This document shows, piece by piece, positions 1 through 64,000 of a DNA stretch of 64,000 nucleotides (positions are counted from its first letter, which is position 1; the number at the start of each line of letters is the position of its first letter). The DNA lies in assembly GCF_002914585.1 (NCBI RefSeq), contig NZ_PDDM01000018.1, positions 1 through 64,000 of the forward strand, read 5' to 3'. Made by a program: the position numbers and the translations under genes. Source of the stretch: Pseudanabaena sp. BC1403 (GTDB taxonomy: Bacteria > Cyanobacteriota > Cyanobacteriia > Pseudanabaenales > Pseudanabaenaceae). The notes under the pieces were generated by a model. The model was not told the origin of the DNA, did no database searches, and worked only from the letters and a program-made list of their open reading frames with translations.

Positions 1-18
1 AAGTTTTGAAGCATCGCT

Positions 19-627
19 GTGCTTATCTCAATGATATGCTTGATTCTTGTGAGTATAATTACTCAGTGCCAAACTGAGATGCTCCCAGCTGAATCTCACT
101 ATCTACGATCACTTGAAATCAGGGAAAGGCAGCTAGGGGAAAACAATCTCTATGTTGCCAACAGTCTCAATAATCTAGCAGAACTTTACCGAGTACAAGG
201 AAAGTATGACGAAGCCGAGACTCGCTATCTAAGATCGCTCGAAATCTCCGAACAGGAACTAGGAGCAGATCATATCTATGTTGCTCCTGTTCTCAACAAT
301 CTCGGATCACTTTATTGTTTGCAAAGGAAGTACGGTAAAGCTGAATCCCTCTTGCTGCGATCACTCAAAATTAGGGAATTCCAACTAGGATTAGAACATC
401 CTAATGTCGCTGACAGCTTATTCAACTTAGCTCAACTCTATCATACACAACGTTGTCCTGAAGCTCTACAATTCATCCAACGCGCCATCCAAATTTACAA
501 ACAAAAACTTGATATAGAACATCCGACAATGCAAAATGCACTTGCTTGGCTCCAGAAAATCCGTACTGCCAATAAACCTAGTTTTTCTATAGAATTCTTG
601 CTAAATATGAAACCTTCTATCCTATGA
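19..627 (+). CDS. TPR protein of kinesin-light-chain type, probably a truncated copy
   Basis: Three to four tetratricopeptide repeats of the kinesin-light-chain type are visible, with motifs such as AESHYLRSLEIRERQLG and YDEAETRYLRSLEISEQELG and spacings near 42 residues. Such repeats form a protein-binding scaffold; no catalytic domain is present. An in-frame stop at 7-9 blocks upstream extension. The first 20 residues (from a GTG) do not look like TPR, so ATG 79 is an alternative start. The family usually has many more repeats, so this looks like the 3' remnant of a longer gene. It overlaps the next gene by four bases (ATGA), which suggests translational coupling. Confidence 0.6.
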   Translation: MLISMICLILVSIITQCQTEMLPAESHYLRSLEIRERQLGENNLYVANSLNNLAELYRVQGKYDEAETRYLRSLEISEQELGADHIYVAPVLNNLGSLYCLQRKYGKAESLLLRSLKIREFQLGLEHPNVADSLFNLAQLYHTQRCPEALQFIQRAIQIYKQKLDIEHPTMQNALAWLQKIRTANKPSFSIEFLLNMKPSIL

Positions 628-938
628 GTCGCTTTTTCCTATGTCCCTACCTAAACGCTAATGTTGAGCTTACCGAAGAGCGCGAACAGCACATTAACCA
701 AAATCATCCGCAAACCCTTCCCAATTACCTTAGTGAACTAGCAGCAACCCTTGACAATCCCGATCAAGTCCGTCCAAGTAGCTTCGATCCTTCAGCCCTA
801 ATGTTTTCTAAATGGTTTGATACAATTCGGACAGGGCGATATTTAATTGCTGTTACCGTAACCGATGATCTAACTGAACGTCATTGGATTATCACAGCCT
901 ACACAGCCCGCAAAATCACTGGAGGTAATTCCCAATGA
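624..938 (+). CDS. small nuclease-fold-like protein, possible toxin
   Basis: A 104-residue soluble protein. It opens with a CPYLN motif, has ELTEEREQHI and HP in the first third, and ends with HWIITAYTARKITGG. The ERHWI-TAY ending recalls the Barnase/EndoU/RelE-like nuclease folds (PBECR-type) found in many small cyanobacterial proteins; this is from memory of family patterns and is not certain. It starts inside the stop codon of the TPR gene and overlaps the DUF2283 gene by four bases, giving the tight arrangement of a toxin-antitoxin pair. The function is inferred only. Confidence 0.6.
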   Translation: MSRFFLCPYLNANVELTEEREQHINQNHPQTLPNYLSELAATLDNPDQVRPSSFDPSALMFSKWFDTIRTGRYLIAVTVTDDLTERHWIITAYTARKITGGNSQ

Positions 939-1171
939 AATCCAACATGACAATCCGCTACGACAAAATCGGCGACATTCTCTACATCGATCAATGCATA
1001 CCCTATGCAGAGCAAGAATCCGAAGAAATTGGTGATGAAATTATTGCCAGACTCAATCCTGTAAATGGCAACATTGAAAACCTAGAAATCCTATTCTTTT
1101 CTAGACGACTACAAACCCAAAATATCTTTGAATTACCAATTTTTGCTCAATTGCAACTCATCTCTGCTTAG
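935..1171 (+). CDS. DUF2283 family protein, possible antitoxin partner
   Basis: A 78-residue protein with the DUF2283 signature: an early RYDKIGDILYID strand, then EEIGDEIIARLNPVNGNIENLEIL. DUF2283 proteins are small beta-rich proteins often paired with RelE/BrnT-like or DUF4258 toxins. The gene overlaps the upstream nuclease-like gene by four bases (ATGA), so the two are probably co-translated. ATG 947 (MTIRYDK) is an alternative start closer to the family's usual beginning. The antitoxin role is an inference from size and pairing. Confidence 0.65.
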   Translation: MKSNMTIRYDKIGDILYIDQCIPYAEQESEEIGDEIIARLNPVNGNIENLEILFFSRRLQTQNIFELPIFAQLQLISA

Positions 1172-1438
1172 CTAAAGCACTCAATCTTTAGTCTAGTAGG
1201 ACTTTACGAATCGCTAGGGAAGTACATTGAAGCCAAACCTCTCTATCTGCGATCCTTAGCAAGTCTCAAGCAAAAGCTAGGACAATATCATCCCAATACC
1301 CAAACTGTAATGTCTTCTCTAACGATATTGCGATCGCAAATTTCTACAGGTATGAGTTCTGAAACATTACAACAAATGATTGCCAAAAATCCTGATGATA
1401 TAATCAGATTGCTACAAGAAAACAATCCCGACAACTAA
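1172..1438 (+). pseudogene. TPR protein 3' fragment (no start)
   Basis: An open frame without a start codon encodes GLYESLGKYIEAKPLYLRSL, then KQKLGQYHPNTQTVMSSL, a typical kinesin-light-chain TPR unit, followed by a C-terminal tail ending LLQENNPDN. It follows directly after the DUF2283 stop. Because the TPR gene at 19-627 has its own different C-terminal tail, this is probably the tail of a second, paralogous TPR gene whose front was lost when the nuclease-like pair arrived or by recombination between TPR genes. It has no ribosome binding site of its own. Confidence 0.6.
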
Positions 1439-1481
1439 TAAAAAGAAAAAAGCACAAACACTCACAATCAAAAAAATAGCT

Positions 1482-1763
1482 ATGAACACAGCCACTAAAA
1501 CAATCAAAGTTTACGATGAAATTGTTGACTTCATTGCATCTGGCACAACGCCCCAGAGAGTAATCGACTTCCATCTTTCTGAAGCCGCACAAGAACGTTT
1601 AGAAGATTTAGTTCACAGTGCTAAAAACAATGAACTTACAAAAGAAGATAAAAGAGAATTAGAGAAATATTTAGTATTAGAACATATCCTCAGACTCGCT
1701 AAAGCTAAAGCCTACAAGTATATCGACACTGGAATTAAAGAAAATGCCTCGATCTTACATTAG
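1482..1763 (+). CDS. small hypothetical protein paired with HNH nuclease
   Basis: A 93-residue mostly helical protein (KVYDEIVDFIASGTTPQRVI, then FHLSEAAQERLEDLVH, then a charged KEDKRELEKYLVLEHILRL helix). It has no catalytic motif. It overlaps the downstream HNH gene by 20 bases. From memory this two-gene arrangement is common in cyanobacteria, and the small helical member may be a regulator or antitoxin-like partner of the nuclease. I do not recognise a named domain. Confidence 0.7.
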   Translation: MNTATKTIKVYDEIVDFIASGTTPQRVIDFHLSEAAQERLEDLVHSAKNNELTKEDKRELEKYLVLEHILRLAKAKAYKYIDTGIKENASILH

Positions 1764-2181
1764 GACTGAGTTGCGGCGCTTAGTTGCACAACGTGCAGAT
1801 TATTCATGTGAATATTGCCTGATTGCAGAAGAAAATACGCCATCTTGCCAAGTTGACCACATCATTAGTGTGAAACATGGCGGTGACTCGACAGCCGAAA
1901 ATCTTTGCTATGCTTGCCTATTTTGTAACTTACAAAAAGGAACGGATCTAGGCTCAATTAATTGGCAAAATGGAGAACTTGTTAGATTCTTTAATCCTCG
2001 CAGAGATTTATGGAGAGAACATTTTCAACTAGATGGAGCGATAATTCGTTCAACTACAGACATCGGCGAAGTCACAGCAAGAATTCTTGATTTTAATGAT
2101 GAAGATCGTACTTTAGAGCGACAAGTACTCATCGAAAATAACAGATATCCATCACGAGCAGCTAAAAATAAAATTGGCTAA
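1744..2181 (+). CDS. HNH endonuclease
   Basis: A 145-residue HNH-family nuclease. After an RTELRRLVAQRADYSCEYC start it shows the zinc-binding CEYC, the catalytic QVDHIISVKHGG block, and the NLCYACLFCNLQKG block, giving the C-x2-C, H and C-x2-C arrangement of McrA/phage-type HNH domains. It probably cleaves DNA with a metal ion. The C-terminal third (RRDLWREHFQLDGAII) is typical of this cyanobacterial subfamily. It overlaps the upstream small gene. Its target is not evident; it may be a mobile or defence-linked nuclease. Confidence 0.85.
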   Translation: MPRSYIRTELRRLVAQRADYSCEYCLIAEENTPSCQVDHIISVKHGGDSTAENLCYACLFCNLQKGTDLGSINWQNGELVRFFNPRRDLWREHFQLDGAIIRSTTDIGEVTARILDFNDEDRTLERQVLIENNRYPSRAAKNKIG

Positions 2182-2525
2182 ATCGCCAACAATTCTCCAA
2201 AGCTAAAATACAATTTGCATGTCGCCTGATATCTTGGGTAGCGCGATCGCGAACAATTATCGGAAAAGCCATACCTGCTATTGCTCTGTTCCAAGTACCG
2301 ACAATCGGAGATCTTGCCAATAAGCTGAAGTTACCAGTTCAGCATTTAGCAAATCCAGAAAATAATCTGCCACAGTATTATAAGTCCCAGACTGAATCTG
2401 TCCTTTAACATAGGATTAGGCTAAAAATATATGTATCAAGTCACAGTAGATTATGCCAAAGCAAACCTTGATGAACTATGCGATCGCGTTTGCTGCCATC
2501 AATAATCTTGGCGATTACTAACGTC
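2182..2525 (+). pseudogene. decayed spacer with an antitoxin-like remnant
   Basis: No intact gene is seen here. At 2431-2505 an ATG opens a 24-codon frame beginning MYQVTVDYAKANLDELCDRV and then stops; this matches the N-terminus of Phd/YefM-type antitoxins as I remember them and is cut short. On the minus strand around 2280-2410, short frames interrupted by stops (for example SGTYNTVADYFLDLL) are loosely like a ParD-type helix. The stretch looks like a graveyard of small accessory genes. Confidence 0.3.
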
Positions 2526-2560
2526 AAAAAAGCACCCTATCTCAAAAGCAGATAAGATGC
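2526..2560 (-). terminator. Rho-independent terminator of the tiny-peptide operon
   Basis: Read on the minus strand, a 10-bp stem (GCATCTTATC with GATAGGGTGC, two G-T pairs) encloses a 9-base loop and is followed directly by six T. It lies 23 bases after the stop codon of the 32-residue peptide gene, which supports that small operon being a real transcription unit. Confidence 0.6.
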
Positions 2561-2582
2561 TGGGACATTTTCTGGAGAAACT

Positions 2583-2681
2583 TTAGAAGCTATAGGCAGC
2601 ATTCGCTAGGCTTAAAACAGCGATCGCGCTCACAAAAAACTTAAAGGAAAAAGCTTGGAGATCAAAGATAGTCATAGTCAT
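2583..2681 (-). CDS. tiny hydrophobic protein B (32 residues)
   Basis: ATG at 2681, TAA at 2583-2585. The peptide has a short polar start (MTMTIFDLQAF) and one hydrophobic segment centred on KFFVSAIAVLSLANA, long enough for one membrane span. It shares the pattern KF-x4-IAVL-x-LANA with the gene immediately upstream at 2689-2781, so the two are paralogues. It begins seven bases after the upstream stop, without an obvious ribosome binding site, so translation is probably coupled. A terminator follows. I do not recognise the family; the shared motif at protein level is the main evidence that it is coding. Confidence 0.5.
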   Translation of the reverse strand: MTMTIFDLQAFSFKFFVSAIAVLSLANAAYSF

Positions 2682-2688
2682 GAGGAGG

Positions 2689-2781
2689 CTAGAGTGTAGA
2701 GAGAGCATTTGCCAAAACTAAAACAGCAATCGAACCAAAGTAGAACTTAATAACAAATCTACCAAAATGAAATACTGACAT
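2689..2781 (-). CDS. tiny hydrophobic protein A (30 residues)
   Basis: ATG at 2781, TAG at 2689-2691. The strand upstream reads GAGGAG seven bases before the ATG, a strong ribosome binding site. The peptide starts MSVFHFGRFVIKF and continues with a hydrophobic stretch FGSIAVLVLANAL, so it should be a single-span inner-membrane or thylakoid protein of the size of small photosynthetic or NDH accessory subunits, though it matches none I know. It shares IAVL-x-LANA and the preceding KF with the downstream 32-residue peptide. Function unknown. Confidence 0.55.
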   Translation of the reverse strand: MSVFHFGRFVIKFYFGSIAVLVLANALSTL

Positions 2782-2909
2782 TGCCTTGCTCCTCACTTCC
2801 ATATAACCGTACTTAGTATCAGGTTTTCCTCCAAGATATGACGTGATATGAGCCTTTTAGGTTTCGTGACTGTTTGCATTAAAATTTGCGATCGTGATCA
2901 CTAGTCATA

Positions 2910-2944
2910 AAAAAATGAGAGTTGCGACGCAACTCTCATTTTTT
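2910..2944 (-). terminator. terminator hairpin after the molybdopterin oxidoreductase
   Basis: A perfect palindrome with 17-base arms around one A (core GAGTTGCG). On the minus strand it ends in a run of T and starts six bases after the stop of the gene at 2950-3543. Confidence 0.75.
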
Positions 2945-2949
2945 ATAAA

Positions 2950-3543
2950 TTAAAGCGAACTATATCTTTCTTCAGCAAATGGTTCTCCACGATGGTGGTA
3001 GCCATTCCGTTCCCAGAAACCGAGTTGCATTTTGTCGAGGAACTCAAGCCCATTTAGCCATTTAGCGCTTTTCCAAGCATATAGATGGGGAACTACTAGT
3101 CGCATGGGACCACCATTATCAATCGGCAAAGGCTCATCAAAAAGCGTATGGGCGAAGAAATTCTCTTCTCTCGCAAAATCTTCCATGGCAATATTTGTCG
3201 TATATCCACCATAGCAATGTTCCATTAAATGTACAGCTTGAGGATCGACTTCAATATATTTTAAGAAATCCGTAACCTTGACACCCTTCCATTTCACATC
3301 GAGCTTTGACCATGTGGTTACACAATGAAAGTCAATTGTAAATTCTGTTTGCGGCATTGACATGAAGTCATCCCATGAGAATGTTTTCTCTGTCGCTAAT
3401 CCCCATACGCGAAATTGCCAATCTTGACGCTTGATTTGGGGAGTATCTCCATAGGTCATGATGGGGAAGCCATTGGTTAGCCTTTGTCCTTTAGGAATAC
3501 GATCTTGATTTGGCGATCGGGATTGAAATAAACTTCCAAACAT
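2950..3543 (-). CDS. sulfite oxidase-like molybdopterin-binding oxidoreductase
   Basis: A 197-residue protein matching the oxidoreductase molybdopterin-binding domain alone, as in small YuiH/YedY-like proteins. The likely molybdenum-ligand cysteine sits in DFHCVTTWSKLDVKWKGV (about residue 74). NGGPMRLVVPHLYAWKSAKW near the C-terminus is the conserved cofactor-site block. There is no signal peptide or dimerisation domain, so it is probably cytosolic and much shorter than true sulfite oxidases. The substrate is unknown. It is monocistronic, with a strong hairpin terminator. Confidence 0.85.
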   Translation of the reverse strand: MFGSLFQSRSPNQDRIPKGQRLTNGFPIMTYGDTPQIKRQDWQFRVWGLATEKTFSWDDFMSMPQTEFTIDFHCVTTWSKLDVKWKGVKVTDFLKYIEVDPQAVHLMEHCYGGYTTNIAMEDFAREENFFAHTLFDEPLPIDNGGPMRLVVPHLYAWKSAKWLNGLEFLDKMQLGFWERNGYHHRGEPFAEERYSSL

Positions 3544-3720
3544 AGAAAATTCTCACTCAAAATCAACTGTAAATATTATCGCTGTTTTCAGAAAATAAGG
3601 TGATTTCCAGTCTAAAATTTATCCTGCCATAACCCTGCCCTTGGAAAGCAGAGTGAATCAGATTTCTAGTTTTTTTCTTCCCAATCTGGAAATTAAAGGA
3701 GGTACATCTGAAAACAAATA

Positions 3721-3826
3721 ATACCAAAACACAAAAAGGCGTAGCCATTTTGTGTTTTTAAAACCTTTACAGGGTTTGGTTTATACCAATTCACGAAAGT
3801 GTAGCAACACTTTTGTGAATTGGTAT
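3721..3826. repeat. approx. 105-bp intergenic repeat, copy 1
   Basis: A composite of inverted repeats. The first hairpin has arms AAAACACAAAA and TTTTGTGTTTTT, a second small one is AAACCTTTACAGGGTTT, and a third (3781-3828) has 22-base arms around AGCA. The same element occurs in opposite orientation at 4594-4696, so the two copies flank the DUF721 gene. The only long open frame here (3563-3748, minus) is repeat-derived. Confidence 0.75.
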
Positions 3827-3966
3827 AAACAGGTGATGACACTTCTTGCTGGTAATTCTAATTATAAAAATTTATTAGTTCGAGTTACTGCGCTTTGCGA
3901 TGTGACTTAAATGGAGACAGCCATAAAAATGCTAATCTTAAGCAAAGTTATGTTTGGTTTACGACA

Positions 3967-4572
3967 ATGTCCTTAACAGGATTACCAAATATTTTGAACG
4001 GCATTCAGTCGCGTACTAGTTGGCAGCAACGCTGTCAATATTTACTGATTGTCGAAAAATGGGCGGAGATTGTCGGTGAGTCGGTGGCAAAACAAACTTG
4101 CCCAATTGGGGTGTATCAAAAAGCTCTACAGGTCGCTGTATCGAATTCAGTTTGGTCGCAGGCTCTGACCTTTGAGCGCGTCAGGATTTTGGCGAAGGTG
4201 AATGCGCTGTTTGGCGGTGCTGGGACTTTAGCGATCGCCGATATTCATTTCTCGACTGCAAAATGGGCTACCCAACAACAAACCTTAAAAGAACAAAAGG
4301 TTGTCGCTGAAGATCATCCGAGTTATTTACCTCCTGCGATCGCGAATGAATTAGTAACTAATCGTAAACTGAAGCCAAACCTTAAAATTAAATTAGAAAC
4401 TCCTAAAGCCCCTGAAACTGCCAATGAAGCATTCCAACGTTGGCAAGATGTAATGAAGTTAAGAACTCATCAAATGCCCAAATGTCCTCGATGCGATCGC
4501 CCTGCCCTCACTGGTGAAATATCCCGTTGGAGTATGTGCCGAGTTTGTGCGATCGAATATTTATTCAATTAA
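3967..4572 (+). CDS. DUF721 (DciA-like) protein with C-terminal zinc ribbon
   Basis: A 201-residue protein from the ATG at 3967 (MSLTGLPNILNGIQ). Residues about 20-95 are a DUF721 domain (WAEIVGESVAKQTCPIGV, ALQVAVSNSVWSQALTFER), the fold of DciA, which helps load the replicative helicase in bacteria lacking DnaC. A variable linker leads to a C-terminal zinc ribbon, CPRCDRP and CRVCA, typical of the cyanobacterial version. A further upstream TTG in the same frame gives an unconserved extension, which I reject. The gene is flanked by inverted copies of a 105-bp repeat. The DciA role is inferred from the domain. Confidence 0.8.
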   Translation: MSLTGLPNILNGIQSRTSWQQRCQYLLIVEKWAEIVGESVAKQTCPIGVYQKALQVAVSNSVWSQALTFERVRILAKVNALFGGAGTLAIADIHFSTAKWATQQQTLKEQKVVAEDHPSYLPPAIANELVTNRKLKPNLKIKLETPKAPETANEAFQRWQDVMKLRTHQMPKCPRCDRPALTGEISRWSMCRVCAIEYLFN

Positions 4573-4593
4573 AACATTTATCACTGCTACATC

Positions 4594-4696
4594 ATACTAA
4601 TTCACAAAAGTGTGACAACACGTCTGTGAATTAAAACCCAAACCCTGTAAGGGTTTTAAAAACACAAAATGGCTGTGCCACTTTGTGTTTTGGTAT
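4594..4696. repeat. approx. 105-bp intergenic repeat, copy 2 (inverted)
   Basis: The reverse complement of this stretch matches copy 1 at 3721-3826 in order and spacing: an ACCAAAACACAAA hairpin, then AACCCTTACAGGGTTT, then the AATTCACAAAAGTGT hairpin. It lies 21 bases after the DUF721 stop codon and may act as its terminator. Confidence 0.75.
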
Positions 4697-4853
4697 CACG
4701 GGAGCGGTGATAAATATTTAGCGTAAAGAAAGTGGTGCTTAACCCCAATTTCTTTATGGATGTGTGATTTGTAACGCAACACAAACAAACAATCAGGTAA
4801 CATTGCATAGAGTCGAGCTTTGCCTGACTCTATGCAATTAATAACTCTTCACG

Positions 4854-6245
4854 ATGCAACAACTAACACCTAATCCTAGCTTTAGCTTAACCATCCGCGT
4901 GCAACTCCTCAACCGCGCAGGAATGCTATCTTCAGTCATTGGCGTTCTAGCTGAAGCGGGAGGGAATCTCGGACAGATTGACCTCATCCAACAGACTCGC
5001 AAAATTTCAGTGCGCGATATTACGGTAAATGCTTATAGCGCCGAGCATATGGACAAATTGATTGCCGTCGTGAAGGCAGTCCCCGAAATTCGTGTTCTTG
5101 ATGTTTACGATCGCACTTTCCAAATTCATAAAGGTGGCAAAATTCATCTAGAAGCCAAAGTTGCTGTCAAAGGACAAGATGACCTCGCGATGGTTTATAC
5201 CCCTGGTGTAGGGCGCGTATGCATGGCGATCGCGGAAGACAAGCGCAAAGTTTATGACTACACGATCAAATGCAACACGATCGCGGTAGTTACCGATGGT
5301 ACGGCTGTATTGGGACTAGGCGATATTGGTCCTGAAGCTGCTATGCCTGTCATGGAAGGTAAAGCAATGCTCTTTAAACAATTTGCGGGACTAGATGCAT
5401 TCCCAATTTGTTTGAATACTAAAGATGTCGATGAAATCGTGGAAACCGTAAAACGCATTTCTCCTGCATTCGGTGGTATAAACCTTGAGGATATTAGCGC
5501 CCCACGTTGCTTTGAAATTGAAAGACGACTCAAAGCCGAATTAGATATTCCTGTTTATCATGATGACCAACATGGCACAGCGATCGTGGTAGTTGCTGCC
5601 ACACTCAACGCTCTCAAGGTTGTCAACAAACCTATCGACACAGTGCGAATTGTGATGAATGGAGCTGGAGCCTCAGGTATCGCTGTAGCTCGTCTCCTGC
5701 GTGAAGCAGGTGTGAAGCGAATCGAGATGTGTGACTCTAGAGGTTGTATCAGCAAGGATCGCCCTGATCTCACTGCTGAAAAACTAGAATTTGCTAGCGA
5801 TCGCTCTGGTTCTCTCGCAGAGGTGATCAAAGGTGCTGATATGTTTGTCGGTTTAAGTGTAAAGGGCGCACTTACGCCTGAGATGGTCAGAAGTATGGCT
5901 CCTGCACCGATCGTCTTTGCTATGGCAAATCCTAATCCCGAAATTCAGCCTGAACTAGTGGAAAACGATGTTGCAGTAATCGCCACAGGTCGAAGTGACT
6001 ATGCAAACCAAATTAATAATGTATTAGCGTTTCCAGGGATTTTTCGTGGTGCACTTGATGCAAGGGTTACCCAAATCACTACCCAAATGAATTTAGGGGC
6101 AGCTCAAGCGATCGCTTCTTTAGTCAGCAGTAGCGATCTTGCTCCTGATTTTATTATTCCTTCTGTATTTGATCCCCGCGTTTCCCATGCAGTTGCTGCC
6201 GCAGTCCATGCAGTGGCACGTCAGCAAGGACTAGCTAACGCATAA
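4854..6245 (+). CDS. NAD(P)-dependent malic enzyme with N-terminal ACT domain
   Basis: A 463-residue enzyme converting malate to pyruvate and CO2. Residues about 10-85 are an ACT regulatory domain (IRVQLLNRAGMLSSVIGVLA), so an amino acid or other small ligand may control it. The malic N-terminal domain has AMVYTPGVGRV with the catalytic Tyr, PVMEGKAMLFKQFAG with the catalytic Lys, and PVYHDDQHGTA for metal binding. The NAD domain has MNGAGASGIAVARLL. The C-terminus is DPRVSHAVAAAVHAVA. It stands alone with a terminator overlapping its stop codon. Confidence 0.93.
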   Translation: MQQLTPNPSFSLTIRVQLLNRAGMLSSVIGVLAEAGGNLGQIDLIQQTRKISVRDITVNAYSAEHMDKLIAVVKAVPEIRVLDVYDRTFQIHKGGKIHLEAKVAVKGQDDLAMVYTPGVGRVCMAIAEDKRKVYDYTIKCNTIAVVTDGTAVLGLGDIGPEAAMPVMEGKAMLFKQFAGLDAFPICLNTKDVDEIVETVKRISPAFGGINLEDISAPRCFEIERRLKAELDIPVYHDDQHGTAIVVVAATLNALKVVNKPIDTVRIVMNGAGASGIAVARLLREAGVKRIEMCDSRGCISKDRPDLTAEKLEFASDRSGSLAEVIKGADMFVGLSVKGALTPEMVRSMAPAPIVFAMANPNPEIQPELVENDVAVIATGRSDYANQINNVLAFPGIFRGALDARVTQITTQMNLGAAQAIASLVSSSDLAPDFIIPSVFDPRVSHAVAAAVHAVARQQGLANA

Positions 6246-6280
6246 ATAAAAGGGCGTGCAAAGCACGCCCTTTTATTTAT
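6242..6280 (+). terminator. terminator palindrome overlapping the malic enzyme stop codon
   Basis: Perfect 18-base arms around an AAA loop, with core GGGCGTGC-AAA-GCACGCCC and an AT-rich outer stem. The left arm contains the TAA stop codon, and the right arm ends in T-rich sequence. Confidence 0.8.
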
Positions 6281-6295
6281 TAGGACTTACGCATT

Positions 6296-6345
6296 AACCG
6301 AGATTCGTAGGGGCAATTCATGAATTGCCCCTACGAATCTCGGTT
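6296..6345. repeat. perfect 50-bp palindrome
   Basis: Uninterrupted self-complementary sequence, centred between 6320 and 6321 (GGGCAATTCA meets TGAATTGCCC). The right end overlaps the TTA stop of the minus-strand gene at 6344-7012. It lies between convergent genes and could terminate transcription of that gene. Confidence 0.8.
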
Positions 6346-7012
6346 ATGTTTGCATGGAGATAAATTCATCAACTAAATTTAGGAGTCTTTCGATCGCATC
6401 ATTGAGATTTATCGACTTCACAGGAAATCCATGAGCGACGCGATTTCTAATCTCGTTTAAAGCGATCACAGTTTCAAACTGATGATTAGAAATACCTAAT
6501 TGATCGTGAAGATGATGGATCATCAAAATCGTTGGTAAGCGATCAATAGGAATTAATGTATGTCTTGCATGTCTTCGCATCAAGATCTCGGCAAATATCC
6601 AAAGCGATAGAAAGGCAGCCTCATGTTCTCCAATCGAGATTAATTTGGCGATCCGTTCTTTGCGATGCAAGATTTGCGATCGCGTAAGTTTATGATCCTC
6701 AATATCTTCTTCAGCGATCGGCGTTGCATCTTCTCCAGTTATCAGCAAAAATCGCCAGCCACTATGCTCAGCAACATTTTTGGCAATCTCTCGATAATGG
6801 GCGATCGGTAAATTTGTAGCGACATCTTGAACCTCAACGATAAAGCCTTGATTCTCCGACATCTTCACCAATAAATCTGGGCTATACCCATTTAAATCAA
6901 ATGGTAGCTGCTGGGTATGAGGTTGACGAATAACTTCATATCCCTGGAAACCATAGCATTCGATAACTTTTGTCTTGACCAAACTATTAATACTTGTACT
7001 ACCTGAACGCAT
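6344..7012 (-). CDS. restriction-endonuclease-fold (AHJR-like) protein with C-terminal HEPN-like motif
   Basis: A 222-residue protein. Residues about 40-62 show PDLLVKMSENQGFIVEVQ, the PD...(D/E)xQ form of a restriction-endonuclease-like active site resembling the REase_AHJR-like family. The C-terminal half is helical and ends with ALNEIRNRVAHGF (about residues 185-197), which fits the R-x4-H motif of HEPN ribonucleases or of the related DUF4145-type helical domains. It probably acts on nucleic acid. It has no operon partner, so a conventional restriction system is not evident. Family naming is from memory. Confidence 0.65.
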   Translation of the reverse strand: MRSGSTSINSLVKTKVIECYGFQGYEVIRQPHTQQLPFDLNGYSPDLLVKMSENQGFIVEVQDVATNLPIAHYREIAKNVAEHSGWRFLLITGEDATPIAEEDIEDHKLTRSQILHRKERIAKLISIGEHEAAFLSLWIFAEILMRRHARHTLIPIDRLPTILMIHHLHDQLGISNHQFETVIALNEIRNRVAHGFPVKSINLNDAIERLLNLVDEFISMQT

Positions 7013-7081
7013 TCTTAATGCCGACTCATTGCTTAAGGCAAAAAACTATACCAGTTGTCAAAATGACGTTGACATTTTAGG

Positions 7082-7118
7082 GATAGGATAGGCGGCGCGA
7101 AGCGCCGCCCATCCTATC
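7082..7118. repeat. GC-core palindrome downstream of leuC
   Basis: 17-base arms with one mismatch around GAA, core GGCGGCGC-GAA-GCGCCGCC, flanked by GATAGGAT and its complement. It lies 17 bases after the leuC stop (minus strand) and probably serves as its terminator. The same core with other outer arms recurs at 31418, 44419 and other places. Confidence 0.75.
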
Positions 7119-7134
7119 TAGTTGAGAATTGGTA

Positions 7135-8454
7135 TTACATGAAATCACGCGGATCGGTGATATGTCCTGTCAAAGCAGAAGCCGCTGCCGTATAGGGTGA
7201 AGCAAGATAAATTTGCGCTTGCTTATTACCCATCCGACCAGGGAAATTACGGTTTGTCGTCGAGACACAAACCTCTGCCTCATTGACACGTCCAAAAGTA
7301 TCTTGTGGCCCACCCAAGCAGCCAGCACAGGATGGTGAAGCTGGTTCAATGCAACCTGCTTGCAAGAAGATTTCTGAAAGTGTCAAGCCATCAATCTTCA
7401 AGCTGAATAGATCATTGTAAACCTTCTGTGTTGCTGGTACAAGGTAAGTAGGAACCTTGACCTGTTGACCTTTGATCAATTGAGCGGCGTGATAGAAGTC
7501 TTCAGTTTTACCACCAGTACAGGAGCCGATATAAACGCGATCGATCTTCACATCTTGTACTTCGCGAACAAGAGCGCGATTGTCAGGAGAGTGAGGCTTT
7601 GCCACTACGGGTTCTAATTTGGAGACATCGTAATGCTTGACGTAATAGTACTCAGCATCAGCATCGGCGTAGAGCGACTCAAAGGGCTTAGCGGTGCGCG
7701 ATCGCACATAGTCGAAAGTCGTCTGATCTGGTGCAATTACGGCATTTTTACCGCCAGCCTCGATCGCCATATTGCAGATCGTCATCCGCTCTTCCATCGT
7801 CATTTTGGCGATCGCTTCGCCTTCAATCTGCAAAGCGCGATAATTTGCGCCACTAACGCCGATATCGCCAATTACTTGCAAAATCAAATCCTTAGCCAAC
7901 AAATAAGGCGGCATTTCTCCATCAAATACAAACTTCATCGAGGCAGGAACCTTTAGCAATAATTTGCCCGTTCCCAAAACAAAGGCAGCATCGGTATTAC
8001 CGATGCCTGTGGCAAATTGTCCAAATGCTCCCGCATTACAAGTATGGGAATCAGTGCCAAATAGTACTTCACCTGGTCGCGTGTGACCTTCTTGCGCAAG
8101 GGCAATATGGCAAACACCTTTATAGTCAGGATTCGCTTTAAAGTCCGAAAGATCGGTAATGTCGTAGAAATACTTAATGTCTTGCTCTTTGGCAAATTCT
8201 CTCAAAATATCAATATTGCGGTTAGCTCTTGTATCTTTGGTAAAAATATAGTGATCGGGGATCAATACTAATTTTTCTTTGTCCCACACCTTGGCATCTT
8301 GACCAAATTCACGCTTAAATACGCCGATCGTGCCAGGGCCGCAGACATCATGGGTCATTAGCAGGTCAGCATTCACCCAAATATTTTCGCCTGGGCTAAC
8401 GTGATTTTTGCCCGACGCTTTTGCCAAAATCTTTTCGGTGAGTGTCATTCCCAT
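7135..8454 (-). CDS. leuC: 3-isopropylmalate dehydratase large subunit
   Basis: A 439-residue aconitase-superfamily protein for the isomerisation of 2- to 3-isopropylmalate in leucine synthesis. The [4Fe-4S] ligands are the Cys in YIGSCTGGK and the two in SPSCAGCLGG. VLFGTDSHTCNAGAFGQFATGIG and MTICNMAIEAGGKNA are family blocks. Its length matches the archaeal/cyanobacterial LeuC-type (homoaconitase-related) branch. An AAGGACA ribosome binding site precedes the ATG at 8454. The small subunit LeuD is not in this window. A homoaconitase-like role cannot be fully excluded but is unlikely in cyanobacteria. Confidence 0.93.
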   Translation of the reverse strand: MGMTLTEKILAKASGKNHVSPGENIWVNADLLMTHDVCGPGTIGVFKREFGQDAKVWDKEKLVLIPDHYIFTKDTRANRNIDILREFAKEQDIKYFYDITDLSDFKANPDYKGVCHIALAQEGHTRPGEVLFGTDSHTCNAGAFGQFATGIGNTDAAFVLGTGKLLLKVPASMKFVFDGEMPPYLLAKDLILQVIGDIGVSGANYRALQIEGEAIAKMTMEERMTICNMAIEAGGKNAVIAPDQTTFDYVRSRTAKPFESLYADADAEYYYVKHYDVSKLEPVVAKPHSPDNRALVREVQDVKIDRVYIGSCTGGKTEDFYHAAQLIKGQQVKVPTYLVPATQKVYNDLFSLKIDGLTLSEIFLQAGCIEPASPSCAGCLGGPQDTFGRVNEAEVCVSTTNRNFPGRMGNKQAQIYLASPYTAAASALTGHITDPRDFM

Positions 8455-8543
8455 AATTGTGATGTCCTTGCGTAGATGTTGATTCCTACTTGTTTTGTAA
8501 ATTAAATTATAGTCTGAAGATCGGAAGTTTTTAAGTTATCCCC

Positions 8544-8594
8544 ATCTGTCCGTAATAACAATTCTCATTTTGAGAATTGTTATTACGGACAGAT
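8544..8594. repeat. 24-base-arm palindrome upstream of leuC and the M48 gene
   Basis: Perfect arms (24 bases) around TTT in the 309-bp spacer between two divergently transcribed genes. It therefore cannot be a simple gene-end terminator. The rest of the spacer holds no gene I can support. Confidence 0.75.
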
Positions 8595-8763
8595 GAAATT
8601 TAATCTTTACGTAAAATCATGATTATGGCGATCTCTATATCATAATTTGTATTGAATTATGTCGATGTTGATTGGGGCGGCTTGCAACAAAAACATCATG
8701 ATACGGGACTAATACTCAAACTAAGGCTCAAACTAAGTCTCAATAAAATTGATAGAGGATTTT

Positions 8764-10497
8764 ATGTCCACACCAGAATCAGAACTTCCACAAAAAGCAG
8801 GACGGGCTGCTCAAGTTGGCGCAAGTCTTGCCACAGCTAAAATCGCAGGTAACCTTGCGCTAGCCTCTAGTGTTACAATCGCCTTACTTGTGGGGATCGT
8901 ATTTTCACTAGTTACCGCCACCATTTTTATCGTCAATAGTCCCAACCCTATTCTTGGATTTGGCGTTGCAGTCCTAGTCACGATTGTGGTGAATGCGATT
9001 ATTTTCTTTGTGTCGCCTTGGATCATGGACTTGACTCAAGGCTGGCTCTATCACACTCGCTGGGTAGAAATCGCAGAAATCGAGCGACTCAGTCCTGAAT
9101 CGGCTCGTGTGATTCAGCGCATCTGTAGTCTTAAGAAGCTGAAGCAGCCTCGCCTCGGCATTATTGATGATAATAATCCAACTGCTTTTACCTATGGTGC
9201 TTTGCCAGATAGCGCTCGTCTAGTAGTTAGTGCGGGTTTGTTTAAGTATCTTGACGATGATGAAGCTGCTACGGTTTATGCCCATGAACTGGGTCATATT
9301 GTCCATTGGGATTTTGCGGTGATGACTGTGGCTTCGACATTGGTGCAGATTACCTATTTGCTCTATGTCACTATCCGTGAACTCGGTAAAAGAATTAATG
9401 ATGAACGTGCTGAAAATGCAGCGATGGTTACTGCATTTATCGCCTATGCGTTTTACATCATTGGTACATATATGGTGCTTTACCTATCACGCACTAGAGA
9501 ATATTTCGCTGACCATTTTGCCGCAGAGCAGACTGGTAATCCTAATGCTCTATCTCGCGCTCTGGTTAAAATTGCCTATGGCATTGTCCAAGAAACCGAG
9601 AAGTCTAAAGAACCAAGCCGTTTGATGCAAGGTACTCGCGCTCTGGGTATTTACGATGCTAAAGCTGCTGCTTCTACTGGTACTGCCTATCAAATTTCTT
9701 CTTCTCCAGAAAAAGTTGGTCGCCTATTTCTCTGGGATTTATTTAATCCTTGGGCATGGTGGATGGAGTTAAATTCGACGCATCCGCTGACGGGTAAGCG
9801 AGTCCGTGCTCTCAGTAACTATGCTGAGCAACTGGGACTAGCGATGGAATTTGATATGGGTCATGTAGTTGCCGAAGGTAAACGCCTCGACAAAAAGCGT
9901 CTTTATGGCACGTTCTATCAAGATGTCTTGCTCTATGGAGCAGAGTTTATTGCGATCGCAGTTGGTTTAGCGATCGGTGCTGCTACATACACAAGTATTG
10001 GCGGGCTGAGAGCATTTGTGGCAATTCCTCTATTGTTACTTGGAGCGGTGATGATCTTTAAGCGATCGGTCATGTTTCCAAGTTCCAAGAATGCGCCTAC
10101 GAATGATGTGATTACCCTCATGTCTGATGCCTACGCTAGCCCTTTGCGCGGTCAACCTGTGCAATTGGAAGGAACTCTGATTGGTCGTGGTGATGCGGGT
10201 TATGTGTTTGGTTCTGATCTGAAGTTACAGGACAAAACTGGCATGATGTATCTGCTCTATGCTTCGCGTTGGGGCCCTTTGGGGAATTTCTTCTTTGGCA
10301 TGAAGCGTGTAGAAGGCTTGATCGGAACAGAAACCACAGCAAAAGGTTGGTTCCGTCGCGGTGTTGCGTCTTGGATGGATTTAGAACTTCTATCTACCAA
10401 AAATGGCAACAAAGTTTCCAGTCATCCTGCCTTTTGGGGTTTGGTTTTGTCAATCATCTTTTTAGCGATCGGTACGCTACTATTTTTTGTTAAATAG
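8764..10497 (+). CDS. M48 family (HtpX-like) membrane metalloprotease
   Basis: A 577-residue zinc protease. Two N-terminal membrane segments (VTIALLVGIVFSLVTATIFIV and AVLVTIVVNAIIFFVSP) precede the catalytic HELGH at about residue 174, and the third zinc ligand lies in the REYFADHFAAE block. More membrane segments follow, and a C-terminal soluble region (VQLEGTLIGRGDAGYVFGSD) extends well beyond HtpX length (about 290), as in other cyanobacterial M48 proteins. ATG 8764 is chosen because AGAGGAT precedes it; an upstream TTG at 8749 is less likely. Fragments of its 3' half recur at 11334-11371. Confidence 0.9.
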   Translation: MSTPESELPQKAGRAAQVGASLATAKIAGNLALASSVTIALLVGIVFSLVTATIFIVNSPNPILGFGVAVLVTIVVNAIIFFVSPWIMDLTQGWLYHTRWVEIAEIERLSPESARVIQRICSLKKLKQPRLGIIDDNNPTAFTYGALPDSARLVVSAGLFKYLDDDEAATVYAHELGHIVHWDFAVMTVASTLVQITYLLYVTIRELGKRINDERAENAAMVTAFIAYAFYIIGTYMVLYLSRTREYFADHFAAEQTGNPNALSRALVKIAYGIVQETEKSKEPSRLMQGTRALGIYDAKAAASTGTAYQISSSPEKVGRLFLWDLFNPWAWWMELNSTHPLTGKRVRALSNYAEQLGLAMEFDMGHVVAEGKRLDKKRLYGTFYQDVLLYGAEFIAIAVGLAIGAATYTSIGGLRAFVAIPLLLLGAVMIFKRSVMFPSSKNAPTNDVITLMSDAYASPLRGQPVQLEGTLIGRGDAGYVFGSDLKLQDKTGMMYLLYASRWGPLGNFFFGMKRVEGLIGTETTAKGWFRRGVASWMDLELLSTKNGNKVSSHPAFWGLVLSIIFLAIGTLLFFVK

Positions 10498-10517
10498 TTT
10501 CTAACCTACATACTAAG

Positions 10518-10551
10518 CAATAAAGAGAGGGCGATCGCTCTCTCTTTATTG
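10518..10551 (+). terminator. terminator palindrome with HIP1 centre
   Basis: A near-perfect inverted repeat CAATAAAGAGAG...CTCTCTTTATTG centred on GGCGATCGC, 20 bases after the M48 stop codon. The stem ends in a T-rich right arm. Confidence 0.65.
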
Positions 10552-10603
10552 TGAGATATAGACAAGTAATTTCATAGACGTTTAATTAAGCTTTCAATCA
10601 ACT

Positions 10604-11233
10604 ATGAATCGCAAAAAAGCAGATGAATTAAGTAAGGAATTTGGATTAAATGTTGTTCAATCTCGCTATAGTGATTGGGGGAATTTCTACGGTTTAGTTC
10701 AAAATTATCCTTGTGCTCTCTGGGATAAATCGGGTTATGTCATTTTTAATAACGAGGATGATCTGAATATCCCTGAAATCTCTGTTGCTAAAAGAATCAA
10801 CATACCAAAACGAATATCCTCTCTAAAAACTTATAAGCTAGTACTTCATGAAGCTCAATTACCAGAAGAGCTACCTAGCGGAGTTGTATATCAGGAAGGT
10901 ACTGCACAAAAAATTATAGTAAATAAATATGAAAGAGATAAAAACGCACGATACGCTTGCTTGTCACATTACGGTTATATCTGCCAAGTATGTCATGTGA
11001 AACTCAGTGATGTTTACGGAGCTATAGCTGAAAATCTTATTCATGTACATCACCTCAAGCCAATAAGTGAGATTGGTGAAAATTACACAGTAGATCCAAT
11101 CTCCGATTTGCTCCCTGTTTGCCCGAATTGTCATGCAGTCATTCACTTGAGAAATCCTCCATATTTACCTCAGGAAGTAAGCCATATGCTTCATAAAGCT
11201 TCTACATCTCAAACTGATAAAATTGCCATTTAA
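10604..11233 (+). CDS. HNH endonuclease (McrA-like)
   Basis: A 209-residue protein with a C-terminal HNH nuclease domain. YERDKNARYACLSHYG leads into the zinc-binding CQVCHVKL, then IHVHHLKPISEIG with the catalytic His pair, then DLLPVCPNCHAVIH. The N-terminal 90 residues are unlike known recognition domains. EGTAQKIIVNKYERD is the usual lead-in to McrA-type HNH domains that cut modified DNA. It is the first gene of an accessory insert between the M48 protease and the alpha/beta hydrolase. A defence role is likely but not shown. Confidence 0.85.
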   Translation: MNRKKADELSKEFGLNVVQSRYSDWGNFYGLVQNYPCALWDKSGYVIFNNEDDLNIPEISVAKRINIPKRISSLKTYKLVLHEAQLPEELPSGVVYQEGTAQKIIVNKYERDKNARYACLSHYGYICQVCHVKLSDVYGAIAENLIHVHHLKPISEIGENYTVDPISDLLPVCPNCHAVIHLRNPPYLPQEVSHMLHKASTSQTDKIAI

Positions 11234-11262
11234 CTGCCCATTAGTCTACAGAAATATCTTTA

Positions 11263-11400
11263 ATCGCAATTCAAGTTATTCTGCTAATTTTTACGACAAT
11301 TTATCAAGCGATCGCTAGCTACTTAGAAGATAAGCGATCGCAGTTGGTTTAGAGATCGGTACGTTACTATTCACTTTGCCAGCTTTAATTTCTAAACCTA
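11263..11400 (+). pseudogene. mosaic scar: hydrolase 5' fragment joined to M48 gene fragments
   Basis: Bases 11263-11341 repeat the 5' end of the hydrolase gene (12294-12372) with about seven differences. Bases 11334-11360 repeat 9952-9978 inside the M48 gene with one difference, and 11348-11371 repeat the M48 3' end (10461-10484) with two differences. The hydrolase and M48 pieces share exactly the GCGATCGC octamer at 11334-11341 as junction. There is no usable open frame. The remaining bases to 11455 hold nothing I can identify. Confidence 0.7.
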
Positions 11401-11455
11401 GTTGTCACTTGACAACTACCTGCTTAGGGGGTAGCCTGTACAAATAAAAGTTTTT

Positions 11456-11728
11456 ATGACAAGACGATCTCACTCAAAGTCAGAAATTGAGGCAGCCTTG
11501 AGATATGCCGAACAAAATGGATGGCGCGTTGATGTTGGTGGCGCTCATGCTTGGGGCAAGATCTATTGTCCTTACAATGACAAAGAATGTAGGTGTGGAA
11601 TTTTTTGTATAACGAGTATTTGGAGCACTCCCAAAAATGCTAGTAATCATGCGAAGCAAATTCGTCGAGTTGTAGATAACTGTACAAAGCATAACAACGC
11701 AGATGATTTTTGCGTAGAAGAGGAATGA
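11456..11728 (+). CDS. HicA-like small protein, possible mRNA interferase
   Basis: A 90-residue protein. SEIEAALRYAEQNGWRVDVGGAHAWGKIYCP resembles the HicA double-stranded-RNA-binding fold, where a Gly-x-x-His strand carries the catalytic histidine (here GGAHAWG). CRCGIFCITSIWSTP adds three closely spaced cysteines not typical of canonical HicA. NHAKQIRRVVDNC is the last helix. It is followed after three bases by a gene with a helix-turn-helix, so the two look like a toxin-antitoxin operon. The toxin call is inference from fold pattern and pairing. Confidence 0.65.
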   Translation: MTRRSHSKSEIEAALRYAEQNGWRVDVGGAHAWGKIYCPYNDKECRCGIFCITSIWSTPKNASNHAKQIRRVVDNCTKHNNADDFCVEEE

Positions 11729-11731
11729 GTA

Positions 11732-12259
11732 ATGAGCGAGTATGAATTCACTTTAAAGTTTAATCTTCAAAATTCACATGTTGACCCTAACGAGTATGTT
11801 GAGCAACTATATGAAAATGGGTGTGATGATGCCTTAATTGGAATTGGAGCGAAAGGATACATAGCACTCGATTTCATTCGCGAAGCTTCGTCAGCTTATG
11901 CGGCTGTTTCTAGTGCTATTACTGATGTAAAAAATGTAATTCCCCAAGCGAATTTAATTGAAGCAACACCAGATTTTGTCGGTTTGACGGATGCAGCAAA
12001 AATCCTTGGATGTTCTCGTCAAAACATCAGAAACCTCCTTGTCAAAGATCAATCCAAATCTCCTTTGCCAGTTTATGAGGGAACACCTTCAATTTGGCAT
12101 TTGGCAGACATTCTCATTTGGTTGCGAGAGGAAAAGACTTATTCAATTGATGACTCATTACTAGAGATCGCTAAAATCAATATGAACTTTAATGTTGCCA
12201 GAAGTTGGCAAAAAATAGCGCCAGATCTTCAAGCAAATATTAAAGCTTTGGTTGTTTAG
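11732..12259 (+). CDS. helix-turn-helix protein, likely antitoxin partner of the HicA-like gene
   Basis: A 175-residue protein. The N-terminal half (YEFTLKFNLQNSHVDPNEYV) is an alpha/beta domain. Residues about 88-120 form a DNA-binding helix-turn-helix of the MerR/excisionase type, FVGLTDAAKILGCSRQNIRN, followed by a wing containing TPSIWHLADILIWL. It begins three bases after the HicA-like gene, so co-transcription is near certain. As a partner it may neutralise the toxin and repress the operon. The 5'-toxin, 3'-antitoxin order fits HicAB. The pairing function is inferred. Confidence 0.7.
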   Translation: MSEYEFTLKFNLQNSHVDPNEYVEQLYENGCDDALIGIGAKGYIALDFIREASSAYAAVSSAITDVKNVIPQANLIEATPDFVGLTDAAKILGCSRQNIRNLLVKDQSKSPLPVYEGTPSIWHLADILIWLREEKTYSIDDSLLEIAKINMNFNVARSWQKIAPDLQANIKALVV

Positions 12260-12287
12260 ATAATATTATTTCTTTTTAAAATGTGAA

Positions 12288-13262
12288 ATGCCGATCGCAA
12301 TTCAAGTTGTTCTGCTGATTTTTACGACACTTTATCAAGCGATCGCTAGCTACATAGAAAATAGGCGATCGCCTATTGGTCAGCTGATTGATGTCGGTGG
12401 ATATCGGCTGCATCTTTATACTCTAGGAGAAGCCAAACCAACAATCGTGCTAGACCATAGCTTAGGTGGCGTAGAAGGCTATCTGTTGATAGAGGAATTA
12501 GCCAAACTAGGACGAGTATGTATTTGCGATCGCGCAGGATATGGATGGAGCGACCATAGCCCACATCCTCGCACCAGCGGGCAAATTGTCAAGGAACTAG
12601 ACCTATTGCTAACTCAAGCCAAAATTGAGCCACCTTACATCTTGGTAGGCGATTCCTTTGGTAGTTACAATGTCCGACTATATGCACACTTGTTTCCTCA
12701 AAAAGTTTCGGGCTTAGTCCTCACCGATGGACTGCATGAGATCGGGATGCTAAATATGCCGCTCCAATTAAAGGCACTCAAGTTGTTTTTTCTGTCAGGC
12801 TTTGTGATGTCTATCTTTGGCTCAGCATTTGGGGTTATTCGATTATTGAGAACATGTAGAGTATTTGAATTAATCAAGCCAGAGTTACGGAATTTTTCTG
12901 AAGAATCTCGCGATCGCGTGAAGCATTCTTTTTGTCTTCCCAAACATTGGATAACGATGAGCCGAGAGATCATCAATCTAGACAAAAGTTCAGCGCAAGT
13001 GAGTGTCGCTAAACATTTTGGCTCATTACCTATAGTTAGCATTAAAGCCGCCTCCTTCTTTAAGCCTGCATTTTGGACTGCATTTATTCCTCTGCGAAGC
13101 ATTAATCAGTTACGAGATAAAATGCATCTAGAGCTAAGCCAATTATCCACAGATTGTCAGCAAGTTGAGGCAAGTCAAAGTGGTCATTTTGTATGGGTAG
13201 ACCAGCCAGAGCTACTGGTAAACGCGGTAAAAACTGCGATCGATAAAATTGCTGCGCATTAA
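12288..13262 (+). CDS. alpha/beta hydrolase
   Basis: A 324-residue alpha/beta-hydrolase. Features are the oxyanion block VLDHSLGGVEGY, the nucleophile elbow VGDSFGSYNVRLYAH with Ser near residue 125, and a C-terminal catalytic His in ASQSGHFVWVDQPE. The N-terminus (IAIQVVLLIFTTLYQAIASYI) is hydrophobic and could anchor the protein in a membrane. The substrate is unknown. The 5' end of this gene is partly duplicated at 11263-11341, so the accessory genes 10604-12259 appear to have been inserted in front of it. Confidence 0.88.
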   Translation: MPIAIQVVLLIFTTLYQAIASYIENRRSPIGQLIDVGGYRLHLYTLGEAKPTIVLDHSLGGVEGYLLIEELAKLGRVCICDRAGYGWSDHSPHPRTSGQIVKELDLLLTQAKIEPPYILVGDSFGSYNVRLYAHLFPQKVSGLVLTDGLHEIGMLNMPLQLKALKLFFLSGFVMSIFGSAFGVIRLLRTCRVFELIKPELRNFSEESRDRVKHSFCLPKHWITMSREIINLDKSSAQVSVAKHFGSLPIVSIKAASFFKPAFWTAFIPLRSINQLRDKMHLELSQLSTDCQQVEASQSGHFVWVDQPELLVNAVKTAIDKIAAH

Positions 13263-13267
13263 GCATT

Positions 13268-14065
13268 CTATGGTTTATCAAAGCGAATCATACTTACTGG
13301 CGAAGTAAAACTAATATTTTTAGTTTTAATCCATCCTTTCTTTCCATATGGAAACTCTACCCCAATCCAGCCACTATCTGTTTGCGCCTGAAAAACAGTA
13401 AGAACCTCATGCTTTGAAATCATACTGACAATATTTGATCGCGCATCTGGACGTTCCCGAATTTCGACACAATCGCCTAACGTCCATACGTACCGTTTAT
13501 TTTGACTCTTCCATAACTGTTCTACTCGATTCCATTGTGCAACTACTTCTCCTCTGAAAAACTGCAAATCAAAATTTTCGTTGAGACTTGCTCCAGGTAA
13601 ATCCGTAACTCCGAGATAAACTGTCTTTACTCCATCTGGCTTGACAAAGAGATACATACTCTCTTGACTGGTGTCATCACCCATGTAAAACAATAGTTCT
13701 TTTCGCCCATCGCCATCTAGATCTTTATCCAAAGTTAATTTATGAATCCAGTAACTAGCCAGACTAGTTCCATAGGACTGTTCAAGAATGACCTTGCCTG
13801 TTTGCTGTCCATCAGCATACAAGGTATATCTCACAAACTTTCCTGATAATGTCTGACAAGCGTTTGAGTCATATTTGGGAACTAAAACTGGACGAATAAA
13901 ATAGCTAGCAACAATGCGATCGGGTTTTCCGTTGTTGTCAATATCTTCGTTAATAACAGTTTCAGATTTTGGCAATTCTAAATTAGTCTTTGTGCTTGCC
14001 AAAGCAGGAAGACAACTAATTGATGAAAATCCTATAATTAAAGCGATTCCAAGATTTTTTATCAT
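13268..14065 (-). CDS. secreted protein with C-terminal SH3 domain
   Basis: A 265-residue protein with an N-terminal signal peptide (LGIALIIGFSSISCLPALAS). The middle has acidic loops, DIDNNGKPD and DKDLDGDGRKELLFYMGDD, resembling FG-GAP or EF-hand-like calcium-binding repeats. The C-terminal 70 residues form a bacterial SH3 domain (CVEIRERPDARSNIVSMI, ending SGWIGVEFPYGKKGWIKTKNI), usually a cell-wall-binding module. It is probably periplasmic or outer-surface. It converges on the hydrolase gene with a five-base gap. Function unknown. Confidence 0.75.
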   Translation of the reverse strand: MIKNLGIALIIGFSSISCLPALASTKTNLELPKSETVINEDIDNNGKPDRIVASYFIRPVLVPKYDSNACQTLSGKFVRYTLYADGQQTGKVILEQSYGTSLASYWIHKLTLDKDLDGDGRKELLFYMGDDTSQESMYLFVKPDGVKTVYLGVTDLPGASLNENFDLQFFRGEVVAQWNRVEQLWKSQNKRYVWTLGDCVEIRERPDARSNIVSMISKHEVLTVFQAQTDSGWIGVEFPYGKKGWIKTKNISFTSPVSMIRFDKP

Positions 14066-14106
14066 TTATCCAATTCCAACTAACTTTCTGCAAAACTGGA
14101 AAACCA

Positions 14107-14586
14107 TTAGGGATTAACCCAATACCGAATAGTAAGTTGGGTTGTTTGGGAAGACGAACTCATGCTAACTGATGTTCCTGCCCAGCCCCGCAAGTCACTA
14201 AATGGAATATTCTCACCGAAGACATAACGCTTTTTCTGGATTGCTCTTTTTTCGAGAGCTTCAGGAAATTCACGAAAAGGATCTAATCCTGTCTGTGTCT
14301 CTTTCCTCCACTCTCGTACAAGACTTGCTGCTTTAGTGAGTGCTTCCGCATGTGTCAATAGAACACCTCGCTTAGTGGGGAACTCGAAAACAAAAACTTG
14401 GATGATACTGGTACAAGCATTCCATGTGAGCTTTCCACTCACATCTCCAGACAGCTTTGCCTGTTTAACGCCATTGGTTTCTTTCAATGTGCAATTATTC
14501 TTTAGCGGAGCACTCAATATTTCTTGTGTAAATAAGCCTGATAAAACCGCGATCGCAAAAAAATAAGGTAGAACTTTAGCTCTCAT
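14107..14586 (-). CDS. secreted hypothetical protein
   Basis: A 159-residue protein from ATG 14586, preceded by GGAGG six bases upstream, so the upstream ATG at 14604 is rejected. A signal peptide (VLPYFFAIAVLSGLFTQEILSA) leads to a domain with NNCTLKETNGVKQAKLSGDVSG and the two cysteines of CTL and NACTS that may form a disulphide. The C-terminus has RYVFGENIPFSDLRGWAG. No family recognised. It lies 41 bases upstream of the SH3-domain gene on the same strand, so the two may be co-expressed. Confidence 0.65.
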   Translation of the reverse strand: MRAKVLPYFFAIAVLSGLFTQEILSAPLKNNCTLKETNGVKQAKLSGDVSGKLTWNACTSIIQVFVFEFPTKRGVLLTHAEALTKAASLVREWRKETQTGLDPFREFPEALEKRAIQKKRYVFGENIPFSDLRGWAGTSVSMSSSSQTTQLTIRYWVNP

Positions 14587-14673
14587 TCCGATCCTCCAAA
14601 GCATTATGTGTATATGCGATCGCTAAAATAGTTTTAGAAATAGGAAGGGTGACAGCCATAAGAGTATTTTCAG

Positions 14674-15033
14674 CTAAATAGATTTTTCTAGGTTTAAGCT
14701 TGGTAGTTCTTCCAAAATTTCTTCGGGACTGTAGCCGTTTAATAGTTTCTCAATGTACGACTCTAAATGAACTAGTTTTACTACGCTCAATCGATGCAGT
14801 TTTTCTAGTATTTCCATCTCTTTTTGCCATTGTTCGACAGAGATAATTTGTGATTCGGCAACTTCGACTGTCACATTTGGAATATTAAACCCTTCAAGAC
14901 TATAACCATCTTGCGCCAATTCAGTCATGGGATAATGTTCTACAACCGTAGCAACTGAACCACGTTTGAGGTTATACGTGGGTATATCTTGCAGCAAGAC
15001 AACTTCAGAGAATAAAGGAAATTTAGGTTTCAT
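14674..15033 (-). CDS. DUF4926 domain protein, possible antitoxin
   Basis: A 119-residue protein. Residues 7-65 match DUF4926: SEVVLLQDIPTYNLKRGSVATVVEHY, then YSLEGFN and VTVEVAESQIISV. A C-terminal helical extension (QKEMEILEKLHRLSVVKLVH) follows. DUF4926 genes commonly sit next to DUF6883 genes in cyanobacteria, as here (19 bases apart), an arrangement suggesting a toxin-antitoxin pair. The assignment of partner roles is inference. Confidence 0.75.
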   Translation of the reverse strand: MKPKFPLFSEVVLLQDIPTYNLKRGSVATVVEHYPMTELAQDGYSLEGFNIPNVTVEVAESQIISVEQWQKEMEILEKLHRLSVVKLVHLESYIEKLLNGYSPEEILEELPSLNLEKSI

Positions 15034-15052
15034 GTATTTACTCGCGATCGCT

Positions 15053-15370
15053 TTAACGTTTAGGAACTAAGGTAACAAACTTTGCCTGTTGATTTGCTAA
15101 CATCCAGATAGTAGTAACTTCAATTTCTACTCCGTTAACTCCTTTTAGGGTTGCATCAATTCTATACTTAGTCCCGTAGATCGTTGTTTCTACAAACTTG
15201 GCAGGCTGGGTCAAAATTTGCGCTCTCAGGTCAATTTCTAACTGCTGCCAATTTTCTAATGTGTAACCAGCTTTCTGAAGAAATTGTGATTTGTCATCTT
15301 TGGGCAAAAGCACCAAGAGATATTTTGTCAATTTTTCTTCGGCGATCGCTGTATTTGTGGGCAGAAGCAT
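15053..15370 (-). CDS. DUF6883 domain protein, possible toxin
   Basis: A 105-residue protein matching DUF6883: an N-terminal AIAEEKLTKYLLVLLPKDDKSQFLQKAGYTLENW helical pair (given here as a pattern of short blocks: EEKLTKYLL, DDKSQFL, AGY), then TIYGTKYRIDATLKG and EIEVTTIWML, ending FVTLVPKR. The fold is related to small nuclease-like toxins as I recall. It is directly upstream of the DUF4926 gene on the same strand. The function is not proven. Confidence 0.72.
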   Translation of the reverse strand: MLLPTNTAIAEEKLTKYLLVLLPKDDKSQFLQKAGYTLENWQQLEIDLRAQILTQPAKFVETTIYGTKYRIDATLKGVNGVEIEVTTIWMLANQQAKFVTLVPKR

Positions 15371-15486
15371 AATCTGTTTCGTAAGTCACTACTGATTATA
15401 GCTTTTGGTAAATCAACTATGATTTTTATCTAATTCGATCGCTAAGTAAAAAGTATATTTTCATGAAGTAAGTAAAAGTTCTTTTT

Positions 15487-15603
15487 TTACCTGTTCTCTA
15501 TGTGATCGCACCCTAATGATCGCTTCTGACTGTTCTTTTTTAACCATTCTTGATACTGCTGTTCTTGTGACTTCTCTAGAATAAAATCAGGTAATCTGGA
15601 CAT
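15487..15603 (-). CDS. short hypothetical protein (38 residues)
   Basis: ATG 15603 to TAA 15487-15489 encodes a charged peptide starting MSRLPDFILEKSQEQQYQEW. It lies ten bases downstream of the DUF4304 gene on the same strand, without a clear ribosome binding site. It may be a real small gene or the surviving start of a longer accessory gene. No homology recognised. The rest of the 15371-15613 spacer shows nothing else. Confidence 0.3.
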   Translation of the reverse strand: MSRLPDFILEKSQEQQYQEWLKKNSQKRSLGCDHIENR

Positions 15604-15613
15604 AATAAGCATT

Positions 15614-16195
15614 TCAGTCTATTGTCCACCGAGATTCGGGAGGCAATAAACTGAAGTATTGAGAATTAACAATGTTCCAACAGTTGTTGCCGAAGTTGTT
15701 AGGATCTGAATCATACGACCTACCCAAGGCATCGAATATTTTATCGGCACACATTTCCAAAGTGTTTCGTAAGAGGTGGAGTTGGCTAATCAATTCATCT
15801 TCTGTACTGTATTCCCAACGACGGGATGAGTTGTAATCCTCAATTTCGGATTTTTCCTCGAAAGTGAAAGACTTCATAAGCCTATTCCGCTCTTCGTTAG
15901 TGAGTTCGTTAGAAAAAAATGTTTGGTAGTGTGCTGGGAAAGCTAAATTAGTGGGACGATCAAACCTTCCTCCACCACTGTGTATGGGTATGCTATCTGA
16001 TATCAACTGAAGGTTGAGATAAAACTTGTATGGTGGACTAAGATGATTCCACATTGAGCGTTGAACATAGATTAATTCAGCGTAAGTATCGCGTGGTCGA
16101 GTAAATTTTGTATTCTTTGTCGTAAATCCTTTAGCGGCAAGAACTGGTTTGACGATTGTTCGTAGATGTTTTGTAAAGGAGAAGTGTTCAGCCAT
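15614..16195 (-). CDS. DUF4304 family protein
   Basis: A 193-residue protein matching DUF4304 in layout: an N-terminal FSFTKHLRTIVKPVLAAKGF helix, then TRPRDTYAELIYVQRS and FYLNLQL strands, then a C-terminal LLRNTLEMCADKIFDALGR helix. DUF4304 proteins are often found near polymorphic toxin genes and may act as immunity proteins. It is the third gene in a minus-strand set after the 64- and 138-residue genes. No toxin gene is visible nearby, so the immunity role is conjecture. Confidence 0.65.
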   Translation of the reverse strand: MAEHFSFTKHLRTIVKPVLAAKGFTTKNTKFTRPRDTYAELIYVQRSMWNHLSPPYKFYLNLQLISDSIPIHSGGGRFDRPTNLAFPAHYQTFFSNELTNEERNRLMKSFTFEEKSEIEDYNSSRRWEYSTEDELISQLHLLRNTLEMCADKIFDALGRSYDSDPNNFGNNCWNIVNSQYFSLLPPESRWTID

Positions 16196-16238
16196 TTATA
16201 ACCTCATAGATTGAGAGTAATAGTAGAAGTTATAGTTC

Positions 16239-16655
16239 TCAAAAATGCTCCCAAATACCATTGTAATTATCAAGTAATCGATGAGATGGTTGTTTTGGGT
16301 CAAATGCATATAAATGAACAATAACAGGCATCTCTTTGTCCATATGCTCCCAATACAAAACAAACGTTCGATCTTCTAAGTACCATAAACAAGCTTCATT
16401 GACTGGCAACCAGATTGGGAAAGTATCGTCTCCACGCTTGACTATAGTTCCGTTAAAACCAAGATTTTCTGATATGTAGGTAATTGCTTCACGATAATAC
16501 TGTGCAGCCTCGTTATAAGCACTTATAAAATCATTCTCATCATAGTTATTCCAGAAGTCACGAGTTTCATACAATTCAAAACTATCAGCCCATAAGCAGT
16601 CAGATAGGAGAGATTCAAGAGAATGCTTGACTTTATCTAGTAATTCTCCAGACAT
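16239..16655 (-). CDS. hypothetical protein, immunity-like
   Basis: A 138-residue acidic protein rich in aromatic residues (CLWADSFELYETRDFWNNYD, then PIWLPVNEACLWYLEDRTFV, then an IWEHF ending). No domain recognised. Its composition and neighbours (a small membrane protein sharing one base, and DUF4304 43 bases downstream) resemble orphan immunity genes of contact-dependent toxins. This is a guess from context. Confidence 0.55.
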   Translation of the reverse strand: MSGELLDKVKHSLESLLSDCLWADSFELYETRDFWNNYDENDFISAYNEAAQYYREAITYISENLGFNGTIVKRGDDTFPIWLPVNEACLWYLEDRTFVLYWEHMDKEMPVIVHLYAFDPKQPSHRLLDNYNGIWEHF

Positions 16656-16849
16656 TATTTTGGCTCCTTGCAGGTTGGAGTTTTCAATTCACCCTGAAAT
16701 CGAGGAATAACCCAACAAAAAACATTACCAATTACACAGATACATAAACCAAATAAGCCAATACTATCATTGACAACTCCAAATACTCCCAAAAGCAGGA
16801 GCAAAGAACCCAACGAGATCATGTATGAGCCAATTAAACTTAGTTTCAT
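16655..16849 (-). CDS. small two-span membrane protein (64 residues)
   Basis: Two hydrophobic segments, about residues 4-26 (LIGSYMISLGSLLLLLGVFG) and 29-49 (IGLFGLCICVIGNVFCWVI), precede a polar tail KTPTCKEPK. The gene's stop shares one base with the next gene's start at 16655, so they form one operon. Function unknown. Confidence 0.6.
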   Translation of the reverse strand: MKLSLIGSYMISLGSLLLLLGVFGVVNDSIGLFGLCICVIGNVFCWVIPRFQGELKTPTCKEPK

Positions 16850-17019
16850 TGTTCTATTACACAGTTTGACTATTAATTTTATGGTTTAACTCTCATGTTA
16901 ACGAAAATTCAACCTGTGTTTCCCTGCAATGTAAATTTAGGTTGATCTAACAATGTATTAGCCAAAGTTTGTTGTAAGTGACAAAAAATACAGCTAATTA
17001 AGAGATGCTAAAATTCGCT

Positions 17020-17041
17020 AAAAAAAGGGCGCAAAGCGCCC
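17020..17041 (-). terminator. terminator of ndhB
   Basis: On the minus strand GGGCGC-TTT-GCGCCC is followed by six T, 12 bases after the ndhB stop codon. Confidence 0.8.
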
Positions 17042-17052
17042 CAGCTTTAGAT

Positions 17053-18600
17053 TTATTGTGCAGTTGTTGTTAGCACTGCCACTGATTTTGCATTCGGTGC
17101 TTTAGCTTGGAGAAACTTAGTTTCTTTTACAGCTTGATTGGAAAGTGAGAATAGAGGGTTAGAAGCAATACCTGCGATCGCAGTAAATATTAGTGTAAAT
17201 ACGAGCGCTGCCTGTAAAGGCTTCATACCAACCTGAGTCCATGAGATCTCAGGATAATTGCGAATCGACTCAGACATTTCTTGAGGCTCTTTGACCACCA
17301 TCATCTTGACGACGCGGATGTAGTAATAGAGAGAAACTACACTCATGACTAGAGCTAACAATACCAAGCCATAAGCTTGAGCTTGCCAACCAGCCCAGAA
17401 AATGTAGAGCTTACCGAAGAAACCTGCCAGAGGCGGAATCCCCCCAAGGGAGAGTAAGCAAACACTCAGTGCCAAGGTGAGTAGAGGGTCTTTTTGGTAG
17501 AGACCACTGTATTCGCTGATTTGGTCGGTTCCCGTGCGAGAAGCAAACAGAATCACACAGGCAAAAGCACCCATGTTCATGAATAGATACAAGATCAAGT
17601 AAAAGATCATGCTGGCATAGCCTGCTTCGGAGTCGATCGCCATGCCGAGCATCACAAATCCTGCTTGACCGATGGATGAATAAGCAAGCATCCGCTTCAT
17701 ACTGGTTTGCGCGATCGCAACGACGTTGCCCAAAACCATGCTTAGAACTGTCAATACCACAAACACGTAATGCCATTGCAGAGAAGCAAGAGGGAAAACG
17801 GTAATTAAAAATCTGAGAGCAAGTCCAAAACCTGCAACTTTCGAGCCAATCGACAAAAAGGCAACTACAGGAGTTGGTGAGCCTTCATATACATCAGGTG
17901 TCCATTGGTGGAAAGGTACTGCCGAGAGCTTGAAGGAAACTCCCGCAATTACAAACACCATTGAAATGATTAGAGCAGTATTGCTCACGGTGATCTTCGA
18001 TGCGATCGCAGCTAGAGAAGTTTCGCCGCCCGATAGTCCGTATAGCAAAGACATGCCATAGAGGAAAATCGCGGAGCTAGCTGCACCGACTAATAAATAT
18101 TTAAGTGCGGCTTCATTAGAGCGGGGATCGCGTTTGGTATAACCAGAAAGTAAGTATGACGAAATACTCAAGGTTTCTAGGGAGACAAATACCATCACCA
18201 TCTCGTCAGCACCAGTGAGGAACATTCCGCCCAAGGTGGCACTGAGCAAAATCACCAGATATTCACCCACCACTACACCCGACTGCTCCAAATAACGTAC
18301 TGAGACGAGGATCGTTAAGAGAGCCGATAGGGCAATAATGCCGCGAAAAATAATGCTGAGTTTGTCACTATTAAAACTGCCAAGGAAGGCGATCGGGTTT
18401 TCTAAGCCCGTCCATTGCCAGATCAAAGCGCCTGTGGAAACCGCTAAACCTGCGATCGCAATGTAGGGTAGAACATTTGCCGATTTTCGACCTGAAGCAA
18501 TCAGATCGACGATCAATACGAGTACCAATGTCCCAATGACGATTAGTTCTGGCAAGATCGCGCCACTATTGAGCAGAGCATTGAGACTTGCTGTATCCAT
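17053..18600 (-). CDS. ndhB: NAD(P)H-quinone oxidoreductase subunit 2 (NdhB)
   Basis: A 515-residue polytopic protein of the proton-pumping NuoN/NdhB family, part of the thylakoid NDH-1 complex that drives cyclic electron flow, respiration and CO2 uptake. About 14 membrane spans are seen. Conserved blocks include [20 protein letters not shown] with the functional Glu, [20 protein letters not shown], and [33 protein letters not shown] marks the late helices. The length matches cyanobacterial NdhB. It is monocistronic, with a terminator directly downstream. Confidence 0.96.
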
Positions 18601-19061
18601 ACTTAATTCATGTGTTGTTGCTATGGCAATTGTATAGCAAAAATAGAGTCGCTCTTATTTCTTGCAACCTTCTCTATTTGAGAATTACCTGTCAGAAATC
18701 TGCAAGTAAGGTGATGACATCAAACCCTGATCTATCCTTTGGCAGCAGGACTTAGGTAGATTTTGTCCTAACTATAGTCAGCTCAATATATAGATAAAAT
18801 ACTATGTATTGTATAAAAATAATAGACTTTACTCTATTAAGGTTTAACTCTAAGATATCAATAGCAACGAATCAATCGTTCTCAAGTTTTTTCGCTAAGT
18901 CTTCTCATAACTTAGCCTCTAAATCTGGGTGAGTTGAGATTGCCTTTAAATTTGCAAGCTGCAATTTAACTAAGGGCGATCGCAGCTTGGCTTTGCGCTG
19001 ACTTAAATAACACCTTAAAAATTTAATCACTTTTTCTAACGTCAATTAAAGGAACGAAATT
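18601..19061 (+). promoter_or_regulatory. upstream region of the nrt operon with an inverted repeat at 18946-18969
   Basis: This 461-bp spacer separates divergent ndhB and nrtA and has no gene. At 18946-18969 a near-palindrome contains TTGCA-AGC-TGCAA within T/A-rich flanks. This has the T-N11-A form of LysR-type operators, such as those for NtcB or CmpR. I found no GTA-N8-TAC NtcA site. AAAGGAA lies just ahead of the nrtA ATG as ribosome binding site. A HIP1 octamer follows the inverted repeat. The regulator is inferred. Confidence 0.35.
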
Positions 19062-20414
19062 ATGTCTGATTTCAAGCACAACATTTCACGGCGGCGCTTT
19101 ATCGCCACAGCAGGAGCAACCGCTCTCAGCTCAGTTTTGCTCAAAGGCTGTCTTGGTAATCCCCCCGAAGACACCCCAACTATTACTTCGGCACAGGCTA
19201 CCAAAATCAGTATTCCCACTGAGCAAGTCCCAGAGATTACAAAAGTGAGACTTGGATATTTGCCAATTATTGAAGCCGCCCCTTTGATTATTGCTAAAGA
19301 AAAAGGCTTTTTTGCTAAGTATGGAATGACTGATGTCGATATCTCCAAGCAAGCCAACTGGGGCGCAGCTAGAGATAATGCCAAAATTGGCTCTTCCGCA
19401 GGTGGTATCGATGGCGGTCAGTGGCAAATGCCCATGCCTTATCTGATTTCGGAGGGCATCATTACTGACAATCTCAAAATACCCATGTATGTATTGCTGC
19501 AATTGAATACACAGGGAAATGCGATCGCGATCGCGGATAAGCACAAAGACAAAGGCTTGACGCTAAAAGCAGATAAGGCAAAAGCTTTATTCGACAAAAT
19601 GAAGTCTGATGGCACTAGATTTAAGGCTGCTTACACCTTCCCAAAATCTAATCAAGAATTTTGGATTCGTTATTGGTTAGCCGCTAATGGAGTCGATCCT
19701 GATGCTGACATTGAACTGTTGACTGTGCCTGCCGCTCAAACTGTGGCAAACATGAAAACTGGTTCGATGGATGCCTTCAGCACAGGAGACCCTTGGCCCT
19801 ATCGCATCGTTAAAGAGAAGATAGGCTTTATTCCTGCGCTGACTGCGGAAATTTGGAAAGGACATCCTGAGGAATATCTAGCAATGCGAGCTGATTGGGT
19901 GGATAAGTATCCTAAAGCGACAAAGGCTATCCTAAAGGCGATTATGGAAGCTCAGCAATGGTGTGACAACTTCGATAATCGCAAAGAATTAGTGCAGATT
20001 GTTTCCGTCAAAAATTATTTTGGTGTCGATCCTGAAATTCTTGAAGACACGATGATGGGCAAGTATGACATGGGTGATGGTCGCATCATCAATGACAAGA
20101 GCATGGCTCCACTCTATTGGAAAGACTCGAAAGGGAATGTTTCCTATCCATATCAAAGTCATGATCTCTGGTTCATTACCGAAAGCGTGCGTTGGGGATT
20201 TTTGCCAAAGGATTCTCTAGCTACAGCTAAGGATTGGATCAAAAAAGTGAATCGTGAGGATCTTTGGCGTGAGGCGGCAAAAGAAGCTGGTATTCCTGCT
20301 GCCGACATTCCGACTAGTACTTCTCGCGGTATTGAAGAATTCTTCGATGGCACAAAGTTCGATCCAGAGAATCCACAAGCCTATCTTGATGGTTTGAAGA
20401 TCAAGAAGGCATAA
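19062..20414 (+). CDS. nrtA: nitrate-type ABC transporter substrate-binding lipoprotein
   Basis: A 450-residue periplasmic anion-binding protein of the NrtA/CmpA family. The N-terminus has a twin-arginine [10 protein letters not shown] motif and lipobox-like LLKGC, so it is probably a folded-exported, membrane-anchored lipoprotein. Family blocks include [36 protein letters not shown] and [12 protein letters not shown] Lys in [10 protein letters not shown] (residue 266) lies where I recall Synechocystis NrtA having a nitrate-contacting Lys and CmpA an acidic residue, which favours nitrate over bicarbonate. It is first in the operon with porin, nrtB, nrtC and nrtD. Confidence 0.88.
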
Positions 20415-20463
20415 CTAAAAAATCTAAATAACAACCTAAAAATTACTGTGTGAGGAATATCAA

Positions 20464-22239
20464 ATGAAGAAAATTTACTCTATTGCCAAGATTGGTCTAA
20501 TTTTGTCTGGTTTGCAGCTATCTTATGGTGCGATCGCTGTCTCTGCCGAAACAAAAACTGAAACAAAAACTGCTGTTGATTCAAAAACTCTTGTTCTCGC
20601 AGAAAATGTAACTCCATCAACTTCTAGTAGCAATAAAGCTCCTAGTTCTGAAGTGTCTCAGTTGAGTGCCGAAATTCGCCGTGACACTATCAGTACTAAT
20701 ACAACTGCTCAGAATGTCACATCTGTTTCGCAGCTATCTGATGTGCGTCCCACTGATTGGGCTTTTACAGCTTTGCAGTCTCTCGTTGAGCGCTACGGTT
20801 GTATTGCAGGATATCCCGATCGCACATTTCGCGGCAAACAAGCAACCTCACGCTATGAGTTTGCGGCTGGCTTAAATGCCTGTCTCGACAAAATCAACGA
20901 GATCATTTCTGCTGGACTAGCTGACAAGGTTAGCAAAGAAGACCTTGCAACTTTGCAAAAGCTTCAAGAAGAGTTTGCTGCGGAACTTGCTACTTTGCGT
21001 GGTCGTGTTGATGCCCTTGATGCGAAGACCGCCAAGCTTGAGGCGCAACAATTCTCGACCACAACCAAACTAAGTGGAGAAGCGATTTTCAGCGTTTCGG
21101 GTGCAACAGGTGCAAATACTGGGGGCACAAACACTAACATTGTTTTTAATAATCGTGTACGCCTGAATTTATTAACCAGCTTCACTGGTAAGGACTTATT
21201 GATTACGGGCTTGCAAGCTACAAATATCAATAGTCTAGCTGAACCTTTAGGCTATGCCGATCCCCTTGGTAGTTCTAGTAATGTCCGATTGGGATTTGAG
21301 AATCAATTCCTCAATTTCAATCCATCTAACTCCAATACAGCAGCCGCAAACTCGGTCAACCTTTACAAGTTACTCTACATTTTCCCTGTTGCTGATAAGC
21401 TGACGATGTTTGCTGGTTCTAATGCAGAAGTTTCCGACGCTTTCCCAGCGATCAGTCCTTTTGCTAGTGAAGGTCAAGGTTCGATCTCTCGCTTTGGTCA
21501 AGGTTTAAATGCTGCGACTCGTGTATCTGGAGGTACATCTGGTACTGGGCTAGCTGCTGCCGTTGGTTTTATTTGGGCTCTTTCCGATCAGGTCGATTTT
21601 AGAGCTTTATATGGAAGTGTTAACTCTGCGATCGCTACTAATAGTCCCACTACTCTACTTGGAGCAGGATTCTTTGGCGGTAGTAGCGTTGCGGCTGCTC
21701 AATTAACTCTCAAACCCACTTCTACTCTTGATATTGGGCTCAACTATGCCAATAGCTATCACCAGATTAATATTTTGGGGACTGGCTTAGCTCGCGCAGA
21801 CATTGGTGCAATTAATGCAGGAGGACTAGGCAACCCCATCAAGATGGACTCCGTAGGTGCAACTTTGACTTGGCGCTTTGCTCCCAAGGTTGCCTTTAAT
21901 GTATCGGGTGCTTGGATCTTTGCAAACCTTACTGGTGTCAATGCTTCAACTACCTTTACTAGTTGGATGACAGGATTCCATTTCAGTGATGTATTCAATG
22001 AAGGAAATACAGCTGGAATTATCTTTGGGCAACCTCTTGCACGGAGTTCAGCAGGTGGGATTGCCACGATTCCCACTGGATTGACGGCAACTCCATATCA
22101 TTTAGAAGGTTATTTCAATTTTAAATTGTCCAAAAACATCAGTGTTACTCCAGGCGTATTCTTTGTGTTTAATCCAGAGGGTATCAATAACGCGCCTACT
22201 GCGACTGTCGGTGTAGTTCGGACAACATTCACATTCTAG
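20464..22239 (+). CDS. SLH/OprB-type outer-membrane porin in the nrt operon
   Basis: A 591-residue porin. After a signal peptide (IGLILSGLQLSYGAIAVSA) and a Ser/Thr-rich linker, an S-layer-homology domain is seen (VRPTDWAFTALQSLVERYGC, then GYPDRTFRGKQATSRYEFAA), followed by a coiled coil (EELATLQKLQ-like heptads, VDALDAKTAKLEAQ) and a C-terminal beta-barrel of the OprB type ending in aromatic TFTF. This is the standard layout of cyanobacterial major porins. It lies 49 bases after nrtA and 56 before nrtB, all on one strand, so it is probably the outer-membrane entry for the transporter's substrate. Confidence 0.88.
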   Translation: MKKIYSIAKIGLILSGLQLSYGAIAVSAETKTETKTAVDSKTLVLAENVTPSTSSSNKAPSSEVSQLSAEIRRDTISTNTTAQNVTSVSQLSDVRPTDWAFTALQSLVERYGCIAGYPDRTFRGKQATSRYEFAAGLNACLDKINEIISAGLADKVSKEDLATLQKLQEEFAAELATLRGRVDALDAKTAKLEAQQFSTTTKLSGEAIFSVSGATGANTGGTNTNIVFNNRVRLNLLTSFTGKDLLITGLQATNINSLAEPLGYADPLGSSSNVRLGFENQFLNFNPSNSNTAAANSVNLYKLLYIFPVADKLTMFAGSNAEVSDAFPAISPFASEGQGSISRFGQGLNAATRVSGGTSGTGLAAAVGFIWALSDQVDFRALYGSVNSAIATNSPTTLLGAGFFGGSSVAAAQLTLKPTSTLDIGLNYANSYHQINILGTGLARADIGAINAGGLGNPIKMDSVGATLTWRFAPKVAFNVSGAWIFANLTGVNASTTFTSWMTGFHFSDVFNEGNTAGIIFGQPLARSSAGGIATIPTGLTATPYHLEGYFNFKLSKNISVTPGVFFVFNPEGINNAPTATVGVVRTTFTF

Positions 22240-22295
22240 GGTTTTCAGCTAAGAACAGTTTTAATCAACAATAAAAAAGTAGGAGTAACAAGTTT

Positions 22296-23132
22296 ATGGC
22301 AGCAAGTATTGGTAATCGCAATTCGTCAAATGCGATCGCGAAGTTTTGGCAGAAAAATGCTCAAAATTGGGCGCTCCCAATCATTGGGATTTTAGGATTT
22401 CTCGCTGTATGGCAACTTCTCTCAAGCATTGGCTTAGTTAAATTGCCTGGGCCATGGAATATTATGCTTGAGAAATCCACTCGTAATTTATTGCTTTATC
22501 CTTTCTTCGATCGCGGTGGTACGGACAAAGGGCTATTCTGGCAGACTCTGGCTAGCTTTGAGCGCGTGGCTAAGGGTTACTCATTAGCGGCTGTCGTCGG
22601 TATTGGAGTCGGGATTCTAGTTGGCACTAATGCGGTTATTGACAAAGCTCTCGATCCATTGTTCCAATTTTTGCGCACCGTTCCACCACTTGCTTGGGTT
22701 CCGATCGCACTTGCTGCACTCCGTCAAAATGAACCAGCCGCCTTGTTTGTTATCTTCATCACCGCAGTTTGGCCAATCCTATTAAACACTGCCGTAGGCG
22801 TTAAGCAAATCCCTCAAGACTACCGCAACGTTTCACGAGTGCTACAACTTTCACGCCAAAAGTATTTCTTTAAGATTCTGATTCCTTCCGCTCTTCCCTA
22901 TATCTTCACTGGTCTACGCATTTCCATCGGTCTTGCATGGCTCGCGATTATCGCCGCAGAAATCATCATGTCAGGTATCGTCGGTATCGGCTTCTTTATT
23001 TGGAATGCTTACACTAACGATAAGGTCGGTGAAGTTATTCTGGCTCTAGTTTATATCGGTGCTGTTGGCTTGATCCTTGACCGTGCCATCGGCTGGCTTC
23101 AGAACGTGATTTTGCCTGAAGAACAGAAGTAG
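22296..23132 (+). CDS. nrtB: nitrate-type ABC transporter permease
   Basis: A 278-residue BPD-type inner-membrane permease of the NrtB/CmpB/SsuC family. There are about six spans, starting with LPIIGILGFLAVWQLLSSIG. The cytoplasmic EAA-type loop is seen as VSRVLQLSRQKYFFKILIPS, preceded by TVPPLAWVPIALAAL. The final region LAWLAIIAAEIIMSGIVGIG is family-typical. It forms the membrane channel powered by NrtC and NrtD. AAAGTAGGAG gives a plausible ribosome binding site. A C-rich palindromic repeat follows before nrtC. Confidence 0.9.
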   Translation: MAASIGNRNSSNAIAKFWQKNAQNWALPIIGILGFLAVWQLLSSIGLVKLPGPWNIMLEKSTRNLLLYPFFDRGGTDKGLFWQTLASFERVAKGYSLAAVVGIGVGILVGTNAVIDKALDPLFQFLRTVPPLAWVPIALAALRQNEPAALFVIFITAVWPILLNTAVGVKQIPQDYRNVSRVLQLSRQKYFFKILIPSALPYIFTGLRISIGLAWLAIIAAEIIMSGIVGIGFFIWNAYTNDKVGEVILALVYIGAVGLILDRAIGWLQNVILPEEQK

Positions 23133-23141
23133 ATTGAAATA

Positions 23142-23221
23142 CCCCCCTTAGTCCCCCCTTGCAAGGGGGGAGATAAGAGATCTTATTCCCTCCCCTTATA
23201 AGGGGAGGGTTAGGGAGGGGT
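23142..23221. repeat. C/G-run palindromic repeat between nrtB and nrtC
   Basis: Two G/C-run hairpins in series: CCCCCCTTGCAAGGGGGG and CCCTCCCCTTATAAGGGGAGGG, joined by ATAAGAGATCTTAT. Elements of this type are widespread in cyanobacteria. Inside an operon it may weaken or stabilise the transcript between nrtB and nrtC. Confidence 0.75.
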
Positions 23222-23254
23222 TCAAGATTAATGTTATAAGAGGAGAATTTTAAA

Positions 23255-25252
23255 ATGAGTAGTTTTGTTTCAGTTGATCAAGTTGAGAGAACATTTCCCT
23301 TAGGCGGTGGCAAAGAATATATTGCGCTTAAAGGAATTGACTTACGTATTAAAAAAGGTGAATTTATTTCCCTCATCGGTCACTCTGGCTGTGGGAAATC
23401 AACTTTACTAAATATGATCGCAGGATTAGATCTGCCCACTGGCGGAGTCGTCATGCTCGAAGATGAGCGTGTATCCCGTCCAGGCCCCGATCGCATGGTC
23501 GTATTTCAGAACTATTCACTTTTGCCTTGGCTATCGGTACGCGACAATGTGGCTCTGGCTGTCGATGAGGTTCTATCGAATTTACCCAAAGATGAGCGCC
23601 ATGCTTTAGTTGAGCGTTATGTAAACATGGTGGGGCTAGCCCATGCGATCGATAAGCCGCCCACACAGCTATCGGGTGGTATGCGTCAGAGGGTTGCGAT
23701 CGCACGAGCTCTCGCAGTCAGACCTAAATTATTACTTCTTGATGAACCTTTCGGAGCCTTGGATGCGCTGACCCGTGGCAATCTGCAAGAGAAATTAATG
23801 CAGATTTGTAATGAAGACCAAATTACGGCGGTAATGGTTACGCACGATGTCGATGAAGCGGTATTGCTAAGCGATCGCATTGTTATGCTCACCAATGGGC
23901 CATCTTCAAAAATTGGCGGTATTTTGGAAGTGGATATTCCTCGCCCTCGCCAAAGACTAGAAGCCGTTAAGCATCCGAGCTATTACAGCTTACGCAGTGA
24001 GATTATCTATTTCTTAAATCAACAGAAGCGCGTTAAAAAGCTCAATGCACGGACTGTTACTACAGTTGCTCGGCATGGATTGGAAAAAGTTAATCTAGAG
24101 ATTGGCTTCGTTCCCTTAACAGCCTGTGCACCGATCGCAGTTGCTAAAGAGAAAGGCTTTTTTCAAAAGCATGGACTTGATGAAGTATCCCTAGTGCGTG
24201 AAACCAGTTGGCGCGGCATTGTCGATGGTATCGCAGGTGGTTATCTTGATGCTGCACAAATGCCTTCAGGCTTGCCAATGTGGATGACCCTCGGCGGTGC
24301 TGGCGCTTGCAAACCAATTGTGACGGCGCTAACCATGACTCGTAATGGTAACGCGATTAGTCTCGATCGCCGCTTTTACGATCGCGGTATTCATACTCTT
24401 GCTGATTTTAAAGCGATGCTGCAAAATACTCGCGATCGCTCTCACCGCATGGGTGTAGTCCATCCATCTTCCATGCATAATCTGCTACTGCGCTACTGGT
24501 TAGCCGCAGGTGGCATTGACCCCGATCACGATGTCGAGCTAAAAACAATTCCACCAGCGCAAATGGTCGTTGACCTTAAAGCAGGCAGTATCGATGGTTT
24601 CTGTGTCGGTGAACCTTGGAACTTCCGCGCCGCGATGGAAAATATCGGCTTTACCGTTGCAACGGATTTAGAAATTTGGCAAGGACATCCTGGCAAGGTT
24701 CTCGGTGTACGCGAAGATTGGGCAAATGCCTATCCCAACACCCACATCGCTCTCGTCAAGGCATTACTAGAAGCCTGTATGTATTGCTCCGATCCCAATA
24801 ATGCCGAAGAGATTCGCCAAATACTCTCTCGCCGAGCCTATGTCAGCACTAATGTCAATTACATCCATTTAGGGAATCCTGATGATGTCACCTGTGCGAT
24901 CGACTCCCCAATGCGCGAACCTGCTCACCACCAGTTCTATGGTGCTGGTGTCAATCGCCCTAGCCGTTCTGAACATCTCTGGCATATTACCCAGATGGCA
25001 CGTTGGGGCGATGTTCCCTTCCCTCGCAACTGGGTAGAAGTTCTTGAAAAGAGCTGTCGGGTTGGAGTGTTCAGTACAGCAGCGCGTGAGCTTGGGTTGA
25101 CAGATATCACCTATAGTCGCAATGCGATTCAACTCTTTGATGACATTCCCTTTAATGCCGAAGATCCGATCGCCTATCTCAACCAGCTAGAGATTAAGCG
25201 CAATATCACGATGGCAGAAATTGGCATGGACTCTATGCGAATGGTTGCTTAA
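23255..25252 (+). CDS. nrtC: nitrate-type ABC transporter ATPase fused to a binding-protein domain
   Basis: A 665-residue fusion. Residues about 5-255 are an ABC ATPase: Walker A GHSGCGKSTLL, signature LSGGMRQR, Walker B LLLLDEPFGALD, switch VMVTHDVDEA. Residues about 280-655 are an NrtA-like domain (VNLEIGFVPLTACAPIAVAKEKG, SIDGFCVGEPWNFRAAMENIG) with no signal peptide, so it lies on the cytoplasmic face and can act as a regulatory sensor. This architecture is diagnostic of NrtC/CmpC. The residue matching NrtA Lys266 is Gln here (EIWQGHPGK). GAGGAG precedes the ATG. Confidence 0.93.
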   Translation: MSSFVSVDQVERTFPLGGGKEYIALKGIDLRIKKGEFISLIGHSGCGKSTLLNMIAGLDLPTGGVVMLEDERVSRPGPDRMVVFQNYSLLPWLSVRDNVALAVDEVLSNLPKDERHALVERYVNMVGLAHAIDKPPTQLSGGMRQRVAIARALAVRPKLLLLDEPFGALDALTRGNLQEKLMQICNEDQITAVMVTHDVDEAVLLSDRIVMLTNGPSSKIGGILEVDIPRPRQRLEAVKHPSYYSLRSEIIYFLNQQKRVKKLNARTVTTVARHGLEKVNLEIGFVPLTACAPIAVAKEKGFFQKHGLDEVSLVRETSWRGIVDGIAGGYLDAAQMPSGLPMWMTLGGAGACKPIVTALTMTRNGNAISLDRRFYDRGIHTLADFKAMLQNTRDRSHRMGVVHPSSMHNLLLRYWLAAGGIDPDHDVELKTIPPAQMVVDLKAGSIDGFCVGEPWNFRAAMENIGFTVATDLEIWQGHPGKVLGVREDWANAYPNTHIALVKALLEACMYCSDPNNAEEIRQILSRRAYVSTNVNYIHLGNPDDVTCAIDSPMREPAHHQFYGAGVNRPSRSEHLWHITQMARWGDVPFPRNWVEVLEKSCRVGVFSTAARELGLTDITYSRNAIQLFDDIPFNAEDPIAYLNQLEIKRNITMAEIGMDSMRMVA

Positions 25253-25256
25253 ATGC

Positions 25257-25340
25257 GATCCCCCTCAATCCCCCTTAAAAAGGGGGAAGAAGATAATTAA
25301 TTGATTCTCCCCCCTTTTTAAGGGGGGCTGGGGGGGATCT
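25257..25340. repeat. G/C-run long hairpin between nrtC and nrtD
   Basis: Arms of about 30 bases (GATCCCCC...CCCCCTTAAAAAGGGGG and its approximate complement ending GGGGGGGATC) around an AT-rich loop. Each arm is itself a small hairpin. It begins five bases after the nrtC stop and could tune expression of nrtD relative to the upstream genes. Confidence 0.75.
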
Positions 25341-25383
25341 AAATCTCAAACTTTAAGAACAAAATTAAAAAGTTAAAAAGAAC

Positions 25384-26220
25384 ATGACCCAAACCACCCT
25401 TAATCCCATACCAGTTGCCACCATACCTCCTCAAGAATCCTTCTTGCGCATTGAAAATGTTTCCAAAATTTATCCAACACCTAATAACGGACAATATGTA
25501 GTTCTAGATGGTGTAAATCTTCATGTCCAAGAAGGTGAATTTATTTGCCTAATTGGTCACTCTGGCTGTGGCAAGTCCACCCTCCTAAACATGGTTGGCG
25601 GCTTCTCGAAACCATCGATCGGCGAAGTTTTAGTTAATGGCAAACTGATTACCAAGCCAGGACCCGATCGCATGGTCGTATTCCAAGGTTATGCGCTCTT
25701 ACCTTGGCTCACAGTATATGAAAATGTCATGCTGGCGGTAGACTCAGTTAATCCAAATATGTCGAAAGGCGAGAAAAATGATATCGTCCGTCACCACCTC
25801 GCTATGGTCGGATTGAGTGAATCCGCCGAGAAAAAGCCAACTCAAATTTCAGGTGGGATGAAACAGCGCGTATCGATCGCCAGAGCCTTATCCATCCGTC
25901 CTGAAGTCCTCATCCTTGATGAACCCTTTGGCGCTTTGGATGCAATCACCAAAGAAGAACTGCAAGAAGAACTGCTACAAATCTGGACAGAACATCGCTG
26001 TACGGTATTGATGATCACCCACGATATTGATGAGGCTCTATTCTTAGCCGATCGCCTGGTGATGATGACCAACGGCCCCGCCGCGAGTATTGGTGAAATC
26101 TTAACGATTCCTTTTGCTCGTCCCCGCGATCGCGCCCAAATCATGGAAGATCCTCTATACTACGATCTGAGAAATACGGCTCTAGATTTCCTATATAACC
26201 GCTTTGCCCATGACGAGTAA
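25384..26220 (+). CDS. nrtD: nitrate-type ABC transporter ATPase
   Basis: A 278-residue ABC ATPase without the extra binding-protein domain. Motifs are Walker A GHSGCGKSTLL, QGYALLPWLTVYENV, signature ISGGMKQRVSIARAL, Walker B VLILDEPFGALD and switch LMITHDIDEALF. It pairs with NrtC at the NrtB dimer to power uptake. Its C-terminus overlaps the start of the DUF6671 gene by eleven bases, tying that gene to the operon. Confidence 0.93.
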   Translation: MTQTTLNPIPVATIPPQESFLRIENVSKIYPTPNNGQYVVLDGVNLHVQEGEFICLIGHSGCGKSTLLNMVGGFSKPSIGEVLVNGKLITKPGPDRMVVFQGYALLPWLTVYENVMLAVDSVNPNMSKGEKNDIVRHHLAMVGLSESAEKKPTQISGGMKQRVSIARALSIRPEVLILDEPFGALDAITKEELQEELLQIWTEHRCTVLMITHDIDEALFLADRLVMMTNGPAASIGEILTIPFARPRDRAQIMEDPLYYDLRNTALDFLYNRFAHDE

Positions 26221-27109
26221 TTCCCCTATCCTCTCTCCCACTGGGAGAGGGGAACAAGGTAACCCAATAGAGTTTCGCGATCGCCTAATGGTGATCGCGA
26301 CAATGCATCGTAAGGAATTAGCGATCGCGCCAATTGTACAAACATCTTTGGGCGTGAGAGTTACCGTACCTCAAGATTTTAATAGCGACTTGTTCGGCAC
26401 ATTTACCCGCGATATTGATCGCCCTGCTAATCAAGTCGAAACCGCCAAACTCAAAGCCGAAAAAGCTTTAGAACTAATTAACGCAGATCTATCGATCGCT
26501 AGTGAAGGTAGCTTTTTCCCACATCCAATTTTAGGTATTCCCTACAATCGCGAAATTGTTTTTTTACTCGATAAAAAGCATAACTTCAATGTTTACGGTG
26601 AATGTCTATCTACTGATACGAACTTTCGCCATCAAGAGATTTCTAGCTATGAGCAAGCCTATGATTTTGCTCTAAAAATTGGCTTTCCCGATCATGCGAT
26701 CGTGCTGATGCCAGATGCCACGACTTCGGCAAAAGAGGCTATTTATAAAGGAATTACTTCAGAAAATTTGCTCAAAGTATCTGTGCGTGAGTTGCTAAAA
26801 CAATCACCACAAATTCATATTGAAACAGATATGCGATCGCTCTACAACCCGACTCGCATGAGCAATATTGCCAAAGCTACTGAAGAGCTAGTACGGAAGT
26901 TACAGCAACTCTGTCCCAATTGTAATTTTGTGAATTTCGATGTAGCAGAAAGATTAAGAGGGTTACCCTGTGAACTTTGCGGCTTACCCACTCAAGTTAC
27001 TCGCGCTCATGTCTATCGTTGCGATCGCTGCCAGTTTCAGCAAGAAGTTCTATTCCCAGATGAAGTACAAACTGCTGATCCGATGTACTGCTCCTATTGT
27101 AATCCTTAA
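26210..27109 (+). CDS. DUF6671 family protein with zinc ribbons, last gene of the nrt operon
   Basis: A 299-residue protein starting at ATG 26210, inside nrtD. Residues about 1-18 (NSPILSPTGRGEQG) are translated from a G/C-run intergenic repeat, so the ancestral start is probably later, for example near MVIATMHRKE. The core has GTFTRDIDRP, IASEGSFFPHP and NREIVFLLDKKHNFNVYGE. The C-terminal 70 residues carry CPNC, CELC, CDRC and CSYC, i.e. two zinc sites. I associate this layout with DUF6671. Its function, and why it follows nrtD, is unknown. Confidence 0.75.
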   Translation: MTSNSPILSPTGRGEQGNPIEFRDRLMVIATMHRKELAIAPIVQTSLGVRVTVPQDFNSDLFGTFTRDIDRPANQVETAKLKAEKALELINADLSIASEGSFFPHPILGIPYNREIVFLLDKKHNFNVYGECLSTDTNFRHQEISSYEQAYDFALKIGFPDHAIVLMPDATTSAKEAIYKGITSENLLKVSVRELLKQSPQIHIETDMRSLYNPTRMSNIAKATEELVRKLQQLCPNCNFVNFDVAERLRGLPCELCGLPTQVTRAHVYRCDRCQFQQEVLFPDEVQTADPMYCSYCNP

Positions 27110-27162
27110 AGAACCAATTTTTTGTGGCGCGGCTTCGCCGCGCCACAAAAAATTGGTTCTTT
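27108..27162. terminator. stop-to-stop palindrome between convergent genes
   Basis: Perfect 26-base arms around TTC, core GGCGCGGC-TTC-GCCGCGCC with outer AT-rich stem. The left arm starts within the TAA of the DUF6671 gene, and the right arm ends within the TTA (stop) of the minus-strand DUF790 gene, so it fills the whole intergenic gap. It is suited to bidirectional termination. Confidence 0.85.
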
Positions 27163-28375
27163 ATTCGATCGCTTGTAAAACTACTTTTGGTGAAAGTTTA
27201 TCTTTAAACCAAACTGTCAGCGCAGGAGTATCGCTTACTTTTACGCCCGCCTTCTCCAGATTCAGTCGTTCAGAAATCGCCAAAATCAAATTCTCACAAT
27301 TAGCTTGTCTCACCTGCGAAAACTTCTTGCGTAAATACTCAGGTCGCCAATAACCGACGATCTCTAATAAATAAGTACGTCCATCGGGATGCACTAATCG
27401 AAAGTCAGGAATCATCACACTCCCAGGAATGGGAATTAAATCTACTTCTCTTTCTAACTTCCACTCAGTTTTTAGTTCTGCCCAACGCTCTGCAAACGAT
27501 GACTCGATCGCACTGTCATACATTTTGCCAGCAGGATAATGACTAACTAAGCCACAATCAGAATCGAGAGTAAATAAACCTGTACGTTTTTGTTTTGAAT
27601 AAGTATCTTTTTCAACGAGGGTGGCGTTGAGGCTCCATTTAGTGACATGTAGCAAAGCTGGTAGCAACTTCGCGATCTCAAGTCCGTAACGAGTACTCGT
27701 GCCAAACAAACTCGTAGCACCATCGACAGTAATCGTAAAACCATAATCGACATCACCTTCGATATAGGACATCAATTGAAATAGCTTGAGATAACGGAAT
27801 AGTAGCTTATATTCTCCTGGATCATTACGATGGACTTTTAGAGTCATGTGACTTGCCCGATAGAAAATCCCTTGCACTTGCGAAAGATTATAACGATGAA
27901 TAAGAGCTTCAGGTGTCGGACTTTCAAATTCGGTCAGAATCCGATTCTCCATCAGATCGGCATAAAGTCCTGTTGTAATTTGCGAAGGTAAGACTTCACG
28001 CTTCAGTTCTTCAGTCAGGCTATCGGCAAGTTTGGTAAGAGTTTGCTGTGTAGCCTGCTGACTAGGTATAACTTGAGCCGACAATTCAAAAATACGGCGG
28101 CGTAATTCCTGTGATTCAAGCGGACTCACAATTTCAAAAGTGCTGAAACTGGACTTGAGAATATGTGCCAATCCCCGCTTTACACGATAATCTGGTGTGT
28201 CGCCTTCAAGTTCTTGCAATAGGCGATCGAGTTCACTCTGAGTCCTACCCTTAGCATTCTCAAAAATTGCGATTAGTTCTATTGCGATCGCTTGATGCTT
28301 ATCATCCAATTTCAATCTTTTAGGAACGACGGATTCGCCATTCAGTCGATGCATCAGGAGTTCGCTAGGCAGCAT
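27161..28375 (-). CDS. DUF790 (Bax1-like) nuclease
   Basis: A 404-residue protein of the DUF790 family. In archaea the family member Bax1 is a structure-specific nuclease working with the XPB helicase. Family blocks: MLPSELLMHRLNGESVVPKRL start, GVIYRA-like QGIFYRASHMTLKVH, YKLLFRYLKLFQL, and the nuclease core SVMIPDFRLVHPDGRTYLLEIVGYWRPEYL, where D and E-x-V/G form a PD-(D/E)xK-like site. No XPB-type helicase lies in the window on either side. Probably DNA repair; the role is from the family. Confidence 0.85.
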   Translation of the reverse strand: MLPSELLMHRLNGESVVPKRLKLDDKHQAIAIELIAIFENAKGRTQSELDRLLQELEGDTPDYRVKRGLAHILKSSFSTFEIVSPLESQELRRRIFELSAQVIPSQQATQQTLTKLADSLTEELKREVLPSQITTGLYADLMENRILTEFESPTPEALIHRYNLSQVQGIFYRASHMTLKVHRNDPGEYKLLFRYLKLFQLMSYIEGDVDYGFTITVDGATSLFGTSTRYGLEIAKLLPALLHVTKWSLNATLVEKDTYSKQKRTGLFTLDSDCGLVSHYPAGKMYDSAIESSFAERWAELKTEWKLEREVDLIPIPGSVMIPDFRLVHPDGRTYLLEIVGYWRPEYLRKKFSQVRQANCENLILAISERLNLEKAGVKVSDTPALTVWFKDKLSPKVVLQAIE

Positions 28376-28382
28376 AGATATT

Positions 28383-28422
28383 CTAAAATAATGCTCTAAT
28401 TATTAAGAGCACATTATTTTAG
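28383..28422. repeat. imperfect palindrome upstream of the DUF790 gene
   Basis: Arms CTAAAATAATG-CTCT and AGAG-CACATTATTTTAG around an AT-rich loop, just ahead of the DUF790 start (minus strand), so it sits in its 5' leader or promoter. Confidence 0.55.
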
Positions 28423-28522
28423 CCTCAAGAAAATGATTTTTATGACTCTTTATCAATAAGATACTCTACTATGGCTGAATAAAGCCAATGCAACTTGCCA
28501 GAAAGGTATGGTTAAATTCCAT

Positions 28523-28559
28523 GTCATTGAAAGTGTTGATTCGCAACACTTTCAATGAC
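28523..28559. repeat. 16-base-arm palindrome
   Basis: Perfect arms GTCATTGAAAGTGTTG and complement around ATTCG. The AGTGTTG core also occurs in the palindrome at 40644-40699. Confidence 0.7.
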
Positions 28560-28591
28560 TTTATTGGTTCGATCTTGAGAGCAAATTGGGC

Positions 28592-28633
28592 TTCCAATCC
28601 CCGCAAGTGTAGTCACACTTGCGGGGATTGGAA
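28592..28633 (-). terminator. 19-base-arm palindrome after the Get3/ArsA-like gene
   Basis: Perfect arms (core CCCCGCAAGTGT and complement) around AGTC, six bases beyond the stop of the minus-strand ATPase gene. A likely terminator, although it lacks a long T run. Confidence 0.7.
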
Positions 28634-28638
28634 TAACA

Positions 28639-29820
28639 TTAAACGGGTGTTGAGAATCGAATTTTTAGATAATCATCTTCCATCTTTGCCCCAGATGTTT
28701 GCAAAACTGATAGAGCTTGGGGTAAAACCAAATTGCGGCGATGATTGCCAATGCGAATGTTTAACTCATCACCAGTCTTGGTTAGCTCAATCTTCTCCTT
28801 CGGTACACCTGGCAAATACAATTCCAAACGATACTGCTTGTTCTCTTCAATTACACGCATCGTATTTTCCTTGTAATAGACCTGAGACGGATCTTCATTA
28901 CCGTATAGCGTGTCTTTAAGCCTTTCTAGGGCAGCAATTCCACACATCTCCTCAGCATAGAGAGGAATCTCCTTGATTGGCAGAGGATGAAAATCACGGT
29001 GAATTTGTTCACAATACTGCTTCTGATTGTCCTTCCAAACCTTAAAGAATGGATCTTGGACTTCCTCAGGAATGATGCGATTGGCGATCACCATGTCAGT
29101 AGCCACATTGTAGAGACTGAGATAGGAATGGGCTCTCAAGGACTCATTAATCACCATCTTCTCTGGATTAGTCACCAATCTGACCGTTGTGGTGGTATTG
29201 TCCGTGAGAATCTTTTCTAGAGCTTCAAGTTCTTCATAAAATTCATAGGGTGCGTCCATTACTTCTTTATTGGGAAGAGAAAAACCCGTCACCCGCTTGA
29301 AAATTGGCTCGAATACAGGACTGAGAACCTGTGCCATCCCCTGTAAAGGTTTATAAAACTTCCGCATATACCAACCTGCCACTTCAGGTAGCGAAAGTAG
29401 TCGAAGCGCTGTCCCAGTAGGTGCAGAGTCAATTACTAATACGTCGTATTCTTTCTCGTCATAGTGACGCTTGACCCGCACTAATCCAAAAATCTCATCC
29501 ATTCCTGGTAAGATTGCCAACTCTTCTGCTTGAACTCCCTCTAGCCCTCTGGCTTGGAGGACTTCACTAATATAACGCTTGACCGCGCCCCAGTTGCCCT
29601 CTAGTTCACGCAGAGCATCTAGCTCTGCTCCCCAAAGATTTGGGCGAACTTCTTTAGGATCATGCCCCAATTCGACCATAAAGCTATCGGCGAGAGAGTG
29701 AGCAGGATCGGTACTCAAAACCAGAGTTTTATAACCCAATTCAGCACAGCGTAAACCTGTAGCTGCGGCGACAGAGGTTTTGCCAACCCCGCCTTTTCCT
29801 GTCATTAAAATGATACGCAT
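28639..29820 (-). CDS. Get3/ArsA-family ATPase with C-terminal HSP20-like domain
   Basis: A 393-residue ATPase. The deviant Walker [19 protein letters not shown] starts at residue 6. Switch I is in [12 protein letters not shown], and [16 protein letters not shown] is the A-motif/switch II. The last 85 residues form an alpha-crystallin-like domain ([20 protein letters not shown], ending in DDYLKIRFS), a layout typical of the photosynthetic Get3-like (Get3d-type) proteins. The arsenite-binding cysteines of ArsA are not evident, so a protein-targeting or chaperone role is more likely than arsenic export. It is monocistronic. Confidence 0.9.
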
Positions 29821-30224
29821 GGTCGATATGACTCGTCTTATTTAAATTTTGATGAGACTAGGCTGAACATCGCTTTGCTCTAAACAGCCTAATAAATTTT
29901 GAATAAATATATTGCTTTGCAAATCTTTACAATTGTCTCTCATTCTAACATTGATATCGCGATCGCCTAAAGTGCTTTTGAAATGTTTAAGCAATTCTCA
30001 TTATAAAAATCGGTTTTGGAGTAAGTCTGTTGACGACGTAATTAGATTAAAACCGATTTTTGGGTTTCCAGTGTCGTAGGCGCTGAAAACCCAAAAATTG
30101 GCTTTATAAATAGAATTCTTGGAAATGCTTTTCCTACTTACAGTTTTTTTGATTGTATACATGGTAGTTTAGCCTGAAATAAACTTAAACTAGCTTAGTT
30201 AACTGCTGTAAGGCTTTTACCTAT
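29821..30224. repeat. spacer with two overlapping palindromes (30005-30061, 30053-30102)
   Basis: This 404-bp divergent spacer has no gene I can support. AAAAATCGGTTTT at 30005 pairs with 30049-30061. The right arm of that hairpin is reused as the left arm of a second one (CCGATTTTTGGGTTT with AAACCCAAAAATTGG), so two alternative structures compete. A HIP1-like octamer lies at about 29960. Confidence 0.6.
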
Positions 30225-30587
30225 ATGAATCATCAACCAGAATCACCTGTTAACTCAGAGCAACTTAGCCAGATATCAGAGGGAGATATAGAGTTTGAGA
30301 TTGAAGTTCTACAGGTTTATGTTGAAGATGTTTCGCAACGCTTAAACAAAATGCGAGACGAGATCATTAGCAATGACTGGTCACAAATTATGGGCGAGGC
30401 TCATCATCTTAAAGGTGCTAGTAGCAATGTAGGTGCTTTGCAAATACAGATATTAGCGCAGCAACTTGAAGAGTTAAATCACTCACAAGATTCAGAAAAA
30501 GCCTTGAAAATTATTGAAGAGATGTTCTTGAAATTGAAGGCTGTTGAGCTATTTATCACCGAAAAAATAGTAATTTTTTCATCTTAG
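30225..30587 (+). CDS. orphan HPt phosphotransfer protein
   Basis: A 120-residue protein consisting of one HPt domain. The phosphorylatable His is in GEAHHLKGASSNVGA (about residue 66). FEIEVLQVYVEDVSQRL and the C-terminal LKLKAVELFI helices complete the four-helix bundle. It would relay phosphate between a hybrid kinase and a response regulator. No kinase is adjacent; the closest candidates in the window are the cluster at 48.9-57.9 kb. Confidence 0.85.
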   Translation: MNHQPESPVNSEQLSQISEGDIEFEIEVLQVYVEDVSQRLNKMRDEIISNDWSQIMGEAHHLKGASSNVGALQIQILAQQLEELNHSQDSEKALKIIEEMFLKLKAVELFITEKIVIFSS

Positions 30588-30684
30588 AGCGCATTTCAAA
30601 CCAAAAAAGACAACTGCTGACGTAAAGCACCACTCGTCTTTTTTGTTTTTGTCTTGATATATATCTGTATACAGTCAATTCAGG

Positions 30685-30743
30685 AATAAACCCCAAGAGA
30701 GAGTTGCGGCACTTCGTGCCGCAACTCTCTCTTGGGGTTTATT
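30685..30743. terminator. 28-base-arm palindrome
   Basis: Perfect arms around TTC, core GTTGCGGCAC-TTC-GTGCCGCAAC with outer AATAAACCCC...GGGGTTTATT. It lies about 100 bases after the HPt gene and may terminate it. Confidence 0.75.
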
Positions 30744-30876
30744 TTTGTCCTAGCGCTGATGGTTATAGCTATATAAGGATTAAATGGTTTGAGAAAGATC
30801 ATAACCAAGGTATGCGCTTTTCCTCAAACATTGAAAACTATAAATGATTTAGGATTGCTATATAGTTTTAATAATC

Positions 30877-31419
30877 ATGAGCTTTATGACCAACAAACAA
30901 TGGCGATCGCTTGCCAATATTTTTTTTATCTGCCTAATTTGCCTTGGCATAACCGTCTCAAACTCTTTTGCGCCCAAAGTATCGGCAGCATCTGAACCTT
31001 CTTCATCTCAGATAGTTGAGCGCTTTGAAAACATTAAAACCAAAATGGCAAAACTCAGATTTTGCTACAACGAAAGCTGTTTCTATCGCAACGTCACTAG
31101 TAAAGTTGTCCCCCCAACAAATAATAATCCCCACTATACTGCTGAAATCTCTGCGGCTGTAGAGCGTCCATCCTCAAGTCCAGATCTAGCAGATTATCAT
31201 TTTGTTTATGTCAATGATCTCTGGCAGCTAGTCAAAGGTGAAGAGTTTACCGATGTTGCTGATTACGTATTTATAGGCGATCGCTATGAAATTTACAGCG
31301 TGCACAATAGTCATACTTTGCGCGGTAATTTAGACAAAGCAAAGGAAGATGGTGGCATCAAATCAGGATATTTGCCCCTTTATTACGAAGTGTTAGATCG
31401 CGGCATTGAGAAACTATAA
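30877..31419 (+). CDS. secreted hypothetical protein
   Basis: A 180-residue protein with a signal peptide (SLANIFFICLICLGITVSNS, then APKVSAAS as probable cleavage region). The mature part has CYNESCFYRNVTSKVVPP with two close cysteines, then YHFVYVNDLWQLVKGEEFTD and VADYVFIGDRYEIYS. No family recognised. Probably periplasmic. Its stop codon lies inside the following palindrome. Confidence 0.65.
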   Translation: MSFMTNKQWRSLANIFFICLICLGITVSNSFAPKVSAASEPSSSQIVERFENIKTKMAKLRFCYNESCFYRNVTSKVVPPTNNNPHYTAEISAAVERPSSSPDLADYHFVYVNDLWQLVKGEEFTDVADYVFIGDRYEIYSVHNSHTLRGNLDKAKEDGGIKSGYLPLYYEVLDRGIEKL

Positions 31420-31460
31420 GGATATGAGATGCGGCGCGAAGCGCCGCATCTCATATCCTT
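31418..31460 (+). terminator. GC-core palindrome overlapping the stop codon
   Basis: Perfect 20-base arms around GAA with core GCGGCGC-GAA-GCGCCGC. The left arm begins with the last two bases of the TAA stop of the gene at 30877-31419. Confidence 0.8.
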
Positions 31461-31463
31461 AAT

Positions 31464-31498
31464 AAATAAAAAGCCTCGCATTGCGAGGCTTTTTATTT
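31464..31498 (-). terminator. terminator of the rpsM-rpsI operon
   Basis: Perfect 17-base arms around one base with core GCCTCGCA and flanking A and T runs, ending 11 bases beyond the rpsI stop (minus strand). Usable in both directions. Confidence 0.85.
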
Positions 31499-31509
31499 GA
31501 GGTAAACGA

Positions 31510-31923
31510 TTACCGTTTCGAGTATTGAGGAGCTTTACGAGCTTTCTTAAGACCATACTTCTTACGTTCCTTACAACGGGGATCGCGAGTCATGTAGCCT
31601 TCAACCTTGAGAGGTTTACGGTTTTCGGGAGCAAGTTCACACAGTGCACGGGCAACACCCAAGCGGATTGCATCAGCTTGACCAGTTACACCACCACCAT
31701 GAGCATTGACCAAAACATCGTACTCATTTTCCAAGCCCAAGGTTTCCAAAGGAGCTTTAACGCCAGCAATGTATGTGGGGTTAAATTGCAAGTACAAATC
31801 GCCTGCTTTACCATTGATGACGACTTTGCCTTCCCCTGGAACAAGGCGTACACGGGCGATCGCCTTTTTACGACGACCAGTTCCCCAGTAAACAGCACGA
31901 TTAGAACGTTCAGTATCTGACAT
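31510..31923 (-). CDS. rpsI: 30S ribosomal protein S9
   Basis: A 137-residue S9. Family blocks are [21 protein letters not shown] near the start, [19 protein letters not shown] in the middle and the C-terminal [16 protein letters not shown], whose terminal Lys-Arg reaches the P-site tRNA. It lies 12 bases after rplM, as in most bacteria, and is the last gene of the operon. The rpmE gene that follows in many cyanobacteria is absent here. Confidence 0.97.
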
Positions 31924-31935
31924 CGGTTATTTCTC

Positions 31936-32403
31936 CTACTTCTGAGATGGAATGGTATTGATTACCAAGGTTTCAGGCTGCTGTGCCTCATGAGGATGGC
32001 TAGCACCCTTGTAGACCTTGAGCTTGGTGAAAAGCTGGCGACCAAGGGTATTCTTAGGCAACATACCCTTGATGGCATGTTCAAGAATACGTTCAGGAAC
32101 GCGAGCGATTACCTTGTCAAAGGTTTCTTCCTTCATCCCACCTGGGCGACCAGAATGTCTTCTGTATAACTTTTGGGTGGATTTTTTCCCAGTTACAGCA
32201 ATTTTTTCGGCGTTGATGACAACGACAAAATCACCAGTATCTAGGTGGGGCGTATAGATGGGCTTATTTTTGCCGCGCAAGATGATTGCGATCGCGCTAG
32301 CAAGTCTTCCTAGTCGTTGACCTTCCGCATCAATGACATACCATTTGCGATCGGGATCTTTTGGTAAGTAGCTTTTATTCGGAGTAAGTGTAGTTGTAGT
32401 CAT
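31936..32403 (-). CDS. rplM: 50S ribosomal protein L13
   Basis: A 155-residue L13. [18 protein letters not shown] starts the domain; [18 protein letters not shown] and [20 protein letters not shown] are family blocks. The C-terminus ends after HPHEAQQPE. It is an early-assembly large-subunit protein. It lies between truA (105-bp gap) and rpsI (12-bp gap). Confidence 0.97.
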
Positions 32404-32508
32404 TAGTTTCTCTACAAACGAGATTTATCTATGATATTTATCTGAGAAATAGATCTGTGAAATATTTCTGTCAAACTTGTAAGTTTGGAGCACATTAGCC
32501 TTTAAACT

Positions 32509-33348
32509 TCAAACCAATGTAATTACATGGTTGTCATTTAAGCCTAGTGTTTGCTTGCGCGATGCGAACTCAGCAAATGGATGATCGGCATAGCCGATCG
32601 CCAATAAGCACAGTCCTTGCGGTGGAGCCGCATACTTAACTTCAATACGACGTTTTTCTTGCCATATGCTCGTAAAGGCTTCAACACTCAGGCGCGAACG
32701 CCCAACATCGACTAATTGCCCCACTAGCAAACGGATCATGCCGTACAAAAAGCCACTAGCTTGGACCTCCACATGGACAAAATTGCCATCCCGCCAACAT
32801 ATCGCTTCTTGAAGCTCAAGACGACTATGGGGACGACTTGAACCTGCCCTCTGAAATGCTGCCATATCTTGTTCGCCTAACATCAGCTGTAAGGCTTGAT
32901 GGATTAGCTTTTCATCAAGGCGATCGTGATAGTAGTGCCAGCTAAAGGGTTTTACAAATAAATTCGGAATCGCGGCAGTGTAAATCGTGTAACGATAACG
33001 CCGCCATGTTGCCGAAAATCTTGCGTGCCAGTCAGCAGCCACTTCCGTTGATCCACAGATTAAGATACCTTCAGGCAAATAACTATTCAGTACCTTTGCC
33101 CAACGATGGGGGGGGATCAAGCTTGACGTATCAAAATGTGCTACTTGAGCCGCAGCATGAACGCCAGTATCAGTTCTACCTGCACTATGCAAAACGGTTG
33201 CTTTTCCGCAGATCTTAGCGATCGCTTCTTCAATCGTTTGTTGCACACTGGGATGATTTGGCTGCCTTTGCCACCCGTAAAAGTATGTACCTAGATATTG
33301 AATAACTAAAGCAATACGATGGGGAGACTCAGAATCAGCGGAGAACAT
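32509..33348 (-). CDS. truA: tRNA pseudouridine(38-40) synthase
   Basis: A 279-residue enzyme converting uridines 38-40 in the tRNA anticodon stem-loop to pseudouridine. The catalytic Asp is in HSAGRTDTGVHAAAQVAHFD (about residue 60). YLGTYFYGWQRQPNHPSVQ is the N-terminal block, and VEVQASGFLYGMIRLLVG the conserved late block. It sits eight bases after rplQ, as in the standard cyanobacterial ribosomal operon. Confidence 0.96.
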   Translation of the reverse strand: MFSADSESPHRIALVIQYLGTYFYGWQRQPNHPSVQQTIEEAIAKICGKATVLHSAGRTDTGVHAAAQVAHFDTSSLIPPHRWAKVLNSYLPEGILICGSTEVAADWHARFSATWRRYRYTIYTAAIPNLFVKPFSWHYYHDRLDEKLIHQALQLMLGEQDMAAFQRAGSSRPHSRLELQEAICWRDGNFVHVEVQASGFLYGMIRLLVGQLVDVGRSRLSVEAFTSIWQEKRRIEVKYAAPPQGLCLLAIGYADHPFAEFASRKQTLGLNDNHVITLV

Positions 33349-33356
33349 CTTGATGT

Positions 33357-33791
33357 TTACACAAGTTGCAAGATCGCCATTTCGGCATTGTCACCGCGAC
33401 GGCTGACCGTGCGCACAATACGGGTATAACCACCATTGCGCTCAGCATAGCGATCTTTCGCTTGGGTGAACAATAAGTCAACCAAGGTAGTTACTCGCTC
33501 TTCTTCAGGCAATTGTTCTTGTTTAGTCTTGGTCTGAGGACGATCGCTTACGGGTTCGCCATCTTTAACCGAGATATCGTATAAATAGGCGATCGCTTGA
33601 CGACGAGCGTGAAGAGAGCCGTCTTTAGCCAAAGTGATCATGTGATCGACATTGGACCGAACAGCATCAGCCTTAGCTCTGGTTGTCTTAATTTCGCCTC
33701 TGAGGATTAGCTCAGTGGTCAAAGCCCGTAGGAGAGCTTTGCGCTGATCGGCAGCCTTGTTAAGCTGGGGGGTTTTACAACGGTGACGCAT
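33357..33791 (-). CDS. rplQ: 50S ribosomal protein L17, with an internal insertion
   Basis: A 144-residue L17. The N-terminal [20 protein letters not shown] and C-terminal [20 protein letters not shown] are standard. As I recall cyanobacterial L17 is about 116 residues. The extra length is an acidic/basic insert of about 28 residues, roughly 75-103 ([20 protein letters not shown], then LPEEERV), between YLYDI and the [14 protein letters not shown] helix. The reading frame is intact on both sides, so it is a real insertion. It would project from the ribosome surface. Confidence 0.95.
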
Positions 33792-33855
33792 AGGTGTGTA
33801 CTAGATGAATATGAAACCAAACTCTTTATGTAAAAGAGTTTAAAAGATAGCCTTT

Positions 33856-34809
33856 CTACAGAATTTTAGAAGCCTTGGACTCAGTTAAGGTTAAACCAAG
33901 ATGCTGTTTGAGGGCATCCATAACTTCCTCAGCCGACTTTTGCCCAAAGTTTTTGATTTCCAGTAAATCGTCTTGGGTATATTCCAACAAATCAGCAACA
34001 GTGTTAATCTGTGCTCGTTTGAGGCAGTTGTATGCTCTGACTGACAGTTGCAATTCTTCAATGTGAATTTGCTTAGTCTCATCTTGCTCATCACGTTCTT
34101 GAGGCAGTGAGGGCGCAAGAGTGATTTCTTGCAAGGGTGAGAACAAATTCACTAATACGCTAGCGGCTTGGCTAAGCGCTTCTTGAGGCGTAATGCTGCC
34201 GTTTGTCCAAATATCAATTAAGAGACTCTCTTTATTGATCGCATCACCGATCCGAGCGTCCTTAATCTCATATTTGACCTTGCGCACAGGCATAAACACA
34301 GCGTCGATCTTGAGCGTATCAATAGGAGAACTATGGTCTTCCTTAGAACGATCTACCGAACGATAGCCTTTACCACGCTCAATCGTAAGTTCCATCTCCA
34401 ATGTTGCACCTTCACTAAGAGTGGCGATGTATTGGTTAGGATTAACAATCTCGATATCCGATGGCAAAGAATGAAAACTGGTAGCCGTAACTAGCTTTGG
34501 ACCGCGCTCTACCAAACGGATGATTTGTGGTGCTGAGCTATAAGACTTCAGCACTAGCTCCTTAAGGTTGAGCATCAAATCCAAAACGTCTTCCCGTACG
34601 CCAGGAATCGTCGCAAATTCATGGTTGACACCAGCAATGCGAACAGCAGTGACGGCCGCACCCTCAAGATTGGAGAGCAATACCCGTCTGAGCGCATTTC
34701 CAATGGTAATGCCTTGCCCCCGATCTAGTGGTTCCAGAACAAATTGGCTGTACTGGCTATTGTCTTTTTCTGTATGGGATGCAACGCACTCAACCTGAAA
34801 CTGTGCCAT
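33856..34809 (-). CDS. rpoA: DNA-directed RNA polymerase alpha subunit
   Basis: A 317-residue alpha subunit. The N-terminal dimerisation domain has GQGITIGNALRRVLLSNLEG and GVREDVLDLMLNLKELV. The C-terminal domain (IHIEELQLSVRAYNCLKRAQ, DLLEIKNFGQKSAEEVMDAL) binds upstream promoter DNA and activators such as NtcA. Length and order match other cyanobacteria. A 134-bp spacer with repeated ATTACGAATT motifs separates it from rpsK. Confidence 0.98.
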   Translation of the reverse strand: MAQFQVECVASHTEKDNSQYSQFVLEPLDRGQGITIGNALRRVLLSNLEGAAVTAVRIAGVNHEFATIPGVREDVLDLMLNLKELVLKSYSSAPQIIRLVERGPKLVTATSFHSLPSDIEIVNPNQYIATLSEGATLEMELTIERGKGYRSVDRSKEDHSSPIDTLKIDAVFMPVRKVKYEIKDARIGDAINKESLLIDIWTNGSITPQEALSQAASVLVNLFSPLQEITLAPSLPQERDEQDETKQIHIEELQLSVRAYNCLKRAQINTVADLLEYTQDDLLEIKNFGQKSAEEVMDALKQHLGLTLTESKASKIL

Positions 34810-34861
34810 ATTTGTACCGACTTAGTCTGCAAGAGTAAACGAAAATCAAAGGTGAAATTAG

Positions 34862-34941
34862 AGAATTGAAAAATTACGAATTACGAATTACGAATTTTTT
34901 ACAGTTTTATTGTTTTAATTCGTAATTTCTAATTCGTAATT
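34862..34941. repeat. ATTACGAATT repeats between rpsK and rpoA
   Basis: ATTACGAATTACGAATTACG is followed after an AT loop by AATTCGTAATTTCTAATTCG, giving direct copies on each side and an inverted repeat overall. It lies inside the ribosomal operon, in the leader of rpoA. Confidence 0.65.
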
Positions 34942-34943
34942 GA

Positions 34944-35339
34944 TTACACACGTCTGCGTTTTGGAGGACGGCAGCCATTGTGAGGGATTGGGGTAATGTC
35001 ACGAATGAGGGTGATCTCTAGACCAGCAGCTTGCAAAGCTCTCACTGCGGTTTCGCGGCCAGATCCAGGACCTGTAACCATTACTTCAACTTGACGCATT
35101 CCTTGCTCCATTGCTCTTCTAGCAGCGGATTCAGCCGCAGTTTGTGCAGCAAATGGAGTGCCTTTCTTTGCGCCTTTAAAGCCGCTAGCACCAGCCGAAG
35201 ACCAAGAGATGACATCACCTACGGTGTCTGCGATCGTGACGATAGTGTTGTTAAAAGTAGACTGGATGTAAGCGACTCCATTAGGGACATTGCGCTTATT
35301 CTTACGTGCGCCAGTTCTACGAGTTGTTTGACGAGCCAT
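34944..35339 (-). CDS. rpsK: 30S ribosomal protein S11
   Basis: A 131-residue S11. [19 protein letters not shown] and [20 protein letters not shown] are family blocks; the C-terminus has [18 protein letters not shown]. It forms part of the platform near the mRNA exit. It lies 20 bases after rpsM. Confidence 0.98.
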
Positions 35340-35359
35340 TGTTTCGTATTAATCCTTAC

Positions 35360-35743
35360 TTACTTCTTACCTGGAGCCTTCTTCTTACCAGCGACAGTAC
35401 GACGACCGCCACGGCGTGTACGCGCATTGGTGCGAGTACGTTGTCCACGGACAGGAAGCCCCATACGATGTCTACGACCTCTGTAGCAACCGATGTCTAC
35501 TAGACGTTTGATGCTTAAACCTTCGAGACGACGCAGATCGCCTTCAACTTGAAAGTTGGATTCTACCTCTTGACGCAAAGTTGTTACTTCAGGATCAGTA
35601 AGTTCTTTAACCCGTGTATCAGGGTTTATTTTGGTAGCTGCTAAGATTTTTTTGGCGCTAGTTAGACCGATTCCGTATATGTACGTTAGTCCTATTTCGA
35701 TGCGCTTGTCACGCGGAAGGTCTACTCCTGCAATGCGAGCCAC
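35360..35743 (-). CDS. rpsM: 30S ribosomal protein S13
   Basis: A 127-residue S13. [20 protein letters not shown] and [13 protein letters not shown] start the protein; [20 protein letters not shown] and the basic tail [20 protein letters not shown] end it. It contacts the subunit bridge and P-site tRNA. It is the first gene of this operon: the upstream spacer has a promoter, and rpmJ (L36), which usually precedes rpsM, is not found in 35744-36051. Confidence 0.98.
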
Positions 35744-35952
35744 TATAAGTCTCCCAATTTGTTGTCAGTTTTCAATGTTATGGTTGCCCTAAAAGCACTT
35801 GCTGATCATCCTTTTCAGGAATCTCGTCAGCAACTTTTTGGGCGGATGGCTGTACAACACGATCTTCGCGAGAGCATTAGTTCTATGCAGTGGGTTAGCT
35901 ACAATCGACAGAAGCAAATTACGAAGACGTAATATTTTACAGCGAACTCTAT

Positions 35953-35981
35953 AATATATTGACAATGGCAACTTCTGTCAA
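35953..35981 (-). promoter_or_regulatory. promoter of the rpsM operon
   Basis: On the minus strand a perfect -35 TTGACA (35981-35976) is followed after 17 bases by TATATT (35958-35953) as -10, an excellent sigma-70 match. The start would lie near 35946, leaving a leader of about 200 bases before rpsM. Confidence 0.7.
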
Positions 35982-36051
35982 TATTTTTTAGGATTGATTA
36001 AGATTATTCCTAAATTGCTAGTAATTTCCAAAGATGAATTATAGATGACAG

Positions 36052-36756
36052 CTAGTTGTCCCGATCGCTGTCCATGGATGAAACTCCAGAGATGGGGCGA
36101 TAGGTATAGTTAGCGATCGATGGCGCAGTATTGGGTATATTACTGGGCGAAGGAGATCGTGATATTTTCATGATATCTTCTTTGATCGCTTCAAGATCGA
36201 CATAGCGATCGGCAACATTAATCAAATGGTCGCTGGTCATTGATCGTAAACTAACTACTTCAACGCGCACACCTCGATAACTCGCCGCGTCAACTGCGTA
36301 GGCAAGATCGCCATCGCCACTTACCAATACAGCCGTGTCGTAGGAGCCAATTAATGCCATCATGTCCACAGCAATTTCGACATCGAGATTAGCTTTTTTG
36401 GAGCCATCGGGTAGCTGTACAAGTTCCTTGGAAATAACTCGATAGCCATTGCGACGCATCCACAACAGGAAACCCTGTTGTTTTTCATTGGTGCGATCTA
36501 CGCCTGTATAGAAAAAGGCTCGAAGTAATCGTGAGCCATCGGTAAGGCATAGAAGCAGCTTAGTGTAATCGATTTCGATTCCTAGCTGTAGGGCTGCATA
36601 GAAAAGATTAGAGCCATCAATAAAGATGGCAACCCGCCCTCGATTTTCTAAAATCTGGTCTGCTTTAAAGCCAGAATCTTGCTCAAAAGGTAGCATGTTT
36701 TTGCCTATAGAACGTTTATTATCTAGTGCTGGGGGATGAAGCTTTGGTATTAGCAT
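36052..36756 (-). CDS. NYN domain (LabA/DUF88-like) protein
   Basis: A 234-residue protein. Residues about 40-190 are a NYN/PIN-like nuclease fold with acidic metal-binding positions in VAIFIDGSNLFYAAL, KANLDVEIAVDMMAL and VLVSGDGDLAYAVD. LabA of Synechococcus, a family member, is linked to circadian output; the family is predicted to act on RNA. The C-terminal 35 residues are Ser/Pro-rich and disordered. ATG 36696 (MLPFEQDSGF) is an alternative start. It lies upstream of, and on the same strand as, the ribosomal operon promoter. Confidence 0.85.
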   Translation of the reverse strand: MLIPKLHPPALDNKRSIGKNMLPFEQDSGFKADQILENRGRVAIFIDGSNLFYAALQLGIEIDYTKLLLCLTDGSRLLRAFFYTGVDRTNEKQQGFLLWMRRNGYRVISKELVQLPDGSKKANLDVEIAVDMMALIGSYDTAVLVSGDGDLAYAVDAASYRGVRVEVVSLRSMTSDHLINVADRYVDLEAIKEDIMKISRSPSPSNIPNTAPSIANYTYRPISGVSSMDSDRDN

Positions 36757-37136
36757 TGATACTTACAACCGTCCTAAGTGTTTACCTAATTCAGAAGAAC
36801 CTCTTAAAATTTTTTAATAAACTCACACATAGCTCATTTAAAGCTAGTATCGGACGTTAAAAGTAGCTTTCAATAAATAAACTTGCTTTATCCCAAGACT
36901 TTTTGAGAATTATTAGAGAATTTGATATTAATCAATTCAAAGTAAATTTAAAGATAAATCTAAAATAAACTTAGAACTATAAACGAATTTTTTATAATAA
37001 GAATACAAAAACAATAAGTTTATTTTTATAACCTACCTTTTACTATACACCATAAGTAAATATACTTAGAGGCATAGATTCTGATAGATGTAAGAGTTAA
37101 TAAATTACACCACTTAAATCTTAAATGTATTGCAAC
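36757..37136. other. AT-rich spacer without a gene
   Basis: This 380-bp stretch is far richer in A/T than its surroundings and has no coding frame I can support. It contains several copies of AATAAACTT and its complement. It must hold the promoter of the LabA-like gene and the 3' end of the metG transcript, but I cannot place either. Confidence 0.5.
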
Positions 37137-38720
37137 TTAAACAATTTCAATACGTTGAAAGATCGGTACTGGTGTAGATAGGGGTGCACCTGTTTTGAGT
37201 ATTCCCCAATTTGTGTGACTCCAATCAGGTGGAGATGTTTCATCAAAATTTAACCCTAATTGTTGATATGCGGCAATACCTAGTTTTGGCGTAATTGGGG
37301 AAAGTAAATAAGCTGCAATCCTTACTGATTCGAGCAAAGTATATAAAGTTTCGTTAACTTCTTTCTGTTTACCTGCTTTAAATTGCTTCCAAGGTGTAGT
37401 TTCATCAATTAACTTGTTGCAGTTCCAAATTAGTTCAAGAATTTTCTCGCAAGCTGCTCGAAAGTTGAGATTTTGGTAATCAAGAGCCACGCGATCACCT
37501 AATTTTTTTGCTTGTTCGATCACTGGTTTAATTAAGTCTGAGAATTCAGTGCGATCGCTGGGATCATGTGCAGGAATAGTTTGTTGACAATATTTATTTG
37601 CCATTCCCAGACTACGGTTTAGTAAATTGCCGAGACTATTAGCGAGATCAGCATTCACGATCGCGATAAATCTATCTTCGTTAAAGTCTCCATCCTTTCC
37701 AAATTCAATTTCTTTTAAAAAGTAATAGCGTATGGGATCAGCACCAAACCGATCCACTAAATCGTAGGGATCAATTGTATTACCCAAAGTTTTTCCCATT
37801 TTCAAGCCATCTTTTGTCAGCAAACCATGACCAAATACGCGCTTTGGCAAATCTAATCCCGCAGACATGAGCATTGCTGGCCAGTAAATCGCATGAAATC
37901 TTAAGATGTCTTTACCAATGATATGTAGATTGAAGGGATACCACTTTTTGAGCGCATTTTCGAGGGTCGGCTCATCATCAGGATCTAGCAAAGCCGTGAC
38001 ATAGCCCAGCAAAGCATCGAACCAAACATAAATTGTATGGGTGGGATCTGTAGGAATCGGAAAGCCCCAATCGAGGTTGACACGGGAAATTGAAAAATCT
38101 TGCAAACCCTGCTTCATAAAGCCAAGAACTTCATTGCGGCGACTTTCGGGTTGGATAAAGTTGGGGTTAGCTGCTTGAAATTGATCAAGTGCGTCTTGAT
38201 ACTTGGAGAGACGAAAGAAATAATTTGGTTCATCACGCCATTCGCAAACGACATTGGTATGGATCGGACAATGATGACTTTCGGGGAGTTCGCGCTCTTC
38301 TTTAAATTCTTCGCAAGCAACGCAATACCATCCTTTTTGCTGATTTAAGTAAATATCACCTGCGTCATAAACTCGTTGAAAAAATTCATTTACGATCGCT
38401 TGATGTTTTGGGGCAGTAGTCCTAGTAAAGCGATCAAAGCGAATATTAAACTTTTCCCAGAGTGAATAAAATTCGGCGACAGTGCGATCGCAATGTTCTT
38501 GGGGCGATAAATTATTTTTTTCGGCTGTACGTTGAATTTTTTGTCCATGTTCATCTGTCCCTGTCACAAACATGACAGGATGTCCTTTGAGTCGATAGAA
38601 CCGTGCAAAAGCATCGGCTGCGATCGTGGGGTAAGCGCTACCAATATGGGGGCGATCATTGACGTAAAAAAGTGGTGTGGTTAATGCGATCGGTTCTAGG
38701 ACGTTTGGTTCGGGGGACAT
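37137..38720 (-). CDS. metG: methionyl-tRNA synthetase
   Basis: A 527-residue class I synthetase. The HIGH motif is DRPHIGSAYP and the KMSKS motif LKMGKTLGN. The zinc knuckle has CVACEEF and a later CPIHTNVVC. FVTGTDEHGQKIQRTA and YVWFDALLGYVTALL are MetRS blocks. The C-terminal anticodon-binding helical domain is complete, but there is no extra EMAP-like tRNA-binding domain. Ligation of Met supports translation initiation. It is divergently placed from tadA. Confidence 0.97.
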   Translation of the reverse strand: MSPEPNVLEPIALTTPLFYVNDRPHIGSAYPTIAADAFARFYRLKGHPVMFVTGTDEHGQKIQRTAEKNNLSPQEHCDRTVAEFYSLWEKFNIRFDRFTRTTAPKHQAIVNEFFQRVYDAGDIYLNQQKGWYCVACEEFKEERELPESHHCPIHTNVVCEWRDEPNYFFRLSKYQDALDQFQAANPNFIQPESRRNEVLGFMKQGLQDFSISRVNLDWGFPIPTDPTHTIYVWFDALLGYVTALLDPDDEPTLENALKKWYPFNLHIIGKDILRFHAIYWPAMLMSAGLDLPKRVFGHGLLTKDGLKMGKTLGNTIDPYDLVDRFGADPIRYYFLKEIEFGKDGDFNEDRFIAIVNADLANSLGNLLNRSLGMANKYCQQTIPAHDPSDRTEFSDLIKPVIEQAKKLGDRVALDYQNLNFRAACEKILELIWNCNKLIDETTPWKQFKAGKQKEVNETLYTLLESVRIAAYLLSPITPKLGIAAYQQLGLNFDETSPPDWSHTNWGILKTGAPLSTPVPIFQRIEIV

Positions 38721-38779
38721 AGAAGACTCAATTCAGGACTAATACCATTTTGCAAAAAAATGGCTGCAAATGTAACATT

Positions 38780-38829
38780 AAACCCAAAAATTATCGGTGC
38801 ATTTCGCGCTGCCGATAATTTTTGGGTTT
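38780..38829. repeat. 18-base-arm palindrome between metG and tadA
   Basis: Perfect arms AAACCCAAAAATTATCGG and complement around a 14-base GC-rich centre. It lies in the spacer between divergent genes, 16 bases before the tadA ATG, so it falls in the tadA leader and is not a terminator. Confidence 0.7.
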
Positions 38830-38844
38830 GATAAGCTGTGAATA

Positions 38845-39321
38845 ATGAAAAATATAGTAATGCATCAAATGTGGATGGATCGGGCGATCGCACTGGCAAA
38901 AGAAGCGGGGGAGTCTGGGGAAATTCCTGTGGGTGCAGTGATTGTGAATAGTAGGGGAGAGGCGATCGCGACTGGCGTAAATCGCAAAGAGCGAGATCAA
39001 GATCCTACTGCTCATGCCGAAATTGTGGCAATCCGTGAGGCAGCGAGGGTATTGCATGACTGGCATTTGAATGGATGCACATTATATGTGACTTTAGAGC
39101 CTTGTCCGATGTGTGCAGGGGCAATTTTGCAAGCGCGGGTTAGTATTTTAGTCTATGGCGCTGATGATCCGAAAGCAGGAGCCATTCGCACAGTGGCTAA
39201 TTTGCCTGATAGTCCTGTGTCGTTTCACAAGCTGGAGGCGATCGCAGGAATCCGCGAACGTGAATGTCAGGAATTATTAATTTCTTGGTTTGAAAATCAC
39301 CGCCGCTATTCCTCATCATAA
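38845..39321 (+). CDS. tadA: tRNA(Arg) adenosine-34 deaminase
   Basis: A 158-residue zinc deaminase converting A34 to inosine in tRNA-Arg(ACG). The zinc site is HAEIVAIREA (His plus catalytic Glu) and PCPMCAGAI (two Cys). GEIPVGAVIVNSRGEAIATG and ARVSILVYGADDPKAGA are family blocks. ATG 38860 (MHQMWMDRAI) is an alternative start. Its last codons and stop lie in the left arm of a palindrome. Confidence 0.93.
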   Translation: MKNIVMHQMWMDRAIALAKEAGESGEIPVGAVIVNSRGEAIATGVNRKERDQDPTAHAEIVAIREAARVLHDWHLNGCTLYVTLEPCPMCAGAILQARVSILVYGADDPKAGAIRTVANLPDSPVSFHKLEAIAGIRERECQELLISWFENHRRYSSS

Positions 39322-39366
39322 AACTATGTTTTTGGAGAGTTGCCTCAAAAACATAGTTTTATGATG
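39314..39366 (+). terminator. palindrome including the tadA stop codon
   Basis: Perfect 21-base arms (core AAACTATGTTTTTG) around an 11-base loop. The left arm covers the last codons and TAA of tadA. The remaining spacer to 39593 shows nothing else. Confidence 0.75.
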
Positions 39367-39593
39367 GCATCTGTTTCAAAATTTGCAACACAGATTTGTT
39401 TTTCTATCAGTTGTCTTACACTCGAAAATAATTAATTTCAGCTCCAACTTTAATACCAATAAATTTTAAAGCTGGCACCAAGATTAAGATCCATTACAAA
39501 AGCTTAATTATTATAGAGCTTTGCGCTGGAATGAAAGATCTTGAAGTTAGTTAACCCACAATTTGCTGTAACTAATTGTTAGAAAAAATAATC

Positions 39594-40634
39594 ATGTTCA
39601 ATACTATTATCGGCAAACAAGTACTTCTAAAAAGCCGCAATTTATTGATATCTAATGGGATATTAATGGCAGTTTTGTTAGGCGTAGCAGGTTGGCAATA
39701 TCGTTACTTGTATAACTTTGCTCTTGGTCCATTTCTAGTTGATGCCCAAAAATTAGAGGATCTAAAATCCCTTGATGATGGGATGCAACAGTTCATAACA
39801 GTCAAGGGAAATGCGATCGATGATACTGGTGTTCAACAAATTACCAAAAGAGTGCGTCGTAGTACTGGTCAAACTGTTAGCGAATCTGTTTCTGCAAAGT
39901 ATCAAACTCTGAAACTAAATAAACGCATTCTTTTGGTGAAGTCTGGAGTTAGTGCCAACAGCACTCAAGTTACTGGTGGTTTGTCAGATATTTCCAGCGA
40001 AGTTAAAAGCAGAATTGTAGATCCAATTGAATCTCAGAGTTCTACACTCAAGGGAACATTTCTGCCATTTATGCTGGATACTGGAGATTATCGTGCTGTT
40101 GGTTATTTTGCCTTGCTATTTGGAGTGCCGATCTCATTATTTAGCCTGTGGAAAATCATATCTGCAATACGCTGGCGATCGGATCTTGGCAATCATCCAA
40201 TTAGCAAACGTCTAGCAAAGCTAGGTGATTGGCAAACCCTGAATCAAGAAATCGATGCAGAGGCTAATTCGGGAATTAATACGATTACGATTGGCAATAA
40301 CCAACTCACTCACTCTTGGCTGCTGCAACTTCAGAACATTGATATGAAAGCTATTAAGCTTGATCAGTTAATTTGGGGTTACAAAAAGGTGACTTCCACC
40401 AAGTATGGCAAATTTTATAGTCTGGCATTACACGATCGCCAAGGTGAAGAGTATGCCTGTCCTTGCCCCAGTGAAGCTGATGTGGAGTTGCTATTAAAAG
40501 AAATTTTCAATCGCTTTCCTTATTTAATATTAGGCTACAGTGATGAGCTTAAAAAAATGTGGAAGCGAGAACGTCAAAAAGTGATTGAATCTGTTGATCA
40601 ATCTCGTCAAGAGCAATCCTATAGCAATTTCTGA
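39594..40634 (+). CDS. two-span membrane protein of unknown function
   Basis: A 346-residue protein from ATG 39594; the upstream TTG adds only six residues. A membrane span at about 20-38 (LISNGILMAVLLGVAGWQ) is followed by a likely periplasmic domain with DDGMQQFITVKGNAIDDTG, a second span at about 170-190 (VGYFALLFGVPISLFSLW), and a cytoplasmic C-terminal domain with ITIGNNQLTHSWLLQ and the short motif YACPCPSEADVELLLKEI. No named domain is certain; the layout recalls DUF6709-type proteins. Function unknown. Confidence 0.7.
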   Translation: MFNTIIGKQVLLKSRNLLISNGILMAVLLGVAGWQYRYLYNFALGPFLVDAQKLEDLKSLDDGMQQFITVKGNAIDDTGVQQITKRVRRSTGQTVSESVSAKYQTLKLNKRILLVKSGVSANSTQVTGGLSDISSEVKSRIVDPIESQSSTLKGTFLPFMLDTGDYRAVGYFALLFGVPISLFSLWKIISAIRWRSDLGNHPISKRLAKLGDWQTLNQEIDAEANSGINTITIGNNQLTHSWLLQLQNIDMKAIKLDQLIWGYKKVTSTKYGKFYSLALHDRQGEEYACPCPSEADVELLLKEIFNRFPYLILGYSDELKKMWKRERQKVIESVDQSRQEQSYSNF

Positions 40635-40643
40635 GCAACCATG

Positions 40644-40699
40644 AACCAATAAATTTTAAAAAGTGTTGACCCGTAACACTTTTTAAAAATTTATTGGTT
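40644..40699. terminator. palindrome between convergent genes
   Basis: Arms of about 24 bases (AACCAATAAATTTTAAAAAG then TGTT, with one missing A in the left arm) around GACCCGT. It lies between the membrane-protein gene and the convergent lipoprotein gene. The AGTGTTG core is shared with 28523-28559. Confidence 0.7.
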
Positions 40700-40715
40700 T
40701 TAATATTTATCGGTT

Positions 40716-41177
40716 TTATTTACTGCATAAAGCATTAATTTGATCGACGACTTCACTTTCTTTCTTTGATGCAGTTTCTAAATCTTGCTCGGCTTTATTC
40801 ATGGCATTGGTATCTTTAGCCTGTGTTGCTTTGACTTGTTCCTTTAAAGCTTGAGAAGTATCACCATAGACCCCCAACAATTGCGTTTGTAATTCTTTAA
40901 GCTTTGAGTCTTGAACTGCGATCGCTTGTATTTCTGTGCGGATTTGATCAATACTTGCAGCTAATGGCGCAAAGCCCGCAAGATCCTTGGGAATTGCCAG
41001 AGCCGCAGTTTTATTGGCGATAGTAACAACTTTGTTACATTGGGAAACTTTACTTTCTCCACAACCATAGAGGACAAGTGCGATAGTCAAGGCAGTAGCC
41101 CCAAGGGCAGCACGACGGTTTAGACGAGTTGGCAAACGATCAGACAAGTGCTTAGGAAATTGCGTTTGAAGTTGCAT
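40716..41177 (-). CDS. putative lipoprotein
   Basis: A 153-residue protein. An N-terminal RLNRRAALGATALTIALVLYGCG has twin arginines, a hydrophobic segment and a lipobox-like LYGC, so it is probably exported and lipidated at about Cys39. The mature part is helical and Lys/Glu/Gln-rich (KLKELQTQLLGVYGDTSQAL, AMNKAEQDLETASKKE), likely coiled coil, with a final Cys. No family recognised. Confidence 0.7.
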   Translation of the reverse strand: MQLQTQFPKHLSDRLPTRLNRRAALGATALTIALVLYGCGESKVSQCNKVVTIANKTAALAIPKDLAGFAPLAASIDQIRTEIQAIAVQDSKLKELQTQLLGVYGDTSQALKEQVKATQAKDTNAMNKAEQDLETASKKESEVVDQINALCSK

Positions 41178-41269
41178 TTGGTAATTGCCGATAGTCCAAG
41201 ATGATTATTCTAGTGTCTAAAAATTCTAAAATGTTTTAGTTGATTAAGCTAATAACAGAGATGTGAATT

Positions 41270-42955
41270 ATGTCCGACAATCGCAGAAGTCGTGCAATTA
41301 CCGAAGGCGTTCAGAGATCGCCTAACCGCGCTATGTTACGCGCTGTTGGTTTTCAAGACTCAGATTTTACTAAACCTATTGTCGGTGTGGCAAGCGCCCA
41401 CAGCACAATTACCCCTTGCAATATGGGGATTGCACCTTTGGCGATCCGCGCTGAAGCAGGAATTCGTGCTGCTAATGGGATGCCCCAAGTTTTTGGCACG
41501 ATCACGATCAGTGATGGGATCTCCATGGGAACTGAGGGGATGAAATATTCACTTGTGTCCCGCGATGTAATTGCGGACTCGATTGAAACCGCCTGTACTG
41601 GTCAGAGTATGGATGGCATTTTAGCGATCGGTGGCTGTGACAAGAATATGCCAGGGGCGATGATCGCAATGGCAAGAATGAACATTCCTGCTTTATTTGT
41701 CTATGGCGGGACAATCGAACCAGGACATCTTGATGGCGAAGACTTGACCGTAGTTAGTTCTTTTGAAGCCGTTGGCCAATATAGTGCAGGTCGAATTGAT
41801 GAAGTCAGACTCAACTCAGTTGAGCGCAATGCTTGTCCTGGGGCTGGCTCCTGTGGTGGCATGTATACTGCTAACACCATGTCTTCAGCATTTGAAGCAA
41901 TGGGCATGAGCTTGATGTATTCCTCTACCATGTCAGCCGTTGCACCCGAAAAAGCCGCTAATACTGAACTGGCTGGCACTGTTTTAGTCAACGCGATTCG
42001 CAATAATTTGTTGCCTCGCGACATCATCACACGCAAATCGATTGAGAATGCGATTTCTGTCGTTATGGCAGTAGGCGGCTCGACAAATGCAGTCTTGCAC
42101 TTTTTAGCGATCGCCTATTCCGCAGGTGTGGAATGGAACCTTGATGACTTCGAGCGGATCCGCGAGAATGTTCCTGTTCTTTGCGATCTCAAGCCATCGG
42201 GACGTTACGTTGCGACCGATTTACATAAATCTGGTGGCATTCCTCAAGTGATGAAGATGTTGTTAGCTCATGGCTTATTACATGGTGACTGCATCACTAT
42301 CACAGGGCAAACTGTCGAAGAACTTCTCAAAGATATTCCTGCCGAACCTCGTGCCGATCAAGATGTCATTCGTCCTTGGGAGCGTCCTATGTACAAGCAA
42401 GGACATCTCTCTATTCTCAGAGGTAACCTTGCCTTAGAAGGTGCAGTCGCGAAAATCTCTGGTGTCAAAAATCCAATCATCACTGGCCCAGCCCGTGTTT
42501 TTGAATCGGAAGAAGATTGTCTTGGGGCAATTCTCGCTAACAAGATTAATGCTGGGGATGTATTAGTAATTCGCTACGAGGGACCAAAGGGTGGACCTGG
42601 TATGCGTGAAATGCTCGCGCCAACCAGTGCGATTATTGGTGCTGGCTTGGGTGATTCAGTTGCTTTAATCACCGATGGACGGTTCTCTGGAGGAACCTAT
42701 GGCATGGTGGTTGGTCACGTTGCGCCTGAGGCTTTTGTTGGTGGTGCGATCGCCTTAGTAAATGAAGGCGACTCAATCACGATTGATGCACATCAGCGAT
42801 TGATTCAACTCAATGTCAGCGATGAGGAACTTACTGCCCGTCGTGCAAATTGGAATCCTCCTGCTCCTCGCTACACCAAAGGTGTTTTGGCAAAATATGC
42901 CAAGCTGGTTTCAACGAGTAGTAAAGGTGCTGTGACTGATTTAGACCTGTTCTAG
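41270..42955 (+). CDS. ilvD: dihydroxy-acid dehydratase
   Basis: A 561-residue iron-sulphur dehydratase of branched-chain amino acid and pantothenate synthesis. Cluster-binding Cys lie in [16 protein letters not shown] and [20 protein letters not shown], with another in the N-terminal [34 protein letters not shown] and [20 protein letters not shown] are diagnostic. Full length. It converges on the hydrolase gene with a palindrome between. Confidence 0.97.
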
Positions 42956-42961
42956 ACAAAC

Positions 42962-43010
42962 CTCAAAGAGTATGAGGCGCGGCGCTTCGCACCGCCTCAT
43001 ACTCTTTGAG
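42962..43010. terminator. GC-core palindrome between ilvD and the hydrolase
   Basis: Arms CTCAAAGAGTATGAGGCG and complement flank GGCGC-TTC-GCACC. The right arm includes the last codons and TGA stop (42997-42999) of the minus-strand hydrolase, and the left arm begins seven bases after the ilvD stop. Confidence 0.78.
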
Positions 43011-43896
43011 CTTCTATCGCTTTACCTATAGCTCTTTTCAGTCCAGCAGAGTGAACCCAGCCAACAAAACCAGCGTATTGACATTCCCCATCAGAGTTAG
43101 AGATGAATATATGATCAACGCCGAAAATATTTTTCCAAGTGTGGAGGCTAGTTCCATCGGCAAAAGAAAATGCAGTCTTGGCATGGCGCACATCTCGCGA
43201 ATTTGCATCAGTGATGCCTGATACGGCACGAAAATGCGTTATTAACTCTGAAATTAGCGTTATTTCGGGTGCAGGTAGAGGTTCTCTAGGCTTTGCCCAA
43301 AATTCTTGAATCGTTTCAGCTACCGCAGGATCAAACCTCAGCGCGGGGTGACTTACATTGTTTAAGCAGACAAAATGAGCGTATTTTAACTTTGTAGACT
43401 CAGTTGTGACCGTACCATCACTATCGATATTACCCGCCACTACCAATGTGGGAACTACTGCTGTAATTTGCTCTGCTAGAGGTCGCCGATTTTTGCCAAG
43501 ATGCTTAGCCATCCCAATACCCCACCCAAAAGGATCGATAATTCGGGCAAGATCTGCACCACCTATAGGCGATCCTAACAATACCAAAGACTCGATTTTT
43601 GACCACCATTCTCGATGGCGAGATAATACCTCAATCCAAATCACACCTCCCAGAGAAGTAGCCATGATCCGCGCTGATAAATCAGGGTACTGGGCAAAAG
43701 CTTGGGCAGCCGATCGCTCAACCTTTTGAATCAAAGGTGCAATCTCAAAGTGGGTTTGGATAAACCCCAGATTTGGCGCAACGATATGAGAATGCGGCGG
43801 TGCAACTTTATGAGCTAATGATTTCATCGCATGGTTGGTATCGCTCATTCCATGCTGAGAAAATATGATGAGCTTTGGTTGATTAACGCTTGGCAT
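42997..43896 (-). CDS. alpha/beta hydrolase
   Basis: A 299-residue alpha/beta-fold protein from ATG 43896, preceded by GGGAG. A longer frame starting upstream would be read through the palindrome at 43909-43953 and is rejected. The N-terminal LIIFSQHGMSDTNHAMKSLA carries an oxyanion-type HG, MATSLGGVIWIEVLSRH holds the nucleophile-type G-x-S-x-G position as ATSLGG, and the last third has VSHPALRFDPAV. Resembles cyanobacterial lipase-like proteins; substrate unknown. Confidence 0.8.
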   Translation of the reverse strand: MPSVNQPKLIIFSQHGMSDTNHAMKSLAHKVAPPHSHIVAPNLGFIQTHFEIAPLIQKVERSAAQAFAQYPDLSARIMATSLGGVIWIEVLSRHREWWSKIESLVLLGSPIGGADLARIIDPFGWGIGMAKHLGKNRRPLAEQITAVVPTLVVAGNIDSDGTVTTESTKLKYAHFVCLNNVSHPALRFDPAVAETIQEFWAKPREPLPAPEITLISELITHFRAVSGITDANSRDVRHAKTAFSFADGTSLHTWKNIFGVDHIFISNSDGECQYAGFVGWVHSAGLKRAIGKAIEAQRV

Positions 43897-43908
43897 ACAT
43901 ACTCCCTT

Positions 43909-43953
43909 CAAGAATTGGTGGTGCGGGGCAAAGCCCCGCACCACCAATTCTTG
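43909..43953. terminator. palindrome between dut and the hydrolase gene
   Basis: Perfect 21-base arms around AAA with core GGTGCGGGGC-AAA-GCCCCGCACC. It lies between dut and the downstream hydrolase, both on the minus strand, so it may end the dut transcript and also sits in the leader of the hydrolase. Confidence 0.78.
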
Positions 43954-43965
43954 GTTTTGTAATCT

Positions 43966-44403
43966 CTAAGTTAACCCTGTACTCCCAAAACCGCCAAAAC
44001 CGCGATCGCTAGTTCCGAGTTCTCCTTCAATATATTGAGCTTGAATCACTGGCTTTAGTACTAGCTGAGCAATTTTTTGACCTTTTGTGAAAGTATAAGC
44101 TTCTGTTCCAAGATTAATCACAATCACTTGAATCTCGCCACGATAACCAGCATCAACTGTTCCAGGCGAATTGAGAACGGTAATGCCATGTTTGAGAGCA
44201 AGTCCGCTTTTGGGACGCACTTGGATTTCGTAGCCGATGGGAATATCGACTGCTAATCCTGTGGGAATGGCAGCGCGATGCTGAGGCTGGAGCGTGACTT
44301 CAGCAACTGAATAAACATCAGCACCAGCATCGCCAAGATGGGCATAACTAGGAACTTGAGCATCTGGATGCAGCTTTTGGAACTTGATATCTACGGTTTG
44401 CAT
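43966..44403 (-). CDS. dut: deoxyuridine 5'-triphosphate nucleotidohydrolase
   Basis: A 145-residue trimeric dUTPase. The five motifs are seen: AGADVYS, the Ser-containing RPKSGLALKHG, LNSPGTVDAGYRGEIQV with the catalytic Asp, KGQKIAQLVL and the C-terminal RGFGGFGSTG that closes over the substrate. It removes dUTP and supplies dUMP for thymidylate synthesis. Full length. Confidence 0.97.
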   Translation of the reverse strand: MQTVDIKFQKLHPDAQVPSYAHLGDAGADVYSVAEVTLQPQHRAAIPTGLAVDIPIGYEIQVRPKSGLALKHGITVLNSPGTVDAGYRGEIQVIVINLGTEAYTFTKGQKIAQLVLKPVIQAQYIEGELGTSDRGFGGFGSTGLT

Positions 44404-44418
44404 TAATTTGGTATTCCT

Positions 44419-44467
44419 AAATATATAAGAATAGGCGGTGCGAAGCGCCGCCTATTCTTATATATTT
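44419..44467. terminator. GC-core palindrome after the kinase gene
   Basis: Perfect 20-base arms around TGC-GAA-GCG (core GGCGG...CCGCC, outer ATATATAAG). It ends four bases from the stop of the minus-strand kinase gene and lies 16 bases upstream of the dut start. Confidence 0.78.
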
Positions 44468-44470
44468 ATT

Positions 44471-46186
44471 TTAAAATGTAAGTGGTTTGGTGGGCTCTGG
44501 TGCAGGCTCAGTGGGAATTGGAACTGGCGAGGGCGATCGCGGTGGTTCGGTAGGAATAGGAGTGGGCGTAGGATCAGGCGATCTAGTAGGATCAGGCTGT
44601 CCAGAAGTAGGGGTAGGAATAGGAGTGGGCGTAGTTGTGGGTGTATCCTTAGGCGTAGCTGTTGGACTTGGCGTAGGAGTTCGGGTTGGTGTCGGCTGAG
44701 CTTTTACTGGAGCTTCTAACTGGACATCGAGCTTATAAGTAGTTTCATTTGTACCAGTGGTTTTGATTTTGATATAGTACACACCATCTTTTTTCAGACG
44801 ACCTTGCCAATATCCTGTAGCATTATCAATTGCTTTGCGGTCTAGACTAACTTGATCATCACTTTGGATGGTCATTTGCAAATCAGCACCATTTAGCGAA
44901 ACAGTTAAAAGCTCATCTTTTTCGCCATTAAAACGTACATTAACGACTTGCCCTGCCGCAATCTTCTCGCTACTGAATCCACGATTTAAGCCCTCATTCA
45001 CTGACTTAAGTTCAAGGCTGGTGTTGATATTCTGTACATTTGTCGCGCTTGGTGTTGCCGTGGGAGAAGAGATCGCAGTTTCGGTCGGATTGGTAGTAGC
45101 GCGATTACGACTAAAAAAGAAAGAGGTGATCGCCCAAGAGCCAAACCCAGCTACCAAAATAATTAAAATTCCCAAGAACCAGTTGACACCGCCACCACTG
45201 GTTGATCGATTAGGCGAATTTTGAGTACCATAATTTGCTGGATTGCGATTGCTAGCACCAGCTACTACTGTTCTTTGGGGAATATTTGCCGCCACATTGG
45301 ATGGCACTTGTCGTCCTACCGCATAGGTTTTTGCGCCCGAAAAAGAAGCTTGGGCTACTTGCAGAGCCTGTGTCACCTCATCTGCCGAGCGATAGCGATT
45401 GGTGGGTTTATAGCTCAACATTTGGTTGATTACCCTTGCGAATGCAGGATTAACATTGGCAAACTGTTGCCAATTCCATGCCAGATTGATGCTATCAAAT
45501 AGCTCTGATGGCTCGCGACCCGTCAGCAAAACAATCGAAGTTACCGCAAGGGCATAGAGATCGCTGTTGGCATAGGCATTGCCCGACTGTAATTGTTCGG
45601 GGGGCGCATAGCCTGCTTTACCTGCAACGGTTGAGGCGGGAATGCCCATCTGTGAATTTAGTTTTGCGGTGGTTTCCTGCACAACCCCAAAATCGATCAG
45701 TACAGGTAAGTTATCCTGCGATCGCAACATTAGGTTCTCAGGGGAAATATCGCGGTGAATAATATTGTGCCCATGCAAATAGCTCAGCACTGGTAAAAGC
45801 TGCTGCATCAGTGCAAAAATCTCATTCTCAGAGAATGTCTGTCCAACCTTGAGGCGATCGAGTAGTAAATTGCGGTAGTTTTTACCTTCGACATAGTCTT
45901 GGACTAAGAGCAATCTGCCCTCAGACTCAAAGGTTGCGCGAAATTCTGGCACTTGCGGATGACGGATTTGATATAGCACCGACGCTTCACGACGAAATAG
46001 CTCTTTCGCTTTTTCTGTCACCTCTTGAGAATCTTGAGGAGGGATAAATTCTTTCAATACGCAGGTTTCGTTAAAGCGCTCTAGATCTTGCGCTAGATAA
46101 GTGCGCCCCATGCCACCCTGTCCAATTGTTGATCGGACAGCATAGCGACCTTTAAGTACAAAGCCTTGAGGAAATGGGGGTTGCAT
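44471..46186 (-). CDS. serine/threonine protein kinase with transmembrane and C-terminal PPC-like domain
   Basis: A 571-residue receptor-type kinase. The kinase domain (about 10-280) has GQGGMGRTYLAQ, the catalytic Lys in CVLKEFIPP, IIHRDISPENLML and LIDFGVV. A membrane span lies at about 330-355 (FLGILIILVAGFGSWAITSF). The external part is a beta-rich PPC-like domain (VNVRFNGEKDELLTVSLNGA, GVYYIKIKTT), then a Pro/Thr-rich low-complexity tail of about 75 residues with PTPTPT runs. It lies two bases after the DUF4330 gene, so the pair is co-expressed. Confidence 0.93.
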   Translation of the reverse strand: MQPPFPQGFVLKGRYAVRSTIGQGGMGRTYLAQDLERFNETCVLKEFIPPQDSQEVTEKAKELFRREASVLYQIRHPQVPEFRATFESEGRLLLVQDYVEGKNYRNLLLDRLKVGQTFSENEIFALMQQLLPVLSYLHGHNIIHRDISPENLMLRSQDNLPVLIDFGVVQETTAKLNSQMGIPASTVAGKAGYAPPEQLQSGNAYANSDLYALAVTSIVLLTGREPSELFDSINLAWNWQQFANVNPAFARVINQMLSYKPTNRYRSADEVTQALQVAQASFSGAKTYAVGRQVPSNVAANIPQRTVVAGASNRNPANYGTQNSPNRSTSGGGVNWFLGILIILVAGFGSWAITSFFFSRNRATTNPTETAISSPTATPSATNVQNINTSLELKSVNEGLNRGFSSEKIAAGQVVNVRFNGEKDELLTVSLNGADLQMTIQSDDQVSLDRKAIDNATGYWQGRLKKDGVYYIKIKTTGTNETTYKLDVQLEAPVKAQPTPTRTPTPSPTATPKDTPTTTPTPIPTPTSGQPDPTRSPDPTPTPIPTEPPRSPSPVPIPTEPAPEPTKPLTF

Positions 46187-46188
46187 AA

Positions 46189-46710
46189 TTAATACCTCAC
46201 CGCCATTGCACTACCCCGAATAATGTATTTCGGACCTTCAATGTCAATTGATGTACCAACTTTGACTTTTTCACTAGCAAATACAGCCCCGTCATTAGTA
46301 ATTTGGGCAGTTGCTTCGAGGGTGATAGCAAGGTCTGATTGAGAAGTAGAGATAGCGCGAGGGTCGTCAAAATAGACCGCAGTGCCGTCAGATTTTGCCG
46401 CGACAATTTTTGGGGTTGAGATTTCTACTTTTTTGATGGTGACTTCACCGCGTGGTTGATTACGGATGATGATTTTTACTTTGTCGCCAATTTTGATAAG
46501 GTTTTGAGGATCGGTAGCACTTAAACCACGCACATTCATATCGACTTGGACGGTCTTATTTTCAGCAGATAGCATTTGAGCGATCGAACTGCCGCCGTTG
46601 CCAGGAACGATGAGTAAGCCAATCAGGACGATCAGGATGGTGGCGATCGCACCGATGTCGAGAATGCTAAATTTGCCAAATAAACGACCTTGTCGATCTA
46701 GAAGTGCCAT
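46189..46710 (-). CDS. DUF4330 family membrane-anchored protein
   Basis: A 173-residue protein from ATG 46710 (MALLDRQGRLFGKFSILDIG), the family's usual start; the longer frame adds an unconserved extension. One N-terminal span (AIATILIVLIGLLIVPGNGG) precedes a beta-rich domain (VQVDMNVRGLSATDPQNLIK, VKIIIRNQPRGEVTIKKVEI). DUF4330 is mainly cyanobacterial. It is two bases upstream of the kinase gene. Confidence 0.87.
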   Translation of the reverse strand: MALLDRQGRLFGKFSILDIGAIATILIVLIGLLIVPGNGGSSIAQMLSAENKTVQVDMNVRGLSATDPQNLIKIGDKVKIIIRNQPRGEVTIKKVEISTPKIVAAKSDGTAVYFDDPRAISTSQSDLAITLEATAQITNDGAVFASEKVKVGTSIDIEGPKYIIRGSAMAVRY

Positions 46711-46850
46711 GCGTCTTTTAAGAATGTAATTGAGGGTGTAACAGTTGAAATATGTGAAAGTGGAATGTGTGAAAGGCTTGCTGATGCGACAAAGCACTTA
46801 CAGCATTACAGTATAGCAATCGCTAAGACGGTTACATTGCTTTGCACTGA

Positions 46851-47492
46851 TTATTTACGGGGCAATGCATTTAATAGCTCTTCAGCAATGATTTCAGCCA
46901 TAATGCTAGACATTTTGGGTAACAAAATTTCATTGGTACGCTTCATGGAGTCACCAACAACCTGAGGTAGTACAGCGATCGCCTTTTTGCCCGTTGCCGA
47001 ATTATAAAAGCCAATGATGTCTCGCAATTCAGAGGTCGTAAAATACTTGTCATAGATTGGGTAGGACACCTCATCAATCAATTGGTTGACATCAATTTTT
47101 TTGATCACGCGATCGCGATATTTGCCAGCCATCCGTGACACGATGTCGCTCAATTTCTTTTGAACTTCTGGGCTATCGCTGTCGAGTGCAGGAACATTTT
47201 GGAGGATAGTCGATACTAATTTGGGTAATTCTGCGCGTACCATCGCATCCATGATTTGTTGGGCATTTTGGCTGGATTCGGTAATTTCTAACAGCTCTTT
47301 TATCAAAGCTCGTTTTTCTTGGGAAATTACAGGCGAACTTGGTTTGGTTGGCTTGGTTGGCTCGGCTGTATCACTACTCTCTTGAGGAGTTTGCGCGATC
47401 GCTTGATTAAATGCAGGTAAAACTAAGGAAGCAGTGAGCAATGAAGATAATGTAACAGTTGTAAAAATACGATTTAGCTTATTATTTCGCAT
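46851..47492 (-). CDS. DUF2059 family secreted protein
   Basis: A 213-residue protein. A signal peptide (TTVTLSSLLTASLVLPAFNQ, cleavage after AIAQ) is followed by a Pro/Thr-rich linker and the helical DUF2059 domain (KRALIKELLEITESSQNAQQ, then YFTTSELRDIIGFYNSATGK). Function of the domain is unknown; it is periplasmic in other bacteria. It starts four bases after the CCB-like gene, so the two form an operon. Confidence 0.87.
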   Translation of the reverse strand: MRNNKLNRIFTTVTLSSLLTASLVLPAFNQAIAQTPQESSDTAEPTKPTKPSSPVISQEKRALIKELLEITESSQNAQQIMDAMVRAELPKLVSTILQNVPALDSDSPEVQKKLSDIVSRMAGKYRDRVIKKIDVNQLIDEVSYPIYDKYFTTSELRDIIGFYNSATGKKAIAVLPQVVGDSMKRTNEILLPKMSSIMAEIIAEELLNALPRK

Positions 47493-47496
47493 AATT

Positions 47497-48135
47497 TTAT
47501 GAGGATATTTTTTCGAGATTATAGGTGAGTTTGTCAGCGATCGCTGTTACCCAATTTTCATCTTGCTTAGTATAGCTACGCGGAATATTTGCGCCTAATA
47601 CCATGACTCCTTTTTCGCCTAGAGGTTGCACAATTACGCCCTGAGTATTTTCGGGTAGATAGTCAAACTCCACCCGCCCAGGATAAAGCTCTAGTTTGAC
47701 CAGATAAATTGGCTTTTGGGTTTTCATTACCCGCTCAGCGATCGTGCCGATATTTACCTGATTGCTCTTGCCTAAGATACCCCGCCGTAAAATTGTCTTG
47801 CGATCGTAATAAATCGCCACCACCTTAGTCACAGTATTCGTCAGCAAAATATGCGATGCCCAAGCCAGTTCGGTTTTGATTACATCGGGCAGCGCTTCAT
47901 CAATTTCTAAACCTTCTTCGCCAATTAAATTGACTGCATCAGGTGGTTTCGGCTGCGCTTGTTGCCACAGTAGCCCCACCAAAATCAAAACCGCGCTCAA
48001 CAAAACTCCCAAAGCATCAGCACGAGACTGACTAGAGGTGAGATTTGCAGTCACCATGCGATTAGCTAATAGGGCAAAGCCCCCTAATGTCCCCACTACA
48101 AGGGGCAAATATCGAATCATCATATCTAAATCCAT
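47497..48135 (-). CDS. cofactor assembly of complex C subunit B (CCB2/CCB4-like)
   Basis: A 212-residue membrane protein. Two N-terminal spans (LPLVVGTLGGFALLANRMVT and ALGVLLSAVLILVGLLWQQA) are followed by a soluble domain (WASHILLTNTVTKVVAIYYD, GVIVQPLGEKGVMVLGAN). This matches cyanobacterial relatives of the CCB2/CCB4 factors that attach heme ci to cytochrome b6. The start codon at 48135 abuts a perfect palindrome, which therefore forms its leader. Confidence 0.85.
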   Translation of the reverse strand: MDLDMMIRYLPLVVGTLGGFALLANRMVTANLTSSQSRADALGVLLSAVLILVGLLWQQAQPKPPDAVNLIGEEGLEIDEALPDVIKTELAWASHILLTNTVTKVVAIYYDRKTILRRGILGKSNQVNIGTIAERVMKTQKPIYLVKLELYPGRVEFDYLPENTQGVIVQPLGEKGVMVLGANIPRSYTKQDENWVTAIADKLTYNLEKISS

Positions 48136-48195
48136 TTAAACCCAATAAAATCAGAGGCGATGCAAAGCATCGCCTCTGATTTTATTGGGTTTAAA
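48135..48195. repeat. 29-base-arm palindrome abutting a start codon
   Basis: Perfect arms around AAA (core GAGGCGATGC-AAA-GCATCGCCTC, outer TTTAAACCCAATAAAATC). Its left end shares one base with the ATG of the CCB-like gene, so it lies in the 5' leader and would hide the ribosome binding site if it folds. Confidence 0.8.
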
Positions 48196-48262
48196 ACATT
48201 TCTTGCCATGAAAAACTTGCATCAGGAAAAGTAAGCATAAAAGATCTATTCCCTTCCCATTC

Positions 48263-48308
48263 AAGAAATGGCGGTGCGGGGGCTTTGCCCCGCATCGCCA
48301 TTTCTTGG
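48263..48308. repeat. palindrome with GC core
   Basis: 21-base arms with two mismatches (CAAGAAATGGCG...GCGGGG and complement) around CTTT-type loop. A further nested inverted repeat lies at 48541-48603: ACTCCCTTCC...GGAAGGGAGT outside, GTTGTGGCGC-TTC-GCGCCGCAAC inside. Confidence 0.65.
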
Positions 48309-48315
48309 GTTTAGA

Positions 48316-48492
48316 TGCCTATTTCTTTAGTGGTAAGGGAGTATCATCTTGATTCTCAAAGCTGCATCTTCTGATATCCCCTTGCTGATGGCTGTGAATA
48401 CCAGAAGATATTATGTTCATTCAAATCCAATAGCATTTCGGCTAGTTGAAGACTTCGATTTCATTCAACGTCAAGTTGAAGTTGAGTCATAA
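48316..48492 (+). CDS. hypothetical short ORF (58 residues)
   Basis: ATG 48316 to TAA 48490-48492. The peptide begins MPISLVVREYHLDSQAASSD, has RRYYVHSNPIAFRLVEDF and ends EVES. No ribosome binding site is clear, and the ATG lies just beyond a palindrome. It could be a small gene or a remnant of a larger one. The rest of the 48196-48900 spacer holds palindromes and the receiver fragment at 48800-48889. Confidence 0.3.
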
Positions 48493-48799
48493 AGTTGAAA
48501 AAGATCTATTTCACATTATCCCATTAATTAACTAGGAGATACTCCCTTCCCAGTGAAGGATTAGACGTTGTGGCGCTTCGCGCCGCAACGGGGGGAAGGG
48601 AGTAGTATCTGCTTGTTAATTAATGAAATCTGTTGAGAGGAAGAAGAGATTATTTTAACTGACTACATTCTAATTCCCATTTGCCAACGTATTCAATATG
48701 CGGTTAACATTTCGATTATTGCGCTGATGTCTCTGTAGCAATATAAGGCTTGATTTGTCCTAACTAACTCAATCATTGCTATAGCAATGATTGGTGATC

Positions 48800-48889
48800 G
48801 CGATCACAGCAGGAGATAATGAATATATCGCGAAACCTGTTAAGCTAAAGCAACTTGCGAACACTATCCATCAATTTTTAGCGACTTAA
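48800..48889 (+). pseudogene. 3' fragment of a response-regulator receiver domain
   Basis: The frame encodes AITAGDNEYIAKPVKLKQLA then NTIHQFLAT and stops. This is the end of a receiver domain (conserved Lys in AKPVKL) and parallels the last residues of the kinase at 52400-56056 (AAGANDYLSKPVKLRQLTKL). It shows that a further hybrid kinase or regulator gene once preceded the present cluster and was lost except for this tail. Confidence 0.65.
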
Positions 48890-48900
48890 GAAGATAGGCA

Positions 48901-51255
48901 ATGAATCTAGCATCTGTTTTAATCATTGACGACGAAGCTGATAATTTTGATGTAATCGAAACCATCTTGAACAATCAAGATTACCAGTTGCACTATGCTG
49001 CTAGTGGCAAAGATGCGATCGCCTATCTCGACACATTTCAGCCCGATCTAATTTTGCTAGATGTCATGATGCCAGTTATGGACGGCATTGAGGTTTGTAA
49101 AAGCATTAAAGCTCTACCAAAGTGGCAAGCCGTGCCAATTATTATGGTTACGGCGCTTAACTCTAAAGAAGATTTGGCAAGATGCCTGAATGCAGGAGCC
49201 AACGACTTTATCAGTAAACCCTTAAACTCTCTGGAGTTTCGAGCGAGGGTAGCTTCCATGTTACGCATTAAAGAGCAGCATGATCGGTTGGAACGAGCGA
49301 ATGCGCTGATTCATGCTCAGCTCGAAGCTAGTCTAGAGGGAATTATTGCTGTAGATGAACAGGGGCGGTTAGTCGCATATAACCAAAAAATGTGTGAAAT
49401 ATGCGATGTTAAAAATATTACGACTACTACTCAAACTCAGGAGTTACCGTTACTGCAAATAGCAAGCTTCCCTCCAGAAATCGCCCAGATCTTAGAAGAA
49501 ACCTACGACGAGCCAGAGCAAGTTACCCACGGTGAGATAGTGCTCAATGAACTCACATATGAATATTTTAGTAGTTCTGTGACTTCGCCCAATGGTCAAT
49601 TTTGGGGATTTGTCTGGAGGTTTCGTGACATTACTGATCGCAAAAATTACGAAATCAATCTTCAAGAGTCCAAAGAAGTAGCCGAGTCTGCCCTGCGAGT
49701 TAAGTCCGATTTCTTAGCGATGATGAGCCATGAAATTCGTACTCCTATCAATGGAGTCATAGGAATGACGGAGCTATTAGCAACTACTTCCCTAGATCAA
49801 GAACAAAATAAGTTTGTCCAATCCATTCAAACTAGCGGGGAAATACTTTTAACAGTAATTAATGACATCCTCGATTTCTCCAAACTTGAATCCCAAAAAC
49901 TTTTATTTGAAAATCTACCGATTGATTTGCATGGGATGATTGCTGATACCTGTGCGCTACTGAGCCAGCAAGCTGAATCAAAAGGAATTGAGTTAAAGTA
50001 CCAAGTTGATGCAAAATTACCAGCATATATTCTCGGTGATCCGATCAGGCTGCGTCAAATCCTGCTTAATTTAGCGAACAATGCTGTCAAGTTCACTCAC
50101 ACTGGAGCCGTACAACTGTCCGTATCACCATCTTTATCGCCACAAGTCGAATTGGAAGAAGAGCTAACACTACTTTTTGAGGTACAAGATTCAGGAATTG
50201 GTCTTTCGCCTGAACAGATCCAAAAGTTATTCCAACCCTTTACTCAAGCATCGATCGCTACGGCTCGTCAGTATGGTGGCACGGGATTAGGACTAGCGAT
50301 TTGTCAAAAATTAGTACAGATGATGGGGGGGCATATATGGGCGGAAAGCTATCTAGGCAAGGGTTCTACTTTCTCTTTCACTTTGCCAGTCTCGGCTACA
50401 AATGAACGACCTCATGCCATGCCTCCCTATGAAAAGAGAAGTATGTTGCGTAAAGCCCAGCCTCCTAGTATTGAGCTTGCTACGCAATTACCACTAAATA
50501 TTTTGGTTGCGGAGGATAATTTGATCAACCAAGAAATGGTTTTGGCGATGCTCAGTAAAATGGGTTATGCACCAACGATTGTCAATGATGGATTAGAAGC
50601 CATCGACGCGCTGAAAAACCATGCTTTTGATATTGTGTTCTTAGATGTCCAAATGCCTCGCCTAAATGGACTGGAAACCGCGACCTATATTGTCAAGGAA
50701 TGGTCAAAACTATCGACAAGCCCATCTCGTCCGACATTGATCGCCATGACTGCTAGCGCTATGCAAGGCGATCGCGAAATGTGTTTAGATGCGGGGATGG
50801 ATGACTATATTAGCAAGCCAGTATCTTTTGATACTTTACAAAGAATAATTGAGCGGTGGGGTAATAGTTCGACAGAAATTGAAATACAATCGTCTACAGA
50901 TGAAATGTTGACGGACTTTGATAGTAATGCGCTTAGAGAGATTGAGAAAGTTTCTCTGACTTTACCTAAACGGATGGTTAATCTCTTCTTAAACGAAGAA
51001 TGTCCTGTCTTATTAACCAAGCTGCATCAAGCAGTTTTGGATCAAGACGCTTCTCAGATAGAATATGTTGCTCATACTTTAAAGGGAAGTAGTAGGATGA
51101 TTGGTGCTAAAGCCTTCGCTGAGATTCTTTTTAAATTAGAAGTTGCAGGGCGCAATCAGCAATTAGAAGGGTGCGATCGCCTAGTGCTAGAAATCGATCA
51201 AAGTTATCCTTTGGTTGTTGCTTATTTAGAGGATTATCTGGATAAAAATTCATGA
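48901..51255 (+). CDS. hybrid histidine kinase: REC-PAS-HisKA-HATPase-REC-HPt
   Basis: A 784-residue soluble kinase. An N-terminal receiver (phospho-Asp about 54 in LILLDVMMPVMDG) is followed by a PAS-like domain (about 140-255), HisKA with His277 in MMSHEIRTPINGV, an HATPase (NLANNAVKFT, DSGIGLSPEQ, GGTGLGLAICQKL), a second receiver (Asp582 in VFLDVQMPRLNG) and an HPt (His725 in AHTLKGSSRMIG). All relay residues are present, so multistep phosphorelay is possible within one chain. No membrane span. The next gene overlaps its stop (ATGA). Confidence 0.93.
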   Translation: MNLASVLIIDDEADNFDVIETILNNQDYQLHYAASGKDAIAYLDTFQPDLILLDVMMPVMDGIEVCKSIKALPKWQAVPIIMVTALNSKEDLARCLNAGANDFISKPLNSLEFRARVASMLRIKEQHDRLERANALIHAQLEASLEGIIAVDEQGRLVAYNQKMCEICDVKNITTTTQTQELPLLQIASFPPEIAQILEETYDEPEQVTHGEIVLNELTYEYFSSSVTSPNGQFWGFVWRFRDITDRKNYEINLQESKEVAESALRVKSDFLAMMSHEIRTPINGVIGMTELLATTSLDQEQNKFVQSIQTSGEILLTVINDILDFSKLESQKLLFENLPIDLHGMIADTCALLSQQAESKGIELKYQVDAKLPAYILGDPIRLRQILLNLANNAVKFTHTGAVQLSVSPSLSPQVELEEELTLLFEVQDSGIGLSPEQIQKLFQPFTQASIATARQYGGTGLGLAICQKLVQMMGGHIWAESYLGKGSTFSFTLPVSATNERPHAMPPYEKRSMLRKAQPPSIELATQLPLNILVAEDNLINQEMVLAMLSKMGYAPTIVNDGLEAIDALKNHAFDIVFLDVQMPRLNGLETATYIVKEWSKLSTSPSRPTLIAMTASAMQGDREMCLDAGMDDYISKPVSFDTLQRIIERWGNSSTEIEIQSSTDEMLTDFDSNALREIEKVSLTLPKRMVNLFLNEECPVLLTKLHQAVLDQDASQIEYVAHTLKGSSRMIGAKAFAEILFKLEVAGRNQQLEGCDRLVLEIDQSYPLVVAYLEDYLDKNS

Positions 51256-52403
51256 CAAATACATTTTCTATTTTAGTTGTTGATGATGAACCTGATAATT
51301 TTGATGTGATTGAGACTCTCTTGAGTGCACAGAAATACCAATTGCATTACGCGGCTAATGGCAAAAGTGCGATCGCTAGTCTTGAAACATTTCAACCCGA
51401 TCTGATTTTGCTAGATGTGATGATGCCAGAGATGGATGGCATTGAGGTCTGTAAGCTGATTAAAGCTAATCCTCAATGGCAAATTGTGCCAATTATTATG
51501 GTGACAGCATTAAGCTCTAAGACTGATCTAGCTAATTGTCTAAATGCTGGAGCTGATGACTTTATCAGTAAGCCAATTAATAGTGTTGAGATGCGCGCGA
51601 GGGTTCATTCAATGCTGAGGATCAAGCAGCAGTATGACAATATTCAAACCCTCTCACATATCCAATCAAATACGATTAATATCCTCGAAAGCGCTCTCAA
51701 TGAATTGCGGGGCACTTTAGCGTCGAGAATGTCCCATGAGCTAAATACACCCCTAAATGGCATTATGGGTGCGATATCTTTGCTGAAAGAAGATATCGAA
51801 AATATGGATATTACTGAAATCCGAGAAATGCTAGGTTGGGTTGACGAATCAGCGAAGCGCCTAGAAAATTTAACCAAAAAATTTCTGACTTACTTAGAGT
51901 TAGAATCATCCCCAAGTCGTCAACAATCCTTCAAAACAGCTCATACTAAATTCTCTAGTACCGAAGTTGAAGCGATGTTGAAATCTTATGTTCACAAGCT
52001 AAGGCGTGGTAATGATAATCTGATCTTTGACCTTGAGGACTCAGAGATAGCGCTATCAGATCGATATCTTGCGACGATTCTTTATGAATTAGTTGATAAT
52101 GCTGTAAAATTCTCCGCTTCAGGCACAATTATCAAAATTAATAGCCGAGTAGTGGACAAGATGTTTAATTTGTCGGTGCATGATCTAGGTCGAGGTTTGA
52201 CCAAAGAGCAAGTTGAGCGTATTGGCGCTTTTGTCCAGTTTGAGCGTAAGACCTATGAACAACAAGGTATAGGTTTGGGATTAAGAATTGTCAAAAAGAT
52301 TGTTGAATTAGCTGGAGGGCTTTTTTCGATTAGTAGCATTTATCAACAACAGACAACCGTAAATATTTCTTTGCCGATTCGCTCACAGTTGGAACTTGAT
52401 TGA
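51252..52403 (+). CDS. receiver-histidine kinase: REC-HisKA-HATPase
   Basis: A 383-residue protein. The N-terminal receiver (Asp55 in LILLDVMMPEMDG) is nearly identical to those of the neighbours at 48901 and 56161. A HisKA-like segment has His162 in RMSHELNTPLNGIMG, then an HATPase (ELVDNAVKFS, DLGRGLTKEQ, GIGLGLRIVKKIVELAGG). It overlaps the genes on both sides by four bases, so translation is coupled. A kinase carrying its own input receiver may be controlled by phosphorylation from a neighbour. Confidence 0.92.
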   Translation: MTNTFSILVVDDEPDNFDVIETLLSAQKYQLHYAANGKSAIASLETFQPDLILLDVMMPEMDGIEVCKLIKANPQWQIVPIIMVTALSSKTDLANCLNAGADDFISKPINSVEMRARVHSMLRIKQQYDNIQTLSHIQSNTINILESALNELRGTLASRMSHELNTPLNGIMGAISLLKEDIENMDITEIREMLGWVDESAKRLENLTKKFLTYLELESSPSRQQSFKTAHTKFSSTEVEAMLKSYVHKLRRGNDNLIFDLEDSEIALSDRYLATILYELVDNAVKFSASGTIIKINSRVVDKMFNLSVHDLGRGLTKEQVERIGAFVQFERKTYEQQGIGLGLRIVKKIVELAGGLFSISSIYQQQTTVNISLPIRSQLELD

Positions 52404-55400
52404 GAATAGAGCCTCACAAATTTATGTTTAATTATCCTACTCAAATAGAACTGGTGTCAGCGATTATTTATGATCCCATCATTGTTGCGCCCGACACCAA
52501 GGTATTGGAGGCGATCGCTTTGATGAGTGGGGTGCGATCGCAATGTGATACAGCTAAAACTGTAGATAATCAATCGGCTCAATTGAATATAGAAGTGCGA
52601 TCAAGTTGTGTATTGGTTGTAGATAATGAGCTGTTAGTAGGCATCGTCACTGAGCGAGACGTAGTGCGTCTAAGCGCCGAGCAACTACCCCTAGATGTTC
52701 CAGTAACAGAAGTCATGGCTCATCCTGTAATCACTCTGCGAGAGTCTGCTTTTACTGATTTGTTTTTTGCGATTAATCTCATTCAGCAGCACCATATCCG
52801 TCATTTGCCAATTGTGGATGATAGCGATCACATAGTGGGAATTGTCACCTACGAAAGCTTACGCCAAACTTCCCGACCAATCGATCTACTGCGACTAAGG
52901 CTCGTAAATGAGGTAATGACTCGTGAAGTGATCTGTGCGGCTCCCGAAGACTCTATGTTAGCGATCGCTAAACTGATGGCTAGCTATCGCATTAGCTCTG
53001 TGATCATTGTGGAAACTAGGCTAAAACAGGATCGTTGTTTACAAGTACCTGTGGGGATTTTGACTGAGCGCGATATTGTCCAGTTTCAAGCCTTAGGCTT
53101 AAACCTAGAAAGTTGGACGGCGGCAGTAATGATGAGCAGTCCGCTCTTTGCGGTCAAGCCAGAGGATTCGCTGTGGATGGTACATCAAATCATGGAGCAG
53201 CGATTCATCAGCCGCATCGCTGTAGTAGGCGAAGAGGGAGGACTTTTGGGGATTATCACCCAGACGAGCTTACTGCAAGCACTTAATCCAATCGAACTTT
53301 ACAATTTAGCAGAGGTTTTAGAGCAAAAAGTGATGCGTCTAGAGGCAGAAAAAATATCTTTGTTGGAAAATCGCAATGAGTTATTAGAAAACCAACAAAT
53401 CACTACCTATCAACAGCTACAGGAAGAATTAATTGAGCGCAAAAAAGTAGAATTAGAACTCATCGAACTCAATCAATCCTTAGAACTTAAGGTCGAAGAA
53501 AGAACTAAAGCTCTTCACAGTAGTGAATCCCATGTACGCGCAATGATCGAGGCTATTCCTGATTTATTGCTGCGTGTGTCGCGTGATGGTAGATGTTTGG
53601 AATATATCAATTCTAAAGATCCCGAACAAAATTTCTTGCCAATTCAGCAGCATCTCTCGGAAGTATTGCCACCAGATCTATTACAGCAGCAGCTAAAGAT
53701 GCTCGCACAAGCGATCGCTACGGGAAAATTGCAGGTTTATGAGCATCAGTTATATCGAGGCGATCGCCTAGTTTTTGAAGAAGTACGGATTGTGCCGATT
53801 AGCGATGACGAGGCATTGATCATTGTCCGCGATCAAACTGAACGTAAACAGGCCGAATTAGCTCTACTGAAAAGCGAGAATCGGTTTCGGCGCATATTTG
53901 AATCAGACATCGTGGGGATGATGTTTACTGACTTGAACGGACAGATTCGCGATGCTAATGATCGCTTCTTGGAAATGCTTGGCTATACGAGAGAAGAGCT
54001 GAACGCCAAGCAAATTAGCTGGGAAAACATAACCCCTCCCGAATATCTACCAATTGATCGCCATGCTATCCAGCATCTGGAGCCTAGTAGCGTGATTGCG
54101 CCTTGGGAAAAAGTCTACTATCACAAGGATGGCCATTCTATTCATGTTCTCGTTGGATTGGCGCTGCTCTCCGAGGACGAATGTGTCTTTGTAGTGGTGG
54201 ATATTAGCGATCGCAAGCAAGCCGAGGAATTGATTCGCCAACAAGTTGATCAGGAGAAATTATTGGCAGCAATTACTCAACGAATTCGCTCAACCTTGAA
54301 TCTACCTGAGATCCTAAATGCAACTGTACAGCAAGTTCATCAGGTTTTAAAATCTGATCGGGTGCTAGTTTATCGAATTTCCCCTGACGGAACAGGTACT
54401 GCTATAGCTGAATCTGTTTTATCTCAATGGAAACCAATTCTAGATATAGCTTTTTCTGAAGAGATTTTCCCTCAAGTTAATTATGATCGCTATGTTAAAG
54501 GAAGAATATACGCCCTCAGCGATCGCGAAGCCCAGTCGAGTGAGGTGTTACCCTGTCTGGTAGAGTTTCTTGCCGAGATACAGGTCAGAGCCGAGCTTGT
54601 TGTTCCTATCGTTCAAAATGATACCCTATGGGGTTTACTAATCGTACATCAATGCGATCGCCCGCGCCATTGGCAAGTATGGGAAATCAATTTACTCCAA
54701 CAAATTGCCAATCAGTTAGCGATCGCCATTCAACAAGCTGATTTATTTGAAAAGTTGCAGCAAGAACTTTGCGATCGCCAGAAAACTCAGCAGAACCTTA
54801 CCGAAATCAATCAACAGCTAGCAATATCCAATGAAGAACTTGCGCGTGCTACCCGACTAAAAGATGAGTTTTTGGCTAATATGAGCCATGAACTCCGCAC
54901 CCCTCTTAATGCGATTCTGGGGATGACTGAGGGAATGCAAGAGCAGATTTTTGGTAAAGTTACTAGTTCTCAAATCAAGGCTCTGCAAACTATTGAACGT
55001 AGTGGATCGCATCTATTGGAACTCATTAATGACATTCTCGATGTCGCTAAAATTGAATCTGGACAAATTGATCTAGAATACTCTAATATATCTGTCGAAT
55101 TTCTCTGCCAATCCTGTCTTCCTTTTATCAAGCAGCAAGCCCATAAAAAAAGTATCCATTTAGAAACAAAAATTTTACCCAATCTTTCTGAATTAAATAT
55201 CGATGAACGACGTATTCGCCAAGTCTTGATTAACTTGCTTAATAATGCTGTCAAATTTACTCCAGATGGTGGACGCATCACCCTAGAGGTTAGCACTCAT
55301 CCACACTCTTTAGGAAATAAAGAGTCTCCTAATCAACCTCCTGCGATCGTTAACCCCAAGCGCGAATTGGAAGAATTGAGCTATCTTTACTTTTCGGTGA

Positions 55401-56056
55401 TCGATACAGGTATCGGTATTTCTCCAGAGAATATTAGCAAGCTATTTCAGCCTTTCATTCAAATTGATAGCGCTCTCAATCGTCAATATCAGGGCACTGG
55501 ATTGGGGTTAGCGTTAGTAAAACGTATAGTGGAAATGCATGGGGGCACAGTCATGTTAACTAGTGAAATAGGTGTGGGTAGCTGCTTTACAATTGCACTT
55601 CCTTATAAAGCCTCTGTTAAGCCCTTGCCACCCGTCTTCAATCAGACCGAAATCACCCCTGAATCCAACCAGAACGAACAAAGCTATTCCTATCAAATTT
55701 TGCTGGTAGATGACAACGAACCCAACATCATGACAATTTCTAGCTACTTAACTGCTAAAGGCTATAACATGGTAGTAGCCAAAAATGGACAAGAAGCGAT
55801 CGCCTTGGCTCAGGCATCAAAACCTGATTTAATTTTGATGGATATGCAAATGCCCGAGATGGATGGCTTAGAAGTTACAAAACAGCTTCGCCAAATTCCT
55901 AAACTCGAACATGTGCCAATTATTGCCATCATGGCGTTAGTCATGGAAAATGATGTAGAGCGTTGTCTTGCCGCTGGAGCTAATGATTATTTGAGTAAAC
56001 CTGTTAAGCTGAGGCAATTAACAAAACTTATTCAACAATTTTTAGTTCTCAATTAG
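52400..56056 (+). CDS. sensor hybrid kinase: four CBS, two PAS, GAF, HisKA, HATPase, REC
   Basis: A 1218-residue soluble sensor. Residues about 10-300 hold four CBS motifs (GIVTERDVVRL, GIVTYESLRQ, GILTERDIVQF, GIITQTSLLQ), expected to bind adenine nucleotides. A coiled coil leads to two PAS domains (about 375-480 and 495-610) and a phytochrome-type GAF (about 640-800) with Cys719 in VLPCLVEFL. HisKA has His830 (MSHELRTPLNAILGM), followed by an HATPase and receiver (Asp1148, LILMDMQMPEMDG). TTG 52400 overlaps the previous stop; ATG 52424 is an alternative. Confidence 0.92.
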   Translation: MRIEPHKFMFNYPTQIELVSAIIYDPIIVAPDTKVLEAIALMSGVRSQCDTAKTVDNQSAQLNIEVRSSCVLVVDNELLVGIVTERDVVRLSAEQLPLDVPVTEVMAHPVITLRESAFTDLFFAINLIQQHHIRHLPIVDDSDHIVGIVTYESLRQTSRPIDLLRLRLVNEVMTREVICAAPEDSMLAIAKLMASYRISSVIIVETRLKQDRCLQVPVGILTERDIVQFQALGLNLESWTAAVMMSSPLFAVKPEDSLWMVHQIMEQRFISRIAVVGEEGGLLGIITQTSLLQALNPIELYNLAEVLEQKVMRLEAEKISLLENRNELLENQQITTYQQLQEELIERKKVELELIELNQSLELKVEERTKALHSSESHVRAMIEAIPDLLLRVSRDGRCLEYINSKDPEQNFLPIQQHLSEVLPPDLLQQQLKMLAQAIATGKLQVYEHQLYRGDRLVFEEVRIVPISDDEALIIVRDQTERKQAELALLKSENRFRRIFESDIVGMMFTDLNGQIRDANDRFLEMLGYTREELNAKQISWENITPPEYLPIDRHAIQHLEPSSVIAPWEKVYYHKDGHSIHVLVGLALLSEDECVFVVVDISDRKQAEELIRQQVDQEKLLAAITQRIRSTLNLPEILNATVQQVHQVLKSDRVLVYRISPDGTGTAIAESVLSQWKPILDIAFSEEIFPQVNYDRYVKGRIYALSDREAQSSEVLPCLVEFLAEIQVRAELVVPIVQNDTLWGLLIVHQCDRPRHWQVWEINLLQQIANQLAIAIQQADLFEKLQQELCDRQKTQQNLTEINQQLAISNEELARATRLKDEFLANMSHELRTPLNAILGMTEGMQEQIFGKVTSSQIKALQTIERSGSHLLELINDILDVAKIESGQIDLEYSNISVEFLCQSCLPFIKQQAHKKSIHLETKILPNLSELNIDERRIRQVLINLLNNAVKFTPDGGRITLEVSTHPHSLGNKESPNQPPAIVNPKRELEELSYLYFSVIDTGIGISPENISKLFQPFIQIDSALNRQYQGTGLGLALVKRIVEMHGGTVMLTSEIGVGSCFTIALPYKASVKPLPPVFNQTEITPESNQNEQSYSYQILLVDDNEPNIMTISSYLTAKGYNMVVAKNGQEAIALAQASKPDLILMDMQMPEMDGLEVTKQLRQIPKLEHVPIIAIMALVMENDVERCLAAGANDYLSKPVKLRQLTKLIQQFLVLN

Positions 56057-56160
56057 CCCAAAATCATTAATGTGGGCATTGCCCACCCTACGAATTGCTG
56101 CTTGGTAAGATATTCTATTGACAGCACCTTATTCTAATTTCCAATCCTCAATTAAGTCTC

Positions 56161-57909
56161 ATGAACAAACCTTCTATCCTAGTCGTTGACGATGAACCTG
56201 ATAATTTTGATGTTATTGAAACACTTTTAAGTACCAGTGAAGACTTTGAACAGGAAAATCAAGACTATCATTTGCATTATGCGGCTAGTGGTAAAGATGC
56301 GATCGCTAATCTAGAAGCCTTTCAACCCGATCTGATTTTGCTGGATGTGATGATGCCAGATATGGATGGCATTGAAGTCTGTCGGCGGATTAAAGCGATG
56401 TCAAAATGGAGTGCCGTGCCAATTATTGTGGTTACAGCCTTAACCACTAAAAAAGATCTGGCTCAATGCTTATTTGCAGGTGCTGACGACTTTATTAGTA
56501 AGCCTGTCAATCGTTTAGAGCTAACCGCAAGAGTGCGCTCAATGATCCGCATTCACCAGCAATATCAACAATTAGCAATCTTTAATACGCAATTAGAAGC
56601 AATGGTGCAAAAGCGTACTGCCCAGTTGCAAAATATGCTTTTAGAAGATGCTCTCACTAAGTTACCAAGTCGAGCATTCTTAGTTCAAGAATTAAAAGAG
56701 AGTTTACAAGCGGGAGAATCATCCTTAGCTTTAGTTTATATAGACTGCGATCAATTCAAATTGGTGAATGGTTCCTTTGGTCATGCTGTTGGCAATCAAT
56801 TACTAATTGCGATCGCTCAACGTTTACAGCAGCATCTCCGCTCCGATGATTTACTGGCGCGGATGGGTGGCGATGAATTTTGTTTCTTGCTACATCAGAT
56901 TGATGAAGAAAGTTCTATAGAGCCATTTCTTCTGAAAATCCTCCAAAGTTTTACGCAACCATTCGCAGTAGAAAATTGTGAAATCTTTATCACGGTCTGC
57001 ATGGGAATTGCCCTAGGTAAAAATAGCGATCGCCAAGCAGAGGAGCTATTGCAAGATGCAGATACAGCAATGTATCAAGCCAAATTACGCGGTAAGGATA
57101 GCCATCAAATCTTTGATCGCCAAATGCATCTCGCCATGTTCAATCGCTTGATTTTAGAAAATGATCTTCAGCGAGCACTAGAACAAAAAGAGTTTATTCT
57201 CTTTTATCAACCAATCATCGAGTTGCAATCTGAAAAGCTAGTAGGTTTTGAAGCATTAGTACGTTGGCGAAATTCTGAGCGGGGCATGGTTTCTCCCGCC
57301 GAATTTATTCCTTCTATGGAAACAACTGGCTTAATAGTGCCTGTGGGGATGTTGGTATTTAAGCAAGCTTGTGAGCAGCTTTATACATGGCATCAGCAAG
57401 GCTGGACAGACCTAACCATGAGTGTCAATCTCTCAGTGCGGCAGTTTTCTTGTGCGACTCTACTCGCTGATATCGATCGCATTCTTGCCGAAACTAAAGC
57501 TAATCCTGCCAATATCAAATTAGAAATTACAGAAAGTGCGATTATGGATAGTGCTGAAACTGCGATCGCTCTAACCCAAGAATTGCGATCGCGTCATATT
57601 CAAATCAGCATTGATGATTTCGGTACAGGTTATTCTTCTCTCGGTTATCTCCATCGCTTTCCTGTGGATAACCTCAAAATTGATCGCTCTTTTGTCAGTC
57701 AAATCCAAACCGAAAATCGTAACTACCATGTCGTAGATACCATCATTGCTCTTAGCGATCAACTCGGTCTAGCAGTGATCGCCGAAGGGATTGAAACAAG
57801 GGAACAGCTTGAATGGCTGCAAAAAGTTGGTTGTAAATATGGGCAAGGCTACTTATTTAACAAGCCTCTACCTGCATCAGAAGTTGAAAGAATTTATCTG
57901 CAAATCTAA
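56161..57909 (+). CDS. receiver-GGDEF-EAL protein (c-di-GMP turnover)
   Basis: A 582-residue response regulator. The receiver (Asp62) matches the neighbours' receivers but has a ten-residue insert (about 25-35). The cyclase domain has an intact RMGGDEF (GGDEF at 236-240), with RSDD five residues upstream as the inhibitory I-site. The phosphodiesterase domain has an intact EAL in GFEALVRW (364-366), TESAIMD and IDDFGTGYSSLGYL. Both activities could be functional. It follows the kinases after 104 bases and is the likely output of the cluster. Confidence 0.94.
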   Translation: MNKPSILVVDDEPDNFDVIETLLSTSEDFEQENQDYHLHYAASGKDAIANLEAFQPDLILLDVMMPDMDGIEVCRRIKAMSKWSAVPIIVVTALTTKKDLAQCLFAGADDFISKPVNRLELTARVRSMIRIHQQYQQLAIFNTQLEAMVQKRTAQLQNMLLEDALTKLPSRAFLVQELKESLQAGESSLALVYIDCDQFKLVNGSFGHAVGNQLLIAIAQRLQQHLRSDDLLARMGGDEFCFLLHQIDEESSIEPFLLKILQSFTQPFAVENCEIFITVCMGIALGKNSDRQAEELLQDADTAMYQAKLRGKDSHQIFDRQMHLAMFNRLILENDLQRALEQKEFILFYQPIIELQSEKLVGFEALVRWRNSERGMVSPAEFIPSMETTGLIVPVGMLVFKQACEQLYTWHQQGWTDLTMSVNLSVRQFSCATLLADIDRILAETKANPANIKLEITESAIMDSAETAIALTQELRSRHIQISIDDFGTGYSSLGYLHRFPVDNLKIDRSFVSQIQTENRNYHVVDTIIALSDQLGLAVIAEGIETREQLEWLQKVGCKYGQGYLFNKPLPASEVERIYLQI

Positions 57910-57943
57910 AAAGAAGGCGTGCAAAGCACGCCTTCTTTTAGAT
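57904..57943. terminator. stop-to-stop palindrome between convergent genes
   Basis: 18-base arms (one extra A on the left) around AAA with core GGCGTGC-AAA-GCACGCC. The left arm starts with the last sense codon and TAA of the GGDEF-EAL gene. The right arm ends on the first base of the TTA stop of the transketolase-like gene. Confidence 0.85.
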
Positions 57944-60165
57944 TAGCTAATCAACTGCTTGGCGCGACTTGCGATCGCGTCAGCATTCATGCCATTGAAA
58001 TCAAACAACTGACCAGCAGATGCAGTCGTTTCACCACGCTTCCAAGAGAAGACATCGCGCTTGCTATTGCTGCGGAGCATTACGGGTTCCAGCATTGCTG
58101 AAGCGCCACCCACGATACCTATTAAAGCATCACCACCAAAGAAAGACTCAAAATCAGCATCGCTCAAGAACTTTCCATCTGGCTCTGAGCAAGTATCCCA
58201 TGCCACATCGGTTGGACGATAGAGGCGACGAGGGCTGACAATAGAGACGATTTTGGAACCAATTCCTTGTTCTGCGAGTTTTTGCGCTGCTTCGTAAACA
58301 GGGATCAACATCATGTCACCGATGACAGCGAAGACCACCTTCTTATTTCCTGCGGTTTCTTGCAAAGTAATTGCGCCATCTTCGAGAGCCTGACGGTTTT
58401 GCTCAAACGTGGTGCGGATAGGCAAAGGTGATTTGCTGGCGGTAATCACAACACCCTTATTCACTGCCTTCAACGCCCAGTCGTAGCAAACTTGAATGCT
58501 ATTCGCATCAAGAGGGAAGAGTGGGAATATATTTCCGTTACGCATCATTGAGGCAAAGTAGCCTTCGATTTCAGGTCGTTGGTGTGTCCAGCCATTGCGA
58601 CCTTGCTCCAAAGCTCCTGCGGTAAATAAGCATACAGTTGCAGGTGTAGGGCGGCGCAGCTCTGCCATTGCCTGAGTAACTGTTTGCCAAATCGGAAGTC
58701 CATTAATCGCAAAGGATTCGTAAGAACACCATAGGGTACGGCTACCCATCAGCGCCAAGCCAACCGCTAAGCCTGCACAAGCATCTTCGCTCAATGGTTC
58801 GTAAACTTGTCCACCTGGCCCTTGATTATAAAGTGCATCTTCGGTGGGGTGATTGATTTTCAGAGCTTGGTTAATATTGGCAATCCCTGAAGCTTCATTT
58901 CCATCAGCATTAGTGACGATATAGCGCTTGTCAGTCTGTCCGACATAGCCAACTAAGCGCCCCATCGCTGTTGTGGAAATCTTCGCTTCCCCAGCAGCAT
59001 ATTCTTCTAAGGGCAAAGTTCCCAAATCGGTTAATGCTAGTACTGATTCCGTAACCGCAGTTTTGGAAGAAGAACCTCCGCCAGCCCATTCTAAATTAGT
59101 GCGAACGGTTTGCCATGCTTCAGGATTGAGCGCACGGGATTTCAACCCAGCCACTACATCAGGATTCTCAAGGGTGTGATGAGCATAGAGGTTATGGGAT
59201 TTTGCACCGCGTGCATGAACTCCAGCGCCCTTAAGTTGTTTGATGATAAATACAGTCAGTTTGCCCCCAAAGGCTAGTTTTGCGGCTTTGTCTACACCGA
59301 CAAGAACTGCTTCTGTAAAAGCAAGGCGTTGTTTGAAAGAGAAAGCGGTGCTATCAACATAGGCTTCTGGCTGATTCTGATCATCAAAATCCTTCGCATC
59401 GACTAGAATCACTTCATCAAAGCCGTTCCCTTTCCAGAAAGCAATCATTTCCGCATTGGTCTTGGTGGAAACCATGCTGTGATGTTCTTGGCTATAGCCA
59501 TTCCAAACCAGAATTGGAATAAAATTTGTGACTTCAGGATAGGCGGTATGAAAATGGGCGATCGAGCTAATTGGATAGGGTTCACCCATGCCACCATCAC
59601 CCATCGTCACTGGGAAAAGCTTGTCGCGATGCAACAGGGCTGCTGCCATCGCAAAATGTTGTCCTTGTCCAAGGGGGCCAGCAGGAGCGAGAATCCCTGG
59701 GATGAATCCTGATAAGTGACCAAGCAAGCCATGTTTTTCACGATAGCGATCGCGCATTTGCGTTACTGTGCTGATGCCCATGTCTTCGAGAGAGCGATCG
59801 AGAAACATGGCGCTGTAGTAACCAGGGGCGTGGTGTCCAACTTCGGTGGGCATGTTCTTGTGACCCAGCATATAAAAGGCGGCGACGGCTTCAGCGCTAC
59901 TCGCAAATCCACCTGGGTGTCCTGATGCTTTGCTGGCTGTGACTTGTAGAGTTAGATAGCGTAAAGCATCGGCGGCGAGTAAGGTTTGAAATACGGCGGC
60001 GCGATCGCTAGGATCGGTAACGCCAGATTTTTCTGGGCTGAGTACTGGTACAAGTCCTAGCTCGTCGAACCCCTCCAACGGTTCGCCAAAGTACTGAATG
60101 CCTTCACGAAAGTCATCTTTGAAAGCGGGAGTGGCTGCGTTTGTGGTTTCAGGGGTTGCGACCAT
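57943..60165 (-). CDS. transketolase-family thiamine-diphosphate enzyme, phosphoketolase-like
   Basis: A 740-residue enzyme. The thiamine-diphosphate site is VTMGDGGMGEPYPISSIAHF, with a later VWNGYS. SKASGHPGGFASSAEAVAAF and KHGLLGHLSGFIPGI are transketolase/phosphoketolase-type N-terminal blocks. The pyrimidine domain has GPGGQVYEPLSEDACAGLAV and LWCSYESFAINGLP. It differs from ordinary transketolase and from canonical phosphoketolase in sequence. It recalls the second phosphoketolase-like protein of Synechocystis (Sll0529), from memory. Its substrate is uncertain. It is monocistronic. Confidence 0.82.
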   Translation of the reverse strand: MVATPETTNAATPAFKDDFREGIQYFGEPLEGFDELGLVPVLSPEKSGVTDPSDRAAVFQTLLAADALRYLTLQVTASKASGHPGGFASSAEAVAAFYMLGHKNMPTEVGHHAPGYYSAMFLDRSLEDMGISTVTQMRDRYREKHGLLGHLSGFIPGILAPAGPLGQGQHFAMAAALLHRDKLFPVTMGDGGMGEPYPISSIAHFHTAYPEVTNFIPILVWNGYSQEHHSMVSTKTNAEMIAFWKGNGFDEVILVDAKDFDDQNQPEAYVDSTAFSFKQRLAFTEAVLVGVDKAAKLAFGGKLTVFIIKQLKGAGVHARGAKSHNLYAHHTLENPDVVAGLKSRALNPEAWQTVRTNLEWAGGGSSSKTAVTESVLALTDLGTLPLEEYAAGEAKISTTAMGRLVGYVGQTDKRYIVTNADGNEASGIANINQALKINHPTEDALYNQGPGGQVYEPLSEDACAGLAVGLALMGSRTLWCSYESFAINGLPIWQTVTQAMAELRRPTPATVCLFTAGALEQGRNGWTHQRPEIEGYFASMMRNGNIFPLFPLDANSIQVCYDWALKAVNKGVVITASKSPLPIRTTFEQNRQALEDGAITLQETAGNKKVVFAVIGDMMLIPVYEAAQKLAEQGIGSKIVSIVSPRRLYRPTDVAWDTCSEPDGKFLSDADFESFFGGDALIGIVGGASAMLEPVMLRSNSKRDVFSWKRGETTASAGQLFDFNGMNADAIASRAKQLIS

Positions 60166-60506
60166 AGATTTTTTGACCTTGGGTTTGTCTAGACTAAGTA
60201 TTTAATGATGAAATGTATAGAGGTTAAGAAATGTTGAAATTTCTTCTCCAGAGTCATTTTAGTATGTCTAGGGTTACATCAAGTCTTGATTTGCTAACTG
60301 GAGTTAAACTGTCGGGCGTGGATCAAATGGTTGTTGTTAGTTGGGGCAATAATGGGGAGTTAATGCAGCGCGATCTCCTATCACCATATCTACAATGCGA
60401 TCGCTTAAATCAAAGTCTTCTATCTAGACTATTGAGCAAGCCTTCTCTCTCTGGCATCGTAAATTTTAAGGTGATATGATAGTTGACATGTCAAGTTACA
60501 AAAATT

Positions 60507-61070
60507 ATGCGATCGCCGATTCATATTTTCTCAGTTGCGGAATATTTAGACGCAGAGAGTAAGAGCGAAGTTCGCCATGAGTATTTGGGTGGTCAGATTT
60601 TTGCGATGGCTGGGGGGAGCAAGGCTCACAATATCATTACTTTAAATATTGCAAGTTGGTTACGTTCTCAATTGCGGGGTGGGGCTTGCGATGTGTTTAT
60701 GTCAGATATGAAGGTCAAGTTAAAGGCTGCTAATCAAAATAAGACGATATTCTATTATCCCGATGTGCTGATTACTTGTAGTCCTGAAGATCGGGATAAG
60801 TATTTTGTGAATTACCCTTGTGTGATTTTTGAGGTGTTGTCACCTAGTACGGAGGTAAGCGATCGCCGCGAAAAGCTGGTTAATTATCAAACGATTGGTA
60901 GTTTGCAGGAATATGTTTTAGTTTCTCAAGATGAAGTTAAAGTAGAGGTTTATCGTCAAGATTTGCAAGGGGCTTGGACAATGGAAGTTTTGGGAAGTGA
61001 GGATACAGTAATCTTAAATTCGATAAATCTATCGCTAACGATGACAGATATTTATGAGGGTATTTTCTAG
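60507..61070 (+). CDS. Uma2 family (DUF820) putative endonuclease
   Basis: A 187-residue protein of the PD-(D/E)xK-fold Uma2 family, greatly expanded in cyanobacteria. SVAEYLDAESKSEVRHEYLG is the N-terminal block. The active-site positions are in YYPDVLITC and the CVIFEVLSPST block, followed by DRREKLVNYQTIGSLQEYVL. Function is unproven; members often accompany mobile or defence loci. ATG 60507 (MRSPIHIFSV) is chosen; an upstream TTG extends it by eight unconserved residues. It is convergent with the STAND gene. Confidence 0.9.
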   Translation: MRSPIHIFSVAEYLDAESKSEVRHEYLGGQIFAMAGGSKAHNIITLNIASWLRSQLRGGACDVFMSDMKVKLKAANQNKTIFYYPDVLITCSPEDRDKYFVNYPCVIFEVLSPSTEVSDRREKLVNYQTIGSLQEYVLVSQDEVKVEVYRQDLQGAWTMEVLGSEDTVILNSINLSLTMTDIYEGIF

Positions 61071-61168
61071 ATCGCATATCATCACATCTACAATGTGATC
61101 TCCCAAAAAGGAAAATTGACTACTAACACGATCGCTGTGAATATATTCAACGCATAGAAACCTCGGAT

Positions 61169-64000
61169 TCACGATTCTGATTCAAATTGAACTATTTGCC
61201 ATAGATTGGGATTGGGATAGTTGTATTTTAAATAATCGAGACTTTTACGGATAGATTCTTTATTGTTGGATTCCCAAAGGTTAATCCACTTGAGGAAACG
61301 CTCTAAGCAATCTCGATCTTTTTCAATATTTAGTTTCTCTCGAATGATTAAGTTAGAAAATATTTGAAAATAAGATAATCTTTGGATTTTAATATGTGCT
61401 ATTGAATCCCCGAAAGAAATAGGATTTTTTAGCCATCGAATAAAAAGATTGTCTACTTTATCTTGAAAACTTTCTGTCTGAAGAGATCTCGCCCCGACAA
61501 TAAAACTTAACGCTCGATAAATTTGGGCTTGAACTCGCTCATGTAAATCCCTTCTGTCGAGTAATAAGGTAAGAATCGCTTCGGCTGCTAAATATACATC
61601 TTCCGCTAGTTCATCTTGAAAAAGACGGCTTCCCAGATGATTAAATCGTATCAGACAGTTCTGATTGCCTGGGAATTTCTGACACCATTTTAATACACAG
61701 GTGAGTGTTTCAAGTGGTAGACTCCTTTGCATTAAAAGAGATTGCATCAGAAATGTCGCTTTTTCATTTTGCCAATTCCTATTAAACCAATTGATAGCCG
61801 CTTCTCGGACTATCTCAAACTCTCCGCCTGCTCTTAGCCATGCATTACAAATATAGTCAATTTCAGAAAAATCTTGATTCTGTTCGAGCCATTGAATCAA
61901 AGGCGATCGGATTAACTGGAAGTCACCTCCTGCATTCAACCATGATTTATAGACAAAATCAGCTTCTAAGACAGTAGCATGAAGGGAGAGCCATTCAAAA
62001 AAGTGCGATTGGATCCGTTCCTTATCCCCTCCTACATCTAACCATGCTTTGTAGACGAAACTTGTTTCTAAGGCAGTAGCATGAACAGAGAGCCAAGTAG
62101 AAAGGTGGGATTGGATCTGTTCCTTATCCCCTCCTGCATCTAGCCATGATTTACAGACAAAATTAGCTTCTAAGGCAGTAGCATGATCAGAGAGCCAAGT
62201 AGAAAGGTGGAATTGGATCCGTTCCTTATCTCCTCCTGCATCTAGCCATGAATAGTAAACAAATTGAGCTTCTAAGGCAGTAGCATGAAGGGAGAGCCAT
62301 TCAAAAAGGTGAGATTGGATCCGTTCCTTATCCCCTCCTGCATCTAGCCATGATTGGTAGACAAAATTAGCTTCTAAGGCAGTAGCATGAGAGGAGAGCC
62401 AAGCAGAAAGGTGGGATTGGATCCGTTCCTTATCCCCTCCTGCATCTAGCCATGATTTGTAGACAAAACTTGTTTCTAAGGCAGTAGCATGATCAGAGAG
62501 CCAAGCAGAAAGGTGGGATTGGATCCGTTCCTTATCCCCTCCTGCATCTAGCCATGATTTGTAGACAAAACTTAGATGATCGTCTATAGGAAATTGATCG
62601 CACCATTGTTGCACTGCGAAACTAATAGCCTCGCTGGGCAAATCACTTTCTAACCATGCAACCAGCAAATAGTGAGTTTGAAATTTGCGAGGATAGATAG
62701 TAATCCAATTGAGCGCTGCTTCCTGTACGATTTTAGGACAGAGCTTTAACCCCCAGTTCAGTAACAGATTAGTCCTTGAAATTTGAGGAATCGATTTTTC
62801 AATCCACTTAGTCAATGTGATGCTAATTGAATTGTCTGTCTGGCTACCTGCCTCACTTAAATATTGCCGAATGTTCCAAGCCAAAGAGTTCTGAAAATCC
62901 ACTTCAGTCTCAATGCCTTCCCATACAGGCTCATGTCGATCTAGTAAAGACAATGTTTGTATAGAAGAAAGTAGTGAATTTCTAATTAATACATCGCGAG
63001 TTTCTTTCCAAGCTAAGGGAGCGCGAAGCATTTGCTGATTTAGGATTTTGAGCCAATCGAGCCTATTAAGTTGCGGTAGACCGATTAGCCTTTGTAAAGT
63101 GTATAGGGTTGATCGCAAACTACCAACTTGCACGGCAAACTCCAGCAGTTCACAGACAAAGAGTTCAGTTGTCTTAGAATTACTCTCCAAGTAATGAGTC
63201 AATATCTGATCCGCTAAAACATCATGAATCGTCACCCAAGTGCGATCATCGCTTAAATCCATAGACAATTCTTCTTGCTCGATCCAACCATCGTTAGCAA
63301 GCCTGCTAAACAGTTGATGATAATCCCCTCGATAAATAGTCTCAGCCACAGCATCATTTAAAGGAAACTGAGTAATAAGGAAAGCAAGTTTCTTCTCAAT
63401 TTGAGGTGTTTGAAAACTCAAGCGAATCCGCTTGATTAGCCATTCTCCAAAGCTAGGCTCCCCCACCAATGAAGCCAAATCTGCATTTCTTTCACGACTA
63501 TGGAGATAAGCTAAAAAAACAGCCAAGATCGGCGTATCTCGGCAAAGCAATAAATAGTCATCAGTCGCACCTAACCCACTCCCCTGAAGAATATGTCTTA
63601 CTGTCTCACGTCGGTAGCTCTTGAACCAATCTAAAGCTTTGTCTGGTGATAGATCTACTTGTTGATGTTTATAGATATCTCTAATGCTTGGATAATGGGT
63701 CGTGCGACAGTTAGCAATATATTTGAACTGAAAATCTTCATCCTCATTCAGTTCATTCATAGTTTCCAGTAGTTCTGCAAAATCCTGCTGAGTTTCTACA
63801 TAGTCAATCAATAGCAAGACTTTTTGGGATACTTCAATCGCCTCTGCAAGTTGATAGATCCCATCTGCTTTCAACCTTTCCCTCACTCGAAACACTAACC
63901 AATTGTCTGCCAAGGCTAAACGACCGATCTCAAGCATGAGACGAGTTTTACCAAACCCACCACTACCTGTAATAATCAACCCCGTTAGATCTCGACTATC
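61169..64000 (-). CDS. STAND-type P-loop NTPase with helical repeats (partial, runs off the window)
   Basis: The frame is open to base 64000, so the N-terminus is missing; at least 943 residues are seen. Counting from TTG 63979, Walker A is GSGGFGKTRLML (5-16) and Walker B KVLLLIDYVE (about 53-62), followed by helical NTPase-associated and winged-helix-like regions. Residues about 471-742 are eight repeats of 34 residues; the first six are almost identical (SWLDAGGDKERIQSHL). The layout NTPase plus repeat sensor is that of STAND proteins such as Avs-type defence proteins; any effector domain would lie beyond the window. Confidence 0.8.
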   Translation of the reverse strand, partial: DSRDLTGLIITGSGGFGKTRLMLEIGRLALADNWLVFRVRERLKADGIYQLAEAIEVSQKVLLLIDYVETQQDFAELLETMNELNEDEDFQFKYIANCRTTHYPSIRDIYKHQQVDLSPDKALDWFKSYRRETVRHILQGSGLGATDDYLLLCRDTPILAVFLAYLHSRERNADLASLVGEPSFGEWLIKRIRLSFQTPQIEKKLAFLITQFPLNDAVAETIYRGDYHQLFSRLANDGWIEQEELSMDLSDDRTWVTIHDVLADQILTHYLESNSKTTELFVCELLEFAVQVGSLRSTLYTLQRLIGLPQLNRLDWLKILNQQMLRAPLAWKETRDVLIRNSLLSSIQTLSLLDRHEPVWEGIETEVDFQNSLAWNIRQYLSEAGSQTDNSISITLTKWIEKSIPQISRTNLLLNWGLKLCPKIVQEAALNWITIYPRKFQTHYLLVAWLESDLPSEAISFAVQQWCDQFPIDDHLSFVYKSWLDAGGDKERIQSHLSAWLSDHATALETSFVYKSWLDAGGDKERIQSHLSAWLSSHATALEANFVYQSWLDAGGDKERIQSHLFEWLSLHATALEAQFVYYSWLDAGGDKERIQFHLSTWLSDHATALEANFVCKSWLDAGGDKEQIQSHLSTWLSVHATALETSFVYKAWLDVGGDKERIQSHFFEWLSLHATVLEADFVYKSWLNAGGDFQLIRSPLIQWLEQNQDFSEIDYICNAWLRAGGEFEIVREAAINWFNRNWQNEKATFLMQSLLMQRSLPLETLTCVLKWCQKFPGNQNCLIRFNHLGSRLFQDELAEDVYLAAEAILTLLLDRRDLHERVQAQIYRALSFIVGARSLQTESFQDKVDNLFIRWLKNPISFGDSIAHIKIQRLSYFQIFSNLIIREKLNIEKDRDCLERFLKWINLWESNNKESIRKSLDYLKYNYPNPNLWQIVQFESES
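61754..62569 (-). repeat. tandem 102-bp coding repeats (six near-identical, two diverged)
   Basis: Unit boundaries on the minus strand fall at 62569, 62467, 62365, 62263, 62161 and 62059 (near-identical units), then 61957 and 61855 (diverged). Each encodes 34 residues: FVYKSWLDAGGDKERIQSHL, then [SF]xWLSxHATALEx2. Sequence identity is high at the DNA level, pointing to recent expansion or gene conversion. Confidence 0.85.

Follow-up and report, generated by a model that had tools for sequence, protein, structure and literature searches.

The minus strand of a 64,000-nucleotide stretch of DNA from Pseudanabaena sp. BC1403 (the window) carries two adjacent genes, here called A and B, that encode related hydrophobic peptides of 30 residues, belong to an apparently undescribed family and lie behind a promoter design that recurs at other loci. 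The reading we favor, to which we assign a probability of roughly 45%, is that these are single-helix membrane micropeptides controlled by a CRP-family regulator that would dock as regulatory or accessory subunits. Working from sequence and structure prediction, we infer that the peptides insert into the membrane and dock on a partner, and that a CRP protein binds the promoter and activates rather than represses it.

Gene A occupies positions 2689–2781 (minus strand) and encodes the 30-residue peptide MSVFHFGRFVIKFYFGSIAVLVLANALSTL followed by a stop codon; it is defined by profile matches and by dN/dS. Gene B, at 2583–2675 on the same strand, encodes the 30-residue peptide MTIFDLQAFSFKFFVSAIAVLSLANAAYSF and a stop, and is delimited by its conserved start. 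A preliminary description of this DNA had placed two minus-strand frames at 2689–2781 and 2583–2681, separated by 7 nt, and had assigned 32 residues to B. Both exist as frames, but the longer version of B was not borne out: the start in relatives corresponds to position 2675, which gives 30 residues in 15 of the 15 B copies read (14 with ATG and one with GTG); among these 15, the window copy alone has the ATG at 2681. Counted from the conserved start, the gap between A and B is 13 nt. An in-frame ATG at 2708, earlier still than 2681, overlaps A; only some relatives have it in the B frame. The Shine–Dalgarno sequence GAGGAG (2789–2794, minus strand) precedes the ATG of A by 7 nt, and the KF-x4-IAVL-x-LANA motif is present in both peptides, both as originally reported. 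No clear Shine–Dalgarno sequence precedes B, which is therefore probably translated by coupling.

Copies of these frames are widespread in the genus. Of 26 genomes from the genus, 19 gave full-length matches to the A profile (E 1.2e-14 or less), for a total of 27 copies, not counting a decayed remnant in G002; the seven genomes that have no full-length A include two that are <90% complete. The A peptide is exactly 30 residues long in 26 of the 27 copies and 31 residues long in the remaining one (G016). Individual genomes carry as many as three A copies, and in G013:C33 two lie near each other. There are 16 intact B copies, spread over 13 genomes and each adjoining the A that it follows; B is broken after two further A copies, by an insertion in UWO311 and by a frameshift in G023. 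Profile searching combined with locus inspection did not find B after the nine other A copies, and the B profile search gave no strong match away from an A. In UWO311 (L108, ~6140–6240), the insertion that disrupts the syntenic B is short and contains a long inverted repeat, and A is intact. The G013 locus (L122 6001–6491; G013:C33:65212-65702) is a tandem A–B–A arrangement in which the second A is diverged and has its own CRP-like site. In P. biceps (L117 2191–2300) and ‘Roaring Creek’ (L118 2208–2320), A lies directly before a same-strand gene and no B was found; that gene, tested in P. biceps only, has a weak match to DUF58.

The substitution pattern in these copies indicates that A and B are under purifying selection. 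Nei–Gojobori counting on mean proportions gives dN/dS values for A of 0.084 (10 syntenic copies) and 0.077 (5 second-locus copies), and for B of 0.22 (8 copies) and 0.20 (5 copies) in orthologous sets. Over all copies the values are 0.18 (26 A) and 0.22 (15 B), with G007, a near-duplicate of G006, excluded both here and from the promoter comparisons described below. The preliminary description had pointed to frame conservation and codon substitution in relatives as informative; A frames are kept in the 19 genomes noted above, and dN/dS among orthologues is ~0.08 for A and ~0.2 for B. It is nearly certain that A and B are real genes. Ends resembling those of a transcript are conserved, as would also be expected if the region were a conserved non-coding RNA, or carried chance open reading frames, but we consider such an explanation extremely improbable in view of the exact 30-residue length in 26 of 27 A copies and in all 15 B copies read and of the excess of synonymous over non-synonymous change in syntenic A (0.317 versus 0.034 per site, ~10-fold).

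A and B look like duplicates, as previously suggested: their profiles, which derive from shallow alignments, can be aligned in register across 29 columns with an hhalign probability of 96% and an E value of 2e-9. The family extends beyond this locus, and three of its features go beyond the earlier account: a promoter pattern, a second A–B pair in the same genome and an additional subfamily, C. The second pair (G000:C9:255-455) lies among FAD-enzyme and Rieske/PaO genes. Subfamily C, exemplified by MTEINIGGFIFQSYATAIAFLILIVIL, was reached via weak profile matches and comprises 11 copies in 9 genomes, none of them the window's own genome. The C peptides are 27 residues long in eight of the nine copies read and 30 in the other; the copies in G006 and G007 lie outside these nine, and a partial C match in G004:C26 was not counted.

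Profile searches outside the genus covered 386 phylum, 38 order and 388 class genomes. Loose thresholds returned matches in 49 of the 386 phylum genomes at E 0.1 or less, three of these in the genus, and in at least 161 of the 388 class genomes at E 0.3 or less. Weak matches outside the genus were judged by coverage, stops and frame length, and two, G412 and G569, were inspected directly. G412, from another genus of the same family, contains a full-length 30-residue member with Lys12 (E 0.0025, obtained with a profile built without G412), preceded by a CRP-like site with one mismatch and no GATACT-like box. The G569 candidate failed on inspection. A second 30-residue hydrophobic open reading frame lies 61 nt after the A homologue in G412 (L169 455–544, minus strand) and has Glu at position 12, making it a possible charge-paired partner of the homologue (Glu12 versus Lys12). 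A contig-database scan yielded 16 loci, 14 from Pseudanabaena, one from Phormidium tenue and one from an uncultured cyanobacterium; a scan of viral sequences found no relative, and a plasmid search found none carrying A. The sensitivity of short profiles is limited, so absence outside the genus is only limited evidence, and these searches may have missed members in other lineages.

The earlier statement that no described family matches these peptides agrees with our searches of Pfam, NCBIfam, PHROGs and the PDB. Pfam and NCBIfam gave no match for A or B, and PHROGs gave none for A, B or C and two weak matches (E 0.09) for the G412 member. When the 18 rows of an alignment termed A6 were compared with Pfam, three families were matched by one row each, with a best E value of 0.046. 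PDB sequences contain no match for A; those for B are three designed dTor toroids (E 0.0006, 0.0012 and 1) and were judged compositional. Rfam matches within window positions 1–8000 were all far below gathering scores, and among the top-listed titles and abstracts of literature searches none described this family. A leaderless two-peptide bacteriocin was considered as a possible identity of A and B and provisionally set aside. Genes this short are easily missed in annotation, and the A, B and C family is present in many sequenced cyanobacterial genomes.

AlphaFold predicts a helix spanning residues 3–29 in both A and B, with mean pLDDT values of 92.4 and 94.2, consistent with the original proposal of a two-gene unit of single-span peptides. 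The best 19-residue Kyte–Doolittle mean is 1.7–2.4 in six peptides, which is hydrophobic enough for a membrane span, and each peptide may insert into the membrane as this single helix. Lys12 is invariant in 15 aligned A rows and 13 aligned B rows. In alignment A6, Tyr14 and Leu21 are invariant in 18 of 18 rows and Lys12 is present in 17, and in subfamily C position 12 is Gln instead of Lys in five of nine rows. Small residues at positions 8, 15/16, 19 and 26 fall, as read by eye, on one face of the helix. The polar residue at position 12 (Lys, or sometimes Gln in C) and this small-residue stripe could together dock the helix on a larger membrane protein, of which the peptides would most likely be regulatory or accessory subunits, with A as the core component and B, encoded on the same message, as an optional duplicate. 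No neighbor common across the loci examined points to a partner; since the paralogous loci examined have differing neighbors, the partner is probably encoded elsewhere.

One candidate for such a partner is the neighboring molybdopterin oxidoreductase (2950–3543, PF00174), encoded on the same strand, for which A and B might serve as a membrane anchor or other partner. A lies directly downstream of this gene in 12 of the 17 genomes having the enzyme, and all 17 also have A, although this co-occurrence may merely reflect clades. We regard the idea as very unlikely: A is located elsewhere in the other five genomes (G001, G004, G008, G013 and G020), the enzyme is missing from G012 and G017, which do have A, and the G000:C9 pair and the C copies also lie elsewhere. 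The enzyme gene and A are moreover separated by a promoter-like region and by a perfect 17-bp inverted repeat. This repeat, at 2910–2944, has one base between its arms and lies between the oxidoreductase gene and the A promoter; it is possibly the terminator of the oxidoreductase gene. Elsewhere in the window, a 145-residue open reading frame (1744–2181) with CxxC and DH motifs overlaps a short one (1482–1763); we take the longer frame to resemble an HNH endonuclease.

Several small membrane peptides offer comparisons. Like TisB, the A and B peptides are ~29–30 residues long, have Lys12 and are predicted to form a single helix, and a TisB-like activity, in which they would depolarise the membrane and slow growth while being restrained by antisense RNA or by folding of their own message, would also accord with the presence of up to three A copies per genome, including the closely spaced pair in G013:C33. 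YohP, with 27 residues, is described as lowering membrane potential without killing (PMC12719787). According to the account in PMC11449926, however, TisB strictly requires Lys12 and also needs Gln19, which Asp can replace, and at least one lysine at position 26 or 29. Residue 19 is instead Ala, Gly or Ser in A rows and Ala (with one Thr) in B rows, and no aligned A or B row has Lys or Arg at positions 26–30; the G412 member ends in Arg. With a dN/dS value of 0.08 and synteny across 12 genomes, A looks like a stable chromosomal gene under strong purifying selection. No antisense RNA was found: the window copy has no antisense promoter-like site, and the weak matches scattered over 15 of 26 copies are not consistent, the commonest, at +6, occurring in 8 copies. 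On these sequence features a toxin of the TisB type is disfavoured, and we consider it quite improbable. AcrZ, whose interaction partner is the membrane portion of the AcrB pump (PMC7267776), and YohP are likewise single-span micropeptides; A and B differ from them in being paired, multiplied behind one promoter design and without a family match. MsoT1 of Microcystis, from the reported type I system msoT1/msoA1, is similarly a small hydrophobic cyanobacterial membrane peptide, but it has two predicted helices and is reported to be paired with an RNA antitoxin encoded opposite to it (PMC12390103).

The conserved region upstream of A, on the minus strand, contains a −10-like box, GATACT (2815–2820), and an element near the −35 region, ATCACGTC (2840–2847), both identified from the promoter alignment. 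Farther upstream is a CRP-like palindrome, AGTGATCACGATCGCA (2887–2902), centered 74 bp from the −10-like box and differing at two positions from TGTGAN6TCACA, the consensus for cyanobacterial CRP (PMC2633013). A second, degenerate CRP-like position (2865–2880) was read from the alignment; it is weak in the window copy, and several paralogues have better sites there. TCAC is invariant in the 22 aligned promoters, a set that omits four of the 26 (P. biceps, Roaring Creek, G016 and G017), and the G017 promoter lacks it. Between −140 and −85, palindromes with at most two mismatches are found in 23 of the 26 A promoters and 6 of the 9 C promoters, versus 9 of 239 control open reading frames; when only one mismatch is allowed, the numbers fall to 14 A promoters, 5 C promoters and none of the 239 controls. 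The interval was chosen after the alignment had been viewed, the copies are related rather than independent samples, and the controls are mechanically called frames of 100 residues or more from the same loci with unchecked starts. At two mismatches, three of the 26 A and three of the nine C promoters have no CRP-like site.

The spacing between the center of the site and the −10-like box is 51 or 74–75 bp in 21 of the 23 A promoters and in all six C promoters; of the remaining two A promoters, one has a spacing of 82 and the other has no −10-like box. These spacings differ by two helical turns, and four A promoters and one C promoter have sites at both. When placed on the −10 hexamer, the sites fall at about −62 to −64 and −85 to −87, which we take to be close to the class I CRP positions of E. 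coli. A CRP-type promoter on A and B is likely on the evidence of these patterns; a CRP-family regulator, bound on the upstream side of the common promoter design, would determine expression, which would end at a dedicated terminator. In the cyanobacterial CRP-activated promoters reported in PMC2633013, the −10 box is mostly ~22 bp downstream of the site, so the promoters here, with 51 or 74 bp, differ in class from the reported ones, and this reduces our confidence in the main reading. The recurring 51 or 74–75-bp spacing predicts where the regulator should lie, and the family provides a testable set of candidate CRP-dependent micropeptides in cyanobacteria.

At the 3′ end of the unit, a hairpin scan identified a Rho-independent terminator stem followed by a T run (2531–2561, minus strand), in agreement with the earlier proposal that the pair has its own terminator. 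The stem, then given as 10 bp followed by six T, is scored by the scan as 12 pairs (2561–2531; folding z −2.96) with the first of the six T counted in the stem. In an alignment of 13 sequences the consensus stem has 11 pairs, and for three of these at least one sequence has substitutions in both partners. Between B and the terminator, the 3′ untranslated region contains UCUCC (2574–2578, minus strand), which is complementary to the GGAG core of a ribosome site. Of 21 A and C transcripts chosen for comparison, 17 have UCUCC no more than 45 nt beyond the final stop codon, versus 0.89 expected from mononucleotide shuffling, a contrast overstated by the relatedness of the sequences chosen. The motif is in register by eye in 16 of the 21, the lw0831_1 copy being in the terminator loop, and is absent from ULC068_a, ULC068_b, G025_1 and G006_1. 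It could act as a processing signal or base-pair, either with other messages or with the ribosome site of the transcript that carries it. Pairing with the transcript's own GGAG appears in 3 of 21 folds (G022_1, G023_1 and G012_a). The A ribosome site is not consistently hidden in the folds of the 21 transcripts, so we do not propose a fold-back switch.

The order of these elements suggests a further possibility, that one CRP-controlled transcript provides both the peptide or peptides and a base-pairing RNA acting through UCUCC, in the manner of VcdRP and AzuCR. AzuCR resembles the A/B unit in size and in its link to CRP. As described in PMC8672173, AzuCR yields a small protein and a base-pairing RNA, and VcdRP combines a CRP-controlled promoter, a 29-residue open reading frame, a four-cytosine pairing region and a rho-independent terminator. 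The A/B unit, with its putative CRP control, small open reading frame, C-rich stretch and terminator, resembles this order, a likeness of design and not of homology, and the recurrence of UCUCC across A and C paralogues and the covarying terminator pairs are in line with a dual role. Against this, the kinship of the sequences inflates the UCUCC count, one copy is part of the terminator loop, and a motif of 5 nt could equally serve for pairing with its own GGAG or as a processing site. VcdRP is also described as repressed by CRP, whereas the upstream sites here suggest activation, and VcdP and AzuC are described as binders of citrate synthase and GlpD, whereas A and B are hydrophobic helices, often two per message. 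Base-pairing at A/B is a proposal from sequence, and the CRP site appears in the comparison as a sequence pattern. We consider a dual role of this kind possible but doubtful. A broader version, in which a CRP-driven design copied to several loci in each genome would constitute a regulon of tiny dual-function genes, each short message combining one or two membrane helices with a segment complementary to the Shine–Dalgarno sequence, seems to us unlikely; if true, cAMP status would be relayed both by a membrane peptide and by a base-pairing RNA.

In the window's own genome, seven proteins exceed the family cut-off for the CRP-type HTH, and one of them has an internal stop. Exact copies of TGTGAN6TCACA occur five times in this genome, all of them away from A and B, compared with three for a control pattern. 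A search of the genome with the ATCAC-GATACTAA promoter pattern recovered this locus and two others, L141 (G000:C17:32247-32284) and L143 (G000:C42:11088-11119), compared with two hits for a control pattern. Repeats of the GCGATCGC type raise the background in the window, where a shorter core is found 33 times versus 15.9 expected. The sole CRP-like core with zero mismatches in the window is an exact GTGATCGCGATCAC palindrome at positions 48794–48807, away from A and B.
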